Origin: Halopelagius longus
GTDB taxonomy: Archaea > Halobacteriota > Halobacteria > Halobacteriales > Haloferacaceae
Direction: 5' to 3'
Length of the DNA: 64,000 nt
Assembly: GCF_900100875.1 (NCBI RefSeq)
Contig: NZ_FNKQ01000003.1
Location: 744,001 to 808,000, forward strand
Part shown: positions 1 to 64,000 of the stretch, piece by piece
Position numbering within the stretch: the first letter of the stretch is position 1
How the letters are laid out: each line of letters starts with the position of its first letter
Translations under genes and position numbers: made by a program
The notes under the pieces: model-generated
Database searches by the model: none
Seen by the model: the letters and a program-made list of their open reading frames with translations, nothing else
What the model was told of the DNA's origin: nothing

Positions 1-602
1 ACGACGCGAACCAACTCCGCGACATCCTCCAACACCGCTCCGACGTGGCGTTCAAAGACGGCGCACTCACCGACGACGTCATCCCCCTCTGTGCCGCCTT
101 CGCCGCGCAGGAACACGGCGACGCGCGGCGCGCACTCGACCTTCTGCGGACCGCGGGCGAACTCGCGGAACGCGGCCAGTCCGACACCGTCGAGGAGGCG
201 CACGTCCGGCAGGCCCAAGACAAGATAGAACTCGACCGAGTGGTCGAAGTCGTCCGGACGCTCCCCACCCAGTCGAAGATCGTCCTCTTTTCGACCATCC
301 TCTTGGAGAAGAACGGCGTCCGCAACATCAACACCGGCGAGGTGTTCAACATCTACAAGCGCCTCTGTGAGGAGATAGACGCCGACGTGCTCACCCAACG
401 GCGCGTGACCGACCTCATCTCGGAACTCGACATGCTCGGCATCGTCAACGCCGTCGTCGTCTCGAAGGGACGCTACGGCCGCACGAAGGAGATCTCGCTT
501 TCGGTCCCCATCGACGAAACCGAGGCGGTCCTCCTCTCGGACTCCCGACTCGGCGATATCGAGAACGCGCAACCGTTCGTCCAAGCCCGGTTCGACAACT
601 AA
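1..602 (+). CDS. orc1: Orc1/Cdc6 replication initiator, C-terminal part (5' end outside window)
   Basis: The reading frame is open from the first bases of the window to a TAA at 600-602, giving about 199 residues of the C-terminus. Orc1/Cdc6 proteins are AAA+ ATPases that bind origin recognition boxes and load the MCM helicase. The visible part holds the sensor-2 region (HGDARRALDLLRTAGELAE) and then the C-terminal winged helix (SKIVLFSTILLEK, then the wing SKGRYGRTKEISLSVP). The ATP-binding half is missing because the window starts inside the gene. The downstream order signal peptidase then polD1 matches the origin-proximal arrangement known in haloarchaea, so an origin is likely upstream of the window start. 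The gene converges with the signal peptidase gene across a hairpin. Confidence 0.95.
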   Translation, partial: DANQLRDILQHRSDVAFKDGALTDDVIPLCAAFAAQEHGDARRALDLLRTAGELAERGQSDTVEEAHVRQAQDKIELDRVVEVVRTLPTQSKIVLFSTILLEKNGVRNINTGEVFNIYKRLCEEIDADVLTQRRVTDLISELDMLGIVNAVVVSKGRYGRTKEISLSVPIDETEAVLLSDSRLGDIENAQPFVQARFDN

Positions 603-616
603 TAGTCATCACTGAT

Positions 617-658
617 GTAAGTCAACCAGTCTGAACCATTCGTTCGACTGGAACTTAC
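617..658. terminator. Inverted repeat between convergent orc1 and signal peptidase genes
   Basis: Left arm GTAAGT and CCAGTC (617-622, 626-631) pairs with right arm GACTGG and ACTTAC (646-651, 653-658), with a small bulge between the two helices. It lies in the 52-base gap between two convergent stop codons and covers the signal peptidase stop. It probably acts as a bidirectional 3'-end structure. The inner part also resembles the Orc1-box-like motif described under findings. Confidence 0.5.
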
Positions 659-1611
659 GCGCCAGCGAGTCGCGGACCGAACGTCGTCTCCACCGTCGCG
701 TTCCCGCCCGTATCGAGCGTTCTCACCTCGAGTAGTGTCTCCCGCGTGGACTCGAAGCGAAGGGGTTCGGAATCGACAATCGACGCGGGACCGTCAACCG
801 ACGGTGACTCACCCACGGACGGTGACTCGTCCACGGCCGATGACTCGTCCACGGCCGATGACTCGCCCACGGACGATGGCTCGTCCACCGACGCCGGAGT
901 ATCGACGGGCGTCGAGAGGAACAGTCCCGCGAGTTTCAGTCGGACGTAGCCGAGGTACGGGACGCGGATGTGGGCGACGCCCTCTATCCACTCCTTCTTG
1001 ACCGGTTCCGCGATATCGCTGGCTTGGTCGTACTGCGAGTTGGCGTCGCCCTTCGTGATGAACCCCGCGTGCGGCGCGGGGCAGTTGTCCAGTTCCGCGC
1101 AGTTGTCCGCGTTCACGTAGTCGGGGTTCGCCTCGCTGTACCAGTTTTCGCCCTCCTCGACCCAGAAGTGAGCGCGGTGGATTATCGGCGACCCGAACCG
1201 GGAGGGCGGGTCGTAGACGACGACGGACCCGTTGCCGCCGAGCGTTCGGTACCCCCTCTCCTCGCCGACTTCCACCGGAACCACGCCTGTCTGTTCGACG
1301 GCGTACTCCGGACTGAACCGGTCGGGGTCGCTGATGAAGACGAGGTCACCCCGCTCCATGTGCGGTTCCATGCTCCCGCTCTCGACGGCGACCATCGGCG
1401 GCCAGACGCCGCTAACGAGGTAGAGCAACAGGCCAATAGCGACGACGACGGAGAGACTGACCGCCACTTCGCGGACGAACACCAACGCCCCCGTCTCCGC
1501 CGTCCGAAGTCGAGTGAAGAAGTCGTCCGCATCCCCCGACTCCCCTCTCGCCTCGGGTGAGAGAGGCGGGGGGTCCGCGTCACCGCCCGACTCCTCCTCG
1601 TCGTGAGTCAT
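655..1611 (-). CDS. Type I signal peptidase (archaeal Sec11-type, S26B)
   Basis: This membrane protease should remove Sec signal peptides at the outer face of the membrane. The 318-residue protein has an acidic N-terminus, one membrane anchor at about residues 42-66, and the catalytic motif VESGSMEP with Ser80. The conserved His is in IIHRAHFW (His145), and the third box is TKGDAN with Asp189, then Asp195. His replaces the bacterial general-base Lys, as in Sec11-type enzymes. The tail, about residues 234-282, is a low-complexity Ser/Glu/Val/Asp repeat not expected in the core family. A second membrane segment near residue 215-232 is possible but weak. The start was chosen because the preceding bases belong to the divergent polD1 side. 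Confidence 0.9.
   Translation of the reverse strand: MTHDEEESGGDADPPPLSPEARGESGDADDFFTRLRTAETGALVFVREVAVSLSVVVAIGLLLYLVSGVWPPMVAVESGSMEPHMERGDLVFISDPDRFSPEYAVEQTGVVPVEVGEERGYRTLGGNGSVVVYDPPSRFGSPIIHRAHFWVEEGENWYSEANPDYVNADNCAELDNCPAPHAGFITKGDANSQYDQASDIAEPVKKEWIEGVAHIRVPYLGYVRLKLAGLFLSTPVDTPASVDEPSSVGESSAVDESSAVDESPSVGESPSVDGPASIVDSEPLRFESTRETLLEVRTLDTGGNATVETTFGPRLAGA
803..892. repeat. Five tandem 18-bp units inside the signal peptidase gene
   Basis: Five consecutive 18-base units begin GGTGACTC or GATGACTC and end CACGGCC or CACGGAC. They are in frame and encode the repeated hexapeptide pattern seen as VDESSA/VGESPS in the C-terminal tail. Units 2, 3 and 4 are nearly identical at the DNA level, so the array may change copy number by slippage. 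Confidence 0.8.
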
Positions 1612-1727
1612 CGCTCCCGGCTTCGCCGTCGCCGGGTTTCAACTTTCTGGGCAGGGAGTCTCGTCCGACCGAGACGTTCCGTTCAGCGTTTCAATACGCT
1701 TTTCTTGTGCCTCCGCTTTCGACCGGT

Positions 1728-3302
1728 GTGCCTCTGGAGACGCCGTCGCGCATCGTGCAGGAACTCGCTCGTCACGGCTACAACGCCGAGAGGGAGGCCG
1801 TGACGCTCATCGCCGGTGCCGCCGACCCGGCGACTGCGCTGGCGCGCGCGGTGGAAGAAGCGGGCGACGACGCGTTCCGCGTCACCGCCGCCGACGTTCG
1901 GGCGGTCCTCGACGCGGCGCGTTCGGCGGACGCGGAGACGACGCCCTCGCCGACGGCGTCTCCGACCGGCGATTCGACACCCGCCCCCGACCCCTCCGTT
2001 TCGAGTGGAGACCCGGGCGACGGAGCCGCGGCGAGAGCGATAGAGACTCCAGACGAAACGACGGGAGGACGGCGAAGGCGGGAGGCGAACCGGTCGCCGG
2101 TTCCCGTCGATATCGCGGGCGACATCACCGGGCAGAGCACCGGAACCGGCGAGTACGCCGACTTCGTGAAGGTGTTCAAGGACCGCTACGAGCGGCTCTC
2201 CTCGCACCTCCGCGGGCGGGTGAACCACCGCCCCGCCGAGGCGATTCAGCGGATGTCCGGCGGGAGCGACGCCGCGATGATCGGACTCGTCAACGACATC
2301 CGCTCGACGGCCAGCGGACACTGGCTCGTCGAACTGGAGGACACGACGGGGACGTTCCCCTGTCTGGTGATGAAAGACCGCGACTTCGCCTCGCAGGTGG
2401 ACGAACTCCTCATGGACGAGTGCATCGCCGTGGAGGGAACGCTCGCGGACGACTCCGGCATCATGTTCGTCGATTCGATGCACTTCCCGGACGTGCCGCG
2501 GACGCACGCGCCGAACACGGCGGACCGCCACGTGCAGGCGGCGCTCATCTCCGACGTCCACGTCGGCAGCCAGGAGTTCATGGCCGACGCGTGGACCAAC
2601 TTCACCGACTGGCTCCACACCGAGGAGGCCCACGCCGTCGAGTACCTCCTCATCGCCGGCGACATGGTGGAGGGCGTCGGCGTCTACCCGAATCAGGACG
2701 AGGAACTCGACATCATCGACATCTACGACCAGTACGAACGCTTCTCGGAGTACCTCAAGCAGGTGCCCGGCGACATCGAGATCGTGATGATTCCGGGGAA
2801 CCACGACGCCGTCCGCCTCGCGGAACCGCAACCCGGGTTCGACGAGACGCTCAGAGACATCATGGACGTCCACGACGCCCGCATCTCTGGGAACCCCTCC
2901 CTCGTCACCGTCGAGGGCGTGAAAGTGCTGATGTACCACGGCGTCTCCTTGGACGAGGTCATCGCCGAACTCCCCGAGGAGAAGGCCAGTTACGACGAAC
3001 CGCACAAGGCGATGTACCAACTGCTGAAGAAGCGCCACGTCGCCCCGCAGTACGGGGGGCACCTCCGACTCGCGCCCGAGGAGAAGGACTACCTCGTCGT
3101 CGACGACGTGCCGGACATCTTCCACACCGGCCACGTCCACAAACTCGGCTGGGGGAAGTACCACAACGTCCTCGCGGTCAACTCCGGATGCTGGCAGTCT
3201 CAGACCGACTTCCAGAAGTCCGTCAACATCGACCCCGACGCGGGGTACGCGCCCATCGTGGACCTCGATACGCTCGATATGACCGTCAGAAAGTTCGCCT
3301 GA
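1728..3302 (+). CDS. polD1: DNA polymerase D small subunit (DP1)
   Basis: DP1 is the small, proofreading 3'-5' exonuclease subunit of the archaeal replicative polymerase PolD. It is 524 residues from the GTG at 1728. That start gives VPLETPSRIVQELARHGYN, the usual haloarchaeal N-terminus, and avoids overlap with the signal peptidase gene. A variable Pro/Ser/Thr/Asp linker follows. Next are an OB fold (VNDIRSTASGHWLVELED) and a calcineurin-like phosphoesterase domain with its metal motifs in order: ISDVHVGS, AGDMVEGVG, PGNHDAVR, MYHGVS and HTGHVHKLG. All metal ligands appear intact. It lies divergent to the signal peptidase gene and next to orc1, a replication-gene neighbourhood. Confidence 0.95.
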   Translation: MPLETPSRIVQELARHGYNAEREAVTLIAGAADPATALARAVEEAGDDAFRVTAADVRAVLDAARSADAETTPSPTASPTGDSTPAPDPSVSSGDPGDGAAARAIETPDETTGGRRRREANRSPVPVDIAGDITGQSTGTGEYADFVKVFKDRYERLSSHLRGRVNHRPAEAIQRMSGGSDAAMIGLVNDIRSTASGHWLVELEDTTGTFPCLVMKDRDFASQVDELLMDECIAVEGTLADDSGIMFVDSMHFPDVPRTHAPNTADRHVQAALISDVHVGSQEFMADAWTNFTDWLHTEEAHAVEYLLIAGDMVEGVGVYPNQDEELDIIDIYDQYERFSEYLKQVPGDIEIVMIPGNHDAVRLAEPQPGFDETLRDIMDVHDARISGNPSLVTVEGVKVLMYHGVSLDEVIAELPEEKASYDEPHKAMYQLLKKRHVAPQYGGHLRLAPEEKDYLVVDDVPDIFHTGHVHKLGWGKYHNVLAVNSGCWQSQTDFQKSVNIDPDAGYAPIVDLDTLDMTVRKFA

Positions 3303-3332
3303 CCCTCCCGGCCGACCCGCCGGCGGACCCCT

Positions 3333-3773
3333 TCAGTTCGGGTCGAGACTGTACCGGACGGTCGGCCCGCCGTCGAACTGCGGGCCGGGACCGTCGGCGG
3401 TGAACCCGGCGTTCTCGACCGCCTCCCGAACGTCGTCGTCCGCCTCGGAGACGACGAACTCGACGGTCATCCCCTCGCGGGCGGCGAACCGGACCGGCTC
3501 TCCGAGGAGTCGTTCGCACGCCTCGACGGACCCGCCGAGTTGAGTGACGTGGACGGTCTGACCGCTCACGTCGAAGGAGACGAACCCCAGAAGCGACGAG
3601 TCGGCCGAGTCGGTGTCGGTGTCGACGTTCGGGTCGGTTCCGCCCTGTTTCTTCTCCGCCACGCGGACCGTCCTGTCGTGGACGACGTTTCGCATCACGT
3701 CCACCGGCGAGTCCGCGATGGCGGCGAGTTCCGGAGCGTCAGCCTCGACAGCGTCGCGCACGTCCGCGTCCAT
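3333..3773 (-). CDS. Conserved haloarchaeal protein, possible GNAT-like fold
   Basis: A 146-residue acidic soluble protein, convergent with polD1. It starts MDADVRDAVEADAPELAAIADSP and contains alternating strands and helices with LLGFVSFDV and a late REGMTVEFVV segment. This layout is loosely like GNAT acetyltransferases or the haloarchaeal proteins annotated as such. No clear acetyl-CoA loop (Q/RxxGxG/A) is visible, so enzymatic activity is uncertain. A TATA-like segment (ttaaatacac, read from the other strand) lies just upstream of the ATG at 3773. Function not assigned. Confidence 0.75.
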   Translation of the reverse strand: MDADVRDAVEADAPELAAIADSPVDVMRNVVHDRTVRVAEKKQGGTDPNVDTDTDSADSSLLGFVSFDVSGQTVHVTQLGGSVEACERLLGEPVRFAAREGMTVEFVVSEADDDVREAVENAGFTADGPGPQFDGGPTVRYSLDPN

Positions 3774-3957
3774 GGCGGTCGTACAGTTCGACTCGGCTTA
3801 AATACACGTACGTTTCCGAGAAGGCGACACTCGATTTCGGTGAGACGTTTCGGCTTCCGCGCGGAACGAACGCCCACCGGGGGTCGCGTTCTCGCCCGCG
3901 GGATACTATGGTATCTGCACCTGTCGGCTTCGGCAACGGTTGAACGTGGAGACACAG

Positions 3958-3963
3958 TTATAC
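3958..3963 (+). promoter_or_regulatory. TATA-like box upstream of aspartate kinase
   Basis: TTATAC lies about 26 bases before the ATG at 3987 and about 82 bases before the aspartate kinase ATG at 4043. Haloarchaeal transcripts start roughly 25 bases after the TATA box. The mRNA should therefore begin near 3987, giving either a 56-base leader or a leaderless short ORF. Confidence 0.45.
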
Positions 3964-3986
3964 GCTATCCCACGTTAGCCCCCGCC

Positions 3987-4052
3987 ATGTTCGAGCACCA
4001 GTCTCTACGCTCTCGTCCGGAAATCGAACCGGGGGTCGACCGATGCGCGTAG
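3987..4052 (+). CDS. Candidate 21-residue leader ORF overlapping the aspartate kinase start
   Basis: An ATG at 3987 opens a 21-codon frame (MFEHQSLRSRPEIEPGVDRCA) ending in TAG at 4050-4052. It overlaps the first codons of aspartate kinase by 10 bases in another frame. Its ATG is at the expected leaderless position after the TATA-like box at 3958. It shows no run of Lys, Thr or Met codons, so classic attenuation is not suggested. It may be a translational coupling ORF or simply chance. Confidence 0.3.
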   Translation: MFEHQSLRSRPEIEPGVDRCA

Positions 4053-5221
4053 TCGCGAAGTTCGGCGGCACCTCGCTCGGAAGCGGCGACCGAATCAACC
4101 GCGCGGCCGACTCCATCGCCGCCGCGGTGGGGCAGGGCCACGAAATCGCCGTCGTCGCCTCCGCGATGGGGAACACGACGGACGACCTCTTAGAGGAGAT
4201 TCAGTTCGAGGCGGAGGACCGCGACCGGGCCGAAATCGTCTCGATGGGCGAGCGAACCAGCGTCCGCATGCTGAAGGCCGCCCTCTCCTCTCGCGGCGTC
4301 GACGCCCTGTTCGTCGAACCCGGTAGCGACGAGTGGCCCGTCATCACGAACGACCTCGGCGAGGTGGACGTCGAGGCGACTCGGCGACGCGCGGCGGAAC
4401 TGGCCGCCGAGTTGGACGGCGTCGTCCCGGTCATCACCGGTTTCCTCGCGCAGAACCACGACGGCGAGATAACGACGCTCGGCCGCGGCGGGTCCGACAC
4501 CACCGCCGTGATGCTCGGCAAGTACATGGGCGCCGACGAAGTCGTCATCGTCACCGACGTCGAGGGCGTCATGACCGGCGACCCGCGCGTCGTCGAGGGC
4601 GCGCGCAACGTCGGGCGCATCACCGTCGACGAACTCCGCAACCTCTCGTTCCGCGGCGCGGAAGTCGTCGCGCCGTCCGCCCTGTCGTACAAGGACGACG
4701 AACTCGCGGTCCGCGTCGTCCACTACCAGCACGGCGACCTGCTGACCGGCGGCACCCTCATCGAGGGGGAGTTCGAGAACCTCATCGATATGCAGGACGA
4801 CTCCCTCGCCTGCATCACCGTCGCCGGGCGGTCGATTCGGAACCGACAGGGCATCCTCGCGGACCTCTCGGAGTCGCTTCGGGACGCCAACATCAACATC
4901 GACGCCGTCGCCTCGGGGATGGACTCGGTGACGTTCTACGTCACCGAGGACCGCGCCGAGGAGGCCGAGAACCTGCTTCACTCGAAAGTCGTCGCCGAGG
5001 ACACCCTCTCGTCGGTCACCGTCGACGACGACGTGGCCGTCATCCGCGTGACGGGCGGGGAACTCCCGAACAGTCCGGGCGTCATCCTCGACATCGTCCA
5101 ACCCATCTCGGAGGCCGGCATCAACATCCACGACGTCATCACCTCCGCCACCTCCGTCGCCATCTTCGTCGCGTGGGAGGACCGCGAGCAGACGCTCAAG
5201 ATAGTCCAAGACGAGTTCTGA
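4043..5221 (+). CDS. lysC: Aspartate kinase
   Basis: Aspartate kinase phosphorylates L-aspartate, the first step to threonine, methionine and, where present, lysine. The 392 residues begin MRVVAKFGGTSLGSGDRI, with the KFGGTS substrate/ATP motif. The kinase-domain motifs ITGFLAQNHDGEITTLGRGGSD and VVIVTDVEGVMTGDPRVV follow. From about residue 255 there are two ACT domains (RQGILADLSESL and SPGVILDIVQPISEAGINIHD), so feedback control by an amino acid is likely. The ATG at 4043 follows a G-rich stretch (gggggt). A hairpin with a T-run follows the stop. The methionine genes near 36-41 kb use the same pathway. Confidence 0.93.
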   Translation: MRVVAKFGGTSLGSGDRINRAADSIAAAVGQGHEIAVVASAMGNTTDDLLEEIQFEAEDRDRAEIVSMGERTSVRMLKAALSSRGVDALFVEPGSDEWPVITNDLGEVDVEATRRRAAELAAELDGVVPVITGFLAQNHDGEITTLGRGGSDTTAVMLGKYMGADEVVIVTDVEGVMTGDPRVVEGARNVGRITVDELRNLSFRGAEVVAPSALSYKDDELAVRVVHYQHGDLLTGGTLIEGEFENLIDMQDDSLACITVAGRSIRNRQGILADLSESLRDANINIDAVASGMDSVTFYVTEDRAEEAENLLHSKVVAEDTLSSVTVDDDVAVIRVTGGELPNSPGVILDIVQPISEAGINIHDVITSATSVAIFVAWEDREQTLKIVQDEF

Positions 5222-5247
5222 ACTCGCGACACTCGCTTTTCGCGAGT
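5222..5247 (+). terminator. Hairpin terminator after aspartate kinase
   Basis: Directly after the stop, ACTCGCG (5222-5228) can pair with CGCGAGT (5241-5247); a nested alternative pairs ACTCGC at 5231 with GCGAGT. A TTTT run lies inside the loop. It sits between two convergent genes and may serve both. Confidence 0.5.
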
Positions 5248-5262
5248 AACCTACTCTGCGCT

Positions 5263-5922
5263 TTACCGCCCGTCGTACAGTCTGAGACCGATTCGCTCGG
5301 GGAGGCCGGCGTCGTTCACCGCCTCGACGACTTCCTCGATGTCGTAGTCCACGCGGTGCTCTTCGACGGTCAGGTCGTCTAAATCGACCACCGCGTAGGC
5401 GGCGCGGTGGTCGCCGTCGCGCGGTTGGCCGACGCTGCCGGGGTTCATCACGACGCCCTCGTCGAACGTCTCGTGGCCTTGGACGTGGGTGTGGCCGAGG
5501 ACCAGTACGTCCTCGTCGCCGAGCATCCGAGCGCTGAACTCGTCGGGGTAGGTGTAGCGGTCCGGGTCCTCGGGGTGGCCGTGGACGAGTTTCACGCGGC
5601 CGTCGCAGGCGAGACGTTCGTCGGGTAGATCCTGCAACCACGCCAAGGCGTCGTCGTCCAACCGGTCGCGGGCGTACTCGACGCCGGCGGCGGCCATGGA
5701 GTTGAACCGGAACGCCGACCCCGAGGCCACCGCCCGGTCGTGGTTGCCCATCACCGTCGGGACGCCGCCGTCGCGCATCGCCTCGACGCACTCCGCCGGC
5801 CACGGGTTGTAGCCCACCACGTCGCCGGCGTTGACGAGTGCGTCCACGTCGGGCATCTCCGAGAGGACGGCGTCCAACGCGACTTTGTTCCCGTGCACGT
5901 CCGAGATGACGCCGACTCGCAT
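5263..5922 (-). CDS. Calcineurin-like metallophosphoesterase (YfcE/MJ0936 type)
   Basis: A 219-residue soluble phosphodiesterase-like protein with a complete two-metal site. Its motifs in order are GVISDVHGN, NAGDVVGYNP, VMGNHDRAV, LVHGHPEDP, VLGHTHVQ and NPGSVGQPR. This layout matches the small archaeal/bacterial phosphodiesterases active on model substrates or cyclic nucleotides; the natural substrate is unknown. It converges on lysC. The first residues MRVGVISDVHGNKVALDAV fit the family N-terminus, so the start at 5922 is well supported. Confidence 0.88.
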   Translation of the reverse strand: MRVGVISDVHGNKVALDAVLSEMPDVDALVNAGDVVGYNPWPAECVEAMRDGGVPTVMGNHDRAVASGSAFRFNSMAAAGVEYARDRLDDDALAWLQDLPDERLACDGRVKLVHGHPEDPDRYTYPDEFSARMLGDEDVLVLGHTHVQGHETFDEGVVMNPGSVGQPRDGDHRAAYAVVDLDDLTVEEHRVDYDIEEVVEAVNDAGLPERIGLRLYDGR

Positions 5923-5980
5923 GGCTCCGAGTAGGGTCGCCAGCGGGAAAAATTCGCGTCCGTTCCGTCGCGCGCCGCGA

Positions 5981-6583
5981 CTACTCCCCGTCGCCGTCGG
6001 GGCCGTTCTCGACGGCCACCGCCACCTCGCCGTCGCGGTAGGTGACGCCCGCGGCGCAGACGGCGTGTTCGTACTCCATCTCGTAGACGCCCGACGCCGC
6101 GGACTCGGCGTCTGACGCCTCGAACTCGACGGGCGTCGGCGCGTCCTCCTCGTAGGTGGCGACCAGCGTCGGTTCCGAGACGGCCTTCACGAGGAGGGCG
6201 TCGCGGCGGACGACGCCGACGTACGAGTCCTCCTCTGCGTCGTCGTCGGTGACGACACCGGCGATTCGCGGCGTGTCGTAGTCGTCCTTCTCGTAGTCGA
6301 GGGCAAGAAGCGACTCCGCGAGGGCGTCGCGGGCGGGGTAACCTAAGTCGAGTTTCTCCGCGATAGGATCGACGTGGGACCCGTTGCCGACGACGACGGC
6401 GTCGCCGCCCTCGCGGACGCAGTTGTAGGAGATGTAGGGGTTGTCGCTCTCGGGGGCGTCCGGCGTCGGCGCGACGGTGAGCGTTCCGTCGCGGTCGACG
6501 ATGCGGCGGTTCGGGAACGAACGGGACGAGACGCGGTACGCGCCGAAGTCGGGGCCGACGACGATGAAACGTCCGACGTACAT
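5981..6583 (-). CDS. purO: IMP cyclohydrolase, archaeal type
   Basis: PurO closes the ring of FAICAR to give IMP, the last step of purine biosynthesis in many archaea. The frame is open a little further upstream, but [26 protein letters not shown] is the family N-terminus. That places the start at 6583 and gives 200 residues, the usual length. [24 protein letters not shown] and TPRIAGVV are typical family segments. The gene reads away from the tRNA-Gln gene and lies behind the phosphoesterase gene with a 58-base gap, so the two may be cotranscribed. Confidence 0.88.
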
Positions 6584-6679
6584 ACACGAGGGTGTACAGG
6601 ACACGGGTAAATAGATGGTGGATTATGCACGTTCGGCCGCTGTGGGGCGTGTTCGCACGGTAATCCGAACGCGCAACGC

Positions 6680-6686
6680 TTACAAA
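6680..6686 (+). promoter_or_regulatory. TATA-like box of tRNA-Gln
   Basis: TTACAAA lies 31-37 bases before the mature tRNA 5' end, a position that would put the transcript start about 10 bases before the tRNA. Confidence 0.45.
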
Positions 6687-6716
6687 CCCCGACGGGGTAC
6701 GTAGGGGTGCAACCCT

Positions 6717-6789
6717 AGTCCCATGGGGTAGTGGCCAATCCTGTTGCCTTCTGGGGGCAACGACCCAGGTTCGAATCCTGGTGGGACTA
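6717..6789 (+). tRNA. tRNA-Gln (anticodon CUG)
   Basis: A 73-base cloverleaf. The acceptor stem is AGTCCCA (6717-6723) with TGGGACT (6782-6788), and A is the discriminator. The anticodon stem TTGCC/GGCAA encloses the loop TTCTGGG with anticodon CTG, which reads the Gln codon CAG. The T arm is CCAGG TTCGAAT CCTGG. CCA is not encoded and no intron is seen. Confidence 0.95.
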
Positions 6790-6935
6790 CTTCGATTCTA
6801 CGGCGTCAAACCGCGTAGCGGTGCTTTTCGTACCACAACCGGACGAGACTCGTGAACGATTCGTCGCCGACGCAGATACCGGAAAGTCCGTCGGCAAGCC
6901 CGGCCGTTATCCTCTCTCCGCCCGTACCCCGTTTC

Positions 6936-7328
6936 GTGTCCGAAACCGACTCACAGACCCGCGGTGCACCGTCCCGTCTCGGTCGCCTCCTCTTTGCGAG
7001 CGGACTCGCGACGCTCGCGCTCCGAAACCTGACGAACTTGGAGGGCCGAATCGCCTACGCCGACGCGAAGGGCGTCCCCGAGGCGGACAAACTCGTCCCC
7101 GCCGCCAGCGGCCTCCTCTTCGGCGGGAGCATCGGAATCGGCCTGTGGAAGTTCCCGAGACTCGCGTCGGCGAGCGTCGCGACGTTCCTCGCGGGCGTGA
7201 CGCCCGTCATGCACGACTTCTGGGCCGTCGACGAGGAGTCTCGCGGCGAAGAACTCACGTCGTTCCTGCAGAATATGACGCTGCTCGGCGCGGCTATCGC
7301 CTTCTTCATGCGGGCGAACGAGAACTGA
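6936..7328 (+). CDS. DoxX-like small membrane protein
   Basis: About 130 residues from a GTG at 6936; the frame extends further upstream, but that region is Pro/Ser-rich and overlaps likely leader sequence after the tRNA. The protein starts VSETDSQTRGAPSR and has about four hydrophobic segments: LLFASGLATLALRN, AASGLLFGGSIGIGLW, SASVATFLAGVTPVMHDFW and MTLLGAAIAFFMRA. The pattern G-L-R-N-L near the first helix and HDFW after the third fit DoxX-family membrane proteins, whose role is often redox-related. The precise substrate is unknown. It is followed, convergently, by superoxide dismutase. Confidence 0.7.
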   Translation: MSETDSQTRGAPSRLGRLLFASGLATLALRNLTNLEGRIAYADAKGVPEADKLVPAASGLLFGGSIGIGLWKFPRLASASVATFLAGVTPVMHDFWAVDEESRGEELTSFLQNMTLLGAAIAFFMRANEN

Positions 7329-7412
7329 ACGCGTTCCGTTCGACCGCCACGTCACCCCGTTCGCACCGAGCGTAGAGAGGGACCCACGGTAGAGGATTCC
7401 CCCGCGGTACGC

Positions 7413-8012
7413 TTACTCGAAGAGTTCGACGGCCTGCTCGTAGCGCGCGGACGGCTCCTCCCAGTCGACGACCTCGAAGAAGTTCGAGACGAAGTCGCCG
7501 CGGGCCGGGCCGTAGTCGTGGTAGTAGGAGTGCTCCCACACGTCGAGCGCCAGAATCGGATGCCAACCCCAGAGCGCGCCCTGGTCGTGCTTGTCGACGA
7601 CGACGTTGCGCAGTTGGTTCGAGAACGAGTCGTACACCAAGAGCGCCCAGCCGCCGGCGTTACCCGCGGCGGCCTCGAACTCGCCCTTCCAGGCGTCGTA
7701 GGAGCCGAAGTCCTCCTCGATGCGGTCGCGGAGGTCACCCGAGGGCTCGTCGCCGCCCTCCGGCGACATCGAGTTCCAGAACAGGTCGTGGAGGATGTGC
7801 CCCGACCCGTTGTGGGTGACGTTCCGAATCGCGCCGGGCGAGGAGGAGAAATCGCCGTCCTCGCGGTTGGCTTCGAGCGTCTCCTCGGCGGAGTTCCAGC
7901 CGTTGACGTAGCCCTGGTGGTGGGTGTCGTGGTGCCACGTCAGCACCTGCTCGGAGATGTGCGGTTCCAGCGCGTCGTAATCGTACGGAAGGGGGTCGAG
8001 TTCGTAGCTCAT
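7413..8012 (-). CDS. sod: Superoxide dismutase (Mn/Fe type)
   Basis: It dismutates superoxide in the cytoplasm. The 199 residues begin MSYELDPLPYDYDALEPHIS. The metal ligands lie in LTWHHDTHHQGYVNG, HNGSGHILHDLFW and the C-terminal DVWEHSYYHDYG. The full frame is much longer upstream, but family homology begins at the ATG at 8012. An in-frame ATG at 8045 (MAARAIVEDAI before MSYEL) is a weaker alternative, noted because an A-rich box lies about 25 bases before it. The pirin-family gene diverges upstream, and pirins are also linked to oxidative metabolism. Confidence 0.95.
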   Translation of the reverse strand: MSYELDPLPYDYDALEPHISEQVLTWHHDTHHQGYVNGWNSAEETLEANREDGDFSSSPGAIRNVTHNGSGHILHDLFWNSMSPEGGDEPSGDLRDRIEEDFGSYDAWKGEFEAAAGNAGGWALLVYDSFSNQLRNVVVDKHDQGALWGWHPILALDVWEHSYYHDYGPARGDFVSNFFEVVDWEEPSARYEQAVELFE

Positions 8013-8216
8013 TATTGCGTCTTCGACTATCGCTCGTGCGGCCATGAAGATTTCCTGAACCGCATTTTGGTAGCCGCGCTGTCTCTTCGCCATCCCGGCC
8101 GGAAACACCCGAAACTCTCCGTCTGAGGCGTTCCGAGAGCGCGTATGTCCGATGGACGACCGGTTTCGGTTTCCGCTTACTCGGCGCTTATCCGTCGGCG
8201 ACCGCTCGGAGACGGT

Positions 8217-8966
8217 ATGGACACAGACGAGACGGCGACGAGTCGGACCGACCCGGTTTCGGGCGAGACGGTTCGACACGGGAGCGGAGTGAACTCGAAT
8301 CGAGCGTTCCCGACGAACGCGTACCCGGCGCACCTGGACCCGTTCGTCCTCTTCGAACGCTTCTACATCGACCCGAACGCCGGGTTCCCGATGCACCGCC
8401 ACGAGGGATTCGAGATAGTCTCCTACATGCTCGAGGGCGGGATGGACCACGAGGACTCCCTCGGCGTCGAACACACCGCCTACGCGGGCGACGGGATGCA
8501 GATCACGGCCGGGGGCGGCATCCAGCACTCCGAGTTCTCCGCGGACGGTGACGCCTGTAACGGCCTGCAACTGTGGGTGAACCTCCCGCGCGCGGAGAAG
8601 GACGCCGACGCGGACTACGCGGACGCGTCGGCCGAGGAACTCCCGACGGAAGAGTCGGACGGCGCGACGGTGACCACCGTCGTCGGCGACGGTTCGCCCC
8701 TCGAACTCCGCACGCCGATGGAGTACCTCGACGCCCGCGTCGCCGACGCGTGGACGTGGTCGGTTCCGGACGGGTGGTCGGGCTTCCTCTACGGCGTCTC
8801 CGGCGAGGGAACCGCCGACGGGGACGCCTTCGGCGAGGGCGACGTGCTCCCCGTTTCGGACGCCCGAGACGTCGAACTTCGGACCGAGACGACCCTCCGC
8901 GCCGTCGCCGTCTCCGGACGACCGCACGGGGAGCCGATTCGCCTGCGGGGCCCCGTCGTGCGCTAG
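8217..8966 (+). CDS. Pirin family protein (bicupin)
   Basis: A 249-residue cupin protein. The N-terminal cupin holds the metal-binding region FPMHRHEGFEIVSYMLEG and GGGIQHSEFS, with two His in HRH and a further His in IQHSE. The second cupin (TTLRAVAVSGRPHGEPI) carries the C-terminal pirin signature. Some pirins are quercetin dioxygenases and others are redox-sensing regulators, so the activity here is open. The ATG at 8217 was chosen because a TATA-like gcttatcc lies about 27 bases upstream. The region between it and the divergent sod start is the likely shared control region. Confidence 0.85.
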   Translation: MDTDETATSRTDPVSGETVRHGSGVNSNRAFPTNAYPAHLDPFVLFERFYIDPNAGFPMHRHEGFEIVSYMLEGGMDHEDSLGVEHTAYAGDGMQITAGGGIQHSEFSADGDACNGLQLWVNLPRAEKDADADYADASAEELPTEESDGATVTTVVGDGSPLELRTPMEYLDARVADAWTWSVPDGWSGFLYGVSGEGTADGDAFGEGDVLPVSDARDVELRTETTLRAVAVSGRPHGEPIRLRGPVVR

Positions 8967-9034
8967 GAGTCGCCCCGAAACCGCGGAGTCGCCGTTAACT
9001 CTCTATGGGTGCCGCGTGAACCAGTTCGATACCC

Positions 9035-9445
9035 GTGACAGACCACCAGCACCCGTTTTCGTCCGACCGAGTCGCGGACGCGGCGGACGAGCACGACGTG
9101 TCGGAAGCGGAGGTAGCGGAGACGCTCGAACGCGTACAGGAGGCGCTCGAACGCACCGACGACACCTACGAGTTCTCTTCGCAACACAACTACGGGTGGC
9201 ACGACGACGACGCCTACTACCTCTACGGGGACGGCATCTGGACGACGCTCCGGGAGCAACTCTCGCTCTCGGAGGAGAACCTCGCCGCGGCCCGCGCCGT
9301 TCACCGCGGGGCGATGGTCGATTCCGCGGCGGAACGCGACAGGCGGGACTCCCTCGAAGAGATGTTCGAGGAGGGGAACGAACCCCTCGTCGTGGAGAAC
9401 GACGGAGAGGGACCGCCGCGGTTCGGACAGGGGTTCTCCGTGTAG
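9035..9445 (+). CDS. Conserved haloarchaeal hypothetical protein
   Basis: 136 residues from a GTG at 9035. It is mainly helical and very acidic, with no membrane segment. An N-terminal helix AEVAETLERVQEALERTDDTYE is followed by an aromatic-rich motif HNYGWHDDDAYYLYGDGIW and a second helical part. The aromatic/Asp motif looks like the most conserved part. Function unknown; it is separated from the next gene by an unusually long gap. Confidence 0.6.
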   Translation: MTDHQHPFSSDRVADAADEHDVSEAEVAETLERVQEALERTDDTYEFSSQHNYGWHDDDAYYLYGDGIWTTLREQLSLSEENLAAARAVHRGAMVDSAAERDRRDSLEEMFEEGNEPLVVENDGEGPPRFGQGFSV

Positions 9446-9582
9446 GCGCGGGGCGTCCGGAGCGCGCTCGAATCCCGCCGCTATCCCACGCTCCCGCCGT
9501 CTTCGCGTCCGAACTCCGCTCGGGCGTCCGTGCTCGCTATCGTAAGGTATTCAACCGACGACCCGCTACGAGGAAGTCACCG

Positions 9583-9601
9583 GTAGTCCCGACGGGACTA
9601 C
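9583..9601. repeat. Perfect 8-bp inverted repeat with 3-base loop
   Basis: GTAGTCCC (9583-9590), loop GAC, GGGACTAC (9594-9601). A strong stem followed by a C/T-rich stretch; it could terminate the 9035 gene or be a protein-binding site. Confidence 0.7.
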
Positions 9602-9707
9602 TTCTCTCGCCGTTCTCGTCCGACGCCGCTCTCGTACGCCGCGCGCGGATTCGGGGGTCCGCTTCGACTGGAGGGTATTTCGGCCCCGTCGACGCGCCGG
9701 CTCCCGG

Positions 9708-9728
9708 TTTCCAGTCGAAACGATGGGG
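9708..9728 (+). promoter_or_regulatory. Orc1-box-like motif copy
   Basis: CCAGTCGAAACGATGGGG preceded by TTT. It has the layout of archaeal mini-ORB elements: an inverted-repeat half, then GAAAC, then a G-run. The assignment is by resemblance only. Confidence 0.3.
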
Positions 9729-9762
9729 ATGGGCAGTGCTCGAACAGGTCCGACTCTGGACA

Positions 9763-9777
9763 CGAAACGAAGGGGTT
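9763..9777 (+). promoter_or_regulatory. Orc1-box-like motif copy
   Basis: CGAAACGAAGGGGTT, 7 bases before the (minus-strand) stop codon of Cgi121. It is the closest match in the window to the GAAAC-GAAGGGG core and has the same orientation as the copy at 9708. Confidence 0.3.
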
Positions 9778-9784
9778 CCGGCCG

Positions 9785-10285
9785 TCACTTCTCGACGACG
9801 AGGAGCGCCACCCGTTCGAGGACGAGCGACTCCAAATCGCCGTCCACGGTGGCTAACTCCGCGTCACCGACGTCGAAGAACTCCCTGACGAGCGATTCGT
9901 CGTAGTCGCCGAGCGTCTCCGCCGGTTCGAAGTCGAGTCGCTCCGCGACTGCCGCGGCGGCGGCGTCCTCGCCCGCCTCGGACCCCTCTACGAGGACGAC
10001 GACGGGCGTCTCCCCCGGCGAGACGCCCATCGCGAGGGCGTCGTCTATCTGCCTGCGGCCGGCGGCGTACAGCAGTATCTCGACGGCCCTGTCGCGCGCG
10101 ACGTTCTCGCCTCTCTCGAACGACCGGTCGGCGAGTTCCACCGCGCGCCGGAGGTGGGCTTCGCTCACGACGTACCGCGCGTCGAACGCCTGTACGGTCG
10201 TCTCCGTCTCCTCCGAGATGTCGCCCACCGTCGCCACGAACTCGCCCACGTCGGCGACGGACGCGACGCCTTCCAGGAGTCTCAT
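9785..10285 (-). CDS. cgi121: KEOPS complex subunit Cgi121
   Basis: Cgi121 is the KEOPS subunit that recruits tRNA for t6A37 modification and binds Bud32. The 166 residues begin [21 protein letters not shown]. They contain the core pattern [32 protein letters not shown] followed by [24 protein letters not shown], characteristic of the family. Its ATG overlaps the TGA of Hel308 by four bases (ATGA), so the two are translationally coupled. The linkage of Hel308 to Cgi121 is known in other euryarchaea. The tail after about residue 125 is acidic and less conserved. Confidence 0.85.
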
Positions 10286-12792
10286 CCGAAATCACCCAGG
10301 CTGGCCTGCTCTTCGGGGTCGTCCGCCTCCCCGTCGCCGTCTTCGCGGCGGTCCTTCGCAGTCTCGAACGTCGCCTCGGGGAGGTCCTCGGCGTCGGCCT
10401 CCCGAACGTCGTCCATCGAGGGGTCCTTGCGACCGGCGGCTTCCAAGACGTTCTCGGCCGTCTTCCGCCGCCCGCGGAGGGCCGCGAGGACGACGGACTT
10501 GTCGGCCTCTCTGAGGTCAGCGCGCGTCTGGATGCCCGCCTCGAACAGGCGGCGGGCGCGCTTCCGACCGACGCCGCGGATACCCGCGAGGTCGATGAGT
10601 TCGTCGCGGACGCCGTACTGGACGCGCATCTTCGCCTCGCGCACGGGGACGGTGGCGGAGGCGTCGATTTCGCCCGCCAGTTGCTCGGCCGCGCCGAGCA
10701 ACCACTCCGCCGTCTCGACTTTCCCGCGGATGTCGCCCGGCCCGACGCCGTAGCGTTCGGTGATTCGGTCCTCGTCCACCTCGTCGGCCCAGTCTTCGAG
10801 CAGACGCGCCGTCTTCAAAGCCGAGAGCCACTCCTCGAAGCGCACGTCCTCGTACTCCGAGGGGGTGTTCCCGAGCAGTTCGGGTTCGCGTTCGTAGCAG
10901 AGTTCGGTGTACTCCTCCCTGTCGCCCGACTTCAGGTACAGTTGGTACATGTCCGGCGTGCGGCAGACGAGGTGGAACAGGCCGAGCGCAGTCGGGTACG
11001 TGCGGTCCGTCTCGAACTCGACGTCGTCGTCGCTCTCGGCGTCGCCGCCTCCGTCGCCGTCCGCGTCGGTTCCCTCCTCGGGCACCATCTCGCTGGCGCG
11101 TTGGAACCCCGCGTCCGCGTCCACCTCCGCGTCGGCGCGGTTCTCGCGCGCCGAGCCGTCCGCCTCGCCTTCGAGTTCGCGCAGTTTCTCCTCGCGGTGG
11201 TCGCTCGCCCACCGCAGGCCGTCGATGATTTCGGCTGCGCTCATCGGGTCGAGGTAGAGTCGCGAGACGGTGTGGCCGACGCTCGTCGCGGTGACGCCGT
11301 CGCCGTCGCGTTCGACGAAGCCGTTCGCCTCCAAGTAGTCGAGGACGTTGTCGGTCACCCGTTCGAGGCGTCCGGGTTCGTCCGTCTGCGTCGCGTAGAG
11401 GGTCTGGTCGAGGAACTCCAGCAGTCCCTCGCGGGTGTGTGCGAACCCGGAGGCTACCGTCGCCAGCAGGTGAGTCCGAAGCGCGGGTTCGGCGGCGAGT
11501 TTCGACCGGACGGGTTCGGCGTCCGCCCAGATGTACCGCTCGAACAGTTCGTCGCGCGTGTCCGCGTTCTTCGCCAAGAGGACCGCCTCGCCGTAGGGGT
11601 CCAGTCCGGGGCGTCCGGCCCGTCCCATCATCTGGTGGACTTCGAGTACGTCGAGCGGTTTCATGCCGCCGAAGTCGCCGTCGTAGCGCTGCCAGTCGCG
11701 GACGATGACGCGCCGACTCGGCGTGTTGACGCCCGCCGCCAGCGTCGGCGTCGCGCTGATGACCTTTATCAGCCTCTCGCGGAACGCGTCCTCGACGAGA
11801 CTGCGGTGGTCGGCGGCGAGGCCGGCGTGGTGGAACGCCGCGCCCTTCGCCACGCAGTTCGCGAGTGTGTCGCTCGTCTCGGTGTCCGACACGTCGCGAA
11901 TCTCTTGGGCGATTTCCGCGAGTTCGCCGCGCTCTTCGCTCGTGAGTCGCTTCTCCGTCACGTCGGCGAGTCGCTTCGCGGACGCCTCGGCGTTGCGCCG
12001 GGAGTTGACGAACACGAGGCTCGACCCGCCGCCGTCGTCGTCCTCCCCGTCGCCGTCGTCGTCTAAGATGTCCGCGACGAGTGCGGGCGTCTGCCTGTCG
12101 CCCTTGCCGACGCGAACCTCCCGTTGGCTCCCGTCGTCGAAGGTGATGGCGTTGCCGTAGTGGACGCCCATCTTCAGGTCGATGGGTCGCCACTCGGACT
12201 CGACGAGTTCGGCGTCCAACCACTCGGCGATGTCCTCGGGGTTGCCCACCGTCGCCGAGAGGGCGACGACCTGCAGTCCGGGGTTTATCTTCCGCAGTTT
12301 GCCGAGGGTGACTTCGAGCGTCGGGCCGCGGTGGCTGTCGTCCACGAGGTGCACCTCGTCGGCGACGACGCAGGAGAGGTCGTCCACCCACGGCGCGTTG
12401 TTGCGCACGAGCGAATCCACCTTCTCCGAGGTGGCGACGATGATGTCCTGCGAGGCCAACCACTCGCCGCTGGAGTCGTAGTTTCCCGTGGAGACGCCCA
12501 CGTCGATGCCGTACTCCTCCCAGCGTTCGAACTCGGCCTTCTTCTCGGAGGCCAGCGCGCGAAGGGGGACGATGTACAGGGCCTTCCCGCCGCGTTCGAC
12601 CGCCGAGAGCATCGCTAACTCGGCGACGAGCGTCTTACCGCTCGCCGTCGGAACGCTCGCGACGAGGCTCTCGCCCGCCGTCACGCCGGCCTCGACGGCC
12701 TCGGCCTGCGGCGGGTACAGCTCCTCGATACCCTCGTCGCGGAGATGCTCGGGGACGCCCGGCGGGAGTCCCGCGAGGTCCGCTGTCTTCAT
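10282..12792 (-). CDS. hel308: ATP-dependent DNA helicase Hel308
   Basis: Hel308 is a Ski2-like 3'-5' helicase acting on stalled replication forks. The protein has 836 residues, starting [17 protein letters not shown]; the few codons upstream of 12792 are not conserved. Motifs are the Q-like [12 protein letters not shown], Walker [52 protein letters not shown] and [10 protein letters not shown]. Winged-helix and ratchet domains follow. A helix-hairpin-helix domain sits near the C-terminus ([20 protein letters not shown]), and the tail ends [12 protein letters not shown], which looks like a PIP-type PCNA-binding motif. A long acidic insertion (about residues 555-610) interrupts the ratchet region, as is common in halophiles. 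It is coupled to cgi121. Confidence 0.95.
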
Positions 12793-12864
12793 CGTGTTTG
12801 GTTGGCGCGTCACCCGATTTAAACTGTCGGGTCGCGCCCCCGCGTCGCCCCCTCGGTCGCCGAC

Positions 12865-14175
12865 TCAGGGGCGATTCAAGAACAGCGCGAGGTGGCGGAC
12901 GACCGTCCGACTCTCCAACCCGCCGGCTATCGCGCCGGTGACGACGCCGATAGTGCTGACGAACGCGGCCGTCCGGACGAGGTCCCACGAGGTCACCACC
13001 GGGTCCTCCAAGGAGGGCCACGTGCTGATGAGGTCCTGCGGGAAGACGAGCAGTTCGATGCCGAGCATCAACAGTCCGACCAAGGCGAACAGGCCGAGGA
13101 CCGCGACGAACACCGTCGCCAACACGACGACGTTCAAGAGCGCCATGTGCTCGGTGACCACCCGGTGGGGGTCGCGGGGGAAAAACAGGTTCTGCGCGAA
13201 CGTCAGATACAGCGTCGCCGCGACGATGCTCATCGCCGCGAACCCCGCCGCCGTCGCGTCGCCCATGTGTACGCCCACGTCCCACGTCTCTGCGCTGAAC
13301 ACCAGCACCAGCGTCGGCGCGACGGCGGCGGTGGTCAACCCCGGAAGCGAGAGGGAGAGCAGTGGCGCGCGGTTCCGAACCAGAGAGCGGACGACGTAGC
13401 CGGCGTTCGACGCGGCGCTCTTCGCGTGGAACGCGACCCGGCCGAGCGGATTCCGGACGGTATCGACGTCCTCGGTGTCGGGGATGTCGGGCCCGGTTCG
13501 ACGGAGGCGTCGTTCGGCCGCCGACCCGAACTCCCCGGCGCTCCGACGCTCGGGGTCGAACCTGAACGGCCGCATCACCCCGCCTCCGGCGTCGTGGTCG
13601 GCGTCGAGTACGTGGCCGAGGAGGTGGAGGAGGAGGTGCGCGGCGTTCCAGCGCACGGATTCGGAGTCGAGCGAGCGAACCGGTTGGTCCCGCGGCGACG
13701 TGACGAGTCGTCGCGTCGAGACGACGACGACGCGTCCGACCGGCGACGCCAACCCCGGAACGACGCGCTTTCGCGTCGAGACGAGGGGCGCGTCGGTCAC
13801 GACGACCATCACGTCGTACGGGCCGTCGACCATCCTGAGCGTCGCCTCCTCCAGAAAGTCCGACGGACGGCGCGCGCCCCCGTCGCTGAGGCGGTTCGGG
13901 TCCTCCTCGTAGAACTTCCACTCGACGCCGGTCGCCCGCCGGAGTTCGCCTCGCGCGTCCGCGGTCATCCTGTCGCCGAAGGCCCGTAGCGAGTCCGCGT
14001 CCGCCGACGGCGAGTGCGAGACGAACACGCCGGCGTCGACCGTCTCGCCGCCCTCCCGAGATACGGGCTCGCTCGCTCCGTCCGCGGCGGAGTCAGACGC
14101 TGTTCGGTCCACGTCGCGTAGGACGGCCGCGCGGTCGTAAAGTGCCGGGGCCGTCCGACCGTCGTCGTCACGCAT
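12865..14175 (-). CDS. Membrane protein with degenerate metzincin-like motif
   Basis: 436 residues from the ATG at 14175. The N-terminal half is soluble. At residues 180-194 it carries HLLLHLLGHVLDADH, followed by VMRPF. This resembles the metzincin zinc site HExxHxxGxxH plus Met-turn, but the catalytic Glu is replaced by Leu. The surrounding text (GVFVSHSPSADADSL early, PYDVMVVVTDAPLVS before the motif) recalls archaemetzincin domain organisation. The C-terminal half has about four membrane helices, for example MALLNVVVLATVFVAVLGLF and LVRTAAFVSTIGVVTGAIAGG. No function is established for the whole protein. It diverges from the ferredoxin gene. Confidence 0.75.
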   Translation of the reverse strand: MRDDDGRTAPALYDRAAVLRDVDRTASDSAADGASEPVSREGGETVDAGVFVSHSPSADADSLRAFGDRMTADARGELRRATGVEWKFYEEDPNRLSDGGARRPSDFLEEATLRMVDGPYDVMVVVTDAPLVSTRKRVVPGLASPVGRVVVVSTRRLVTSPRDQPVRSLDSESVRWNAAHLLLHLLGHVLDADHDAGGGVMRPFRFDPERRSAGEFGSAAERRLRRTGPDIPDTEDVDTVRNPLGRVAFHAKSAASNAGYVVRSLVRNRAPLLSLSLPGLTTAAVAPTLVLVFSAETWDVGVHMGDATAAGFAAMSIVAATLYLTFAQNLFFPRDPHRVVTEHMALLNVVVLATVFVAVLGLFALVGLLMLGIELLVFPQDLISTWPSLEDPVVTSWDLVRTAAFVSTIGVVTGAIAGGLESRTVVRHLALFLNRP

Positions 14176-14201
14176 ATGTGAGGGACCCACCAAGTGCGAG
14201 C

Positions 14202-14444
14202 ATGCGAATCGAGTACGACCGGGACACGTGCATCGGCATGTTCCAGTGCGTCGACGAGTGGGAGGCGTTCGAGAAGAACGTAGACGACGGGAAGGCCGAC
14301 CTCGCGGGCGCGGAGGAGACCGAAGACGGCGTGTTCGTCCTCGAAGTTCCCGAGGGCGAGGAGTTCGAGGCGGAGTTCGCCGCCCGAGTCTGCCCGGTCG
14401 ACGCCATCGAACTGTACGACGACGACGGCGAACAGGTCGTCTGA
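14202..14444 (+). CDS. Small ferredoxin, three-cysteine type
   Basis: An 80-residue ferredoxin-fold protein, MRIEYDRDTCIGMFQCVDEW to the C-terminal RVCPVDAIELYDDD. Cysteines are at positions 10, 16 and 64. The second cysteine of the usual CxxCxxC motif is Met13, so a [3Fe-4S] cluster, or a [4Fe-4S] cluster with a non-Cys ligand, is more likely than a classical four-Cys site. It has no second cluster. The ATG at 14202 is 27 bases after a CATATG box, so the mRNA is probably leaderless. Electron partners are unknown. Confidence 0.8.
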   Translation: MRIEYDRDTCIGMFQCVDEWEAFEKNVDDGKADLAGAEETEDGVFVLEVPEGEEFEAEFAARVCPVDAIELYDDDGEQVV

Positions 14445-14508
14445 TACGTCGCTCTCCGGGCAAAATCGTTATGTACGTCCGTTGAGACTCTACCGTCTAA
14501 GGAGGACT

Positions 14509-14655
14509 ATGGGCCGAAGCCACCGCACTCGCCTCTCGGAGTGGGCCGACCTCGTCGGAGCGTCGCTCCCGGATTCGCTCGGAGAGGAGTCCGAGGACGC
14601 GACGCGCGAGGCGGCCGACGTCCGCAGAGACGGAGAGCGCGGACACCCGAACTGA
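14509..14655 (+). CDS. Candidate 48-residue small protein
   Basis: ATG at 14509 directly after GGAGGA, ending TGA at 14653-14655. The sequence begins MGRSHRTRLSEWADLVGAS and ends EAADVRRDGERGHPN. Codon third positions are G/C-rich like those of neighbouring genes. A perfect 6-bp hairpin begins the base after the stop, which supports a transcription unit ending here. The Shine-Dalgarno spacing (about 3 bases) is shorter than usual. No homology recognised. Confidence 0.45.
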   Translation: MGRSHRTRLSEWADLVGASLPDSLGEESEDATREAADVRRDGERGHPN

Positions 14656-14670
14656 CCGCCGACACGGCGG
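14656..14670 (+). terminator. Hairpin after the 48-residue ORF
   Basis: CCGCCG (14656-14661), loop ACA, CGGCGG (14665-14670), followed by ctttcagtt. It immediately follows the TGA of the small ORF. Confidence 0.5.
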
Positions 14671-14728
14671 CTTTCAGTTACACCGCGGTTCGCTAAGCCT
14701 TATTCGCGACGACGCCGAAGCGTGTACG

Positions 14729-17245
14729 ATGGCGGCCACCGACGACCCCGCATACGTCGACCACCCCCTCCTGACTCCCGAGTTCATCGAACGCCGACTC
14801 TACCAGATTCGGCTCGCGGGTTCCGCGCGCGAGGCGCACACCCTCGTCTGCCTGCCGACGGGTCTCGGTAAGACGACGGTGAGTCTCTTAGTCACCGCCG
14901 ACAGACTCCACGACGTCGGCGGCAAAGCCCTGTTCCTCGCGCCGACGAAACCGCTGGTGCAACAGCACGCGGACTTCTACCGCGAGGCGCTTTCGATACC
15001 CGACGACGAGATAGTCGTCTTCACCGGCGACGTCCGCCCGGACGACAGGGCGGCCCTCTGGGAGGACGCGCGGATAGTCATCGCCACGCCGCAAGTCGTG
15101 GAGAACGACCTCATCGGCAACCGCGTCTCCCTGCGCGACGTGACGCATCTCACCTTCGACGAGTGCCACCGCGCCTCGGGCGACTACGCGTACGTCTACA
15201 TCGCGGAACGCTACCACGACGACGCCGAGAACCCCCTCGTGACGGGGATGAGCGCGTCCCCCGGCGGCGACCAGGAGGCCATCCTCGAAGTGTGCGAGAA
15301 CCTCGGCATCACCGAAGTCGAGGTGATGACCGAGGAGGACGCCGACGTCGACGAGTACACCCACGACACCGACGTGGAGTGGGAGCGAATCGACCTGCCC
15401 GACGAGATTCTGGAGATGCGGGACGCCCTCAACGAGGTCATCAAAGACCGCCTGGAGATGTTGAAGTCCCTCGGCGTCGCCAACACCACCCAACCCGACG
15501 TCTCCCAAAAGCAGTTGAACGGGATGCGCGCCGAACTCCAGAAACTGATGAACGCCGACAAATCGGAGGGGTACAAGGGGATGTCCACCCACGCCGAGGT
15601 GATGAAACTCCGGCGCGCCGTCGAACTCGTCGAGACGCAGTCCGTCGAGTCCGTCCGCCGGTACTTCGAACGCCAGCGAAACGCCGCGCGGTCCTCGGGC
15701 GCGTCGAAGGCGAGTCAGAGACTCGTCGCCGAACCCAAGGTTCGGGAGGCGATGCGGAAGGCCGAATCGTTCGACGGCATCCACCCGAAGTTCTCCCGCG
15801 CGCGCATCCTGCTTGCGCAGACGCTCGGCATCGAGGACGGCGAACGCGTCATCGTCTTCACCGAGTCCAGAGACACCGCGGAGGCGTTGACGGAGTTCCT
15901 CGGCGAGAGCTTCGACACGCACCGGTTCGTCGGACAGGGCGACGCCGACGGGTCCGAGGGCATGACCCAAAAGGAGCAACAGGAGACGTTAGACGAGTTC
16001 AGAAACGGCGAGTTCGAGGTGCTCGTCTCCACCTCCGTCGCCGAGGAGGGTCTCGACGTGCCCGAAGTCGATTTGGTGCTCTTCTTCGAACCCGTCCCGA
16101 CGGCGATTCGCTCCATCCAGCGGAAGGGTCGGACCGGCAGACAGGCGAAGGGCCGCGTCGTCGTCCTGCTCGCGGAGGACACCCGCGACGAGGCGTACTT
16201 CTGGATATCGCGCCGCCGCGAGAAGGAGATGGAGTCCGAGTTGCGTGAGTTGAAGGGCGTCGCCGAGGAGGTGGAGGACGAACTGGACGACGCACAGACC
16301 GGGCTCGAAGCGTTCTCCGCCGCGGAGGGCGATACGACGGCGGACGCCGCCGCACCCCCGGCCGAGAACGGCGCGACGGCCGACGACGGCGAGTCGGCGG
16401 ACGCGTCCGCCGACGACACCTCCGAAAACGGCGACGCAGGGGACGAATCGGACGGCCAAGTCGGGCTGACCGACTTCGGCGCGACGGACGAGGAGATTGC
16501 CCGCGCCGAGGGGGAGGCCGACGGCGAGAGCGAAGAGACGGACGACGCGGGAGACGGCGACGAAGGCGTCGTCGCCACCGCCGGACGCGACGACGAGACG
16601 GTCGAAATCGTCGTGGACCAGCGAGAACTGGACTCCTCCATCGCCAAGGACCTCTCGACGCGCGACGGCATCGAGACGCGGTTGGAGACGTTGGCCGTCG
16701 GCGACTACGTCCTCTCGGACCGCGTCGCCGTCGAGCGGAAGTCCGTCGCCGACTTCCTCGACACCCTCGTCGGCGAGGAGCGGTCGATATTCGAGCAGAT
16801 AGGCGACCTCTCGCGGGCGTACGCCCGGCCCATCCTCATCCTCGAAGGCGAGGGCCTCTACGAGGAGCGCAACATCCACCCCGGCGCGATTCGCGGCGCA
16901 CTCGCGTCTCTCGCCGTTGACTTCGACGTGAGCGTCCTTCAGACCAGAGGCGAGGACGACACCGCCGAACTGCTCGACACCATCGCCTCGCGCGAACAGA
17001 CCGAACGCGAACGCTCAGTCAGCGTCCACGGCGGCAAGAGCGCGAAGACGCTGGCCGAACAGCAGGAGTACGTCGTCTCGGCCATCGCCGACATCGGCCC
17101 CGTCACCGCCCAGAATCTCCTCGAAGAGTTCGGCACCGTCGAAGCGGTCATGACCGCCCGCGAGGACGACCTCCTCGACGTGCCGGGCGTCGGCGAGGTG
17201 ACGGCCGCTCGCATCCGCGAAGTTGTCGGGTCGGCGTACGAGTAA
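14729..17245 (+). CDS. hef: Hef: fork-processing helicase/nuclease (FANCM/XPF-like)
   Basis: Hef unwinds and cleaves stalled replication forks and is a key recombination-independent repair factor in haloarchaea. The 838 residues begin MAATDDPAYVDHPLLTPEFIERR. Helicase motifs are Walker A CLPTGLGKTTVS, FDECHRASGDYAY, and VSTSVAEEGLDVPEVD with QRKGRTGRQAKG. A highly acidic linker of about 130 residues (roughly 510-635) follows. The XPF nuclease domain has VDQRELDS, GDYVLSDRVAVERKSVADF (the ERKxxxD active site) and ILEGEGLYEERN. A tandem HhH region ends the protein (DVPGVGEVTAARIREVVG). A TATA-like TTATTC about 28 bases before the ATG suggests a leaderless mRNA. Hel308 is encoded nearby on the other strand. 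Confidence 0.95.
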   Translation: MAATDDPAYVDHPLLTPEFIERRLYQIRLAGSAREAHTLVCLPTGLGKTTVSLLVTADRLHDVGGKALFLAPTKPLVQQHADFYREALSIPDDEIVVFTGDVRPDDRAALWEDARIVIATPQVVENDLIGNRVSLRDVTHLTFDECHRASGDYAYVYIAERYHDDAENPLVTGMSASPGGDQEAILEVCENLGITEVEVMTEEDADVDEYTHDTDVEWERIDLPDEILEMRDALNEVIKDRLEMLKSLGVANTTQPDVSQKQLNGMRAELQKLMNADKSEGYKGMSTHAEVMKLRRAVELVETQSVESVRRYFERQRNAARSSGASKASQRLVAEPKVREAMRKAESFDGIHPKFSRARILLAQTLGIEDGERVIVFTESRDTAEALTEFLGESFDTHRFVGQGDADGSEGMTQKEQQETLDEFRNGEFEVLVSTSVAEEGLDVPEVDLVLFFEPVPTAIRSIQRKGRTGRQAKGRVVVLLAEDTRDEAYFWISRRREKEMESELRELKGVAEEVEDELDDAQTGLEAFSAAEGDTTADAAAPPAENGATADDGESADASADDTSENGDAGDESDGQVGLTDFGATDEEIARAEGEADGESEETDDAGDGDEGVVATAGRDDETVEIVVDQRELDSSIAKDLSTRDGIETRLETLAVGDYVLSDRVAVERKSVADFLDTLVGEERSIFEQIGDLSRAYARPILILEGEGLYEERNIHPGAIRGALASLAVDFDVSVLQTRGEDDTAELLDTIASREQTERERSVSVHGGKSAKTLAEQQEYVVSAIADIGPVTAQNLLEEFGTVEAVMTAREDDLLDVPGVGEVTAARIREVVGSAYE

Positions 17246-17280
17246 GCGCCTCCTCCGCTCCACGTTTCATTTTGAACATA

Positions 17281-17328
17281 CGTCCGATTCTCCCACTCCG
17301 AATTTATGAACAGTTCTCGAATCGGACG
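17281..17328. repeat. 10-bp perfect inverted repeat downstream of hef
   Basis: CGTCCGATTC (17281-17290) and GAATCGGACG (17319-17328) are exact reverse complements around a 28-base AT-richer spacer that includes aatttatgaac. It lies between the hef stop and the next gene's start, so it could be an operator or an RNA stem. Confidence 0.75.
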
Positions 17329-17398
17329 CGTTCATTCCGCATTTCTTTGATTTAGGAGAAACGGCTATATGTGTCGCGCCGAGACCTGTAACTCGAAG

Positions 17399-17677
17399 AT
17401 GAGTACCTCATCTGCGGAATACGAAACGTCCGTCAGCCGTGATGGTTCGGACGCCGAGGAACCCCCGCAGCGGGTTCGCTACGGTGCCCCCCAACACGAG
17501 ACGGACGCCCCCGACGACCCCTACCGCGAGATGTTCGACGTGGAGGAGGACGAACCTCCCCGGGAGCGTGACCTGTTCACGTCGTTCGAGCATTTCAGCG
17601 TCGATGCGGACGACGAGGAGGACGACCACTCCTCGACGGTCGGCGTCGGCCCGATAGTGGGCCCTCAGACAGCGTAA
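17399..17677 (+). CDS. Small acidic hypothetical protein
   Basis: 92 residues from the ATG at 17399 (an in-frame ATG at 17369 is an alternative). A CTATATG box centred about 32 bases before 17399 favours the shorter form as leaderless. The protein is strongly acidic and probably disordered, with segments like PYREMFDVEEDEPPRERDLF and FEHFSVDADDEEDDHSS. No signal peptide or membrane segment is visible. It sits behind a strong inverted repeat in an AT-richer stretch, so expression may be regulated. Function unknown. Confidence 0.55.
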   Translation: MSTSSAEYETSVSRDGSDAEEPPQRVRYGAPQHETDAPDDPYREMFDVEEDEPPRERDLFTSFEHFSVDADDEEDDHSSTVGVGPIVGPQTA

Positions 17678-17848
17678 CACCCGACGACCCGGCGCCGACC
17701 CTCCCCCGGTCGGCCCGCCCCCGCCACTCCCCCACCCGGCGAGTGGTCGTCGGCCCCATTCCCCCTTTTTCCAATTTCGGCCTCTCGACTCGGAGAGTTG
17801 CGAGACGAATCCGACGGTCAGAGAAGAGAGTGACGGGAGTTCCGGCGG

Positions 17849-18535
17849 TTACCGGTCGAGTGCGGAGAGTGCCTCGGCGGCCTCTCGCGCGGCGGCGAGA
17901 TGTTCGCGGGCGCGGCGCGGGTCGTCCGCCGACTCGCCGCGCGTCGCGTGCGTCGTGACCGCCCGGAGGAGCGCTTCTCTGGCCTCCGTGACGGTCCCGG
18001 TTCGGTCGCTCTGTGCGGAGTCGGGCGACGGCGAGGGCGACCCCCGAGACGAAGACGGCCGGGCGGACGCGCCCGAGTGCCCGGCGGTACCCGTCGAAGT
18101 GACCGTCTCGTCGGTTTCCGGCGACGCGGCCGACCCCCGTCCGGTTTCGACCCCGTTCTCGGCCGGCGTCGTCTCGCCGCCCGCCTCCGCCTGACGGTCG
18201 CTTCGGACGCCGTTCGACGCCGCGGCGTCCGTGGCGTTTGCGGCGGTCGAGGCGTCCGCGGCGGTCGACTCCGCATCTCCGGCGGCGTCGCCGTTCGCCG
18301 CGTCCGCGTCGGCGGCCTTCGCGTCTCGTGACCCGCCGCCCTGACAGTTCGGACAGAACTCCTGCTCCTGATAGCGGAAGATGGGGGCGCCGCAGTCGTC
18401 GCAGTGTCTGTTCGTCATCGTCGCGCCCTTCAACAGGAGTTCGCTCATCCGCGCCGTCTCCTGACGGCGGGAGTCGTCCTGTTCGTACTTCTCGCGGAGT
18501 CGCCGTCGCTCCGCTTCCTTGTCGAAGTCGCTCAT
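17849..18535 (-). CDS. SSSCA1/autoantigen p27-like zinc-ribbon protein
   Basis: A 228-residue protein. The conserved N-terminus begins [19 protein letters not shown], then a helix ending [12 protein letters not shown], then a zinc ribbon with CDDCGAPIF and FCPNCQG (four Cys). This layout is the Sjogren syndrome/scleroderma autoantigen 1 family, of unclear role in archaea. The middle is a long Ala/Asp/Ser/Thr-rich low-complexity stretch. A helical C-terminal segment ([19 protein letters not shown] to [14 protein letters not shown]) may be a separate small domain. It diverges from mdh; the 186-base region between them holds both promoters. Confidence 0.8.
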
Positions 18536-18721
18536 ACCCCAACGGAAGCGACGTGCGTCGAAAAAGCCTCCGGGACCGCTCTCCCCGGCGTTCGCCCGCC
18601 GATGACCCCTGCGCCGTCCCCCGACGGATTCGACGAACGACGAACCGTAATTCGACGTAAACGGCGAGAAACGGACGTTCCGAAGCGTTTAATCGGAATC
18701 CGGTGCCTCGTTTTACGTGGT

Positions 18722-19636
18722 ATGACGAAAGTTAGCGTGGTAGGTGCTGCCGGGACGGTCGGCGCCGCCGCGGGGTACAACATCGCACTCCGGGACATCG
18801 CCGACGAACTCGTGTTCGTAGACATCCCGGACAAGGAGGACGAGACGGTCGGTCAGGCGGCCGACACGAACCACGGCGTCGCGTACGACTCGAACACGGA
18901 GGTGTATCAGGGCGGCTACGAGGACACCGCCGGGTCGGACGTCGTCGTCATCACCGCGGGCATCCCGCGGTCGCCGGGGCAGACCCGCATCGACCTCGCG
19001 GGCGACAACGCCCCCATCATGGAGGACATCGGCTCCTCGCTGGCGGAGCACAACGACGACTTCGTCTCTATCACCACCTCGAACCCGGTGGACCTGTTGA
19101 ACCGCCACCTGTACGAGGCGGGCGACCGGGACCGACACAAGGTCATCGGCTTCGGCGGCCGACTCGACTCCGCGCGCTTCCGCTACGTCCTCAGCCAGCG
19201 TTTCGACGCGCCCGTGAAGAACGTCGAGGGGACCATCCTCGGGGAACACGGCGACGCGCAGGTGCCCGTCTTCTCGAAGGTCCGCGTGAACGGCCGGGAC
19301 CTCTCCTTCGACGACGACGAGAAAGACGAGATCCTCTCGGACTTACAGGAGTCCGCGATGGACGTCATCGAACGCAAGGGCGCGACCCAGTGGGGTCCCG
19401 CCACCGGCGTCGCCCACATGGTCGAAGCGGTCCTCCACGACACCGGCGCGGTCCTGCCCGGATCCATCAAACTCGACGGCGAGTTCGGCTACCAGGACAC
19501 CGCCTTCGGCGTCCCCGTCAAACTCGGCTCCGACGGCGTCGAGGAAGTCGTCGAGTGGGACCTCGACGAGTACGAACAGGGCCTCATGGACGACGCCGCC
19601 GAGAAACTCCGCGACCAGTACGAGAAGATAGCGTAA
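18722..19636 (+). CDS. mdh: Malate dehydrogenase (LDH-like type)
   Basis: It interconverts malate and oxaloacetate in the TCA cycle. The 304 residues begin [20 protein letters not shown] with the Rossmann glycine motif. [11 protein letters not shown] carries the Asp at the end of the second strand typical of NAD binding. Active-site segments are [33 protein letters not shown] and the catalytic His in [11 protein letters not shown]. The overall sequence matches haloarchaeal MDH, known as a tetrameric LDH-like enzyme. The frame is open upstream, but homology starts at 18722, just after gttttacgtggt. Confidence 0.95.
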
Positions 19637-19674
19637 GCGCGCCGCCTCGAACCCCTCTTTCTTTCGACCGACGG

Positions 19675-19920
19675 TCACGCTCGGGTCTCTCGCCACCGTT
19701 CCGCGCCGACCGACCGGACGACCGAAAGCGCGAGCAACCCGCCGACGAGAGCGGAGAGGAGACTCAGGATCACCGGAGCCATCTGATTCGCGCAGTCGCC
19801 GCCTCCGCCGCACTCCGTCGCGGCGAATCCGAAGAGTCCGGGCGGGCCGGCGAGTCCGACGCCGCCGACCGAGAGGAATACGAGGGCAGTCAGAGCGAGG
19901 AGACGCCGTTTCGTCCTCAC
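19675..19920 (-). CDS. Small membrane protein
   Basis: 81 residues with two hydrophobic segments: an N-terminal one after MRTKRRLLALTALVFLSVGG, which may be a signal anchor, and VILSLLSALVGGLLALSVV. Between them is a Cys-containing loop ATECGGGGDCANQ with two Cys six residues apart, probably on the outer face and possibly a disulfide. It is convergent with mdh. Function unknown. Confidence 0.55.
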   Translation of the reverse strand: MRTKRRLLALTALVFLSVGGVGLAGPPGLFGFAATECGGGGDCANQMAPVILSLLSALVGGLLALSVVRSVGAERWRETRA

Positions 19921-20071
19921 GGACTCGCCTCCCGGGGGACCGATATATGCCTTCTGCGCCTCTCGCCTCGGCGGCGACCCCTCGGCCGGAGACGGAGCGA
20001 ACGCCCGTCTCAGACGCTCGCCTAATAGATTAGGTCCAGCGGTTACGACTGTCTCGCTCCACTAGCAAGTG

Positions 20072-20440
20072 ATGGCAGCCGACATCTACCGGTACGAGAT
20101 CGACGCGGGTGTCGCCGTCTTCGACCTCACGGAGTTTTCGGTCAACGGCGGACTGCTCTTACAGGAGTTCTTCGAGGCGTTCGAGGCCGCCATCGCTCGG
20201 TCGGACGTGACCGCGGCGGTCCTCGTCTTCGCCGAGGACGGAGGCCTCAGCACCTGGTTCTTCGAGCGATTCGACGACCTCCTGACGAGAATCGACGAGT
20301 ACGAACTCGACGGCGTCGCCGTCGTCGCGCCGCCGGTGAAACGGAACGCGCTTCGGGGCCGCCTCGCGGAGACGGACGTGACGGTGAAGACCCCCGAGAC
20401 GGCGTCGGCGGCGGTGGAGTGGGCGCGAACGTCGGTTTGA
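20072..20440 (+). CDS. Conserved haloarchaeal protein, STAS/SpoIIAA-like layout
   Basis: 122 residues from ATG 20072 (a GTG one codon earlier is possible). The alternating beta/alpha pattern is YRYEIDAGVAVFDLTEFSVNGG, FFEAFEAAIARSDVTAAVLVF, FFERFDDLLTRI, YELDGVAVVAP. It resembles STAS-type or SpoIIAA-like folds, but no diagnostic serine motif is seen, so this is an inference from pattern only. It is convergent with the CBS-domain gene, with only nine bases between the stops. Confidence 0.6.
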   Translation: MAADIYRYEIDAGVAVFDLTEFSVNGGLLLQEFFEAFEAAIARSDVTAAVLVFAEDGGLSTWFFERFDDLLTRIDEYELDGVAVVAPPVKRNALRGRLAETDVTVKTPETASAAVEWARTSV

Positions 20441-20449
20441 GAGTCGAGT

Positions 20450-20857
20450 TCAGGAGGGAGTCGGCTTCTCGACGTGCGAGAGGTACGCGGTGAGGTCCGT
20501 CGTCGTTATCATCCCGATGACGGTGTCGTCGTCGTCGTCCACGACGGGCACGTGGTGGACGCCGCGTTCTATCATCGTGTCCGCCGCGGCGGTGATGGGT
20601 TCCTGCGCCGTCGTCACGACGACGTCCGTGCTCATGTACTCCGAGACGGGCGTCTCGTCCTTCGGGTGGCGTTCGGCGACGATTCTGACGAAGTCCGTCG
20701 AGGTGAGTATCCCGAGCAGTTTCCCCTCCTCGTCGGTGACGACCACCGACCCGATTTCCGCGTCGAGCATCGACTGTGCGGCCGTCTCGACCAAGGTGTC
20801 GGGGGAGACTGTCTTCACGGGCGAGGACATGAGTCGCGCGACGAATATGTCGTCCAT
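20450..20857 (-). CDS. Protein of two CBS domains
   Basis: A 135-residue stand-alone Bateman module. The first CBS motif is LMSSPVKTVSPDTLVETAAQ to LGILTSTDFVRIVAE. The second is YMSTDVVVTTAQEPITAAAD to VIGMITTTDLTAYLS. Such proteins bind adenine nucleotides and sense energy state. The effector partner cannot be told from the neighbours. Start at ATG 20857 in a short divergent gap. Confidence 0.88.
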   Translation of the reverse strand: MDDIFVARLMSSPVKTVSPDTLVETAAQSMLDAEIGSVVVTDEEGKLLGILTSTDFVRIVAERHPKDETPVSEYMSTDVVVTTAQEPITAAADTMIERGVHHVPVVDDDDDTVIGMITTTDLTAYLSHVEKPTPS

Positions 20858-20960
20858 GCTACTTGCTACCGGCCGTCAGAACATAACGATTGCCGTTCAG
20901 GAACTCTCGCGCCGGTGGGGTCGATCACCGTTCTCCCGCCGACGCTCTCCGCCCCGCGAC

Positions 20961-21401
20961 TCACTCGCCGGCGTCTATCCGGAGGCGGTACCGCTCGACG
21001 GAGCGGGCTTTCTCGCCGCTTCCGGGGAAGACGAGCGAGAACTGCCAGCGCTTTCCGGGCGCGAGTTCGTTCAGTTCGGCGTCTGCGGTCCCTACCTCCT
21101 CGCCGTCGGCGTTCAGGAACCGAGCGACGGCGGAGAGGTCCGCGAGGGCCGACTCCCCGTCGTTCCGTGCGGTGCCGACGACGCTGACGAGTTCGTCCGT
21201 CGTATCGCGGTTGGAGCGAACGAGACGGCGGTCCGCGAGCGTCACGGACGCGGGTGCGGCGGCCGTCGCGTCCGTCTCTGTGGTCGTCGTCGGTTCGGTT
21301 CCCTCTGGCGTTCGCTCCTCGTCGGCGTCCGACCTGGAACACCCGGCGAGTCCGACGACGGCGGCGGCACTGAGGCTAGTTAGGAGGGCTCGGCGGCGCA
21401 T
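20961..21401 (-). CDS. Secreted lipoprotein, FxLYD-like
   Basis: 146 residues beginning MRRRALLTSLSAAAVVGLAGCSRS: a Tat/Sec-type signal with a lipobox LAGC, so it is likely a lipid-anchored extracellular protein. A Thr/Glu linker follows. A single beta domain (ADRRLVRSNRDTTDELVSVVG, GESALADLSAVARFLNADGE, ELAPGKRWQFSLVFPG) has the pattern of FxLYD domains. The start at 21401 places the double/triple Arg at the N-terminus. Function unknown. Confidence 0.7.
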   Translation of the reverse strand: MRRRALLTSLSAAAVVGLAGCSRSDADEERTPEGTEPTTTTETDATAAAPASVTLADRRLVRSNRDTTDELVSVVGTARNDGESALADLSAVARFLNADGEEVGTADAELNELAPGKRWQFSLVFPGSGEKARSVERYRLRIDAGE

Positions 21402-21479
21402 ACGCGCCCCTCGCAATGGCTCCGGGTAAACGTTCCGAAGCCGACGAAGTCGGGCGAAAAATGGGTGGTCGTGGGGGAA

Positions 21480-22844
21480 TTAAGCGGCCGATTCGCTCGT
21501 CGCGGTGGAGTCGTTCGTCGTGGCGGCCCCGCCGGCGGTGACGGATTCGCTCGACTCCTCGCGGACGAACTCGTAGCGGAAGCTGATGGCGTTGTGCGGC
21601 GTAATCCGGACGTTCCACTCGCCCGCCTCGGGGTCGTCGAGGCGGTAGACGTACTCGCTTCCGCCGTCGCGGATGGCGTACTCGCCGTCTCTCGTCGCGC
21701 CGCGCCGACTCCGCCCGAGGTTGACGTGGCCGCCGTCGCTCACGCGGACGCGTTCGGCCTCGATCGTCTCGCCGTCGGGGCTGACGAACTCCACGTCGAA
21801 GCTCGCGGACTCCCCGTCGCTGTCGGCGTTCGAACGGTACGACGACTGCGGGGAGAGGGTGAGCGTGAGGTTGTCCGCTCGCTCGCTCACGTCGACGGTC
21901 GTCTCGAACGGTTCGGAGGGCTGTTTCCAGACGACGTAGTTCAGGTCGACCTCCTGCCAGTGGCTACTGTCGTCGGCGCGGGCGGGGTCCTTGAGACCGA
22001 GGTCGATCCGCGTGTCGTACCGACCGCGTTCGGCGTCCTCGGCGGGCGACATCGTGACCGTCACGGTCGCCGTCTCGCCGGGCGCGATTTCGCTCGGCGC
22101 GTCGATGTCTATCCACGACGGGTCGAGCGTGAGGGGACAACCGCTTCCGGCGCAGTGTCCGCGCTCTCGCTTGAGTTCGGGACTCAGCGGCACCGCCGAG
22201 TCGCCGGTGTTCTTCACGACTATCTGGCTGGTGACGCTGTCGCCGGCTTCGACCTGCCCGCGGACGTAGTTATCGGAGACTATCTCGACGGTCGGTTCCT
22301 TCCACACTTCGACGCCCACGTGGGCGGCGTGCACCGGACGCGGGGGCCTACCGGGGTAGGTTATCCGCTCGTCGGTGAACGCTATCATTCCGTTGTAACG
22401 GGCGATTTCGGCGTCGTCGGGGACCGACACCGTGACCGTGAACTCGGACTCCTCGCCGGGCGCGATTTCGGTCTCGCCGTCGATTTCGACCCACGATTCG
22501 TCGAGTTTGTCTCGGGTCGTCGGCGGCACGTACAGGTGCGGGTTCACGGTCACCGCACTCTCCTCCTCGTTTCCGACGGTGACGGTGAACGTCTCGCTCT
22601 CGCCCGGTTTCAGGTCGAGGTACCCGTTATCGGCATCGACGTACAGTTTCGTGTAGTTCCACTCCGCGTCGTCGGCGGCGGACGATCCGGAACCGCTCGC
22701 GGAACTCGAAGCGACGTCCGTCGTCTGCGCCGCCGCGCCGGTATCGACGTTCGGAGCGTCGAGGCTGTTCGACTGACTGTGTGCCGCGGCGACCGGGAGC
22801 GTACTCAACACTACCAGTGCCGCGATCAGGACTTCCTTTCTCAT
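21480..22844 (-). CDS. Secreted beta-sandwich surface protein
   Basis: 454 residues starting MRKEVLIAALVVLSTLPVAAAHS, a classical signal peptide. Three repeated Ig-like beta segments follow, each with a phrase such as LKPGESETFTVTVGNEE, IAPGEESEFTVTVSVPDDA and IAPGETATVTVTMSPAEDA. These are typical of extracellular NEW3/CARDB-type domains. A two-Cys loop CAGSGC lies in the middle and an acidic Ser/Thr tail ends the protein. The frame is open far upstream (through uvrC) but only as a shadow. It is likely bound to or released from the cell surface; ligand unknown. Confidence 0.75.
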   Translation of the reverse strand: MRKEVLIAALVVLSTLPVAAAHSQSNSLDAPNVDTGAAAQTTDVASSSASGSGSSAADDAEWNYTKLYVDADNGYLDLKPGESETFTVTVGNEEESAVTVNPHLYVPPTTRDKLDESWVEIDGETEIAPGEESEFTVTVSVPDDAEIARYNGMIAFTDERITYPGRPPRPVHAAHVGVEVWKEPTVEIVSDNYVRGQVEAGDSVTSQIVVKNTGDSAVPLSPELKRERGHCAGSGCPLTLDPSWIDIDAPSEIAPGETATVTVTMSPAEDAERGRYDTRIDLGLKDPARADDSSHWQEVDLNYVVWKQPSEPFETTVDVSERADNLTLTLSPQSSYRSNADSDGESASFDVEFVSPDGETIEAERVRVSDGGHVNLGRSRRGATRDGEYAIRDGGSEYVYRLDDPEAGEWNVRITPHNAISFRYEFVREESSESVTAGGAATTNDSTATSESAA

Positions 22845-22978
22845 GGTGTTTCGTAGCCGCCACTCGCGCACAGCGATGGAGGGCTGGCGGCCGGAGGGCG
22901 TACTACGTGTGACGAATATGTTAACGAGTAGAAATAATTTTCGAATGATACGTTCGGCTGGCGGACCGGACGACCGAC

Positions 22979-24712
22979 TCAGAGGCGTTCTTTCAGCGTC
23001 TCGGCCGTCCCCTCGCCGACGCCCGGTACGTCCGTCAGGTCGCCCACCGACGCCCCGCGGACGTTCTCGACGCTCCCGAACCGCCGGAGGAGGGCCCGCC
23101 GCGTCTTCGGGCCGACGCCGGGCACGTCGTCCAACACCGTCTTCACCTCGTCGCGGAGGGTCTGGTGGTACTGGACGGCGAAGCGGTGCGCCTCGTCGCG
23201 CACCCGTTGGAGGACGTGCAGGTGCGGCGCGTCGTTCGGCCAGTCGCGCACCCCGTCTTCCGTGATGACGAGTTCCTCCTCCTTCGCGAGGGCGACGGCG
23301 GGTACGTCCCACCCGACTTCCGCGAGGGCGTCTAAGGCCGCGCCGAGTTGGCCGTCGCCGCCGTCGACGAGGAGGAGGTCCGGGTCGGGTCTGTCGTCGC
23401 GCCCCTCGACGGCGCGTTCCGCCCGCCAGCGCACGAGTTCGCGCATGTTCGCGTAGTCGTCGTTCCGGTCGGGGAGTTTCTTCCGCCGGTAGTCGGACTT
23501 CTCGGCGGACCCCTCGACGAAGCAGACGTCGCTCCCGACGACGGCGGTGCCTTGGGCGTGACTCACGTCGAACCCCTCGATGCGGGATATCGGCGGCAGG
23601 CCGAGTGCGTCCGCGAGAGCGCCGAGTTCGTCGTTTCGACCCGGCCCGCGTCTGGCGTTCTTCAGGGCGAGCTCGACCAGTCTCGCCTCCCGGCCCGCGC
23701 CGGGGACGCGGACGGCGACGCCCTCGGCGTTCAACCACGCCGTCACGTCGTCGTCGTCGGGGCGTTCCGAGAGCAACACGGCGTCCGGAAGCGTCCGTTC
23801 GGCGTAGTACTGCGTGAGAAACGCCGAGAGGACGGCGGCGCTCTTGTCGCCGCCCTCGGGCGCGTCGAGGCGGTGACTCGACCGGTCGACGAGTTGTCCG
23901 CGTTCGCTGTGGAGGCGGGCCACCGTCGCCGCGTCGCCCTCGACGGCGACGCCGAGAACGTCCACGGCGCGTTCGTCCGTCCGCGCGGCCACCGCCTCCT
24001 CGCCCGCGCCGTGGAACGACTCCACCGCGTCGAGTTTGTCCCGGAGGTTCGCCGCGCGTTCGAAGTTCTCCTCTTGGGCGGCGGACTCCATCGCCCGCCG
24101 CAGGGGGTCCGCGAGGACGCCCGTCTCGCCCTCGAAGAACCGGACGACCGACGCCACGTCCTCGCGGTAGTCCGCCTCCGAAATCTCGCCCGTGCAGGGG
24201 GCGGTACAGAGGCCCATCTCGTAGTCGAGGCACGGCCGGTCGCGGTTGGCGTACTTGTGGTCGGAACACCCGCGGACGCCGTACGTCTCTCGGAGTGCCT
24301 TCACCACCGTCTCGACCCGTCCCTTGTCGGTGAACGGGCCGAACACCGTCGCGCCCTCCTCGGGGTCGCGCGTCACCTCGATGCGCGGCACGGGGTGGTC
24401 CGTCAACTGGACCAGCGGATAGGACTTGTCGTCCTTCAGGCGGACGTTGTACCGCGGTTGGTGGCGCTTGATGAGGTTCGCTTCGAGGAGGAGTGCCTGC
24501 GTCTCGGTGTCCGTGACGGCGAAGTCGATTCGGTCGGCGCGTTCGACCATCTGACGGATGCGCGCCCCGCGCGGGTCGGCGTACGACCGCACCCGGTCGC
24601 GGATGTTCACGGCCTTTCCGACGTAGAGGACGGTGTCGTCCCGGTAGAACTGGTAGACGCCGGGCTCCGTCGGAAGGTCCTTGGCGCGCGCTCTGACGCC
24701 GCTTTCGTCCAT
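22979..24712 (-). CDS. uvrC: Excinuclease ABC subunit C
   Basis: UvrC makes both incisions in bacterial-type nucleotide excision repair, which haloarchaea acquired. The 577 residues hold an N-terminal GIY-YIG-type nuclease ([20 protein letters not shown], with conserved Arg/Tyr), a Cys-bearing segment ([11 protein letters not shown] and [13 protein letters not shown]), a UVR motif region ([20 protein letters not shown]) and an RNase H-like endonuclease domain ([26 protein letters not shown]). A tandem C-terminal HhH ends the protein ([36 protein letters not shown]). The domain set is complete. uvrA and uvrB are not in this window. Confidence 0.94.
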
Positions 24713-24789
24713 CTACCCCCGGGTACGTTCCGACGGGCTTTGAGGCTGACGCGACGGGTCCGGGGGTCGTCGCCCGCCGCCGTCGCCCG

Positions 24790-25461
24790 TTACTTCGACG
24801 CTTCGAGGACGGCCGTTCGGATGGCCTCGTCGTACCCGGGGTGCGTCGACCACCGGTCGTCCGACGCGACGAGGTAGTCGATGGCCTCGACGGCGGCCCA
24901 ACTGACGGAGAGGACGAGTTCGTCGTCGGTGCCGTTCTCGTCGGCGACGCCGCGAACTTTCGTTGCGCGGCCCGCCGAACTCCGTTCGCCGACGTCGTCA
25001 GGCGAAGCCTGACTGCTCGCCGGGGTCCCACCGGCAACGTTTCCGGAGTTCGCCCGACGGCCCGACGAACGCCGTTCGTCGACGCCGTTCGTCGACGCCC
25101 GGCCGCGTACCGCGGGTTCCTCGGCCGAGTCGCCGACCACCGCACGGAACGCGCGTTCGGCCCGGTAGAGGTCGTGGCCCAACGTCGTCGCGGCGAAGCG
25201 GTCGCTCTCGCTTCTCGTGACCGCATCCGCGTCGAGCAACGGCGGGAGGTGGCGGTGGCGCAGTTCCACCTCCAGTTCGTTTATCTCCCGGTCCGGGTGG
25301 TCGTCCGGCCCGCGGAGTCCGTCTTCGGTTCGGGCGGCGACGCGACGAGCGATTTCCCGCCGCGTCAGCGGTCGATTCGCCTCGACCACGGCGGCGAGGG
25401 TGTCGCGTCGCCGTCGGGCGGCGAGCAGTTCGTGGAGGGTATCACAAGTGGAGGGGACCAT
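24790..25461 (-). CDS. Winged-helix regulator (haloarchaeal DUF7344-like) with palindrome-bearing insert
   Basis: 223 residues. The N-terminal winged helix is seen in LHELLAARRRRDTLAAVVE, PLTRREIARRVAARTED and LRHRHLPPLLDADAVTR. The pattern of short helices and a HRH-LP-L wing matches haloarchaeal ArsR-like regulators. The C-terminal part (LVLSVSWAAVEAIDYLVAS to YDEAIRTAVLEASK) looks like a small folded tail. Between about residues 122 and 170 is an Arg/Ser/Gly-rich insert whose DNA consists of short perfect palindromes (24997-25013, 25064-25080 and others). DNA target unknown; it diverges from the 25582 gene across a palindrome. Confidence 0.7.
   Translation of the reverse strand: MVPSTCDTLHELLAARRRRDTLAAVVEANRPLTRREIARRVAARTEDGLRGPDDHPDREINELEVELRHRHLPPLLDADAVTRSESDRFAATTLGHDLYRAERAFRAVVGDSAEEPAVRGRASTNGVDERRSSGRRANSGNVAGGTPASSQASPDDVGERSSAGRATKVRGVADENGTDDELVLSVSWAAVEAIDYLVASDDRWSTHPGYDEAIRTAVLEASK
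24976..25097. repeat. Cluster of short palindromes inside the winged-helix gene
   Basis: CGAAC TCC GTTCG lies near 24977-24989. GTCAGGC GAA GCCTGAC is a perfect 7-bp stem with a 3-base loop at 24997-25013. GACGAAC GCC GTTCGTC is another at 25064-25080, directly followed by a second GACGCCGTTCGTCGACG copy. All are in frame with the gene. Confidence 0.75.
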
Positions 25462-25535
25462 TCTACTTCCGACTATTTCTGCCGACGCTTAATTTTTATT
25501 CGCATTCGAAGAGTATGTCTGTTATTTTATCATTT

Positions 25536-25547
25536 CGACCGCGGTCG
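25536..25547. promoter_or_regulatory. 12-bp perfect palindrome upstream of the 25582 gene
   Basis: CGACCGCGGTCG is fully self-complementary and sits just upstream of the TATA-like GGTACAAAC (25550-25558), which is about 28 bases before the ATG at 25582. Good position for an operator or activator site, possibly for the divergent winged-helix protein. Confidence 0.45.
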
Positions 25548-25581
25548 GTAGGTACAAACCGCGCCTGGCCGAACGCCGACT

Positions 25582-25866
25582 ATGACCGACGCCGACGCCG
25601 ACGACGCCGTTCGCGCGTGGCTCGTCGACCGAACGTACGACGACCGCGGCCTCATCATCCTCGTGTACGCGACGCCCGACGGCGAACGCGCCCGCCGGAA
25701 GGAAATGGCGGCGACGGTGATGCACCAACGCGGCATCTCCGCCACCGCCGCCGTGGACGTAGACCCCGAGGACTTAGACGAGGTGACGGACGCGGAGACG
25801 CGCGACCGGTACGCCGCGGAGGCGACGCGGATGCGCGAGCAACACGACCCGGACGACGAGGTGTAA
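25582..25866 (+). CDS. Conserved haloarchaeal hypothetical protein
   Basis: 94 residues, acidic and soluble, starting MTDADADDAVRAWLVDRTYDDRGLIILVYATPDGER. The core has two strands (LIILVYATPDG and SATAAVDVD) around a helix with a basic patch ARRKEMAATVMHQRG, then a charged C-terminal helix. No catalytic motif is seen. The ATG follows a TATA-like box by about 28 bases, and the gene faces the winged-helix regulator. Confidence 0.65.
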   Translation: MTDADADDAVRAWLVDRTYDDRGLIILVYATPDGERARRKEMAATVMHQRGISATAAVDVDPEDLDEVTDAETRDRYAAEATRMREQHDPDDEV

Positions 25867-26140
25867 CACCCACCTTTTTCGAGGGGGTCCTCGCGCGCCT
25901 TCGGGGCGCTGTGGGGAACCCTCCCCGCAAAGATCTGGAGGAAAAATGCCGGCGACGTCGCGGCTTTTGGCCGCTCGCCGCCGGAGAACCGCTCGCTTCG
26001 CTCGCGGATGCAGGCTGTACACCAACCGACGAAGAGTGATATCGGTCTGATATGAAACCGCCGGACGGCGGTGGGCGTCTCAGTCTCAGCCCTGATTCTC
26101 GCACCAAACCCTTTATCGGATGACCTGACTACCCACGGGC
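25867..26140. other. Intergenic block with hairpins and no supported gene
   Basis: 274 bases. After the 25582 stop comes ccacctttttcg, then a stretch of short hairpins such as GGGGA ACC CTCCCC and ACCGCC GGAC GGCGGT (26057-26072), and the repeated string GCTCGC TTCGCTCGC. Short ORFs on both strands lack start signals and family similarity. The composition is unlike coding DNA here, and the block may be a dispersed haloarchaeal intergenic element. The last 40 bases are the promoter of the ABC genes. Confidence 0.5.
26112..26118 (+). promoter_or_regulatory. TATA-like box for the ABC transporter operon
   Basis: TTTATCG about 26 bases before the ATG at 26141, consistent with a leaderless transcript. 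Confidence 0.45.
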
Positions 26141-27079
26141 ATGGCCGCCATCGAACTGGACGGGGTGACGAAGCGGTACGAAGACGTCACCGCCGTCTCG
26201 GAGCTCTCCCTTACGGTCGAAGAAGGGGAGGTGTTCGGCTTTCTCGGGCCGAACGGAGCGGGGAAATCGACCACTATCAACATCCTCCTGGATTTCGTCC
26301 GCGCGACGGAGGGCGCGGTTCGCGTCCTCGGACACGACGCCCACAGAGAGAGCGTCGCCGTCCGGTCGCGGACCGGCGTCCTCCCGGAGGGATTCGACGT
26401 GTACGACCGCCTCACCGGACGCGCCCACATCGAGTTCGCCATGGACTCGAAGGGCGTCGAGGGTGACCCCGACGCGATCCTCGAACGCGTCGGCATCGCC
26501 GACGCGGCGGACAGGAAGGCGGGAGGCTACTCGAAAGGGATGCGTCAGCGTCTCGCACTCGGGATGGCCCTCATCGGCGACCCGGACCTCCTCATCTTGG
26601 ACGAACCCTCCTCGGGTCTCGACCCCGCGGGAGCGAAGGAGATGCGCGAAATCGTCCTGCAGGAGGCCGAACGCGGGACGACGGTGTTCTTCTCCAGCCA
26701 CGTCCTCGAACAGGTCGAGGCGGTCTGCGACCGCGTCGGCATCATGCGCGAGGGCGAACTCGTCGCCGAAGACACTATCGAGGGCCTCCGCGAGGCCGTC
26801 GGCACGGAATCGACGCTCCGCGTCACCACCGCGGGCGACGCCGTCCCCGACACCGACGCCCTCACCGCCCTCGACGGCGTCAGTTCCGTCTCCACCGACG
26901 GCGAAACGCTTCTCGTCTCCTGCGACGGCGACGCGAAGACGGCCGTCATCGGCGAACTCGAGTCGCAAGGTATCGAGGTGACCGACTTCGAGACGCGCGA
27001 GGCGTCGCTCGAAGACCTCTTCTTGGCCTACACCGGTCGGGACGACGAAGGTGCCGACGAAGCGGAGGTACGCGCATGA
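26141..27079 (+). CDS. ABC transporter ATP-binding protein
   Basis: The ATPase of an ABC-2 type exporter, 312 residues. Motifs are Walker A GPNGAGKSTT, Q-loop region LPEGFDVYDRLTG, signature YSKGMRQRLALG, Walker B LLILDEPSSGLDPAG and the switch His in FFSSHVLEQ. The C-terminal 90 residues form the regulatory extension seen in exporters of the NatA/Yhi class. The gene overlaps the permease start by four bases (ATGA), so the two form a coupled pair. Substrate unknown; NosF-like (copper-site maturation) and drug exporters share this layout. Confidence 0.9.
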   Translation: MAAIELDGVTKRYEDVTAVSELSLTVEEGEVFGFLGPNGAGKSTTINILLDFVRATEGAVRVLGHDAHRESVAVRSRTGVLPEGFDVYDRLTGRAHIEFAMDSKGVEGDPDAILERVGIADAADRKAGGYSKGMRQRLALGMALIGDPDLLILDEPSSGLDPAGAKEMREIVLQEAERGTTVFFSSHVLEQVEAVCDRVGIMREGELVAEDTIEGLREAVGTESTLRVTTAGDAVPDTDALTALDGVSSVSTDGETLLVSCDGDAKTAVIGELESQGIEVTDFETREASLEDLFLAYTGRDDEGADEAEVRA

Positions 27080-27999
27080 CGTGGCGCGCAGTCGCGGAGA
27101 AGGACTTCCGGGACGCCATCCGGTCGCGGTGGCTGTTCGGCGCGACGGCCTTCTTCGTCCTGTTCGTCGGCGGGGCCACCGCCCTGTTCTTCGGGATGCT
27201 CCTGCCGCCGGACGCCCGCGACGCGTCGAACCTGTTCGGGTTCTTCGCGAACCTCGGCGTCTTCAGCCTCTCGTTCCCCGGTCTGTTGGCGCTCATCCTC
27301 GGATTCATCGGTCTCTCCACCTCGTACGGCGCGATAATCGACGAGCGCGAGTCCGGGTCGCTGAAGCTGATGCTGTCGCTCCCGAACTCCCGGCGCGACG
27401 TCGTCGTCGGTAAGCTCCTCGGTCGGAGCGCCGTCGTCGCCGTCGCCCTCCTGGCGGGCTTCCTCGCGGCGTTCGTCGGCTTCCTCGCGACGGGAACTTC
27501 CGTCGATTACGGCGCGTTCGTCCCGCACGTCGCCCTGACGGTCATCCTCGGCGTCGCCTTCGTCTCCATCGGCCTCGGCATCTCCGCCGCCGCCGACTCC
27601 AATCGCGAGGCGACGCTTGCGACGTTGGGTCTGTACCTCATCTTCGGCATCCTCTGGTCGTCCATCGCGGAGGGGATTCCGAAACTCATCAACTACGTCG
27701 CCGAGCAGGCCCCCTTCGTCTCGCCGTTAGAGAACCTCACGCGGGTCAAAATCGGCCTGTTCCTGAAGTACGTCAACCCGCTGAAGACGTACGAGACGCT
27801 CGCGGCGCAGGTGTACTACGGCGCGGGACAGGCCCGCCTCGTCTCCGCCGCCTTCGGCGAACAGGTCGCTCTCGGCCCGGTGTTCCAAGAGGGCATGCCG
27901 TTCTACTTCACCGGCTGGTTCCTCATGCTCGTGCTGTTGGCGTGGGTGGTCGCTCCGGTCGCTCTCGGCTACTACGTCTTCGAGAAGCGCGACCTGTAA
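27076..27999 (+). CDS. ABC-2 type transporter permease
   Basis: 307 residues with about six membrane segments, among them LFGATAFFVLFVGGATALFFG, FSLSFPGLLALILGFIGL, VVAVALLAGFLAAFVGFLA and FLMLVLLAWVVAPVALGYYVF. A cytoplasmic N-terminus (MTWRAVAEKDFRDAIRSRWL) and the motif DERESGSLKLMLSLPNSRRDVVVGKLLGR are typical of the ABC-2/NosY family. It is coupled to the ATPase gene. The substrate cannot be read from the sequence. Confidence 0.87.
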   Translation: MTWRAVAEKDFRDAIRSRWLFGATAFFVLFVGGATALFFGMLLPPDARDASNLFGFFANLGVFSLSFPGLLALILGFIGLSTSYGAIIDERESGSLKLMLSLPNSRRDVVVGKLLGRSAVVAVALLAGFLAAFVGFLATGTSVDYGAFVPHVALTVILGVAFVSIGLGISAAADSNREATLATLGLYLIFGILWSSIAEGIPKLINYVAEQAPFVSPLENLTRVKIGLFLKYVNPLKTYETLAAQVYYGAGQARLVSAAFGEQVALGPVFQEGMPFYFTGWFLMLVLLAWVVAPVALGYYVFEKRDL

Positions 28000-28067
28000 A
28001 CACCGGCCTCACGCGGTCCTCGCCGCGCCTCCGGCACACTCGAATTCGCACGCCGCACACGTTCTAT

Positions 28068-28105
28068 CCGTACCGTCGAGTCTCTGACTCGCGGCGTCGG
28101 TACGG
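28068..28105. terminator. Long interrupted hairpin at the island edge
   Basis: Outer arms CCGTACCG (28068-28075) and CGGTACGG (28098-28105) are exact reverse complements. Inside them CGAGTC (28077-28082) pairs with GACTCG (28086-28091). It lies in the gap between the convergent permease and YqcI/YcgG genes and may be a two-sided terminator. Confidence 0.5.
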
Positions 28106-28179
28106 GACGCACGAGCTATCGTCCGACGAGTACACGGAGGCGTTCGTCGCTTGGTGCCGACAGGACAGCGGGATACTCA

Positions 28180-28932
28180 CTACGACCCCTCAGTTTCTAT
28201 CTCGATGGGGAACTCGCTGAGGCTTTCATCGTTGGACGTCGGGAGCAAGTACTGCTTCCACTCTCGCGTGTCAGGGTCGCCGTAGTCACCGATGTCCGGA
28301 TGAGGAGAAACGTCGTCGTACTCATCCAGTCGCTCTCTGATGATCGAGCGGGCGCGCCGGCCTTCCGCCGTATCTCCGCTGATGTCGTCGAGAACTCTCC
28401 GTGGTTGGATCGTTATCTCTAGTCCGTACGGTGTGTATCTGCTCTTCCGATCCGTATAGAACGGAGCGCGCCCGACGATGAACATCGACTCTCCACAGAA
28501 ACAAAATTCCCACTCCGGGTCGTTCGGGTCCTCGGGAACGTCGCTAGGCCATGGTTTCGGATCCCGTTCGTTTAGGAACTCGAGCGCCCTCCAGAATCGA
28601 TCACGGTACTCCTGCTCGCTTCGCTCTTCGTCGGGAGGTTCGAAAAACACCACCAAGGTCGTTCGGTCGGCTATCGACTGGTGCTGTTCGAGATATCCTT
28701 GCAACCCCGCTTTTAGTTTGAAGAGCGCATCACGGTCGCGAGGACTCCCGACGAAGAGGTAACGAGCGGTATCGTTCCGTTCAGCGTTCACCGCGAAGTG
28801 ACACGGGTAGCGGGTCTCTCGCATCGTCTCTCTGAACGCAGTATATCTCTTTTTCTTCCACGCGGCGAGCTCCTCCGCCTCTATCGCGTTCTGTAACTCG
28901 GACCGGTCGAACAGCAGCGCTGTCTTATCCAT
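28180..28932 (-). CDS. YqcI/YcgG family protein
   Basis: 250 residues, soluble. It matches the YqcI/YcgG family over its full length, with YPCHFAVNAE (42-51), WEFCFCGESMFIVG (141-154), QPRRVLDDI, HPDIGDYGD (211-219) and EWKQYLLP (224-231). From memory, some characterised members of this family act as heme-dependent N-oxygenases on arginine-like substrates; this needs checking and is not proven here. The gene starts 21 bases after the stop of the APS-kinase fusion and is the last gene of the island operon. Base composition is visibly lower in GC than the neighbouring genes, which suggests acquisition by transfer. Confidence 0.8.
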   Translation of the reverse strand: MDKTALLFDRSELQNAIEAEELAAWKKKRYTAFRETMRETRYPCHFAVNAERNDTARYLFVGSPRDRDALFKLKAGLQGYLEQHQSIADRTTLVVFFEPPDEERSEQEYRDRFWRALEFLNERDPKPWPSDVPEDPNDPEWEFCFCGESMFIVGRAPFYTDRKSRYTPYGLEITIQPRRVLDDISGDTAEGRRARSIIRERLDEYDDVSPHPDIGDYGDPDTREWKQYLLPTSNDESLSEFPIEIETEGS

Positions 28933-28953
28933 GAGCGAGGCGATGATGGCGAA

Positions 28954-29811
28954 TCATTTCTCGAGATGCTGTCCGGCGAGAAGTTCGCTCTTCTCGTATT
29001 GCTTGCGCGTCTCGGTTCCGCTGATCTCAGCGACCTCTTCCGGTACCGAGACGACCGAATACCCGACGTCCCGTCCGATGGCGACCGTGTCTACGTCCGG
29101 GATGATCATGGTCTCCACGTTCGGATGGTCCTCGTACACGCCCTCGATCAGTTCTCGGCGCTCCTGTGCGGTGAGCGGATTCTTCTCGCTGAGTTCGGTG
29201 TCTCGGATGGCGATAACGACGTCTTTTCCGTTATCGGCGGCTGAATCGATGATCGTCCGGTGTCCGTCGTGGAGTGGCTGCCAGCGACCGATGAAGATGT
29301 GGCTCGGGTCGAATTTGAACCCCAGTTCTCCGTTGATCTCCTTGATACTCTCTTCCTCTGAACGCCTCGCCGTCCGAACCGCGAGTTCTACCCCCTCTTC
29401 CGCCGGCTCCTCGAACGGCGCGTCGATACCGGTGAAACCCTCGATCTCTCCGTTACGTGCCTGTTCGTACATCCCCTTCACATCGCGTTCCTCGCACACT
29501 TCGAGGGGTGCGTCGACGTGGACGAACGAGACGTCCTCGACCTTCTCGGCGATCAGTTCTCGCTGAGAGCGGTACGGAGTGATGAACGACGCGACGACGT
29601 CGAACCCTTGGTCGTTCAACGCCTGTGCGACTCCGGCAGCTCGCCTGAGGTTCTCGGTTCGGTCTTCCTTGGAGAAACCGAGGTCGGAATTGAGGGTGTT
29701 TCGGAGATAATCTCCGTCCAGATGGACCGTGCTCGGACCGACCAATCCCTCGGCGAGGGTCGTCTTTCCGGAACACGGCAGTCCGAAAAGCCATATCGTC
29801 TCTCCGGACAT
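28954..29811 (-). CDS. APS kinase fused to an HxGH nucleotidyltransferase domain
   Basis: 285 residues with two domains. Residues 1 to about 160 are an adenylylsulfate kinase (CysC), which makes PAPS from APS. It has the P-loop GLPCSGKTT (10-18), LDGDYLRNTLNSDLGFSKED, ASFITPYRSQRELI, and CEERDVKGMYEQARNGEIEG then FTGIDAPFEEP. Residues about 170-285 are a small nucleotidyltransferase of the NMNAT/cytidylyltransferase superfamily, with IGRWQPLHDGH (HxGH at 181-184), ENPLTAQERR-like SEKNPLTAQERR, and ISGTETR (263-269). ATP sulfurylase belongs to the same superfamily, so this domain might make APS, but that is an inference; its closest look is NMNAT. The ATG overlaps the stop of the upstream short ORF (TGATG). 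Confidence 0.88.
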   Translation of the reverse strand: MSGETIWLFGLPCSGKTTLAEGLVGPSTVHLDGDYLRNTLNSDLGFSKEDRTENLRRAAGVAQALNDQGFDVVASFITPYRSQRELIAEKVEDVSFVHVDAPLEVCEERDVKGMYEQARNGEIEGFTGIDAPFEEPAEEGVELAVRTARRSEEESIKEINGELGFKFDPSHIFIGRWQPLHDGHRTIIDSAADNGKDVVIAIRDTELSEKNPLTAQERRELIEGVYEDHPNVETMIIPDVDTVAIGRDVGYSVVSVPEEVAEISGTETRKQYEKSELLAGQHLEK

Positions 29812-29942
29812 CAGTCGACCTCCCCCGCAAGCGAAACACGGCAGCGTCCGTCCACGCTGTTCTGAATTCCGCCGACTGCGGTGATTTCGATACTGTGCGC
29901 ACGGGTCGGTATCGATTCGGTATTCGACGTCTCGTTAGACAT
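29811..29942 (-). CDS. Candidate 43-residue ORF coupled to the APS kinase fusion
   Basis: ATG at 29942, stop TGA at 29813-29811 overlapping the ATG of the fusion gene (TGATG). The product begins MSNETSNTESIPTRAHSIEI and ends GRCRVSLAGEVD. The overlap is typical of real coupled genes, but the 114 bases upstream to the sulfotransferase stop hold nothing else. It may be a remnant of a larger gene. No homology recognised. Confidence 0.35.
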   Translation of the reverse strand: MSNETSNTESIPTRAHSIEITAVGGIQNSVDGRCRVSLAGEVD

Positions 29943-30056
29943 GGATCTCGCCTCGTTTACTGGGGATGTGGGCTTCCTCGCAATCGGTCTCGACGGTCGT
30001 CGTCTCCGCGAACGACGCGACTCGCCGTGCTACTGTCTCGTCCTTCGCCGTGTTTC

Positions 30057-31280
30057 TCAGATCCACTCCGATTCCTCCGTGTAGCCCAACTCCCGGACGA
30101 CCTCGGTATACGGCTCGTCGGCCTCCGCGAGCGCACTCTTGACAAACTCTTCTCTATCTCGCCAGCGAGCGTGTCTCGGCTCTTTCGTCGTCATCACCTT
30201 GTTGGGGTTTCCGACGTTCTCGGAGAGCAGTTCCGACGCGCCGAGGTCGGCGAAATCGACGATCTCCTCGACGGTCGAGCGGGTGTCGGTCAGAAGATCC
30301 TCGAACCGGACTCGAAGGACGCCGTCGAACGCGTCGCGAGTATCGAGGATGTGGCGATGGGCTTGCGCCCACTGCATCAGACAGACGTCGACGAGGTCCC
30401 CCTCGCGGACCCAACCCGGTGGGAGGTCGTAGCACCACAGCGAGCCGTCGTATCCGTCGATATCCAGATCTCCCACGTCGTACGTCTGGAACCCCCTGTT
30501 CAGCTGCCACCCGTCGTAGAGCCCGTTGATCGACGCCGCCGGGTTGCGCGTGAGATGGACGACTTTGACGTCGGTCTCGGGGAATAACTGCTCGCGGATC
30601 CACGGGAGCCGGTACGCGTCGCCACTCGCTTTCAGGACGAGCGTCCGATCGAAGTCGTCCGCCGTCAGTCCCCGCTTGTACCGATGCGAGGAGACGAACG
30701 GTCGGTCCTCGATCGTTTCGGCCTCGAACGGACTGCTCGCATCTCGCTCCGCGTACTCATCGTACTGCAACGGGGGGATTCCGAACCCTTCGAGTATCTC
30801 GTCGAGCGACGCTCCCTCGAGCAGTTGTTCGCCTATCTGCTCGTAGGGGAGTTCTCGCTCGGGGAACTGCAACGGAAGACGGACGAGCGTGTTATCCACG
30901 CGGTGCGTTCGGTCGCCGGGCCGGTCGGTCGCACCGACCTCGGCGAGGAGGTCAGTCAGGAGCCTCTCCCTATCGAACGACTCGAAGTCGGCCGGAACGA
31001 CGTCGGACTCCAGCGCGGGGTAACCGATCCCGTGTAGAGTGAACCACCTGTCGTGTTCTCCGTCGAGACTACACGTTCCCTCGTGGTGACGAAGGATATC
31101 GAAAAGGAGGCTGCTACCCCCTCTCGGTGCCGTCGCGATGAGCAGTACGCCGTCGAAGTCGTCGGCCCGGTACTCCGACAGAACCGACCGCTTCTCCTCC
31201 GAGATAACCTCGTTTTTCACGCGTTCGTAGTTCTGCTTGGCTCGCTCTCGGAGAGCGACTGACGACTCTTCGACACTCAC
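30057..31280 (-). CDS. PAPS-dependent sulfotransferase
   Basis: It should transfer sulfate from PAPS to an acceptor hydroxyl or amino group. The 407 residues carry the 5'-phosphosulfate-binding loop TAPRGGSSLLFDIL (50-63) and the 3'-phosphate-binding motif VVHLTRNPAASINGLYDGW with Arg245 and Ser250. Between them are H-R-YKRGL and a long acceptor region. No signal peptide or membrane anchor is visible, so it acts in the cytoplasm. The start is a GTG at 31280 with the strong Shine-Dalgarno GGGAGGTGA 7 bases upstream. It is the first gene of the operon whose later gene makes PAPS. The acceptor is unknown; haloarchaea are known to sulfate glycolipids and N-glycans. Confidence 0.88.
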   Translation of the reverse strand: MSVEESSVALRERAKQNYERVKNEVISEEKRSVLSEYRADDFDGVLLIATAPRGGSSLLFDILRHHEGTCSLDGEHDRWFTLHGIGYPALESDVVPADFESFDRERLLTDLLAEVGATDRPGDRTHRVDNTLVRLPLQFPERELPYEQIGEQLLEGASLDEILEGFGIPPLQYDEYAERDASSPFEAETIEDRPFVSSHRYKRGLTADDFDRTLVLKASGDAYRLPWIREQLFPETDVKVVHLTRNPAASINGLYDGWQLNRGFQTYDVGDLDIDGYDGSLWCYDLPPGWVREGDLVDVCLMQWAQAHRHILDTRDAFDGVLRVRFEDLLTDTRSTVEEIVDFADLGASELLSENVGNPNKVMTTKEPRHARWRDREEFVKSALAEADEPYTEVVRELGYTEESEWI

Positions 31281-31606
31281 CGGTTGTCACCTCCCGGCGT
31301 CTCGACCCTGTCTGTTCTGGGACGGATCTCCGACGAGTCCATAACGATTTGAAGTATATCGAGTGACACGAAAACGATTCTGGCGTGTGATTGAAATCCC
31401 GGTCGCAGTCGCCGAGGGGACGAAGCGAGCTGATGGTTCCCTTCTCTCTGAAGCGTGCGACGTAGTTAGTCGCGCACGCCCCTTCCCGCCATAACGATCC
31501 GGATCCGGTACTCGAACCGGCTACTCAGCGAATTATCGGACGGCGACGGCTGTAACCGCGCTCTCGCGAGATGCTTCGTCCGCCAGAAGATATCTGACCG
31601 CGAACC
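31281..31606. other. Promoter region of the sulfation operon and ligA 3' region
   Basis: 326 bases without a gene. It holds the Shine-Dalgarno of the sulfotransferase (31287-31295), a TATATC/TATACT box at 31354-31359 (minus strand) that would start the mRNA near 31330, an imperfect hairpin GCGTGCG (31453-31459)/CGCACGC (31473-31479), and the palindrome CCGGATCCGG (31499-31508). The upstream part is AT-richer, like the island. Confidence 0.55.
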
Positions 31607-36243
<4,637 letters not shown>

Positions 36244-36347
36244 GCATCTGAGACGACCGTAGTCCGGAAAAAACACTTCGGTGCGGTCGCCGCCCGCGGT
36301 TTCGGCGCGCCGTCGCCGCGTCCGCGTCGGAATGCCGTAACCGCCGG

Positions 36348-36375
36348 TTATAAGAACACGCGGGAATATGCGTGT
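36348..36375 (+). promoter_or_regulatory. TATA box and inverted repeat upstream of the first metY-like gene
   Basis: TTATAAG at 36348-36354, about 30 bases before the ATG at 36381. ACACGC (36356-36361) and GCGTGT (36370-36375) flank gggaatat and overlap the expected transcript start, a good place for a repressor. Confidence 0.45.
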
Positions 36376-36380
36376 GATAC

Positions 36381-37670
36381 ATGAACGACGGTTTCCACAC
36401 CCGGAGTCTGCACGCCGGGCAGGAACCGGACTCGGCGACCGGTGCCCGCGCGCCGCCCCTCTATCAGACCACGTCGTACGCCTTCGAGGACGCGGACCGC
36501 GCCGCGGACCTGTACGCCCTCGACGCCGAGGGCGACGTCTACTCCCGCATCTCGAACCCGACGACGCGAATCCTCGAAGACAGGCTGGCGACGTTGGAGG
36601 CGGGCGTCGGCGCAGTCGCCACCGCGTCCGGGATGGCGGCACTCGACGCCGCGACGAGCATCCTCGCCCGTTCGGGCGACAACATCGTCGCCAGCGCCGA
36701 TATGTACGGCGGTACCTCCACGTACTTCACGAAGATGGCGACCCGACGCGGCGTGGACATCCGCGTCGTGGACACCCTCGATTACGACGCCTACGCGGAC
36801 GCGGTGGACGAGAACACCGCGTTCGTCCACGCCGAGACCATCGCCAACCCCTCCCTGAAGACGCCCGACTTCGAGCGTTTGGCCGACATCGCACACGAGG
36901 CGAAAGCCCCGTTGGTCGTGGACAACACGTTCGCGACGCCGTACCTCTGTCGCCCCATCGAACACGGCGCGGACGTCGTCTGGGAGTCCACGACGAAGTG
37001 GATTCACGGCTCCGGCACCACCGTCGGCGGCGTCCTCGTCGACGGCGGCACCTTCCCGTGGGAGCACGCCGACTACGACGAACTCTCCGGCGAGAACCCC
37101 GCCTTCGGCGTGAACTTCGTCGAACGGTTCGGCGACGCGGCGTTCGCCGTCGCCGCCCGCCAGCGTTCGCTCCGGACGCTCGGCAACCAGCAGTCGCCGT
37201 TCGACGCGTGGCAGACGATTCAGGGGTTGGAGACCCTCCCGCTTCGGATGCAGAGACACTGCGAGAACGCCCGCGAGGTGGCGACGTTCCTCCGCCACCA
37301 CGAGGACGTCGCGTGGGTGTCGTACCCCGGCTTCGAGGACCACGAGACGCACGAGGTGGCCGCAGAGTACCTGGACGGCGGCTACGGCGGCATGGTGACG
37401 TTCGGCCTCGAAGCCGGCTTCGAGGCGGCGAAGGGCACCTGCGAGAACGTCGAACTCGCCTCCTTCCTCGCGAACATCGGCGACGCGAAGACGCTCATCA
37501 TCCACCCCGCCTCCACCACGCACGCGCAGTTGAGCGCCGAGGAACAACGCGCCGCGGGCGTCGGTCCGGACATGCTCCGCCTCTCGGTGGGCATCGAGGA
37601 CGCGAGCGACGTCATCGCCGACTTAGACGAGGCGATTCGGCGCGCGACGGACGAGGCGACGGGGGCGTGA
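36381..37670 (+). CDS. O-acetylhomoserine sulfhydrylase-like PLP enzyme (paralog 1)
   Basis: A trans-sulfuration family enzyme that makes homocysteine from O-acetylhomoserine and sulfide, or a related reaction. The 429 residues start [23 protein letters not shown]. Motifs are [39 protein letters not shown], the PLP-Lys in [15 protein letters not shown], and [13 protein letters not shown] with the C-terminal [11 protein letters not shown]. metX follows by seven bases, so it is one operon. Substrate specificity between OAH sulfhydrylase and cystathionine synthase/lyase cannot be decided here. A near copy lies at 39436. Confidence 0.9.
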
Positions 37671-37677
37671 GGACACC

Positions 37678-38934
37678 ATGAAGACCGACAGCGGAACCAT
37701 CGACGTGGGGGCGTTCGACTTCGAGTGTGGCGAGGAGATACCGAACCTTCGCGTCGCCTACGAGTCCTACGGCGAGTTCGACGGCGACAACGCCGTCCTC
37801 GTCTGCCACGCCCTCACCGGCAGTCAGAACGTCGCGGGGTACGGCTCCGAGACGACCGGACAGGCCCGCGCGTGGTGGAACGACATCGTCGGCCCCGGCA
37901 AGGCCGTCGACACGAACGACTACTTCGTCGTCTGCGCGAACGTCCCCGGGTCGTGTTACGGCACCTCCGGCCCGCCGAGCGGCGGCCCCGACGGCGAACC
38001 GTACGGGACGGACTTCCCGCCGGTCACCGTCGGCGACTGGACGCGTTCTCAGCGCTTGCTCTTGGACGAACTCGGCGTCGGCCGCCTGCACGCCGTCGTC
38101 GGCGGGAGCGTCGGCGGCATGAACGCCCTCGACTGGGCGAAGCGCTACCCCGACGACGTGCGCCGCGTCGCCTCCGTCGCCGCCGCCCCGCGCCTCGACC
38201 CGCAGTGTCTCGCCCTCGACGCCATCGCCCGCCGCGCCATCACCACCGACCCGAACTGGAACGGCGGCGACTACTACGACACTTCCGGCGAGGGCGGCGA
38301 GGGCGACGAGTCGCGGAACCCCTCGGACGGCGCGCAGGGGCCGACGAACGGCCTCGCCCTCGCGCGGCAACTCGGCCACGTCATGTACCTCTCGAAGTCC
38401 TCGATGGAGCAGAAGTTCGGCCGCCGGGCGGCGGGACGGGACGCCACCCGCGACGCGTTCCCGACGGACCCCGCCGCCTCCTTCTTCCCGTACCGCGACG
38501 TGGAGTCGTACCTCGACTACCAAGCGGAGAAGTTCGTCGAACGGTTCGACGCGAACTCCTACCTCTACCTCACCCGCGCGATGGACGACTACGACCTCTC
38601 GGAGGGGTACGAGGACGACACGCGCGCCGTCGCCGCCTACGAGGGCGAAGCGCTCCTGATGTCCTTTACCGGCGACTGGCACTTCACCACCGAGCAGTCG
38701 GAGGCCCTCGCGGAGTCGTTCCGCGACGCCGAGGTGCCCGTCGCCCACCACGTCGTCGAGTCCGACCACGGCCACGACGCCTTCCTCGTGGAACCGGAGA
38801 AGGTCGGCCCGCCCCTCCGGGACTTCCTCGATTCGGGCGTCTCGGGCCGGGCGATTCACGACACCGACGAGGAAGAGGAGGTAGACGACGGCCAGCAGTT
38901 CGCGCCCGTCCACAACAGCCTGTTTTCGGGGTAA
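37678..38934 (+). CDS. metX: Homoserine O-acetyltransferase
   Basis: An alpha/beta hydrolase-fold enzyme that activates homoserine for methionine synthesis. The 418 residues start [28 protein letters not shown]. The substrate pocket [11 protein letters not shown] is followed by the nucleophile elbow [17 protein letters not shown]. The catalytic Asp lies near [14 protein letters not shown] and the His in [13 protein letters not shown] halophile-style acidic insert ([17 protein letters not shown]) sits in the lid. It follows the metY-like gene by seven bases, consistent with cotranscription. Confidence 0.93.
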
Positions 38935-38986
38935 GCGGCCGTCTTCGACCCGAAGGAATTTGTCCGTCTCGGACGACGCCTCGGGT

Positions 38987-39337
38987 ATGCCTCTGCTCCG
39001 ACTGGCCGGCCGAATCGCGGCGCTCCTTGTCGCTATTCCGGCGTACTACGTCGCGTACCTCCTGCTCACGGACGCCGTCGCCGTCGGCGGCGTCACTGCC
39101 GTCGGGGCGGCCGCTCTCGTCGTCGCCCTCGGCGCGACGTATATCGCCCTCATCCCGGACGGATTAGGCGCGCGAACCATCGGCGTCTCGTTCGGCGGCT
39201 TACTGGCCGTCGCCGCCATCGTCGTCCTCTCGACGCCGCTTCTGTCCCTCACGCCGTTCGTCGGACTCGCCGTCGGCGCAGTCGGTCTGGTCCTCCTCTT
39301 CGCGGGGGCGTCCGTCGCCGACGCGCGCGCGGTTTGA
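38987..39337 (+). CDS. Small membrane protein
   Basis: 116 residues from ATG 38987 (a TTG at 38960 is open but unlikely). About four membrane helices, including IAALLVAIPAYYVAYLLL, GAAALVVALGATYIAL, FGGLLAVAAIVVLSTPLL and FVGLAVGAVGLVLLFAGA. It sits between metX and the second metY-like gene in the same direction, so it may be cotranscribed. Function unknown. Confidence 0.6.
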   Translation: MPLLRLAGRIAALLVAIPAYYVAYLLLTDAVAVGGVTAVGAAALVVALGATYIALIPDGLGARTIGVSFGGLLAVAAIVVLSTPLLSLTPFVGLAVGAVGLVLLFAGASVADARAV

Positions 39338-39435
39338 ACCCCCTCGTCCCCGCTCGCCTCTCTCCCCGTCCGAGCCACCGGCGTATTTTGTGAGGATGAG
39401 GGTGTTTACCACACGCCGGGACGAATCTGGTCGCT

Positions 39436-40743
39436 ATGTCCGACGAGAACGGCGAGGAGAGGCAGTTCGGATTCGACACGCGAAGCCTGCACGCCGGACA
39501 GGAACCCGACTCGGCGACGGGCGCGCGGGCACCGCCCATCTACCAGACCACGTCGTACGTCTTCGAGGACGCCGACGACGCGGCGAGTCAGTTCGCCTTG
39601 GAGAAGGAGGGGTACATCTACTCGCGGTTGATGAACCCGACCGTCGCCACGTTGCAGGAGCGTCTGGCCTCCCTCGAAGGCGGCGTCGGCGCGGCGGCGA
39701 CGGCGTCGGGGATGGCGGCGTTCGACCTGGCGAACTTCCTCCTGGCGTCGGCGGGCGACAACGTCGTCTCCGCCTCGTCGCTGTACGGCGGGACGTACAC
39801 GTACCTGACCCACACCGTCGAACGCCGCGGCGTGACGACGAAGTTCGTCGATACGCTCGATTACGACGCCTACGAGGAGGCCATCGACGACGACACCGCG
39901 TACGTCCACCTCGAAACCATCGGCAATCCCGCCCTCGTGACGCCGGACATCGAGCGAATCGCCGACATCGCCCACGACAACGGCGTCCCCCTGTTCGTGG
40001 ACAACACGTTCGCGACGCCGTACCTCTGTCGCCCCATCGAACACGGCGCGGACATCGTGTGGAACTCCACGACGAAGTGGATCCACGGCGCGGGCACCAC
40101 CGTCGGCGGCGTCCTCGTCGACGGCGGCACCTTCCCGTGGGCCGACCACGCCGAGAAGTACCCCGAGATAGCGCAGAACAACCCCGCCTACCACGGCGTC
40201 AACTTCGCGGAGACGTTCGGCGACGCGGCGTTCACGTACGCCGCCATCGCCCGCGGCCTGCGCGACTTGGGCGGGGCCCAGTCGCCGTTCGACGCGTGGA
40301 CGACCATCGAGAAACTGGAGTCGCTCCCGATGCGGATGGACCGCCACTGCGAGAACGCGATGGCCGTCGCGGAGTTCTTGGAGGACCACGACGAAGTCTC
40401 GTGGGTCAACTACCCCGGACTGGAGGGCCACGAGACCCACGAGGAGGCGTCGAAGTACTTAAACGGCGGCTACGGCGGCATGATAACGTTCGGCTTGGAG
40501 GAGGGGTACGAGGCGGCGAAAGGCACCGTCAACGAGGTCGAACTCGCCTCCCTACTCGCGAACGTCGGGGACGCGAAGACGCTGGTCATCCACCCCGCCT
40601 CGACGACGCACCAGCAACTCACCGAAGAGGAACAGGCGGCCGCGGGCGTCACCCCCGACATGGTGCGCCTCTCCGTCGGCGTCGAGGACGTAGACGACAT
40701 CGTCGCGGACTTAGAACAGGCCATCGAGGCGGCGACGAACTGA
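39436..40743 (+). CDS. O-acetylhomoserine sulfhydrylase-like PLP enzyme (paralog 2)
   Basis: 435 residues, a close paralog of the 36381 gene. Shared motifs are [38 protein letters not shown], the PLP-Lys in [15 protein letters not shown] and the C-terminal [11 protein letters not shown]. It differs in the substrate-side segment FALEKEGYIYSRLMNP and carries a short insert ADHAEKYPEIAQNNPAYHG not present in paralog 1. This length and insert fit OAH sulfhydrylase, so paralog 1 may have the divergent role. Long stretches of DNA are identical between the two (see findings). Confidence 0.9.
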   Translation: MSDENGEERQFGFDTRSLHAGQEPDSATGARAPPIYQTTSYVFEDADDAASQFALEKEGYIYSRLMNPTVATLQERLASLEGGVGAAATASGMAAFDLANFLLASAGDNVVSASSLYGGTYTYLTHTVERRGVTTKFVDTLDYDAYEEAIDDDTAYVHLETIGNPALVTPDIERIADIAHDNGVPLFVDNTFATPYLCRPIEHGADIVWNSTTKWIHGAGTTVGGVLVDGGTFPWADHAEKYPEIAQNNPAYHGVNFAETFGDAAFTYAAIARGLRDLGGAQSPFDAWTTIEKLESLPMRMDRHCENAMAVAEFLEDHDEVSWVNYPGLEGHETHEEASKYLNGGYGGMITFGLEEGYEAAKGTVNEVELASLLANVGDAKTLVIHPASTTHQQLTEEEQAAAGVTPDMVRLSVGVEDVDDIVADLEQAIEAATN

Positions 40744-40850
40744 GTCGCGCCGGCGTCCGACCCGAGGAGGCCCGAATCGGACGCCGCGTCCGGCGGTTCG
40801 GTCCTTCGAGAACCGTCGGAATTTAATCATCCGCTTTCGAGTACCCGTAC

Positions 40851-42008
40851 GTGGTCGAAGTACTCCTCGTTATCGGACTCGTCGTCGCCGCGTTCGTCGG
40901 GTTCAACATCGGCGGTTCGTCGACCGGCGTCGCGTTCGGCCCGGCCGTCGGGAGCGACATCGTGTCGAAACTCGCCGCCGCGGCGTTGATGACCGGGTTC
41001 GCCTTCCTCGGCGCGTGGACCGCCGGGCGAAACGTCATCGAGACCATGGGCGGCCAGATCGTCCCGGAGAGTCAGTTCACGCTGGCGGCGAGCGTGGCGG
41101 TCCTGTTCTTCGTCGGCCTCGCGCTTCTCATCTCGAACACCTTCGGCGTCCCCGCTTCCACGTCTATGACTGCCGTCGGCGCCATCGCCGGCCTCGGCGT
41201 CGCCACCGGGACGCTCAACGCCGAGGTCATGCTCGAAATCATCTCGTGGTGGATCGTCGCGCCGGTCATCGCCTTCTGGATCTGCGCCGTCGTCGGGCGG
41301 TACGTCTACCCGTATCTCGACGCGAAGCTGAAACTCGACCGTTCGCCGGGTCCGCTCTTGACGCTCGACCGGTCCGGGGCCGTCCCCCGCCCGACGTACG
41401 GGCCGAACACGACGCCCAGAGAACTCGGAAGCATCGTCCTCGTCGTCGTCATCGCCTGCTACATGGCGTTCTCCGCGGGCGCGTCGAACGCCGCAAACGC
41501 CGTCGCGCCGTTGGTCGGCAACGGCGCAGTCGGCATCGACGCCGCCATCCTGCTTGCGGCGGGGGCTATCGGCCTCGGCGCGTTCACCATCGCGCGCCGG
41601 ACGCTGGATACGGTCGGCAACGACCTGACCGAACTGCCGATTCTGGCGGCCCTCGTCGTCGAGACGGTGTCGGCGTCGCTCATCGCCATGCTGTCGTGGC
41701 TGGGAATTCCCGCCAGTCTGGCCGTCTCCGCGACGATGTGCATCGTCGGCCTCGGGTGGGGGCGGGCGACTCGCTCCGTCACCATCGGCGAGGCTCTCGG
41801 CGGCAAGTCGCCGGGGATGTCCGTCAACGCCCTGACGGCCGAGACGGACGAGAACGTCCCCGCCGTCGGCGAGGAGTCCGAGACCGACCTCGCGGGCCGG
41901 AACCTGTTCGACCCGGGGACGACCGGCCGAGTCATCTTCTTTTGGCTCCTCACCCCCTCGCTGTCGGCCGCGGCGTCGTACGTGCTGTTCGCGCTGACTT
42001 CGTTTTAG
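40851..42008 (+). CDS. Inorganic phosphate permease (PiT family)
   Basis: A membrane symporter for phosphate, 385 residues from a GTG. The two family repeats are seen as FVGFNIGGSSTGVAFGPAVGS and MAFSAGASNAANAVAPLVGNG. About ten membrane helices are visible. AATTTAAT-like atttaat about 28 bases before the GTG suggests a leaderless mRNA and supports this start. The cytoplasmic loop (AETDENVPAVGEESETD) is acidic as usual in halophiles. No PhoU-like neighbour is present. Confidence 0.88.
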   Translation: MVEVLLVIGLVVAAFVGFNIGGSSTGVAFGPAVGSDIVSKLAAAALMTGFAFLGAWTAGRNVIETMGGQIVPESQFTLAASVAVLFFVGLALLISNTFGVPASTSMTAVGAIAGLGVATGTLNAEVMLEIISWWIVAPVIAFWICAVVGRYVYPYLDAKLKLDRSPGPLLTLDRSGAVPRPTYGPNTTPRELGSIVLVVVIACYMAFSAGASNAANAVAPLVGNGAVGIDAAILLAAGAIGLGAFTIARRTLDTVGNDLTELPILAALVVETVSASLIAMLSWLGIPASLAVSATMCIVGLGWGRATRSVTIGEALGGKSPGMSVNALTAETDENVPAVGEESETDLAGRNLFDPGTTGRVIFFWLLTPSLSAAASYVLFALTSF

Positions 42009-42121
42009 TCATATTCGCTTGGACACGGTGGACGCGCGTCCGGTGACGGCGGCGGGGTTGTGCCGTCATTGAGCGCGAGGAACAGCAAAGTCTAATGGTG
42101 TGGGTTTCCAACCGTGGCGTG

Positions 42122-42511
42122 ATGCCCACGGTAGAATACCTCAACTACGAAGTACTCGACGACAACGGCTGGGACATGGACGACGACGACCTCTTCGAGA
42201 AGGCCGCCGACGCCGACCTCGGCGACGAGGATTACGGTTCGCTCGACGTCAATCAGGGCGAGTACATCCTCGAAGCCGCCGAGGCGCAGGGCTACGACTG
42301 GCCCTTCTCGTGCCGCGCCGGCGCCTGCGCGAACTGCGCGGCCATCCTCTTCGAGGGCGAAATCGAGATGGACATGCAGCAGATTCTCTCGGACGAGGAA
42401 GTCTCCGAGAAGAACGTCCGCCTGACCTGCATCGGTTCCCCCGAGGCCGAAGAGGTCAAAATCGTCTACAACGCGAAGCATCTCGACTACCTCCAGAACC
42501 GCGTCATCTAA
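42122..42511 (+). CDS. Haloarchaeal [2Fe-2S] ferredoxin
   Basis: A plant-type electron carrier for oxoacid:ferredoxin oxidoreductases. The 129 residues start [20 protein letters not shown]. The cluster Cys are at 64, 69, 72 and 103, in [10 protein letters not shown] and LTCIG. An N-terminal acidic insert (residues about 10-45) is the known haloarchaeal hyperacidic extension. The C-terminus [10 protein letters not shown] matches the family. The frame is open for nine codons upstream, but the mature protein begins at 42122. Confidence 0.95.
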
Positions 42512-42711
42512 CCCGGCAGCGCCCGAGTAGGTGCGCGCAATTACACTCTCTTTATCGAACCGAACTCATCGCCCGCGTCGCGTCTTCCTCGTGGGATCTG
42601 TCGCACACTCTCTGTCTCGTAGGGGAGTGACCAGAACTATCTGAGCAGGAGAGGGCGCACGACCCGTCCTCGAACCGTGTTCGAGAGATACCGCTCGTTA
42701 CGGTTGCCGTG

Positions 42712-42864
42712 CTACTCGCCGAGTTGAACTGTATTTCCGGTACCGGTGTTCTTGAACTCCACCTCACCGCAGTGCGGACATCCGTCTTTCGTGGGAACCA
42801 ACCGTCTGTCTTCTTCGACCGCCTCCGTGAACTCGCCGCACGACCGGCACATCAGTAGGTCCAT
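42712..42864 (-). CDS. Small zinc-ribbon protein
   Basis: 50 residues from the ATG at 42864 (MDLLMCRSCGEFTEAVEEDRR). Two Cys pairs, MCRSCGE and CPHCGEV, make a rubredoxin-like zinc ribbon. The gene overlaps the end of the winged-helix gene by 13 bases and is therefore likely coupled to it. It may act in transcription or protein contacts; function unknown. Confidence 0.6.
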   Translation of the reverse strand: MDLLMCRSCGEFTEAVEEDRRLVPTKDGCPHCGEVEFKNTGTGNTVQLGE

Positions 42865-43262
42865 TCTCCTTCCTCGTTCGACTCGGTAACGCGGGCCGAC
42901 CGTTCGTTCCACAGCGGTGTTGCAAGCTCGGGGTCGGCACCGAGAATCGCCGAAATGTGGGGCTCTATCCGGTCGAACTCCGCTGTCGGTTCGACTAACT
43001 GCCGTTCGGAGTCGTACTCGACGAGTCCGGCCGCTTCTAACTTCGGGATATGAGCGTGATGCAGGCCGATCTTGATTCGCGTTACTATCTCGCCGGAAAC
43101 CTCTGTCAGTGGCGCGGGGTGGTCGTGTCTGACGATCAGTTTGGTGAGGTCGTCAACCGTCAACGACCGCTGCTGTTCTGCGAAGACTGCGAGGACGAGA
43201 CGGCGATGCTCGTCTTCACAGAGAGTGAGAATCGTATCGAACTCGGAGAAACTCCTGCTCAT
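42852..43262 (-). CDS. Winged-helix regulator (haloarchaeal DUF7344-like)
   Basis: 136 residues. The start MSRSFSEFDTILTLCEDEHR leads into ArsR-like helices RRLVLAVFAEQQRSLTVDDL. The wing region (LHHAHIPKLEAAGLVEYDSER) is typical of this haloarchaeal class. It reads in the same direction as the HTH-10 gene that ends 68 bases after its upstream side and is followed by an overlapping zinc-ribbon gene. Target unknown. The local DNA is AT-richer than the flanking core genes. Confidence 0.72.
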   Translation of the reverse strand: MSRSFSEFDTILTLCEDEHRRLVLAVFAEQQRSLTVDDLTKLIVRHDHPAPLTEVSGEIVTRIKIGLHHAHIPKLEAAGLVEYDSERQLVEPTAEFDRIEPHISAILGADPELATPLWNERSARVTESNEEGEWTY

Positions 43263-43330
43263 TATATTCTTGTAGATGACTTACGTAGTTCACCCCTTCT
43301 TTTGGGTATACAAGGTATTTATAAACTCGT

Positions 43331-43987
43331 CTACTCCGGAGGGCGTGTTTGGGGCAGCGTACTCCCGAGGACCGAACTGATTCCCCGACGAAGCCGGGAC
43401 GCGACCGCTTGCTGGGAGATTCCGAGTTCGTCGCCGAGATTCTCCATCGTCACGTCGCGCGGCGTGTTGAAGTATCCCCGCTCGTACGCGAGCACCAGTG
43501 CCTCTTGCTGTGCGTCGGTGAGCGCGGCTTCGGTTTCCGACTCGATCGGCGTGAGCGCGTGTAGTTTGGTGAGCGCGATCGGTATCTCTAACTCCCGGCA
43601 GCGGTGTTGGAACTCCGCGATGTCCTGTCTATCGTCTCCGCGGATGTCGAACGTCCACTGCTTGTTCGTGCCGACGGCCTCGATCAGTGCGATCTTCGTC
43701 TCCGTCAGTATGGTGAGCACGTCGTCGTAGTCGAGCGCCCACTCGACACGCAACAGATACTCGTCGGCGACGGCGTCGACGAACTGGATCTGCTTCACCC
43801 CCGAATGCTCGGAAAACGCTCCCTCGATGTCGTCGGTTTCCACGCCCCGAACCCAGAAGTACGGGATCACCACGTCTCGTGCGGGAATGATCCGCTCCAG
43901 TTCGACCGTCACCCCCGGCAACCGTTCGAACACGGTTCCCAGCGGAAACTTGTTGGACGGGACCGTAAACGTCGCCTCGGTAGCCAT
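43331..43987 (-). CDS. HTH-10 (Bat-like) transcriptional regulator
   Basis: 218 residues. The N-terminal part (GTVFERLPGVTVELERIIPAR, YFWVRGVETDDIEGAF) resembles the sensor-like region of haloarchaeal bacterio-opsin activator relatives. The C-terminal HTH-10 is ALTDAQQEALVLAYERGYFNTPRDVTMENLGDELGISQQAVASRLRRG. Such proteins regulate stress and light responses. Signal and target genes are unknown; the winged-helix gene lies 68 bases downstream in the same direction, so they may be an operon. Confidence 0.85.
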   Translation of the reverse strand: MATEATFTVPSNKFPLGTVFERLPGVTVELERIIPARDVVIPYFWVRGVETDDIEGAFSEHSGVKQIQFVDAVADEYLLRVEWALDYDDVLTILTETKIALIEAVGTNKQWTFDIRGDDRQDIAEFQHRCRELEIPIALTKLHALTPIESETEAALTDAQQEALVLAYERGYFNTPRDVTMENLGDELGISQQAVASRLRRGISSVLGSTLPQTRPPE

Positions 43988-44240
43988 ACTCCGAATCGTC
44001 GCTCCCTATCAGTAAAGGACTGCTGACAGTACGAACGGGGCGGCGGTAGAGAACGGGTCACCCACGTCGCTGCTTCCCGTCTCGTCGGTCCCGAAGAGGC
44101 GTTCGCGGCGAGCCCCCGACTGAGACGCCTCTGAGCGGCGCATTTACCGCTGTTTGAGCCTTCGCGCCTCCGACGTCCCGTCGTGTTTCTCGACTTTCAG
44201 GATACCAAAACGATAACTCCCCCCGGTGCAGTGTGCCCGT

Positions 44241-45254
44241 ATGTTCGCCACCGTACCCGACCTGCTCCGACTCCTCGTCGTCCCGGTGTTGGGGTGGGCG
44301 GCTTGGCGTGACGTGGAGACGCGTCGCGTTCCGAGCGTCACCTGGTATCCGCTCGTCGCACTCGGCGTCGTCCTCCTCGCGTGGGACGCCCTCGGACACC
44401 TCTCGTTCGCGACGTTAGCCGACCGACTGTTCTTCGTCCGCGTCGGCGTGAGCCTGCTGTTCGTCGCACCGCTTTCGTACGCCTTCTGGTATCTCGGCGG
44501 GTTCGGCGGCGCCGACGCGAAGGCGCTCATCACCTTCTCGATACTGCTGCCGACGTTTCCGACGTACTACCTGCCCGGAATCGCCCTGCCCGCGGAGGCG
44601 ACGACGCTCGGCGTGTTCTCGATGACCATCCTCACGAACACGGTCATCTTCGCCGTCGGCTATCCGCTGGCGATGGCCGTCCGGAACGTCCTCGACGGCG
44701 ACACGGAGATTCCGCTCCTGTTCTTCGGTCGGCGCATCGCCACCGCCGACCTCTCGACGGCGCACGGCCGCCTGTTCGAGACGCCCGACGGCTACACCCG
44801 CAACGGACTCGACATCGACGCCCTCCGGATGTACCTGCGGTGGCGCGGGACGACGCTCGCGGCACTCAGAGACGACCCCGAGGGCCACCGCGACCCGGCC
44901 AGCATCTCGCAGACGTACGACCCCACCGACGGCGCAGTCGGCGACGGCGTCGCTACCGACGGTGGAGTCGCCGCCGACGCGGGGTCGGACGCCGATGCTC
45001 ACGCCGCCGCGGCGGCTATCGTCGACGCCGAGGACCCGTGGGGCGCGGAGGCGTTCCTCGACTCCATCGAAGGGTCGGCGTACGGGACGACGCCGGAGAA
45101 ACTCCGGGGCGGCCTCGACGTCGTGACGACGACCGACGAAGTGTGGATCTCGCCGGGCATCCCGTTCCTCGTCCCGATGTTCTTCGGCACCGTCGTCGCG
45201 TTCACCTACGGCGACGTACTGTTCGGCGCCGTCGGTGCCCTCGGTATCGTCTGA
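44241..45254 (+). CDS. pibD: Prepilin/preflagellin peptidase (PibD, A24 aspartic protease)
   Basis: A membrane aspartyl protease that cleaves class III signals of pilins and archaellins. The 337 residues start MFATVPDLLRLLVVPVLGW. The two catalytic Asp lie in AWRDVETRRVP and GFGGADAKALI (the GxGD-like box). Membrane helices follow (YPLVALGVVLLAWDAL, SLLFVAPLSYAFWYLGG, TILTNTVIFAVGYPLAMAV, and IPFLVPMFFGTVVAFTYGD at the end). A soluble middle of about 130 residues is longer than in bacterial enzymes and Asp/Ala-rich. No pilin gene is in this window. Confidence 0.87.
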   Translation: MFATVPDLLRLLVVPVLGWAAWRDVETRRVPSVTWYPLVALGVVLLAWDALGHLSFATLADRLFFVRVGVSLLFVAPLSYAFWYLGGFGGADAKALITFSILLPTFPTYYLPGIALPAEATTLGVFSMTILTNTVIFAVGYPLAMAVRNVLDGDTEIPLLFFGRRIATADLSTAHGRLFETPDGYTRNGLDIDALRMYLRWRGTTLAALRDDPEGHRDPASISQTYDPTDGAVGDGVATDGGVAADAGSDADAHAAAAAIVDAEDPWGAEAFLDSIEGSAYGTTPEKLRGGLDVVTTTDEVWISPGIPFLVPMFFGTVVAFTYGDVLFGAVGALGIV

Positions 45255-45293
45255 GCCGTCGTTTTTTCTCTTCGGGCGACGAAACGCCCGCCC

Positions 45294-45647
45294 GTGACCC
45301 TGAACCGACCCGTCGGCGTCGGCGTCGTCGCCGCCGTCCTCGGCGGGACCGTCGCGTACCTGCTGTTTCCGGACGCCCTCCTCGCGGCGACCAACGCGGC
45401 GCTCTGGGGCGTCGGCGGGGGCCTGACCGTCGCGGAGGGGGAGGCGTGGACCGGCGGCCCGAACGAGGGCGGCCTCGAAAACGCGATTCCGGCGGTCGTG
45501 TTGCTCCTGCTCGGTATCTTCGGCGTCCACGACGGACTCCCCATCGACGGCGGACTGCGGATAGCGCTCGTCGTCCTCGCGGCCGGGGGACTCTTGGTCT
45601 GTACCAACGCCGGCGTCCGCTTCGGCCGACGGACGGCGGCCGACTGA
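45294..45647 (+). CDS. Small membrane protein
   Basis: 117 residues from a GTG, about four hydrophobic segments ([68 protein letters not shown]). It lies 39 bases after pibD and 52 before hisI. Function unknown. Confidence 0.55.
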
Positions 45648-45699
45648 CTCCTCCGCCGGTACAAAAGACATATCGGCCGGCACCGCATGGTTCGACGCG

Positions 45700-46068
45700 A
45701 TGACCGAGGACGTGGAGGTGGCGTTCGGCGAGAGTGGACTCGTCCCCGCAGTCGCGCAGGACGCCGACTCCGGGGAGGTGCTGATGCTCGCGTACGTCTC
45801 GCCGGAGGCCTTAGAGCGGACGCGCGAAACCGGACGGGCGCACTACTACTCCCGGAGCCGGGACGAACTGTGGGAGAAGGGCGCGACGAGCGGACACACC
45901 CAGACCGTTCGGGAGGTGCGCGTCGACTGCGACGCCGACGCCCTCCTGTACGTCGTCGAACAGACCGGCGGCGCGTGCCACACCGGTCACCGCTCGTGTT
46001 TCCACCGCACCGTCGACGGCGAGACGGTCGGCGAACGCGTCTTCGACCCCGACGAGGTGTACGACTGA
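45700..46068 (+). CDS. hisI: Phosphoribosyl-AMP cyclohydrolase
   Basis: Third step of histidine synthesis, a single-function enzyme of 122 residues here (not fused to HisE). It has [41 protein letters not shown], and the metal-binding [27 protein letters not shown] with Asp/Cys residues. It starts at ATG 45700 and is followed after ten bases by the 46079 gene, so the two are likely cotranscribed. Confidence 0.92.
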
Positions 46069-46078
46069 TCGACAGACG

Positions 46079-47245
46079 ATGACAGACGCCACAACGGCGG
46101 ACGTCGGCGAGAACGAGGCGACCCACCCCGACGTTTCGGGCCTCGTGGCCCGACTCCGCGAGGCGAGAGCGGCCGTCGACGACGTCGAGTCCGCCATCGA
46201 AGACCACGGCGAAGACGCGGTGAACCGCGCGGTCGGCGCGTACCGACGAGCGACGGCGCTCCTCGACAACTACGAGGACTCCGCGACGGGGACGGGCGAC
46301 TTCCAGGCGTACGTCGAGTTCCAAGACGAGTTCCTCGGCCTCGTCGAGGACCTCCCCGAGGACGCCCCCGCCCGCGAGGCGTTCGAGGACGCCGCAGAGC
46401 GCATGGACCGCAGGCGACTCCGCGAACGCGACTTCGACGGAGCGCGCGAGGACCTCCAACCGGCGGCGGACCTCAAACGACTCCTCGACCGGCGCGCGGA
46501 GGCCGGCGAGGAACTCGAAGCGGTGCGCCGCGACGCCACCCTCCGACTGAAGGAGTTAGACGAGCGAGCGGACGAACTCGCGGATCTGGTCTCCCTCGGC
46601 GAGGCGGACTTGGACGCGCCGGTCGAACGCCTCGAAGAGCCGATCGAGGCGTACGCCGAGGCGGTCCGCGAGGAGTTTCGGACGTGGAAGGAGGAGGCTC
46701 CCGCCCGGGAGGTACTCGACCTGCCGGCGACGGCGGAGTCGTACCCGTTAGTCGAGTTCCAGTCGCCGCCGCGGGACGTTCTCGACTACGTGCGCGAGAA
46801 CCCCGGCGGCGACCACCCGATACCGAAACTGCTCGAGTACACCGGCTACTCCGGGTCGAAACTCGACCACTACGTCGACGACGCGGCGGCGCTTCAGACG
46901 TCCGTCGCCGTCCACCGGACGTACCTCGAACGACTCGACGCCGACCCCCTCGTCGTCTCGTGGCCGCCGCCGCAAGCGGAGGTTCTCCGCCGCCGGGCCG
47001 ACGAGATAATCTCGCTCCTCGATCGGTTCGCCTCCGAGGACACCGTCGCCACCCTGCGCCGCGTGCGGGACCTGACGTACCGCGACGACTACGCCCGCCT
47101 CCGGACTGCCGCCCGCGCCCGCAGCGAAGTGACCGACGAACAACTCTCCCGTCTCCGGTCGGGGGCGGTCGAGGCGGAACTCGAAGCCGTCCGGGAGTCA
47201 CGGGACCGCCTCGCGGCGGTCCTCGACGAGACGGACGAGGACTGA
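46079..47245 (+). CDS. Conserved haloarchaeal coiled-coil protein
   Basis: 388 residues, acidic, almost all helical. An N-terminal heptad-rich stretch (LVARLREARAAVDDVESAIED) is followed by a long helical region with charged spacing (EELEAVRRDATLRLKELDERADELADLV). The C-terminal half contains GGDHPIPKLLEYTGYSGSKLDHYVDD, which looks folded, then further helices. It may act in chromosome organisation or protein scaffolding, but that is only a guess from the coiled coil. It follows hisI by ten bases and is followed by the 47249 membrane gene after three bases. Confidence 0.68.
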   Translation: MTDATTADVGENEATHPDVSGLVARLREARAAVDDVESAIEDHGEDAVNRAVGAYRRATALLDNYEDSATGTGDFQAYVEFQDEFLGLVEDLPEDAPAREAFEDAAERMDRRRLRERDFDGAREDLQPAADLKRLLDRRAEAGEELEAVRRDATLRLKELDERADELADLVSLGEADLDAPVERLEEPIEAYAEAVREEFRTWKEEAPAREVLDLPATAESYPLVEFQSPPRDVLDYVRENPGGDHPIPKLLEYTGYSGSKLDHYVDDAAALQTSVAVHRTYLERLDADPLVVSWPPPQAEVLRRRADEIISLLDRFASEDTVATLRRVRDLTYRDDYARLRTAARARSEVTDEQLSRLRSGAVEAELEAVRESRDRLAAVLDETDED

Positions 47246-47248
47246 CGC

Positions 47249-47497
47249 ATGGTCGTCGTCGCCGCCACCGCGTTCGTCGTGGGCGCAATCTGTCTGTTCT
47301 ACGCGGCGAGAGCACTCCGGACGCGCCGGGCGGCCGCCCGCCTCGACGTCGAGGAGGACCCCACGGCGTGGCTCCTCCCCCCCGACGAACGCGAGGAGGC
47401 CCCCGACGACCCCGTCGAGGATATCTCGATAGAGCGCGGAGCGGTGCTCCTGTTTCTCGGCCTGCTCTGCTTTCTGTTCGGCATCATCAGTCTCTGA
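47249..47497 (+). CDS. Small membrane protein
   Basis: 82 residues with two hydrophobic segments (VVVAATAFVVGAICLFYAAR and GAVLLFLGLLCFLFGIISL) and an acidic soluble loop between them. It starts three bases after the previous stop and is probably the last gene of the hisI operon. Confidence 0.6.
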   Translation: MVVVAATAFVVGAICLFYAARALRTRRAAARLDVEEDPTAWLLPPDEREEAPDDPVEDISIERGAVLLFLGLLCFLFGIISL

Positions 47498-47563
47498 CCG
47501 AGGCTCGATGGCGACGGGAGACGGCGAGAAGAGAAGTCGAGGGGGTCCGCTCTGCGACCGAAG

Positions 47564-48931
47564 TCAGCGCGCGTCGTCGAGAGCGACGCGAAGCGCGGAT
47601 TCGGCCCCGTCCGCGAGTTCCTGCGCCCGTTCGAGGTCGCTGGACTCGGCGTAGACGCGCACCTTCGGTTCGGTTCCCGAGGGACGGACGAGAACCCACG
47701 CGTCGCCGTAGTCGAGGCGGTAGCCGTCCGTGGTGTTCGGCGTCGCCGAGGAGTTCTCGGCGTACTCGCGGGCGGCGTCGAGCATCGCCTCCAGTTCCGC
47801 CTCCGTCTCGTACTCCAGATTCACGCGGACGTTGTGGTAGTCGGCGTACGGCGCGGCGAGTTCGCTCGCCGGGGTGTCGGCGACGAGTTCGAGGAACTTC
47901 GCGCCGACGAACGCGCCGTCGCGGACGAGGCGGAAGTTCGGGAAGAAGACGCCCCCGTTGCCCTCGCCCGCGATGGGGACCGACTCCCCGCGCGCCCACA
48001 GTTCCTGGATGCGCGTGATGATGTTCGTCGCGCCGATGGGCGTCAGTTCGAGGTCCGCGCCCACCTCGTCGCAGACGTCCACGAGTCGTTGCGAGACGTT
48101 GACGGCGGCCACCGTCGTGTCGCCCTCAGAGAGGTTCTCGGCGGCCAGAGCCGCGAGCGACGACTCCCCGGGGATGAACTCGCCGTTCTCGTCCACGAAG
48201 ACGGCCCTGTCGGCGTCGCCGTCGTGGGCGATACCCACGTCGGCGTCCGCGGCCGTCACGAGGCGACAGAGGTCCTCCAGTTCGCTCCCGACCGGTTCGG
48301 AGTTGCGCCCCGGGAAGGTGCCGTCCGGCGTGGCGTTGACCGTGACGACCTCACAGCCCAGTTCGCGGAAGAACTGCGGACTCGTGAGTGCGCCCGCGCC
48401 GTGGCCCGGGTCGAGGGCGACGGTCAGATCCGCCTCGGCTATCGTCTCTCGGTCCACCGCCGAGAGGAGGTCCGCGACGTAGTCGCGGTTGGCCGACTCG
48501 ACGGTTCGGACGCGCCCGACGTCCTCCCACGTCGCCGTCGCGAACTCCTCCGAGAGGATGTGGTTCTCGATGCGTTCGAGTTCGGCGACGGACAGTTCGA
48601 CGCCGTCGGACCCGACTAACTTGATGCCGTTGTACTCCGGCGGGTTGTGCGAGGCGGTGATGACGACGGCCGGCACCTCCTCGACTTCGCAGTAGCGGAC
48701 GACGCCCGGCGTCGGGACGACGCCGAGTTGGTCGACGTCCACCCCGACGCTGGCCAGTCCGCTCTCGGCGGCGTTCGACAGCATCTCCCCCGTCGTCCGG
48801 GTGTCGCGGGCCACCACCACGCGGTCGGTGTCCCAGACGGTCCCTGCCGCCTTCGCCACCCGGAGGACGAACTCCGGGGAGAGGCCGTCGCCGACCACCC
48901 CTCTCGTCCCACTCGAACCGAACAGTTTCAT
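47564..48931 (-). CDS. Phosphohexomutase (phosphoglucosamine/phosphomannomutase type)
   Basis: Interconverts sugar 1- and 6-phosphates, likely glucosamine or mannose, for surface glycans. 455 residues. The catalytic phosphoserine is in ITASHNPPEYNGIKL, the metal loop is GIAHDGDADRAVFV, the sugar-binding loop is GEGNGGVFFP, and the phosphate-binding C-terminal loop is RPSGTEPKVRVYAES. The GlmM or ManB choice cannot be made from this sequence alone. It converges with the 47249 gene. Confidence 0.88.
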   Translation of the reverse strand: MKLFGSSGTRGVVGDGLSPEFVLRVAKAAGTVWDTDRVVVARDTRTTGEMLSNAAESGLASVGVDVDQLGVVPTPGVVRYCEVEEVPAVVITASHNPPEYNGIKLVGSDGVELSVAELERIENHILSEEFATATWEDVGRVRTVESANRDYVADLLSAVDRETIAEADLTVALDPGHGAGALTSPQFFRELGCEVVTVNATPDGTFPGRNSEPVGSELEDLCRLVTAADADVGIAHDGDADRAVFVDENGEFIPGESSLAALAAENLSEGDTTVAAVNVSQRLVDVCDEVGADLELTPIGATNIITRIQELWARGESVPIAGEGNGGVFFPNFRLVRDGAFVGAKFLELVADTPASELAAPYADYHNVRVNLEYETEAELEAMLDAAREYAENSSATPNTTDGYRLDYGDAWVLVRPSGTEPKVRVYAESSDLERAQELADGAESALRVALDDAR

Positions 48932-49141
48932 CGTGGGGTACTGGTTCGCCCGGCGACAAAGCCGTTCCGAACCACAGCGACCTCTTTCGATTCCGAGTTA
49001 TCGGTTCGTCCGACCGGTCGGCGTTCCGGCGGACGAGAGCGGACCGTCGGCGCGAAAAAGTGGACGAGGGCCTACCGCCGACGCCGACTCGGAATCGCCG
49101 CCTCCGGAGCCTTTAGGCGCGGCGCACGAGGACGAGTTCAC

Positions 49142-49882
49142 ATGGCAGACGCGTTTCCGTCGTTCGAAGTCGTCCCCGCGGTGGACATGCAGGACGGCGA
49201 GGTAGTGCAGTTAGTGCAGGGCGAACGGGGCACCGAGAAGCGCTACGGCGACCCGGTCGAGGCCGCGAAACGGTGGGTCCGCGAGGGCGCGGAGACGCTC
49301 CACCTCGTCGATTTGGACGGCGCGTTCGAGGGCGAACGGAAGAACGCAGACGCGGTGGCGGCGGTCGTAGACGCCGTGGACGTGCCGGTGCAACTCGGCG
49401 GCGGCATCCGGACGGCCGACGACGCGTCGAACCTCCTCGAACGGGGCGTCGAACGCGTCATCCTCGGCACCGCGGCGGTGGAGAACCCCGAACTGGTCGA
49501 GGAGATAAGCGACGACTACCCCGGCCGCGTGGTGGTGAGTCTCGACGCGAAGGACGGCGAAGTGCTCGTCTCGGGGTGGACGGAGAGCACCGGCCTCGAC
49601 CCCGCGGAGGCGGCGAGTCGGTACGAAGAACTCGGCGCGGGCGCGATTCTGTTCACCGACGTGGACGTCGAAGGGCGGATGGAGGGCGTCCAGACGGACG
49701 TGACGAGGCGCGTCGTCGAGGCGGTGGATATCCCGGTGGTCGCGTCGGGCGGCGTCGCCTCCCTCGACGACGTTCGCGCCCTGCGGGACGCCGGGGCCGC
49801 CGCCGTCGTCGTCGGGACTGCGCTCTACGAAGGGACGTTCACGCTCCGCGAGGCGGCGGCCGCCGCGGAGGAGTCGGAGTAA
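49142..49882 (+). CDS. hisA: ProFAR isomerase
   Basis: Fourth step of histidine synthesis. A 246-residue TIM barrel starting MADAFPSFEVVPAVDMQDGEVV, with the early catalytic Asp in VVPAVDMQ, the second Asp in LFTDVDVEGRMEG, and the two phosphate-binding glycine motifs IQLGGGIR-like VQLGGGIRT and VVASGGVAS. The frame is open upstream, but the family N-terminus is at 49142. It diverges from the phosphohexomutase gene. Confidence 0.93.
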   Translation: MADAFPSFEVVPAVDMQDGEVVQLVQGERGTEKRYGDPVEAAKRWVREGAETLHLVDLDGAFEGERKNADAVAAVVDAVDVPVQLGGGIRTADDASNLLERGVERVILGTAAVENPELVEEISDDYPGRVVVSLDAKDGEVLVSGWTESTGLDPAEAASRYEELGAGAILFTDVDVEGRMEGVQTDVTRRVVEAVDIPVVASGGVASLDDVRALRDAGAAAVVVGTALYEGTFTLREAAAAAEESE

Positions 49883-49909
49883 GCGTCGGCGTCGTCCGCG
49901 GGCGGGCGG

Positions 49910-50080
49910 TCACAGCGAAATCCACGCCGAGAGGCGGCGGGCGACGTACTCCGCCGTCGCGTAGACGCCCGCGCCGGCGACGACGAGGCCGACGCCCACG
50001 TCCGAGAGCGTCGGAGAGGTGACGTACGGAACGCTCACGAGCAACGATATCGCCGTCAACACCGCCCGCTTCGGGCCCAT
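49910..50080 (-). CDS. Small membrane protein
   Basis: 56 residues from ATG 50080 (MGPKRAVLTAISLLVSVPYV), with two hydrophobic segments and a short positive C-terminus. Function unknown. It converges with hisA. Confidence 0.5.
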   Translation of the reverse strand: MGPKRAVLTAISLLVSVPYVTSPTLSDVGVGLVVAGAGVYATAEYVARRLSAWISL

Positions 50081-50166
50081 ATCCGACCGCTCTCTCCGCC
50101 CTCGTATCAATCTACGTCAGACGCGCCTCGGTCGGACGCGACGCTCGCGCGACCGGTCGTTCGACC

Positions 50167-50181
50167 GGAAACGGAGGGGTT
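50167..50181 (+). promoter_or_regulatory. Orc1-box-like motif copy
   Basis: GGAAACGGAGGGGTT, preceded by TTCGACC; same layout as the copies near 9.7 kb. It lies at the stop codon of the 50181 gene. Confidence 0.25.
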
Positions 50182-50387
50182 CACTCCCGCCGCGTCCCGC
50201 GGTTGTGCCCGTCGCGTCGCACTCCGTCCGCGGACCGGTACGTCACTGCGGTCACCACGGCGGCGGACGCGATGACGATGAGCGCGACACCTAACGCCGT
50301 CTCCGTGCCCGACCGGGAGAACAGCAGCAGACTCCCGAGACAGAGCGTGTACAACGCCACCGCCGCCCCCTTCCAGCGCATGGCCAT
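50181..50387 (-). CDS. Small membrane protein
   Basis: 68 residues from ATG 50387 (MAMRWKGAAVALYTLCLGSL), with two hydrophobic segments separated by SRSGTETALG and a positive Arg-rich tail. The pair of small membrane genes here read the same way and may form a unit. Function unknown. Confidence 0.5.
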   Translation of the reverse strand: MAMRWKGAAVALYTLCLGSLLLFSRSGTETALGVALIVIASAAVVTAVTYRSADGVRRDGHNRGTRRE

Positions 50388-50577
50388 ACCGCCCCTCTGT
50401 ACGCGTCCCCAATTAATCTCCGGCAGACAGCCGTCTGACGATGGTAGGTGCTTACTGGAGGGATAACGCCCGGAATCGGACGTGTCACGTTTTCTTCCGG
50501 CGTTCGAGCGACGAACCTCTCGAAAAACCGAGTGCCGCGAGCGCAATCGTCATACGGGAGGGCGAGAACTGGGAGCC

Positions 50578-51174
50578 ATGAGCGACGACGCGGAACGCAC
50601 GGCGGCCGTCTCGCGGGAGACGGCGGAGACGACGATAGACCTGACGCTCGCCGTGGACGGTGACGGCGACGCCGTCGTGGACACCGGCCTCGGTTTCTTC
50701 GACCACATGCTCGAAGCGTTCGCCAAACACGGCCTGTTCGACCTGACGGTCCAGTGCGACGGCGACCTGCACGTCGACGACCACCACACCGTAGAAGACG
50801 TGGCCATCGTCCTCGGAGAGGCGTTCGCGGAGGCCCTCGGCGAGAAGCGCGGCATCGTCCGCTACGCCGACCGGAAGGTACCCTTAGACGAGGCCGTCGC
50901 GGGCGTCGTCGTGGACGTGAGCGGTCGGCCGTACTTCGCGTTCGAAGGCGAGTTCTCGCAGGACCGCATCGGCGAGTTCGCGAGCGACATGGCCCGGCAC
51001 TTCGCGTACTCGCTGGCGATGAACGCCGGACTGACGCTCCACGCGGAGGTGTCGGGCGTCAACGCCCACCACGAGGTCGAAGCCCTGTTCAAAGCGCTCG
51101 CGCGTTCGCTTGACGACGCGACGCGCGTCGACCCCCGGCGGAGCGACACGCCGAGCACGAAGGGCGAACTGTAG
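50578..51174 (+). CDS. hisB: Imidazoleglycerol-phosphate dehydratase
   Basis: Sixth step of histidine synthesis; monofunctional as in archaea. The 198 residues start [22 protein letters not shown]. The manganese ligands lie in [42 protein letters not shown]-like [23 protein letters not shown] and the conserved GKRGIVRYA-like segment. The start ATG follows gggagcc closely. It is the third his gene within about five kilobases. Confidence 0.92.
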
Positions 51175-51194
51175 CGACGATCGAAACGGAGCGG

Positions 51195-51941
51195 TCAGGC
51201 CTTTCTCAACGTACCGCCGTCGTCCGCGAGGACGCCGCGTTCGACGGCGTAGTCGATGATGTCGCGGACGTGGTCGTCGTCTAAGTCGTACGCCCCGGCG
51301 GCGAGTTCCTCGACTTCGGCCCGTTCGACGGGGAACTCGCGGTTGTTCAACAGGCGCATCACCTTCCGGAACTGCGGCGGTTCCTCGCCCGCGGGGGCGG
51401 CGTCCGAGTCCGCGCTCTCGTCTTCGGCGCTCTCGTCCGTCCGTTCGGCGTCCGTCTCCGTCGCCTCGCGTTCGCCCGCGTCTTCGGCGGCCGCCGCTTG
51501 AAGAGGTTCGCCCGCCTCCTCGTCCGTCGCGTCGGCGATGCCGGTCGTCTCGGCGTCCACCGTCGCGTCGCCGGAGTCGGCGTCGCCCGCCGTCTCGGGT
51601 TCGACCGGCGAAGCGTCGGCATCGGACGCCGCCGCGGAGAGTTCGTCGGCGGCGTCTCTCCCGGCCACCATCGGGGAGTTCGACCCGAGCGAGTCGGTCG
51701 GGTCGTCGCGTCCGCGTTCGACGCCCCCCTGTTGGCCTCGTCCGGCGTCGCCGCCGCTACCGCTCTCGACGCCGAGACGGTCGAGGAGCGGTTCGAGGAC
51801 GGTTTCGAGCGTCGAAGCGCAGTCGCCGCAGAGGACGACGCGACGCTGTTCGTCCTCGGCGGGGGACAGTTCGGGTGGCAGCACTTCGTAGATGCCGTCG
51901 GCGTCGGCACCGCAGAAGTCGCAGGAGCGAAGTTCGCGCAT
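51195..51941 (-). CDS. Zinc-finger protein with winged-helix-like C-terminus
   Basis: 248 residues. The N-terminal zinc finger has four Cys in RSCDFCGAD and VLCGDCAST. A long acidic low-complexity middle follows. The C-terminal domain (FRKVMRLLNNREFPVERAEVE, YDLDDDHVRDIIDYAVERGVL) has a winged-helix pattern. This layout is typical of haloarchaeal regulators of unknown target. The ATG at 51941 (MRELRSCDFC) was chosen over the codon two residues upstream. Confidence 0.65.
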   Translation of the reverse strand: MRELRSCDFCGADADGIYEVLPPELSPAEDEQRRVVLCGDCASTLETVLEPLLDRLGVESGSGGDAGRGQQGGVERGRDDPTDSLGSNSPMVAGRDAADELSAAASDADASPVEPETAGDADSGDATVDAETTGIADATDEEAGEPLQAAAAEDAGEREATETDAERTDESAEDESADSDAAPAGEEPPQFRKVMRLLNNREFPVERAEVEELAAGAYDLDDDHVRDIIDYAVERGVLADDGGTLRKA

Positions 51942-52052
51942 AGGCACGTGCCACCTCTCGCCGTCGGACTGATTAAACCCCCGGCAGACGGGGCGTCGCC
52001 CGCTCTCGGTGGTACAGAATTAAAGCCGCCCGCCGCGAACGTCCGGCGACGG

Positions 52053-52556
52053 ATGTTCGACGAAATCATGCAGAAGTTCGAGGGGAGTCCCAGCCAACAG
52101 GCTGTCATCCGACTCCTCCTCGAACGCGGGTTCTCGGTGAACGACGAGGGGCGCGTCGTCTCCGGCGGTATCGAGATTCCGAACACCGGCATCGCGCGCG
52201 AGATAGACGTCGACCGGCGCGTCGTGGACTCCACGACGAGCGCGATTCTCGAAGACGAGGAACTCCGCCGCATCTTCCAGAACATCTCCTCCATCCCGAG
52301 TCTGATGGACCTCGCGCCCGTGTTGGACCTCTCGGTGCTCACCGTCGAACCCGGCGACGCCGACGAACCCGGAATCGTCGCCGAAGTTACGTCTCGAATC
52401 GCGGCGCGCGACATCTCCATCCGGCAGACGATAAGCGAGGACCCCGAGTTCACCGACGACCCGAAGCTGTACATCGTCACCGACGAACCCCTTCCGGGGG
52501 ACCTGTTGAACGAACTCTCCGCCTTGGAGTTCGTCCGGAAGATATCCATCGCCTGA
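52053..52556 (+). CDS. ACT-domain regulatory protein
   Basis: 167 residues from ATG 52053. An N-terminal helical part (SPSQQAVIRLLLERGFSV, which is HTH-like) is followed by an ACT-type domain (DLSVLTVEPGDADEPGIVAEVTSRIAARDI) that would bind an amino acid. The family is known as haloarchaeal amino-acid-binding regulators. It lies downstream of the his genes, but nothing ties it to histidine directly. It diverges from the zinc-finger gene. Confidence 0.75.
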   Translation: MFDEIMQKFEGSPSQQAVIRLLLERGFSVNDEGRVVSGGIEIPNTGIAREIDVDRRVVDSTTSAILEDEELRRIFQNISSIPSLMDLAPVLDLSVLTVEPGDADEPGIVAEVTSRIAARDISIRQTISEDPEFTDDPKLYIVTDEPLPGDLLNELSALEFVRKISIA

Positions 52557-52630
52557 GTCGCCCCTCGCGCGCATCCCTCGTCCACCTCGGAGCGCCAACG
52601 GTTTCGGTCTCACTCCCGAACGACGCGTAG

Positions 52631-53632
52631 ATGGACGTCGGGACTCGACTCCGCCGGAATCAGGTCGCCGTCTACGCAGTCGCCGTGGCGGCCGCGATTT
52701 GGCTCGGCGTCGCTCGTCCGGACGCGGCGGCGTCCTTCGAGCGGTTCATCGACCCCGCGTTGGTCGTCCTGCTCTACGTGACGTTCCTCGAAATCCCGTT
52801 CGTTCGACTCCGCCGCGCGTTCGCGAACGGACGCTTTCTCGCGGCGGCCCTCGGGATGAACTTCCTCGTCGTCCCCGCCGTCGTCTGGGCGCTCACCCGG
52901 TTTCTCCCCGCCGACCCGGTCGTCCTCGTCGGCGCGTTCATGGTTCTCCTGACGCCGTGCATCGACTACGTGATAACGTTCACCGAACTCGCGGGCGGCG
53001 ACGCCGAACAGGTCACCGCCACCACGCCCGCCCTGATGCTCGTTCAACTCCTGTTGCTCCCGGCGTACCTCTGGCTGTTCATGGGCCGACGGGTCGCGGC
53101 GGTCATCGAACCCGAACCGTTCGTCGAGGCGTTTCTGTTCATCATCGCCCTCCCGTTGACGCTGGCGTGGGCGACCGAAGCGTGGGCCGAGCGGTCGGCG
53201 ACCGGCGACCGGTGGCAGGGGCGGATGGGGCTTCTGCCCGTTCCGATGCTCGGCGCGACGCTGTTCGTCGTCGTCGCCTCCCAACTCCCGCGGGTGCGAG
53301 ACTCCACCGGCCAAATCGCGGCCGTCGTTCCGGTGTACGCGGCGTTTCTCGTGATACTCCCGCTGCTCGGGCGGGTGGCGGCCGGACTGCTCCGGATGGA
53401 CGTCGGCGAGGGGCGCGCGCTCGTGTTCACGTCCGTCACGCGAAACTCGCTCGTCGTCCTTCCCCTCGCGTTGGCCCTCCCGGCGGGCTACGAGTTGGCT
53501 CCGGCCGTCGTCGTGACCCAGACGCTCGTCGAACTGACGGGGATGGTCGTTCTCACACGCGTCGTCCCGGCGTGGCTCGTACCGGACGCCCCCGGACCGG
53601 TGTCGCTCCCTCGCCTCTCGAAGGGCGAGTGA
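52631..53632 (+). CDS. Arsenite/bile-acid-type membrane transporter (ACR3-like)
   Basis: 333 residues with about ten membrane helices. The family signature is VLLTPCIDYVITFTELAGGDAE, whose PC motif and following Asp are typical of the ACR3/BASS superfamily branch called arsenic resistance protein. LPLTLAWATEAWAERSATGD and FTSVTRNSLVVLPLALALP are further membrane segments. Whether it exports arsenite is not shown here, since no arsR or arsC gene is nearby. It ends with SLPRLSKGE, a basic tail. Confidence 0.75.
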   Translation: MDVGTRLRRNQVAVYAVAVAAAIWLGVARPDAAASFERFIDPALVVLLYVTFLEIPFVRLRRAFANGRFLAAALGMNFLVVPAVVWALTRFLPADPVVLVGAFMVLLTPCIDYVITFTELAGGDAEQVTATTPALMLVQLLLLPAYLWLFMGRRVAAVIEPEPFVEAFLFIIALPLTLAWATEAWAERSATGDRWQGRMGLLPVPMLGATLFVVVASQLPRVRDSTGQIAAVVPVYAAFLVILPLLGRVAAGLLRMDVGEGRALVFTSVTRNSLVVLPLALALPAGYELAPAVVVTQTLVELTGMVVLTRVVPAWLVPDAPGPVSLPRLSKGE

Positions 53633-53703
53633 GGCTCCGGAGCGGCGCGGTTCCGCGACCCGAGGCGCGAACCTTTTGGCCGATGGCGGCCCTACCCCGT
53701 CGC

Positions 53704-54327
53704 ATGAGCGACGACGCCTACCGCACCGTCGCCGGACGCGGCGAGGCCGCATTCGAGGTTCGGGGGTCGGAGTTCATCGGCTACGTCGCGCCCGCAAACT
53801 CCGTCGAGGAGGCGGAGGCGTTCGTCGCCGAGATAAACGAGCGACACCCCGACGCGACGCACAACGTCCCCGCCTACCGCGTCCCCGCGGGGGGCGAGTC
53901 GGCGGGCGCGGGGACGATGCTCCGAGAGTACTCCTCGGACGACGGCGAACCGTCCGGCTCCTCGGGCAACCCCGCCCTGAACGTCCTCGTCCAACGGGAG
54001 ATTCGGAACGTCGTGGCCGTCGTCACGCGCTACTACGGCGGGACGAACCTCGGCGTCGGCGGACTCGCGCGGGCGTACTCCCGCGGCGTCAAGGAGGCCA
54101 TCGACGACGCGGGCGTCGTCGAGGAACTCCCCCACGAGACGTTCTCCGTCGCCGTCGAGTACGACGACTCCGGGACCGTCCGCGGCCTGTTGGAGAGCGC
54201 GGGCGTCGAGTTCGACGCGGCCTACGAGGCGGACGTCTCCTTCGACGTTCGAGCGCCGACCGAGGAGGGTGCGGCGCTCAGAGACGAGATTCGAAGCGCC
54301 ACCAGCGGTCGGGCCGACATCGAGTGA
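53704..54327 (+). CDS. IMPACT (YigZ) family protein
   Basis: 207 residues starting MSDDAYRTVAGRGEAAFEVRGS. The conserved central motif is TRYYGGTNLGVGGLARAYSRGV, with DGEPSGSSGNPALNVL before it. The N-terminal RNase H-like fold is joined to a small C-terminal domain (DVSFDVRAPTEEGAALRD). Bacterial and eukaryotic relatives bind translation factors or act in protein quality control; the archaeal role is unknown. The TGA overlaps a GTG that could start the next gene. Confidence 0.85.
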   Translation: MSDDAYRTVAGRGEAAFEVRGSEFIGYVAPANSVEEAEAFVAEINERHPDATHNVPAYRVPAGGESAGAGTMLREYSSDDGEPSGSSGNPALNVLVQREIRNVVAVVTRYYGGTNLGVGGLARAYSRGVKEAIDDAGVVEELPHETFSVAVEYDDSGTVRGLLESAGVEFDAAYEADVSFDVRAPTEEGAALRDEIRSATSGRADIE

Positions 54328-54389
54328 CGGAGCCCGCCCGAACCGCCGGGAGCGGTACACTCACGTCGCCGGATTCCCTCGCCCCGTTC

Positions 54390-55526
54390 GTGACAGACAG
54401 CTACGATGCGGTAGTGGTCGGCGGCGGCATCGTCGGGTCGTCCGTCGCCTACCACCTCGCTCGCGAGGGCACCGACGCCCTCCTCGCGGACCGCCGCGAC
54501 GAGGGCCGCGCGACGGACGCCGGCGCGGGCATCCTCTCGCCGGCGACGACGAGTAGAGACGACGAAACGTGGGTCCGCTTCGCCGTCGAAGCCGTCGACT
54601 ACTACGACGAGTTGGTGTCGGCGCTCGAAGCCGAACAGGACGGCCCCCACGGGTACGCGGAGCGCGGACTGCTCTCCGTCGCCGTCGACGACGCGGAGGC
54701 CGACGCGTACGACCGGACGCTCGAACTCGTCCGAAAACGGCGGGAGCGATACGGGACGCCCGCGCCGGGGACGATTCGCGAACTCGACGCCGAGGAGGCG
54801 AAATCGCGGTTCCCGCCGCTCGCGGAGACGGAACGCGCGTTCTACTACGACGCCGCCGCCCGCGTGGACGGGCGGACGTTCGAGGCGGCCCTCAGGCGCG
54901 CCGGGCGGACGCACGGCCTGACCGAACGCGAGGCGAGCGTCGCGGAGATACGCCTCGACGGCGGTGAGGTTCGCGGCGTCACGCTCGAAGACGGGAGCGA
55001 AATCGACGCCGAGAACGTCGTCGTCGCGGGCGGCGCGTGGTCGGCGGCGTTCGAATCGCAGTTGGGCGTCGAGGTGCCCGTCGAACCGCAACGCGGGCAG
55101 ATAGTCCACCTCGACGTGGACGAAGACACCGAGGGGTGGCCCATCGTCAGTCCGTTCGAGGGTCACTACATGGTGTCGTGGGACGACGGGCGCGTCGCCG
55201 CGGGCGCGACGCGGGAGACGGGTGCGGGGTTCGCACCGCACACCACCGTCGCGGGCCTGCGCGAGGTGTTCGAGGAAGTGCTCCGCGTCGCGCCGGGACT
55301 GTCGGACGCGTCGCTCCGAACGTTGCGCGTCGGGCTCAGACCGCTGAGCGAGGACGGCCACCCCGTCTTGGGCGAGGTTCCCGGCGTCTCCGGCGCGTAC
55401 GTCGCCACCGGACACGGACCGACCGGTCTCCAACTCGGCCCGTACAGCGGAAAACTACTCGCGCAGGCGGTTCGGGGCGAGACGCCCGACACCGACATCT
55501 CGCAGTTCGGAATCGGACGGTTCTGA
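54390..55526 (+). CDS. FAD-dependent amino-acid/glycine oxidase-like oxidoreductase
   Basis: 378 residues from GTG 54390 (VTDSYDAVVVGGGIVGSSVAYHL); an upstream GTG at 54324 would overlap the IMPACT stop and is possible. The N-terminal FAD-binding glycine motif is GGGIVGSSVAYHLAREG, and LLADRRDEGRATDAGAGILS follows. The C-terminal TGHGPTGLQLGPYSGKLLAQ completes the DAO/ThiO family core. Glycine oxidase (ThiO, thiamine precursor supply) is plausible because thiDN is nearby, but D-amino-acid or sarcosine oxidase is equally possible. Confidence 0.8.
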   Translation: MTDSYDAVVVGGGIVGSSVAYHLAREGTDALLADRRDEGRATDAGAGILSPATTSRDDETWVRFAVEAVDYYDELVSALEAEQDGPHGYAERGLLSVAVDDAEADAYDRTLELVRKRRERYGTPAPGTIRELDAEEAKSRFPPLAETERAFYYDAAARVDGRTFEAALRRAGRTHGLTEREASVAEIRLDGGEVRGVTLEDGSEIDAENVVVAGGAWSAAFESQLGVEVPVEPQRGQIVHLDVDEDTEGWPIVSPFEGHYMVSWDDGRVAAGATRETGAGFAPHTTVAGLREVFEEVLRVAPGLSDASLRTLRVGLRPLSEDGHPVLGEVPGVSGAYVATGHGPTGLQLGPYSGKLLAQAVRGETPDTDISQFGIGRF

Positions 55527-55529
55527 GAG

Positions 55530-58436
55530 TCAGTCGCTCGCCGAGACGGCCGTCGCCTCGGCCTCCTCGTCGGCGCTCCGACGGTTCTGGAGGACGAGCG
55601 CGCCGAAGAGAGCGCCGCCGACGAACCGCATCGCCACGTCCACGACCACCGGGTCGCCGAAGTTCTCCAAGAGGCCCACCGCGCCGGTGAGGTCGGTGAA
55701 GGCGTTGAGAACCAGCATCGGAGCCATCAGCAGGAACGCCGACGCCGCGAACAGGGCGCGGTCCGAGCGGTCGGCGGGTCCGTACAGGTGGCCGATGACG
55801 GTGACGCCGAGGCCGACGACGCCGACGAACACGCCCGCGACGGGAATCACCACCTCCGGGACGAACCAGCCCACGTCGGCCACGTCCGCGAACGTGATGA
55901 CGCGCGCGTCCGCGCCGCGCCCGCGGAGCAGGAGGATGCCGGGGGTGAGCGCGAAGGCGAACGGCACGATGGCCTTGTTGAGCGACAGCGAGAACGCCTC
56001 GATGCCGGTCTTGAACGGGTCCGAGCGGGCGATGCCGGACGCCGCGTACGCCGCCACGGCCACCGGCGGCGTGATGTCGGCGATGACGCCGAAGTAGAGG
56101 ATGAACAGGTGCGCCGCCAGGAGCGGAATGTCGCTCGACTGGGCGATGGCGGGGCCGAGAAGCGACACGAGGATGATGTACGTCACCGTCGTCGGCATCC
56201 CCATCCCGAGGATGATGGAGGCGATGGCGGTGAACAGAAGCAGCAGGACGATAGAGCCCGCGGCGACGGCTTTGATGAGGGCCGTCAGGTTCGGGCCGAG
56301 GCCCGTCGCGCTGACGACGCCGGGGATGATGCCGGCGGCGGCGACGGCGATGACGACTTCCGTCGCCGTCCGCGCGCCCGAGTCGAGCGACTTGCCGAGG
56401 AACGCCGCGTACCGGGTGGCGCTCAGGTCGGCCAGTCGGGGGAGGCCCACGGCCCCGGAAAGTCGCTCGCTCGTCTCGTCCACCGCCGGGTCGAGGTCCA
56501 TGAGCGGCGACTCCGTCTGCCGGCGGACGACGAGGAACGCGAGGCTCACGAGGACGACGACGGTTCCGAGGTCACCCGCGGCGGCCGAGGCGGCGGCGGC
56601 GGGGGCCATGCCGCCCTCCGCGCCGCCCGTCGCGGCGTCTACGACGCCGACGCCCGTCAGGAGGAACGAGACGAACTGCGCGAGCAGAAGCGCCGCGATG
56701 CTCCCGACGAGGGGGACGCGCGTCCGCCGGTTGTACGCGGCGACGCCGGCGATGAGCGCCATGATGGCGACCAGCGTGTACCACGCCGAGCGAGCGACCG
56801 TCAGGCGCTCGACGAGGAGGAAGTACAGCAGAAGCAGGATGGGGACGAGGTAGAACCACCCCTTCCGGAGGTGTTTCGGCACGGCGACGACGTCGCTGGC
56901 GTCGAGTCCGCCGATGTCGGCGCGCACGGCTTCGAGGTGGACCATCACCCAGACGCCGAAGAAGAACACGACGGCCGGGATGGTGGCGGCGATGATGATG
57001 TCGGAGAACGGCACGCCGATGAACTCTATCATCAGGAACGCCGCCGCGCCCATCACTGGCGGGAGAATCTGCCCGCCCGAGGACGCCGAGGCTTCCACGC
57101 CGCCCGCGAACTCGGGGCGGTAGCCCGACTTCTTCATCAGGGGGATGGTGAACGCGCCGGTGGTGACGGTGTTCGCGATGGACGACCCCGATATCGTCCC
57201 CATGAACCCCGACGCGAGGATGGACGCCTTCGCGGGACCGCCGCGTCGCGTCCCCGTCGCCGCGTACGCGAGGTCGATGAACCACTGCCCCGCGCCGGAC
57301 ATCTCCAGGAACGCCCCGAAGAGGATGAAGATGTAGATGAACTGCACCGAGACGGTCACCGGGATGCCGAACACCCCGTTTTCGGTGTTGTACCAGAGGT
57401 TCTGGACGATGTTCGCCCACGACCCCTCCGGGATGGAGAGGACGCCGACGAGGGGCGCGCTTCCCGGGATGAGGTAGCCGTACCGCGCGTAGACGATGAA
57501 CGACGCGACGATGAGCATCAGGTAGACGCCCAGCGACCGCCGCGTCGCTTCGAGGACGAGGAGGACGCCGACGACGCCGAGGACGTAGGCGTAGGCGACG
57601 TCCGAGAACGGCAGGACGCCCACTATCTCGCCGAGCGGAATCACGTTCGTCGCCGCCGCGAACGGGCCTTGCGGGCCGAGATACTGCGCGACGCTCCGGC
57701 CGGCTTCGAGGCCGAGGACGCGCAGTTGTTGAATCTCGTCGAACTCGAACACCATGTACGCCGCCGTCGCCGCGGCGCAGACGACGAACACCGCGTCTAT
57801 CGGCGTAACGCGCTCTCGCTCGGGGTCGACCGCGAGCCACCGGACGACGCGGCGCGCGCCGACGGCCGCGCGGGTGACGGGGTTGTCGTCGCCCAGTCTG
57901 TCCCCCAGTGCGGGGACGACGGCGGCGAGCCTGCGCGCTATCGCGCCGTCGCCGGTGGTCGGCGGGAAGAGGAGAAACGCCAAGACGAGACCGAAGGCGA
58001 CGTGGACGGCGTTGACCTGCAGGAGTTGGAGCGCGCCGAATCCGACTTCGCCGACGAACGGCAGTTCGGCTTGGAACTCGAATCCGCGGGCGGCCAGCCA
58101 CACCTGAAACAGCGAGAAGGCGATGGCGATGGCGGAGACGAGAATCGCGGCCGGTCCGGCGAAGGAGCGCTTCCGCTCTATCTCCTCTATGAGCTCTTGG
58201 GCCTCCTCCTCGGACATCTCCTCGTCCACCTCGTCTGTGGCCGCGCCCGCGGGCGCCGCGTCCACGTCCTCGGCGTTCGTATCGTCTGTATCTCGTCCGC
58301 CGTCGGTCAGATACGACCGCTCCGTCCCCGCGTCCGGCGTCGAGGCGTCGGAACGCTCGTCCGAACGGCAGTCGCTCGCGCACTCTCGGTCGTCGTGTCG
58401 GTCGGCGGACCGACCGTCGTCGTGTGAGTCAGTCAT
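55530..58436 (-). CDS. TRAP transporter fused large/small permease (DctMQ-like)
   Basis: 968 residues with many membrane helices; the two TRAP permease subunits are fused. The N-terminal part has an acidic cytoplasmic head and helices such as FQVWLAARGFEF (small subunit). The large-subunit core contains GGPAKASILASGFMGTISGSSIANTVTTGA, GGVEASASSGGQILPPVMGAAAF and LGMGMPTTVTYIILVSLLGPA, the typical substrate gates. The DUF1850 gene overlaps its ATG by four bases. Substrate unknown. It ends convergent to the FAD oxidoreductase. Confidence 0.9.
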   Translation of the reverse strand: MTDSHDDGRSADRHDDRECASDCRSDERSDASTPDAGTERSYLTDGGRDTDDTNAEDVDAAPAGAATDEVDEEMSEEEAQELIEEIERKRSFAGPAAILVSAIAIAFSLFQVWLAARGFEFQAELPFVGEVGFGALQLLQVNAVHVAFGLVLAFLLFPPTTGDGAIARRLAAVVPALGDRLGDDNPVTRAAVGARRVVRWLAVDPERERVTPIDAVFVVCAAATAAYMVFEFDEIQQLRVLGLEAGRSVAQYLGPQGPFAAATNVIPLGEIVGVLPFSDVAYAYVLGVVGVLLVLEATRRSLGVYLMLIVASFIVYARYGYLIPGSAPLVGVLSIPEGSWANIVQNLWYNTENGVFGIPVTVSVQFIYIFILFGAFLEMSGAGQWFIDLAYAATGTRRGGPAKASILASGFMGTISGSSIANTVTTGAFTIPLMKKSGYRPEFAGGVEASASSGGQILPPVMGAAAFLMIEFIGVPFSDIIIAATIPAVVFFFGVWVMVHLEAVRADIGGLDASDVVAVPKHLRKGWFYLVPILLLLYFLLVERLTVARSAWYTLVAIMALIAGVAAYNRRTRVPLVGSIAALLLAQFVSFLLTGVGVVDAATGGAEGGMAPAAAASAAAGDLGTVVVLVSLAFLVVRRQTESPLMDLDPAVDETSERLSGAVGLPRLADLSATRYAAFLGKSLDSGARTATEVVIAVAAAGIIPGVVSATGLGPNLTALIKAVAAGSIVLLLLFTAIASIILGMGMPTTVTYIILVSLLGPAIAQSSDIPLLAAHLFILYFGVIADITPPVAVAAYAASGIARSDPFKTGIEAFSLSLNKAIVPFAFALTPGILLLRGRGADARVITFADVADVGWFVPEVVIPVAGVFVGVVGLGVTVIGHLYGPADRSDRALFAASAFLLMAPMLVLNAFTDLTGAVGLLENFGDPVVVDVAMRFVGGALFGALVLQNRRSADEEAEATAVSASD

Positions 58437-58933
58437 TGTCGTGTGAAGGCGGGGAGGGCCCGGTCCAGAAGCGACCGTTGCTCGATACTGAGGCGAACGC
58501 TCCGCGCGTCGGAGAGGGCGACGAGGTCGTACGTCTCGTCGCCGACGCGGAGTTCGTGGCCGGCGACGTGGCCGGGCTTGACGTAGAACTCCTCGTAGGA
58601 CCCCGGCGGGTCGAAGACGTACGACCCGTTCACGTGGCGGACGTCCGCGCGGGCGGGGAGGCCGGCGCCGAACGAGTGAAACACCATCCGCGTCATCTCC
58701 AGTTCGTCGCCGCGGACGGTGTACTCGTCTATCACCTGCGTCTTCTCGACGCTGTGAGTGTACTCTATCGCGACGGTCGTTCCCTCCGAGACGGGGACGG
58801 TCAGCAGGTCTTCGCCGGTTTCGGCGTCGCTGACGACGAGTACGTTACCTCCCGGTACCGCCGCGCTCGCCCCCACCGTCAGGACGAGTACGAGAAAGAT
58901 AGCAGCGAACCGGCCGAGCGTTCGTCCGTTCAT
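58433..58933 (-). CDS. DUF1850 domain protein
   Basis: 166 residues with an N-terminal membrane anchor or signal (FAAIFLVLVLTVGASAAVP). The DUF1850 pattern is VAIEYTHSVEKTQVIDEYTV, MTRMVFHSFGAGLPARADV and FDPPGSYEEFYVKPGH. Such genes are regularly found beside TAXI-type TRAP genes. It sits between the TAXI gene and the permease and overlaps the permease start (ATGA). Confidence 0.85.
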   Translation of the reverse strand: MNGRTLGRFAAIFLVLVLTVGASAAVPGGNVLVVSDAETGEDLLTVPVSEGTTVAIEYTHSVEKTQVIDEYTVRGDELEMTRMVFHSFGAGLPARADVRHVNGSYVFDPPGSYEEFYVKPGHVAGHELRVGDETYDLVALSDARSVRLSIEQRSLLDRALPAFTRQ

Positions 58934-58965
58934 TGTCCGGGCGATAGACGGTGGAGCGTGGGGAA

Positions 58966-60018
58966 TTACTTACCGAAGTACGCCTGCGCCCCGGGGTGGA
59001 GGTCGATGGACATGCCGTCCTGTGCCGACTCCTTGCTGATGAAGTCCGTCTTGATGGAGAGTTGGTCCACGTTGTCGAAGATGGCCGCCGTGACCTCTTG
59101 GACGGTCTGTTCGGGCTGTTCGGCGTTCGTCGCGATCATCGCTTGGACGGACACCGTCGGCGCGGCCGACTCGAGGCCGTACGTGCCGGACGGAATCTCG
59201 TCTTCTGCGTAGAACGGCGCGGAGTCCATGACGGCTTGTCGGTTCTCGCCCTCGATGGGGACGATGCGCACGTCGTTCGTCGCGGAGAGTTCCTCGATGG
59301 CGCCGACGGGCCACCCGCCGACGACGAACGCGGCGTCGATGTCGCCGTTGCGGAGTTGGTCGGACGCCTGCGAGAAGCCGGTGTTCTGCTCGGAGTAGTC
59401 GCTGATGCCGAGGGCTTCGAGGATCTGGACCGCGTTCACCTGCGTGCCCGACCCGAGGTCACCGGTGTTGATGGTCGCACCCGAGAGGTCCGAGGGCTGT
59501 TCGATGCCCGTGTTCGCCAGCGTGACGATGTGGATGGTTTCGGGGTACAGCGTCGCGACGCCGCGGAGGTTCTTGACGGGACTCCCTTGGAAGGCGTCGA
59601 TGCCCTCGCCGTTGGCCGCGAAGTAGGCGATGTCGTTCTGGATGAGGGCGAAGTCGGCGTCGCCGCGGGCCAGACTGCCGACGTTCTCGACGGACGCGCC
59701 GGTGGACTGGACCTGCAGTTTGTAGTCGGTGTTCTCCTCGACGACCGACTTGAACTCGTTCGAGAGGGGGAAGTACGTCCCGCCCGTGCCGCCGGCGTGC
59801 CACGAGAGGCGCGAACTGCCGCCGTCGCCGCCCTCGCCTTCGGTCGTCTCCTCGCCCGCCGTCGTCTCCTCACCGGCGGTGGTTCCCTCGCCACCGGTCG
59901 TCTCTTCGCCCTCGGTGCCTTCGCCGCCACCGCCGCCGCCGGAACATCCGGCGAGGCCGGCGATGCCAGCGAGGCCTGCGGCCGCAACGAAGTTACGTCG
60001 ATTCAGTTTTCGAGACAT
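58966..60018 (-). CDS. TAXI-type TRAP solute-binding lipoprotein
   Basis: 350 residues from ATG 60018, starting MSRKLNRRNFVAAAGLAGIAGLAGCSGG: a Tat motif RRNF and lipobox LAGC. A Gly/Glu/Thr-rich linker follows, with imperfect TTAGEETTAGEE repeats. The binding domain has WHAGGTGGTYFPLSNEFKSVVE, LIQNDIAYFAANGEGIDAF, GDLGSGTQVNAVQILEALG and AFVVGGWPVGAIEELSA. Typical TAXI proteins bind small dicarboxylates or glutamate-like ligands; the specific ligand is unknown. First gene of the transporter operon. Confidence 0.88.
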   Translation of the reverse strand: MSRKLNRRNFVAAAGLAGIAGLAGCSGGGGGGEGTEGEETTGGEGTTAGEETTAGEETTEGEGGDGGSSRLSWHAGGTGGTYFPLSNEFKSVVEENTDYKLQVQSTGASVENVGSLARGDADFALIQNDIAYFAANGEGIDAFQGSPVKNLRGVATLYPETIHIVTLANTGIEQPSDLSGATINTGDLGSGTQVNAVQILEALGISDYSEQNTGFSQASDQLRNGDIDAAFVVGGWPVGAIEELSATNDVRIVPIEGENRQAVMDSAPFYAEDEIPSGTYGLESAAPTVSVQAMIATNAEQPEQTVQEVTAAIFDNVDQLSIKTDFISKESAQDGMSIDLHPGAQAYFGK

Positions 60019-60040
60019 AACCGTGAGATGAATATCCACA

Positions 60041-60062
60041 CATAATACTATTACTAATTATG
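60041..60062. promoter_or_regulatory. AT-rich inverted repeat at the TAXI promoter
   Basis: CATAAT (60041-60046) and ATTATG (60057-60062) are exact reverse complements around actattacta. The site overlaps the likely TATA region for the minus-strand operon, 23-44 bases upstream of its ATG, so it could be an operator. Confidence 0.4.
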
Positions 60063-60182
60063 TCCAGAACATTCCGGAAGAGATAACGTTCTAACAAATT
60101 ATCCGTGCCGTCTGTTGACGTACGTCCCGGATTTCTCCGCCGGGTGACGTAACTCTATCAGTGACGGCGGTCAAGGCCGACT

Positions 60183-62306
60183 ATGACTCGCGTCTCCGCG
60201 ACCGACTATCGCGACATCGCACAGGTCGAAGACCCGCGGGTGTCGCCCGACGGCGACCGCGTCGCGTTCGTCCGAAAGGTGCCGACCGACGACGAATCGT
60301 ACGAACAGACGGTCTACCTCGTCCCGACGGACGGCAAGGGGGAGGCTCGACGGTTCACCGTCTCGGAGGGCGTCGACTCCCAACCGCGGTGGAGTCCCTC
60401 CGGCGACCGACTCGCGTTCGTCTCCACGCGGGGCGCGGACGACGACCGGCCGCAACTCTGGGTTCTCCCCGTCGCCGGCGGCGAGGCCGAACGCGTCACG
60501 GACGTTCCCGGCGGCGTCGGCAACGTCGCGTGGAGTCCCGACGGGTCGAAGATAGCCTTCCAGCAGTCCACGACGGCCGAGGAACGCGAGGAGGGCCTCG
60601 ATACCGACCTCGGCGACGAGGAGTACGAACGCGAGGCGCCGGACCCCCGCGTCGTGGACCGACTCGTCTACCGTCAGCACGGCCGGTACAAGGACGGCGC
60701 GGAACCGCACGTCTACGTCGTCCACCTCGACGAGGCGGGGGACGGAGGCGGCGCGGAGGCGGACGCGGGCGAGAACGCGAACGCCGACGCCCCCCGCGTC
60801 GAACGACTCACCGACGGCGAGTACGGCCACGTCTCGCCCGCGTGGGGCGACTCGGAGACGCTCTACTTCGGCGTCAAGCGCCAGCAGGGCGACACGGAAC
60901 CCGACGACAGCGCCGTCATCGACATCGTGGCCCACGACCTCTCGACGGGCGAGACGGAGGACGTGACGCGGACGACGGCGTGGGGCCTCGTCCTCGACGC
61001 GACTGCGGACGGCCGTCTCGCGTTCGGTCGGACGCCCGAAGAGCAGATCTCGATGCGGCAGTCCGACGTGGTGGTGTACGACCGGGAGGCCGACGAGGAG
61101 TACGTCCCGACGGAGAACTTGGACCGCGATATCGCCCTTCAAGGCGGCCTCTCGTGGGGGCCGAACGAGGAACGCGTCTACTTCCTGACGCCCGACGAGG
61201 GCGACTACGTGGCGCGCCGGGTTCCGGGCGACGCGTCCGGCGAACCGGACGTCCTCGTCGGCGAGGGCCACGCCACGGCGGTGTCCGTCGGCGGACCGGC
61301 CGACGACCCGGTGGTCGCCGTCGCAAAGAGCGAGTGGGACCACCGCGGCGACGTGTTCTGCCTGCGAGAGGGCGAGGAACGCCGCCTCACGAACGTCAAC
61401 GCCGACTACCTCGAAGGCGTTGACGTGCAGGAACCCGAGGAGATACGGTTCGAATCCGACGATGGTGTCGAGCTACAAGGGTGGGTGCTGACTCCGCCGG
61501 AGTTCGACCCCGAGGAGACGTACCCCCTCGCCGTCGAGGTGCACGGCGGCCCGCACGCGATGTGGTCTCCGACGGGCACCATGTGGCACGAGTTCCAACT
61601 GCTGGCGGCCCGCGGGTACGTCGTCTTCTGGTCGAACCCGCGCGGTTCCACCGGGTACGGCGAGGAGTTCGCCACCGCCATCGAGCGAAACTGGGGCGAG
61701 GTGACGATGACGGACGTGATGGCGGGCGTCGAACTCGTCTGCGAACGCGACTACGTGGACGAGGAGAACGCCTTCCTCACCGGCGGTTCCTTCGGCGGGT
61801 TCATGACCGGGTGGATGGTCGGCGAGACGGACTTCTTCCGCGGCGCGGTGGCCCAACGCGGCGTCTACGACCTCTCGTCGTTCTACGGGTCGACGGACGC
61901 GTTCAAACTGATCGAGGGCGACTTCGACACGACGCCGTGGGACGAACCGGAGTTCCTCTGGGAACAGTCGCCCGTCGCCCGCGCCGCCGACGTGTCGACG
62001 CCGACGCTGGTGATGCACGCCGAGAACGACTTCCGCGTCCCGGTCAACAACGGCGAGATGTTCTACCTGTTCCTGCGGAAGAACGGCGTCGAGACGCGCC
62101 TCGTGCGCTACCCCCGCGAGGGGCACGAACTCTCCCGGTCGGGCGAACCGGCGCACGTAGTGGACCGACTCGAACGCACCGTTCGCTGGTTCGACGGCTA
62201 CTCCGACCACCACGACGCTCCGAAGGCCCTCGAACGCGGCGACGACGGCCTCTCGGCGGCCGAAAACGACGAGGACGGGAGCGGCGAGGACGACGGCGAC
62301 GACTGA
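60183..62306 (+). CDS. S9 family peptidase (prolyl oligopeptidase/acylaminoacyl peptidase-like)
   Basis: 707 residues, no signal peptide. An N-terminal beta-propeller of repeated WSPSGDRLAFVST- and WSPDGSKIAFQQS-type blades leads to the C-terminal hydrolase. The nucleophile is in FLTGGSFGGFMTGWMVG, the Asp lies near TLVMHAENDFRVPVNNGE, and the His in VRYPREGHELSRSGEP. The acidic tail is typical of halophiles. It probably degrades peptides in the cytoplasm; substrate preference is not clear. It diverges from the TAXI operon and converges with thiDN. Confidence 0.87.
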   Translation: MTRVSATDYRDIAQVEDPRVSPDGDRVAFVRKVPTDDESYEQTVYLVPTDGKGEARRFTVSEGVDSQPRWSPSGDRLAFVSTRGADDDRPQLWVLPVAGGEAERVTDVPGGVGNVAWSPDGSKIAFQQSTTAEEREEGLDTDLGDEEYEREAPDPRVVDRLVYRQHGRYKDGAEPHVYVVHLDEAGDGGGAEADAGENANADAPRVERLTDGEYGHVSPAWGDSETLYFGVKRQQGDTEPDDSAVIDIVAHDLSTGETEDVTRTTAWGLVLDATADGRLAFGRTPEEQISMRQSDVVVYDREADEEYVPTENLDRDIALQGGLSWGPNEERVYFLTPDEGDYVARRVPGDASGEPDVLVGEGHATAVSVGGPADDPVVAVAKSEWDHRGDVFCLREGEERRLTNVNADYLEGVDVQEPEEIRFESDDGVELQGWVLTPPEFDPEETYPLAVEVHGGPHAMWSPTGTMWHEFQLLAARGYVVFWSNPRGSTGYGEEFATAIERNWGEVTMTDVMAGVELVCERDYVDEENAFLTGGSFGGFMTGWMVGETDFFRGAVAQRGVYDLSSFYGSTDAFKLIEGDFDTTPWDEPEFLWEQSPVARAADVSTPTLVMHAENDFRVPVNNGEMFYLFLRKNGVETRLVRYPREGHELSRSGEPAHVVDRLERTVRWFDGYSDHHDAPKALERGDDGLSAAENDEDGSGEDDGDD

Positions 62307-62436
62307 CGGAGAATCGCAGACGCCGCGGAAATCGCCCGCCTCCCGAATCTATAGCGGTCTCGGTACCCCCTCGGGGGTACGTTTCGTCCGCATCGGCTCG
62401 ACCCCCAACTTCGCCCCCGTGTCCCGTTTTTCGACC

Positions 62437-62451
62437 CGAAGCGAAGGGGTT
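62437..62451 (+). promoter_or_regulatory. Orc1-box-like motif copy
   Basis: CGAAGCGAAGGGGTT preceded by TTTTTCGACC, just beyond the stop of thiDN, in the 159-base gap between two convergent genes. Confidence 0.25.
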
Positions 62452-62465
62452 CGCGTCGGCTCGAA

Positions 62466-63821
62466 CTACGCCGAGTCGAGTTCGGCGGCCAGCGACGTCA
62501 GTCGTCCCGCGAGGGTGTCCGCGTCGGCGGCGACGACGCGCGCCAACGGTTCTCTGCCGACCGCGCCGCCGTCTACGACCGCCGCGGGCGTCTCCGTCGG
62601 CGGTTCGACCGCTCTCCGCACAGCCGCCCGCGAGACGCTCTCGCCGCCGTCACCGTCCTCGCCCGCGGATTCGACGCGGGCGACCGACCACCCGAGGGCG
62701 TCCATCGCGTCCGCCACGTCGTCGTCGAACCGGCAGTTCGCCGCGAACCGGGCGGTCGAATCGACTTCGCGGACGGCGAGGAGGAACTCGGAGAGGTGAC
62801 TCGACGCGCCGACGCGGACGCCCCGGTTCGGCCGCACGCCCGACTTCGTCCGCGCGATTCGACCCTCGACCGCCGCGAGTTCGTCCGGGCGTTCCGCGTA
62901 CGGCGTCGCCCCGACGACGTTCAGGCCGACTTCGGGGACGAGTGCGCGCGCGCCCGCGCTGACGAGTTTGTCCACGACGCCCTCCACCGCTTCGACCGTC
63001 TCCGTGCGGCCCGCCCGGTCGCGCATCTCCGCGAGGTGGTGGACCGACCCCGGCCCTTCGCCGACGTCGAGGGGGTAGCGGATGGCGCGTTGGAGGAACG
63101 CCACGGCCGAGTCCACCGCGGCGGTGGCGTCCATCCCCCGCGCGAGGTTCGCGGCTATCGCGCTCGACAGCGTACATCCCGACCCGTGCGTCGCGTCGGT
63201 GTCGACGCGTTCGTGGGCGAAGGAGACGCGCGACTTCTCGGTGACGAGAACGTCGACGACTTCCTCGCCGGGAGCGTGACCGCCTTTCACGAGTGCGGCC
63301 TCCGCACCCATCTCGACCAACGCTTCGCCCGCCTCTCGCGCCGCGGACTCGTCGGTCGGTTCGGTGCCCGTGAGGACGGCGGCCTCGTCGGCGTTCGGCG
63401 TCACCACCGCGGACTCCGCGATAAGGTCCTCGTAGGCGCGTTCGGCGTCCCTGTCGAGCAGTCTGTCGCCCGAGGTGGCGACCATCACCGGGTCCACGAC
63501 GACGGGGAACGGCGCCTCGGCGACGCAGTCGGTGACCGTCTCGACCATCTCCGCGGTGCCGAGCATCCCCGTCTTCGCCGCGCCCACCTCGAAGTCCTCG
63601 GTCACCGCCTCGTACTGCGCCCGCACCTCCTCGGTCGGGACGGGATGTATCGAGGAGACGCCGCGGGTGTTCTGGGCGGTGACGCTCGTGATAACGCTCG
63701 TCCCGAAGACGCCGGACGCCTCCATCGTCTTCAGGTCCGCTTGGATGCCCGCCCCGCCCCCGGAGTCGCTTCCGGCGACGGTGAGTGCGACGGGCCGCAC
63801 GTCGGGCGCGGGCGTCCGCAT
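62466..63821 (-). CDS. thiDN: HMP/HMP-P kinase fused to ThiN thiamine-phosphate synthase
   Basis: 451 residues. ThiD phosphorylates hydroxymethylpyrimidine; it has [59 protein letters not shown] and the anion hole [21 protein letters not shown]. The C-terminal third ([20 protein letters not shown] to [20 protein letters not shown]) is a ThiN domain, the archaeal thiamine-phosphate synthase, which joins HMP-PP and the thiazole phosphate. The start ATG at 63821 overlaps the stop of a short upstream ORF (TAATG). No TPP riboswitch consensus was seen in the 80-base leader. It shares an AT box with the divergent gene. Confidence 0.92.
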
Positions 63822-63901
63822 TACGTCTCACCTCGCGCGGAGAGGCCGTCGTCTGTCGCGCGGTGCGGGAGGGGGAAGGAGAGACGAGCGCGTTCTGCCA
63901 T
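63821..63901 (-). CDS. Candidate 26-residue leader ORF coupled to thiDN
   Basis: ATG at 63901, ending TAA at 63823-63821, sharing bases with the thiDN ATG (TAATG). The product is [20 protein letters not shown] then SARGET. Its ATG is about 27 bases after the AATTATTA box, the leaderless position, while thiDN itself would have an 80-base leader. It may help translate thiDN by coupling. Confidence 0.4.
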
Positions 63902-63923
63902 AGTTGAAGGTTGTACTACTCGG

Positions 63924-63932
63924 TAATAATTT
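63924..63932. promoter_or_regulatory. Shared TATA-like box for thiDN leader and divergent gene
   Basis: TAATAATTT on the plus strand (AAATTATTA on the minus) is about 27 bases from the ATG at 63901 (minus) and about 30 from the ATG at 63958 (plus). One AT-rich site may thus serve both directions in a gap of only 56 bases. Confidence 0.45.
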
Positions 63933-63957
63933 TGTGTCTCGCCTCCGTCCCCGAGGT

Positions 63958-64000
63958 ATGGCGTTCACCGACGAACTCGAACCGGAGGCCGACGAAATCT
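63958..64000 (+). CDS. Start of a divergent gene cut by the window end
   Basis: Only 14 codons are visible: MAFTDELEPEADEI. The sequence and the position opposite a thiamine gene make a TenA/thiaminase II-like protein possible, but this is too short for a call. The ATG has a TATA-like box about 30 bases upstream. Confidence 0.4.
   Translation, partial: MAFTDELEPEADEI

Follow-up and report, generated by a model that had tools for sequence, protein, structure and literature searches.

A candidate minimal ATP sulfurylase in a mobile sulfation cassette of haloarchaea

Results

A predicted sulfation operon in a low-GC block of Halopelagius longus

The window analysed here is a stretch of 64,000 nucleotides from Halopelagius longus. 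On its minus strand, it carries a compact block of three genes and two tiny open reading frames (ORFs):

30057 to 31280, minus strand: sulfotransferase (ST), GTG start, 407 amino acids, above the cut-offs of PF13469 and PF00685
29935 to 30066, minus strand: relay ORF A, 43 amino acids, GTG start, overlapping the ST stop codon; 5' remnant of an ADI/DDAH-like gene
29811 to 29942, minus strand: relay ORF B, 43 amino acids, its stop codon overlapping the CysC start (TGATG); 3' remnant of the ADI-like gene
28954 to 29811, minus strand: CysC fusion (CysC-NT), 285 amino acids, APS kinase plus an NMNAT-like domain (NT)
28180 to 28932, minus strand: YqcI/YcgG gene, 250 amino acids, PF08892, heme guanidine N-hydroxylase-like

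An earlier note had described this block as a minus-strand set of three genes and one short ORF with lower GC content. All three genes were found as described, and the 'short ORF' is really two ORFs that lie between the ST stop and the CysC ATG in a chain of overlapping stops and starts, the fossil of a gene. With 59.9% GC compared with 67.5% for the window, the block is the lowest-GC 3.1-kb stretch within it, and the comparison with flanking genes that the note had proposed agreed, with GC3 values of 0.69–0.79 in the block and 0.85–0.92 in the neighbouring genes tested. An ABC-2 transporter pair flanks the block on one side and ligA on the other. The gene that the note had called a CysC fusion and taken for the maker of PAPS does encode an APS kinase, but its fusion partner had gone unrecognized.

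The ST scores 36.3 bits against Sulfotransfer_3 (cut-off 27) and contains a 5'-PSB-like motif, PRGGSSLL (residues 52–59), and a 3'-PB-like motif, RNPAASI (residues 245–251), which are invariant in 13 loci except for P52. By Pfam score and both motifs, it belongs with PAPS-dependent sulfotransferases. AlphaFold models of CysC-NT and ST (mean pLDDT of 54 and 37, respectively) were too poor for use.

An APS kinase fused to an NMNAT-like domain

CysC-NT consists of an APS kinase (residues 1 to about 163) followed by NT, an NMN-adenylyltransferase-like domain of about 115 residues (about 168–285). The kinase assignment is firm (PF01583, 156 bits with a cut-off of 21.1; TIGR00455, 159.3 bits with a cut-off of 138.7), and the APS kinase motifs, among them Walker A, DGD and FI(S/T)P(F/Y), are invariant or nearly so, with the canonical DGDxxR, SFITPY and KG(M/L)Y..FTG kept in the CysC domains of haloarchaea and of Marine Group II (MGII).

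Similarity to PF01467 (CTP_transf_like; 39.7 bits, cut-off 21) places NT in the HxGH nucleotidyltransferase superfamily. The window protein has the motifs GRWQPLHDGH, PDVDTVAIGRDVGY and ISGTETR, and the corresponding HxGH (H181 and H184), NPxTA and ISGT-R are invariant or nearly so in haloarchaea, MGII and phages. Across these groups, 20 NT columns are invariant, including R203, GR (246–247) and GY (250–251), and D204 is nearly so. In sequence, NT is nearest to NMNAT (best PDB matches 1f9a, 2qjt and 1ej2), with a score of 34.5 bits against the NMN adenylyltransferase equivalog TIGR01527, far below its cut-off of 181.2. The window protein has no match to PF01747, the Sat-type ATP sulfurylase family, and hhalign of NT to a haloarchaeal Sat was not significant, with no detectable homology beyond the HxxH motif; a single phage NT matches PF01747, at 20.5 bits (E = 3.5e-4) and below the cut-off of 24.3.

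Genomes with the fusion lack known ATP sulfurylases

Every known ATP sulfurylase was missing in 36 of 37 haloarchaeal and MGII genomes that encode the fusion but present in 12 of 13 with an ordinary APS kinase (Fisher's exact test across both groups, p = 1.4e-9). In haloarchaea, none of the 12 fusion genomes had Sat or a CysN above the cut-off (CysN matches of about 290 bits were rejected, those that we read being EF-1alpha), whereas Sat was present and adjacent in six of the seven genomes with a stand-alone CysC. CysN was missing from 24 of 25 MGII fusion genomes, and Sat from all 79 MGII genomes, although the incompleteness of metagenome-assembled genomes weakens these MGII absences. CysN scored in 7 of the 79, all as CysN-CysC fusions, in contrast to the reported prevalence of cysD and cysN in MGIIb (PMC6864105).

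The MGII loci also point to a direct exchange. Between CysQ and a coiled-coil gene followed by FtsY lies a slot that holds CysC-NT in 14 loci, with a fifteenth locus lacking a detectable CysQ; ST precedes CysC-NT in four of these slot loci. The same slot holds CysD and CysN-CysC in two other loci (L242 and L245). NT further occurs in hundreds of virus genomes (IMG/VR phage contigs), where it is a gene of its own of about 131 amino acids that adjoins a CysC-like gene in 76 of 80 loci, with ST just before it in 32. The phage CysC-like kinases are without the usual APS kinase lid motif, and in two cultured phages the fusion has no annotated ST in its vicinity.

Because of this phylogenetic profile, the in situ replacement in MGII and the phage pairing of NT with CysC, we propose that NT probably represents a new, minimal kind of ATP sulfurylase, which would make the fusion a complete PAPS synthase. 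Human ATP sulfurylase requires both histidines of its HNGH motif (PMC11697783).

Two other readings were weighed. NT might adenylylate a different small acceptor (phosphate, selenate or another oxyanion, or a phosphorylated metabolite), with CysC 3'-phosphorylating the product and the ST-like protein transferring a group other than sulfate. The nearness of NT to NMNAT rather than Sat, the missing lid motif in phages and the two cultured phages would fit such a role, and CysC-like kinases are known to act on non-sulfate nucleotides in Campylobacter phosphoramidate capsule synthesis. That analogy, with a CysC-like kinase and a nucleotidyltransferase, stays no more than a rival, since canonical APS kinase motifs are preserved in the archaeal CysC domains; the fusion moreover replaces CysD and CysN-CysC beside cysQ, a PAP phosphatase gene, and adjoins sulfotransferases in three groups, leaving this reading unlikely.

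Still less probable is that NT is a vestigial or regulatory NMNAT-like tail on an otherwise ordinary APS kinase, which would receive its APS from a host CysD-like paralogue pair. PAPS_reduct-family proteins do occur in all 12 haloarchaeal cassette genomes. In the window's genome, two of them sit next to a P-loop kinase; their best matches are CysD models, and as distant CysD-like paralogues they could supply APS. However, where the CysD cut-off is 397 bits, these reach only 61–69, CysN is absent, the NT catalytic motifs are invariant over three distant groups, and, as noted above, genomes with a stand-alone CysC mostly keep an adjacent Sat.

A mobile cassette with an optional N-hydroxylase-like gene

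In haloarchaea, the ST and CysC-NT genes make up a conserved, mobile cassette that often lies on plasmids. ST is linked to CysC-NT in all haloarchaeal cassette loci, which span several families and nine plasmids, with 75–90% CysC-NT identity among them; the earlier proposal of a sulfation operon is thus supported by a PAPS maker linked to a sulfotransferase in every cassette locus found. A PHP phosphatase gene is divergently placed at six of the loci. We also noted an ST homologue (26% identity) on a Streptomyces plasmid, in an NRPS region without the partner genes.

By sequence, YcgG fits well into the heme guanidine N-hydroxylase family, in line with the earlier note's remark that some YqcI/YcgG proteins are heme-dependent N-oxygenases. 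It matches PF08892 (249.9 bits, E = 2.8e-74) and aligns with the AglA structures 9ub3, 9uba and 9ubb (E = 1e-46), its Cys44, Arg165, Arg195 and Arg199 corresponding to Cys44, Arg166, Lys196 and Arg200 of AglA (PMC12866846). At the sequence level, it therefore has the family features of N-hydroxylases: PF08892, a thiolate axial Cys and the heme-propionate Arg/Lys. Its score against the GntA equivalog NF041366 was below the cut-off (58.5 versus 145 bits).

Co-occurrence of all three families held in part. Of 24 haloarchaeal loci, 19 have YcgG next to the cassette; in 17 it lies directly downstream, and in the two Halocatena loci it is upstream in divergent orientation. The other five, sister cassettes, have intact ST and CysC-NT and an ADI-like gene in place of YcgG. 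The YqcI/YcgG family is carried by 197 of 292 haloarchaeal genomes and most of its genes lie outside the cassette, but the cassette YcgGs form one separate clade. Twelve residues in ST, and none in CysC-NT, are diagnostic of the cassette type.

The ADI-like gene is nearest to ArgZ/AgrE arginine dihydrolases, with invariant catalytic Cys280, His186 and Glu140, although it scores just under the PF02274 cut-off (21.0 versus 22.8 bits). Four of the five ADI-like cassettes have an extra argininosuccinate synthase gene (argG), which is found only with type II cassettes. Both cassette versions, one with YcgG and one with the ADI-like gene and ArgG, therefore point to a guanidino substrate, and we infer with moderate confidence an acceptor that derives from arginine or is another guanidino compound. 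2-Sulfotrehalose, a known osmolyte of haloalkaliphiles, was considered as the product and rejected: no open paper ties genes to it, and the flanks gave no support.

A gene fossil kept open between ST and CysC

ORF A starts with the same MDL overlap as the intact ADI-like gene, and ORF B starts within the end of ORF A (ATGTCTAA). Together they are the fossil of an ADI-like gene, of which the window retains only a non-functional remnant; given the series of such remnants, we rejected an interpretation as RiPP-like peptides. Because this fossil sits in YcgG-type operons, YcgG is the later arrival: it is an optional component of the cassette, gained once and late. The earlier note had suggested that the operon could oxygenate a substrate and then sulfate the product. 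A core and ancestral pathway in which YcgG N-oxygenates the substrate and the resulting N-hydroxy compound is O-sulfated fits the prevailing position of YcgG beside the cassette and the guanidine N-hydroxylation chemistry of its family (PMC12866846), but is doubtful in view of the fossil and the five intact cassettes with an ADI-like gene instead.

In all 21 loci, overlapping ORFs keep the remnant translatable as a relay, at a dN/dS near 1, compared with about 4.7 loci expected. In Haloferax volcanii, reinitiation dies at about 22 nt (PMC10666635). A probable reason why the remnant has stayed open is that termination-reinitiation couples translation of the proposed PAPS synthase to that of ST. 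Functional small proteins without a translation relay are an unlikely alternative: the ORFs are open in all loci and the close pair L038/L039 has a dN/dS of 0.31, but three other full-length pairs give 0.95–1.18, and the relay varies from 62 to 127 amino acids and from one to three ORFs, with sequence barely conserved beyond the ends.

Discussion

We consider it fairly likely that these genes make up a sulfation operon that is mobile and self-sufficient and would work as follows. NT, an NMNAT-type HxGH nucleotidyltransferase apparently without most of the NMN-binding part, would act as a minimal ATP sulfurylase, a step with strong genomic support: sulfate, in place of the phosphate of NMN, would attack the α-phosphate of ATP to yield APS and PPi. 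The N-terminal APS kinase would, as its family does, convert APS to PAPS and thereby pull the unfavourable first step, and ST would transfer the sulfuryl group to the acceptor, the by-product PAP being removed by the PHP phosphatase in haloarchaea or by CysQ in MGII. How the acceptor is prepared is a matter of moderate confidence. In the older cassette type, the ADI/DDAH-like enzyme may prepare a guanidino acceptor, with the extra argininosuccinate synthase taking citrulline back towards arginine; in the window's type, YcgG would N-hydroxylate it. Oxygenation may precede sulfation. As YcgG took over, the ADI-like gene would have decayed, its remnant staying open as tiny overlapping ORFs.

To our knowledge, sulfate is activated by two unrelated enzymes, Sat and CysDN. 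On balance, we favour, with slightly more assurance than the operon as a whole, a new class of ATP sulfurylase in which an NMNAT-derived minimal nucleotidyltransferase and an APS kinase make PAPS and, with ST, form a portable sulfation module of haloarchaea, MGII and many uncultured phages. If so, this would be a third sulfate-activating enzyme, little more than 100 residues long and present in phages and in mobile archaeal cassettes. It would account for the making of sulfated molecules in organisms that have neither Sat nor CysDN, and many phages would hold a complete gene set for sulfating something. The cassette would also tie guanidine N-hydroxylation to sulfation, and its relay offers a natural case of a dead gene seemingly preserved only as a translational bridge.

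Several known systems resemble parts of the cassette. The animal PAPS synthases PAPSS1/2 likewise join an N-terminal APS kinase and a C-terminal ATP sulfurylase with HxGH in one protein (PMC11697783), the latter activity being putative in CysC-NT, but their Sat domain has several hundred residues compared with the NMNAT-like domain of about 115. Bacterial-type CysD and CysN-CysC share the MGII slot next to cysQ with CysC-NT but are unrelated in chemistry and fold (an N-type ATP PPase and a GTPase), whereas sulfate activation in CysC-NT would need one small domain and no GTPase. Archaeal NadM, an NMN adenylyltransferase, has the HxGH, NPxTA and ISGT-R of NT; only the N-terminal part matches significantly, and NT is shorter (about 115 versus 168–181 amino acids), with new conserved RD and GR.VGY residues. 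AglA, DcsA and GntA share with the window YcgG the fold family, axial Cys44, heme-propionate Arg positions and an equivalent of AglA Phe152, but YcgG is archaeal and linked to sulfation genes. The ADI-like gene of the sister cassettes has equivalents of the catalytic Cys, His and Glu of ArgZ/AgrE arginine dihydrolase and DDAH. Finally, PHROG_10255, a phage family so far assigned only as a kinase, matches the window CysC-NT over nearly its full length (residues 5–273 to 3–229).

A compact, probably mobile cassette for proposed sulfation

The three genes that the earlier note had read as a sulfation operon were all found on the minus strand of the window:

30057-31280, minus, sulfotransferase (ST)
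28954-29811, minus, APS kinase with a C-terminal NMN-adenylyltransferase-like domain (NT), the fusion CysC-NT
28180-28932, minus, YqcI/YcgG protein (YcgG)

As proposed, they form a lower-GC block (59.9% versus 67.5% for the window, the lowest of any 3.1-kb stretch within it), and their GC3 is below that of the adjoining genes tested. The gap between ST and CysC holds, in place of the single short ORF proposed, two 43-aa ORFs that overlap one another and the genes on either side.

Among 292 genomes of the class, 12 carry the fusion (13 copies), with 81-90% identity across different families. A scan of GTDB representatives added carriers in Natrialba, Natrinema, Haladaptatus, Halegenticoccus, Haloarcula, Halalkalicoccus and Halocatena, and the fusion is present on nine plasmids. 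ST adjoins it in all haloarchaeal loci, bearing out the expected co-occurrence of the two families. The scattered distribution, the presence on plasmids and the low GC content are consistent with horizontal transfer of the cassette.

Two cassette types and a probable single recruitment of YcgG

Type I cassettes (17 loci after removal of duplicate assemblies, the window among them) have the order ST, remnant of an arginine deiminase (ADI)-like gene, CysC-NT, YcgG. The five type II loci (L029, L030, L035, L043 and L046) encode ST, an intact ADI/DDAH-like protein (286-288 aa) and CysC-NT, followed in four of them by argininosuccinate synthase (ArgG). The ADI-like protein scores slightly below the Pfam ADI cut-off; it is closest to the arginine dihydrolases Sll1336/ArgZ and Alr4995/AgrE, and Cys280, His186 and Glu140 are invariant. 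The cassette ArgG, which retains housekeeping motifs, is an extra copy: genomes with type II and ArgG have two or three argG genes, and a single one scores above cut-off in each of the three type I genomes checked. One genome, G195, holds two complete type II cassettes on separate contigs (L029 and L030), each with an ArgG, and a third argG elsewhere.

The Halocatena cassette is intermediate, with YcgG upstream and divergent and the ADI gene broken or partly deleted. In Halocatena salina (L087:9215-9583) the remnant, a 122-aa hypothetical protein in RefSeq, is an ADI-like gene with an in-frame deletion and both ends kept. In the ST tree, type I and type II fall apart as groups (97/95 and 100/99) with Halocatena in between, and cassette YcgGs form a single clade (100/100) distinct from the chromosomal YcgGs sampled. 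A single recruitment of YcgG, by an operon resembling type II, is therefore probable. Its proposed membership of the operon holds for type I, but type II lacks it, and 197 of the 292 genomes carry the family.

A serine-recombinase-like protein lies divergently beside the type II ST (L029:4976-5650, L030 and L035:11334-12011); its catalytic-serine region seems, by eye, replaced, and it could be a regulator or a mobility relic. The ST of MAG QS_4_69_225 (L045:8599-9735) is ~28 internal residues shorter than all others, reflecting either an assembly error or a broken gene.

An ORF relay across the remnant

All 21 loci of type I or of the intermediate kind, which are mutually related and include two duplicate assemblies, have the stretch between ST and CysC bridged by one to three ORFs with overlapping or almost touching start and stop codons. 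When the remnant was dinucleotide-shuffled, such loci averaged 4.7; under a stricter gap rule, 20 were observed versus 3.8 in shuffles. Since independence does not hold for all loci, the product of the relay probabilities is not a p-value. Of the four pairs comparable at full length, three show hardly any constraint on peptide sequence (dN/dS 0.95-1.18; flanking genes, 0.12-0.24); the fourth, L038/L039, gave 0.31. Reinitiation in Haloferax volcanii requires overlaps and is lost at ~22 nt (PMC10666635). Selection for uninterrupted translation would be the simplest reading of why the relay is kept.

In MGII the fusion takes the slot of known ATP sulfurylase genes

Residues 1-163 of CysC-NT are a canonical APS kinase. 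Residues ~168-285 form a short HxGH nucleotidyltransferase nearest to NMN adenylyltransferases (1f9a, 2qjt), far under the NMNAT cut-off and shorter than those enzymes, with new conserved residues (R203, GR246-247 and GY250-251; D204 nearly invariant). In both NMN adenylyltransferase and ATP sulfurylase, an oxyanion attacks the alpha-phosphate of ATP. The HNGH histidines of human ATP sulfurylase are essential (PMC11697783).

Neither Sat nor CysN was found in 36 of 37 fusion genomes (12 haloarchaea, 25 Marine Group II (MGII)), and one or the other is present in 12 of 13 genomes whose sole APS kinase is ordinary (p = 1.4e-9, ignoring phylogeny and MAG gaps), a contrast that in MGII arises partly by construction because ordinary kinases there are CysN fusions. 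We counted CysN in 7 of 79 MGII genomes; this differs from the reported prevalence of cysD and cysN in MGIIb (PMC6864105), a discrepancy that we set against a sulfurylase role for NT.

Fourteen MGII loci read CysQ, (ST), CysC-NT, coiled-coil, FtsY; L252, the fifteenth, shares this order but gave no detectable CysQ match. Loci L242 and L245 read CysQ, CysD, CysN-CysC, coiled-coil, FtsY; in situ, CysC-NT takes the place of CysD and CysN-CysC. CysQ of L233 and both CysD and CysN-CysC of L242 score above NCBIfam cut-offs. In L239, L240, L250 and L251, a sulfotransferase with a weak NoeE-like match sits after CysQ and before CysC-NT, so the pairing of ST with CysC-NT recurs there.

Sulfate activation in the host could instead involve two CysD-like proteins encoded side by side (G000:C2:825161-827489; loci L049 and L003), whose best NCBIfam model is CysD but which score far under its cut-off; PAPS_reduct-family proteins occur in all 12 cassette genomes. 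A P-loop kinase with weak APS-kinase similarity lies divergent from the pair, and together they may represent another, undescribed nucleotide pathway of haloarchaea.

Phage relatives pair NT with a CysC-like gene

An NT profile search of IMG/VR returned 316 relatives, 80 of which were kept. In 76 of these, NT is its own gene (~131 aa) beside a CysC-like gene, and ST lies directly upstream in 32; Pfam confirms the ST and APS_kinase identities in the examples scanned. Two phage ST-CysC-NT operons are followed, at L165:4780-5655 and L192:4336-5664, by a protein with a DUF2061 domain (shown for L192) and by a possible glycosyltransferase of ~292 aa, which suggests a surface or glycan target.

Two cultured phages, Stenotrophomonas phage DLP6 (L253) and Xanthomonas phage AhaSv (L254), encode the fusion, annotated as hypothetical, with a phosphatase and DNA ligase adjoining or a cysteine dioxygenase nearby. 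Neither has an annotated sulfotransferase by it, which we count against a sulfurylase or sulfation role; in these phages PAPS may be used otherwise, or the fusion may have some other role. Sequence comparison did not show NT to be a Sat. The genomic profile, in-situ replacement, phage pairs and shared chemistry suggest that NT is an ATP sulfurylase. We found no open-access paper calling this fusion a PAPS synthase; with most of the subscription literature outside the search, that is weak evidence.

Possible PAP removal and a candidate acceptor

Close to ST in six of the haloarchaeal cassettes lies a divergent PHP gene, with 3',5'-nucleoside bisphosphate phosphatase as its best NCBIfam model (under cut-off). 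This gene, and the CysQ present at the MGII loci, fit PAPS use. Twelve residues in ST and none in CysC-NT separate type I from type II, as expected if the acceptor, not the donor, changed. Our tentative candidate for that acceptor is a guanidino or arginine-derived compound. The earlier link of YcgG to heme-dependent N-oxygenases is strengthened by a full-length alignment with AglA that retains axial Cys44 and the heme-propionate positions (PMC12866846), making guanidine N-hydroxylation its likely predicted function; guanidino or ureido groups are also substrates of ADI-like and ArgG enzymes.
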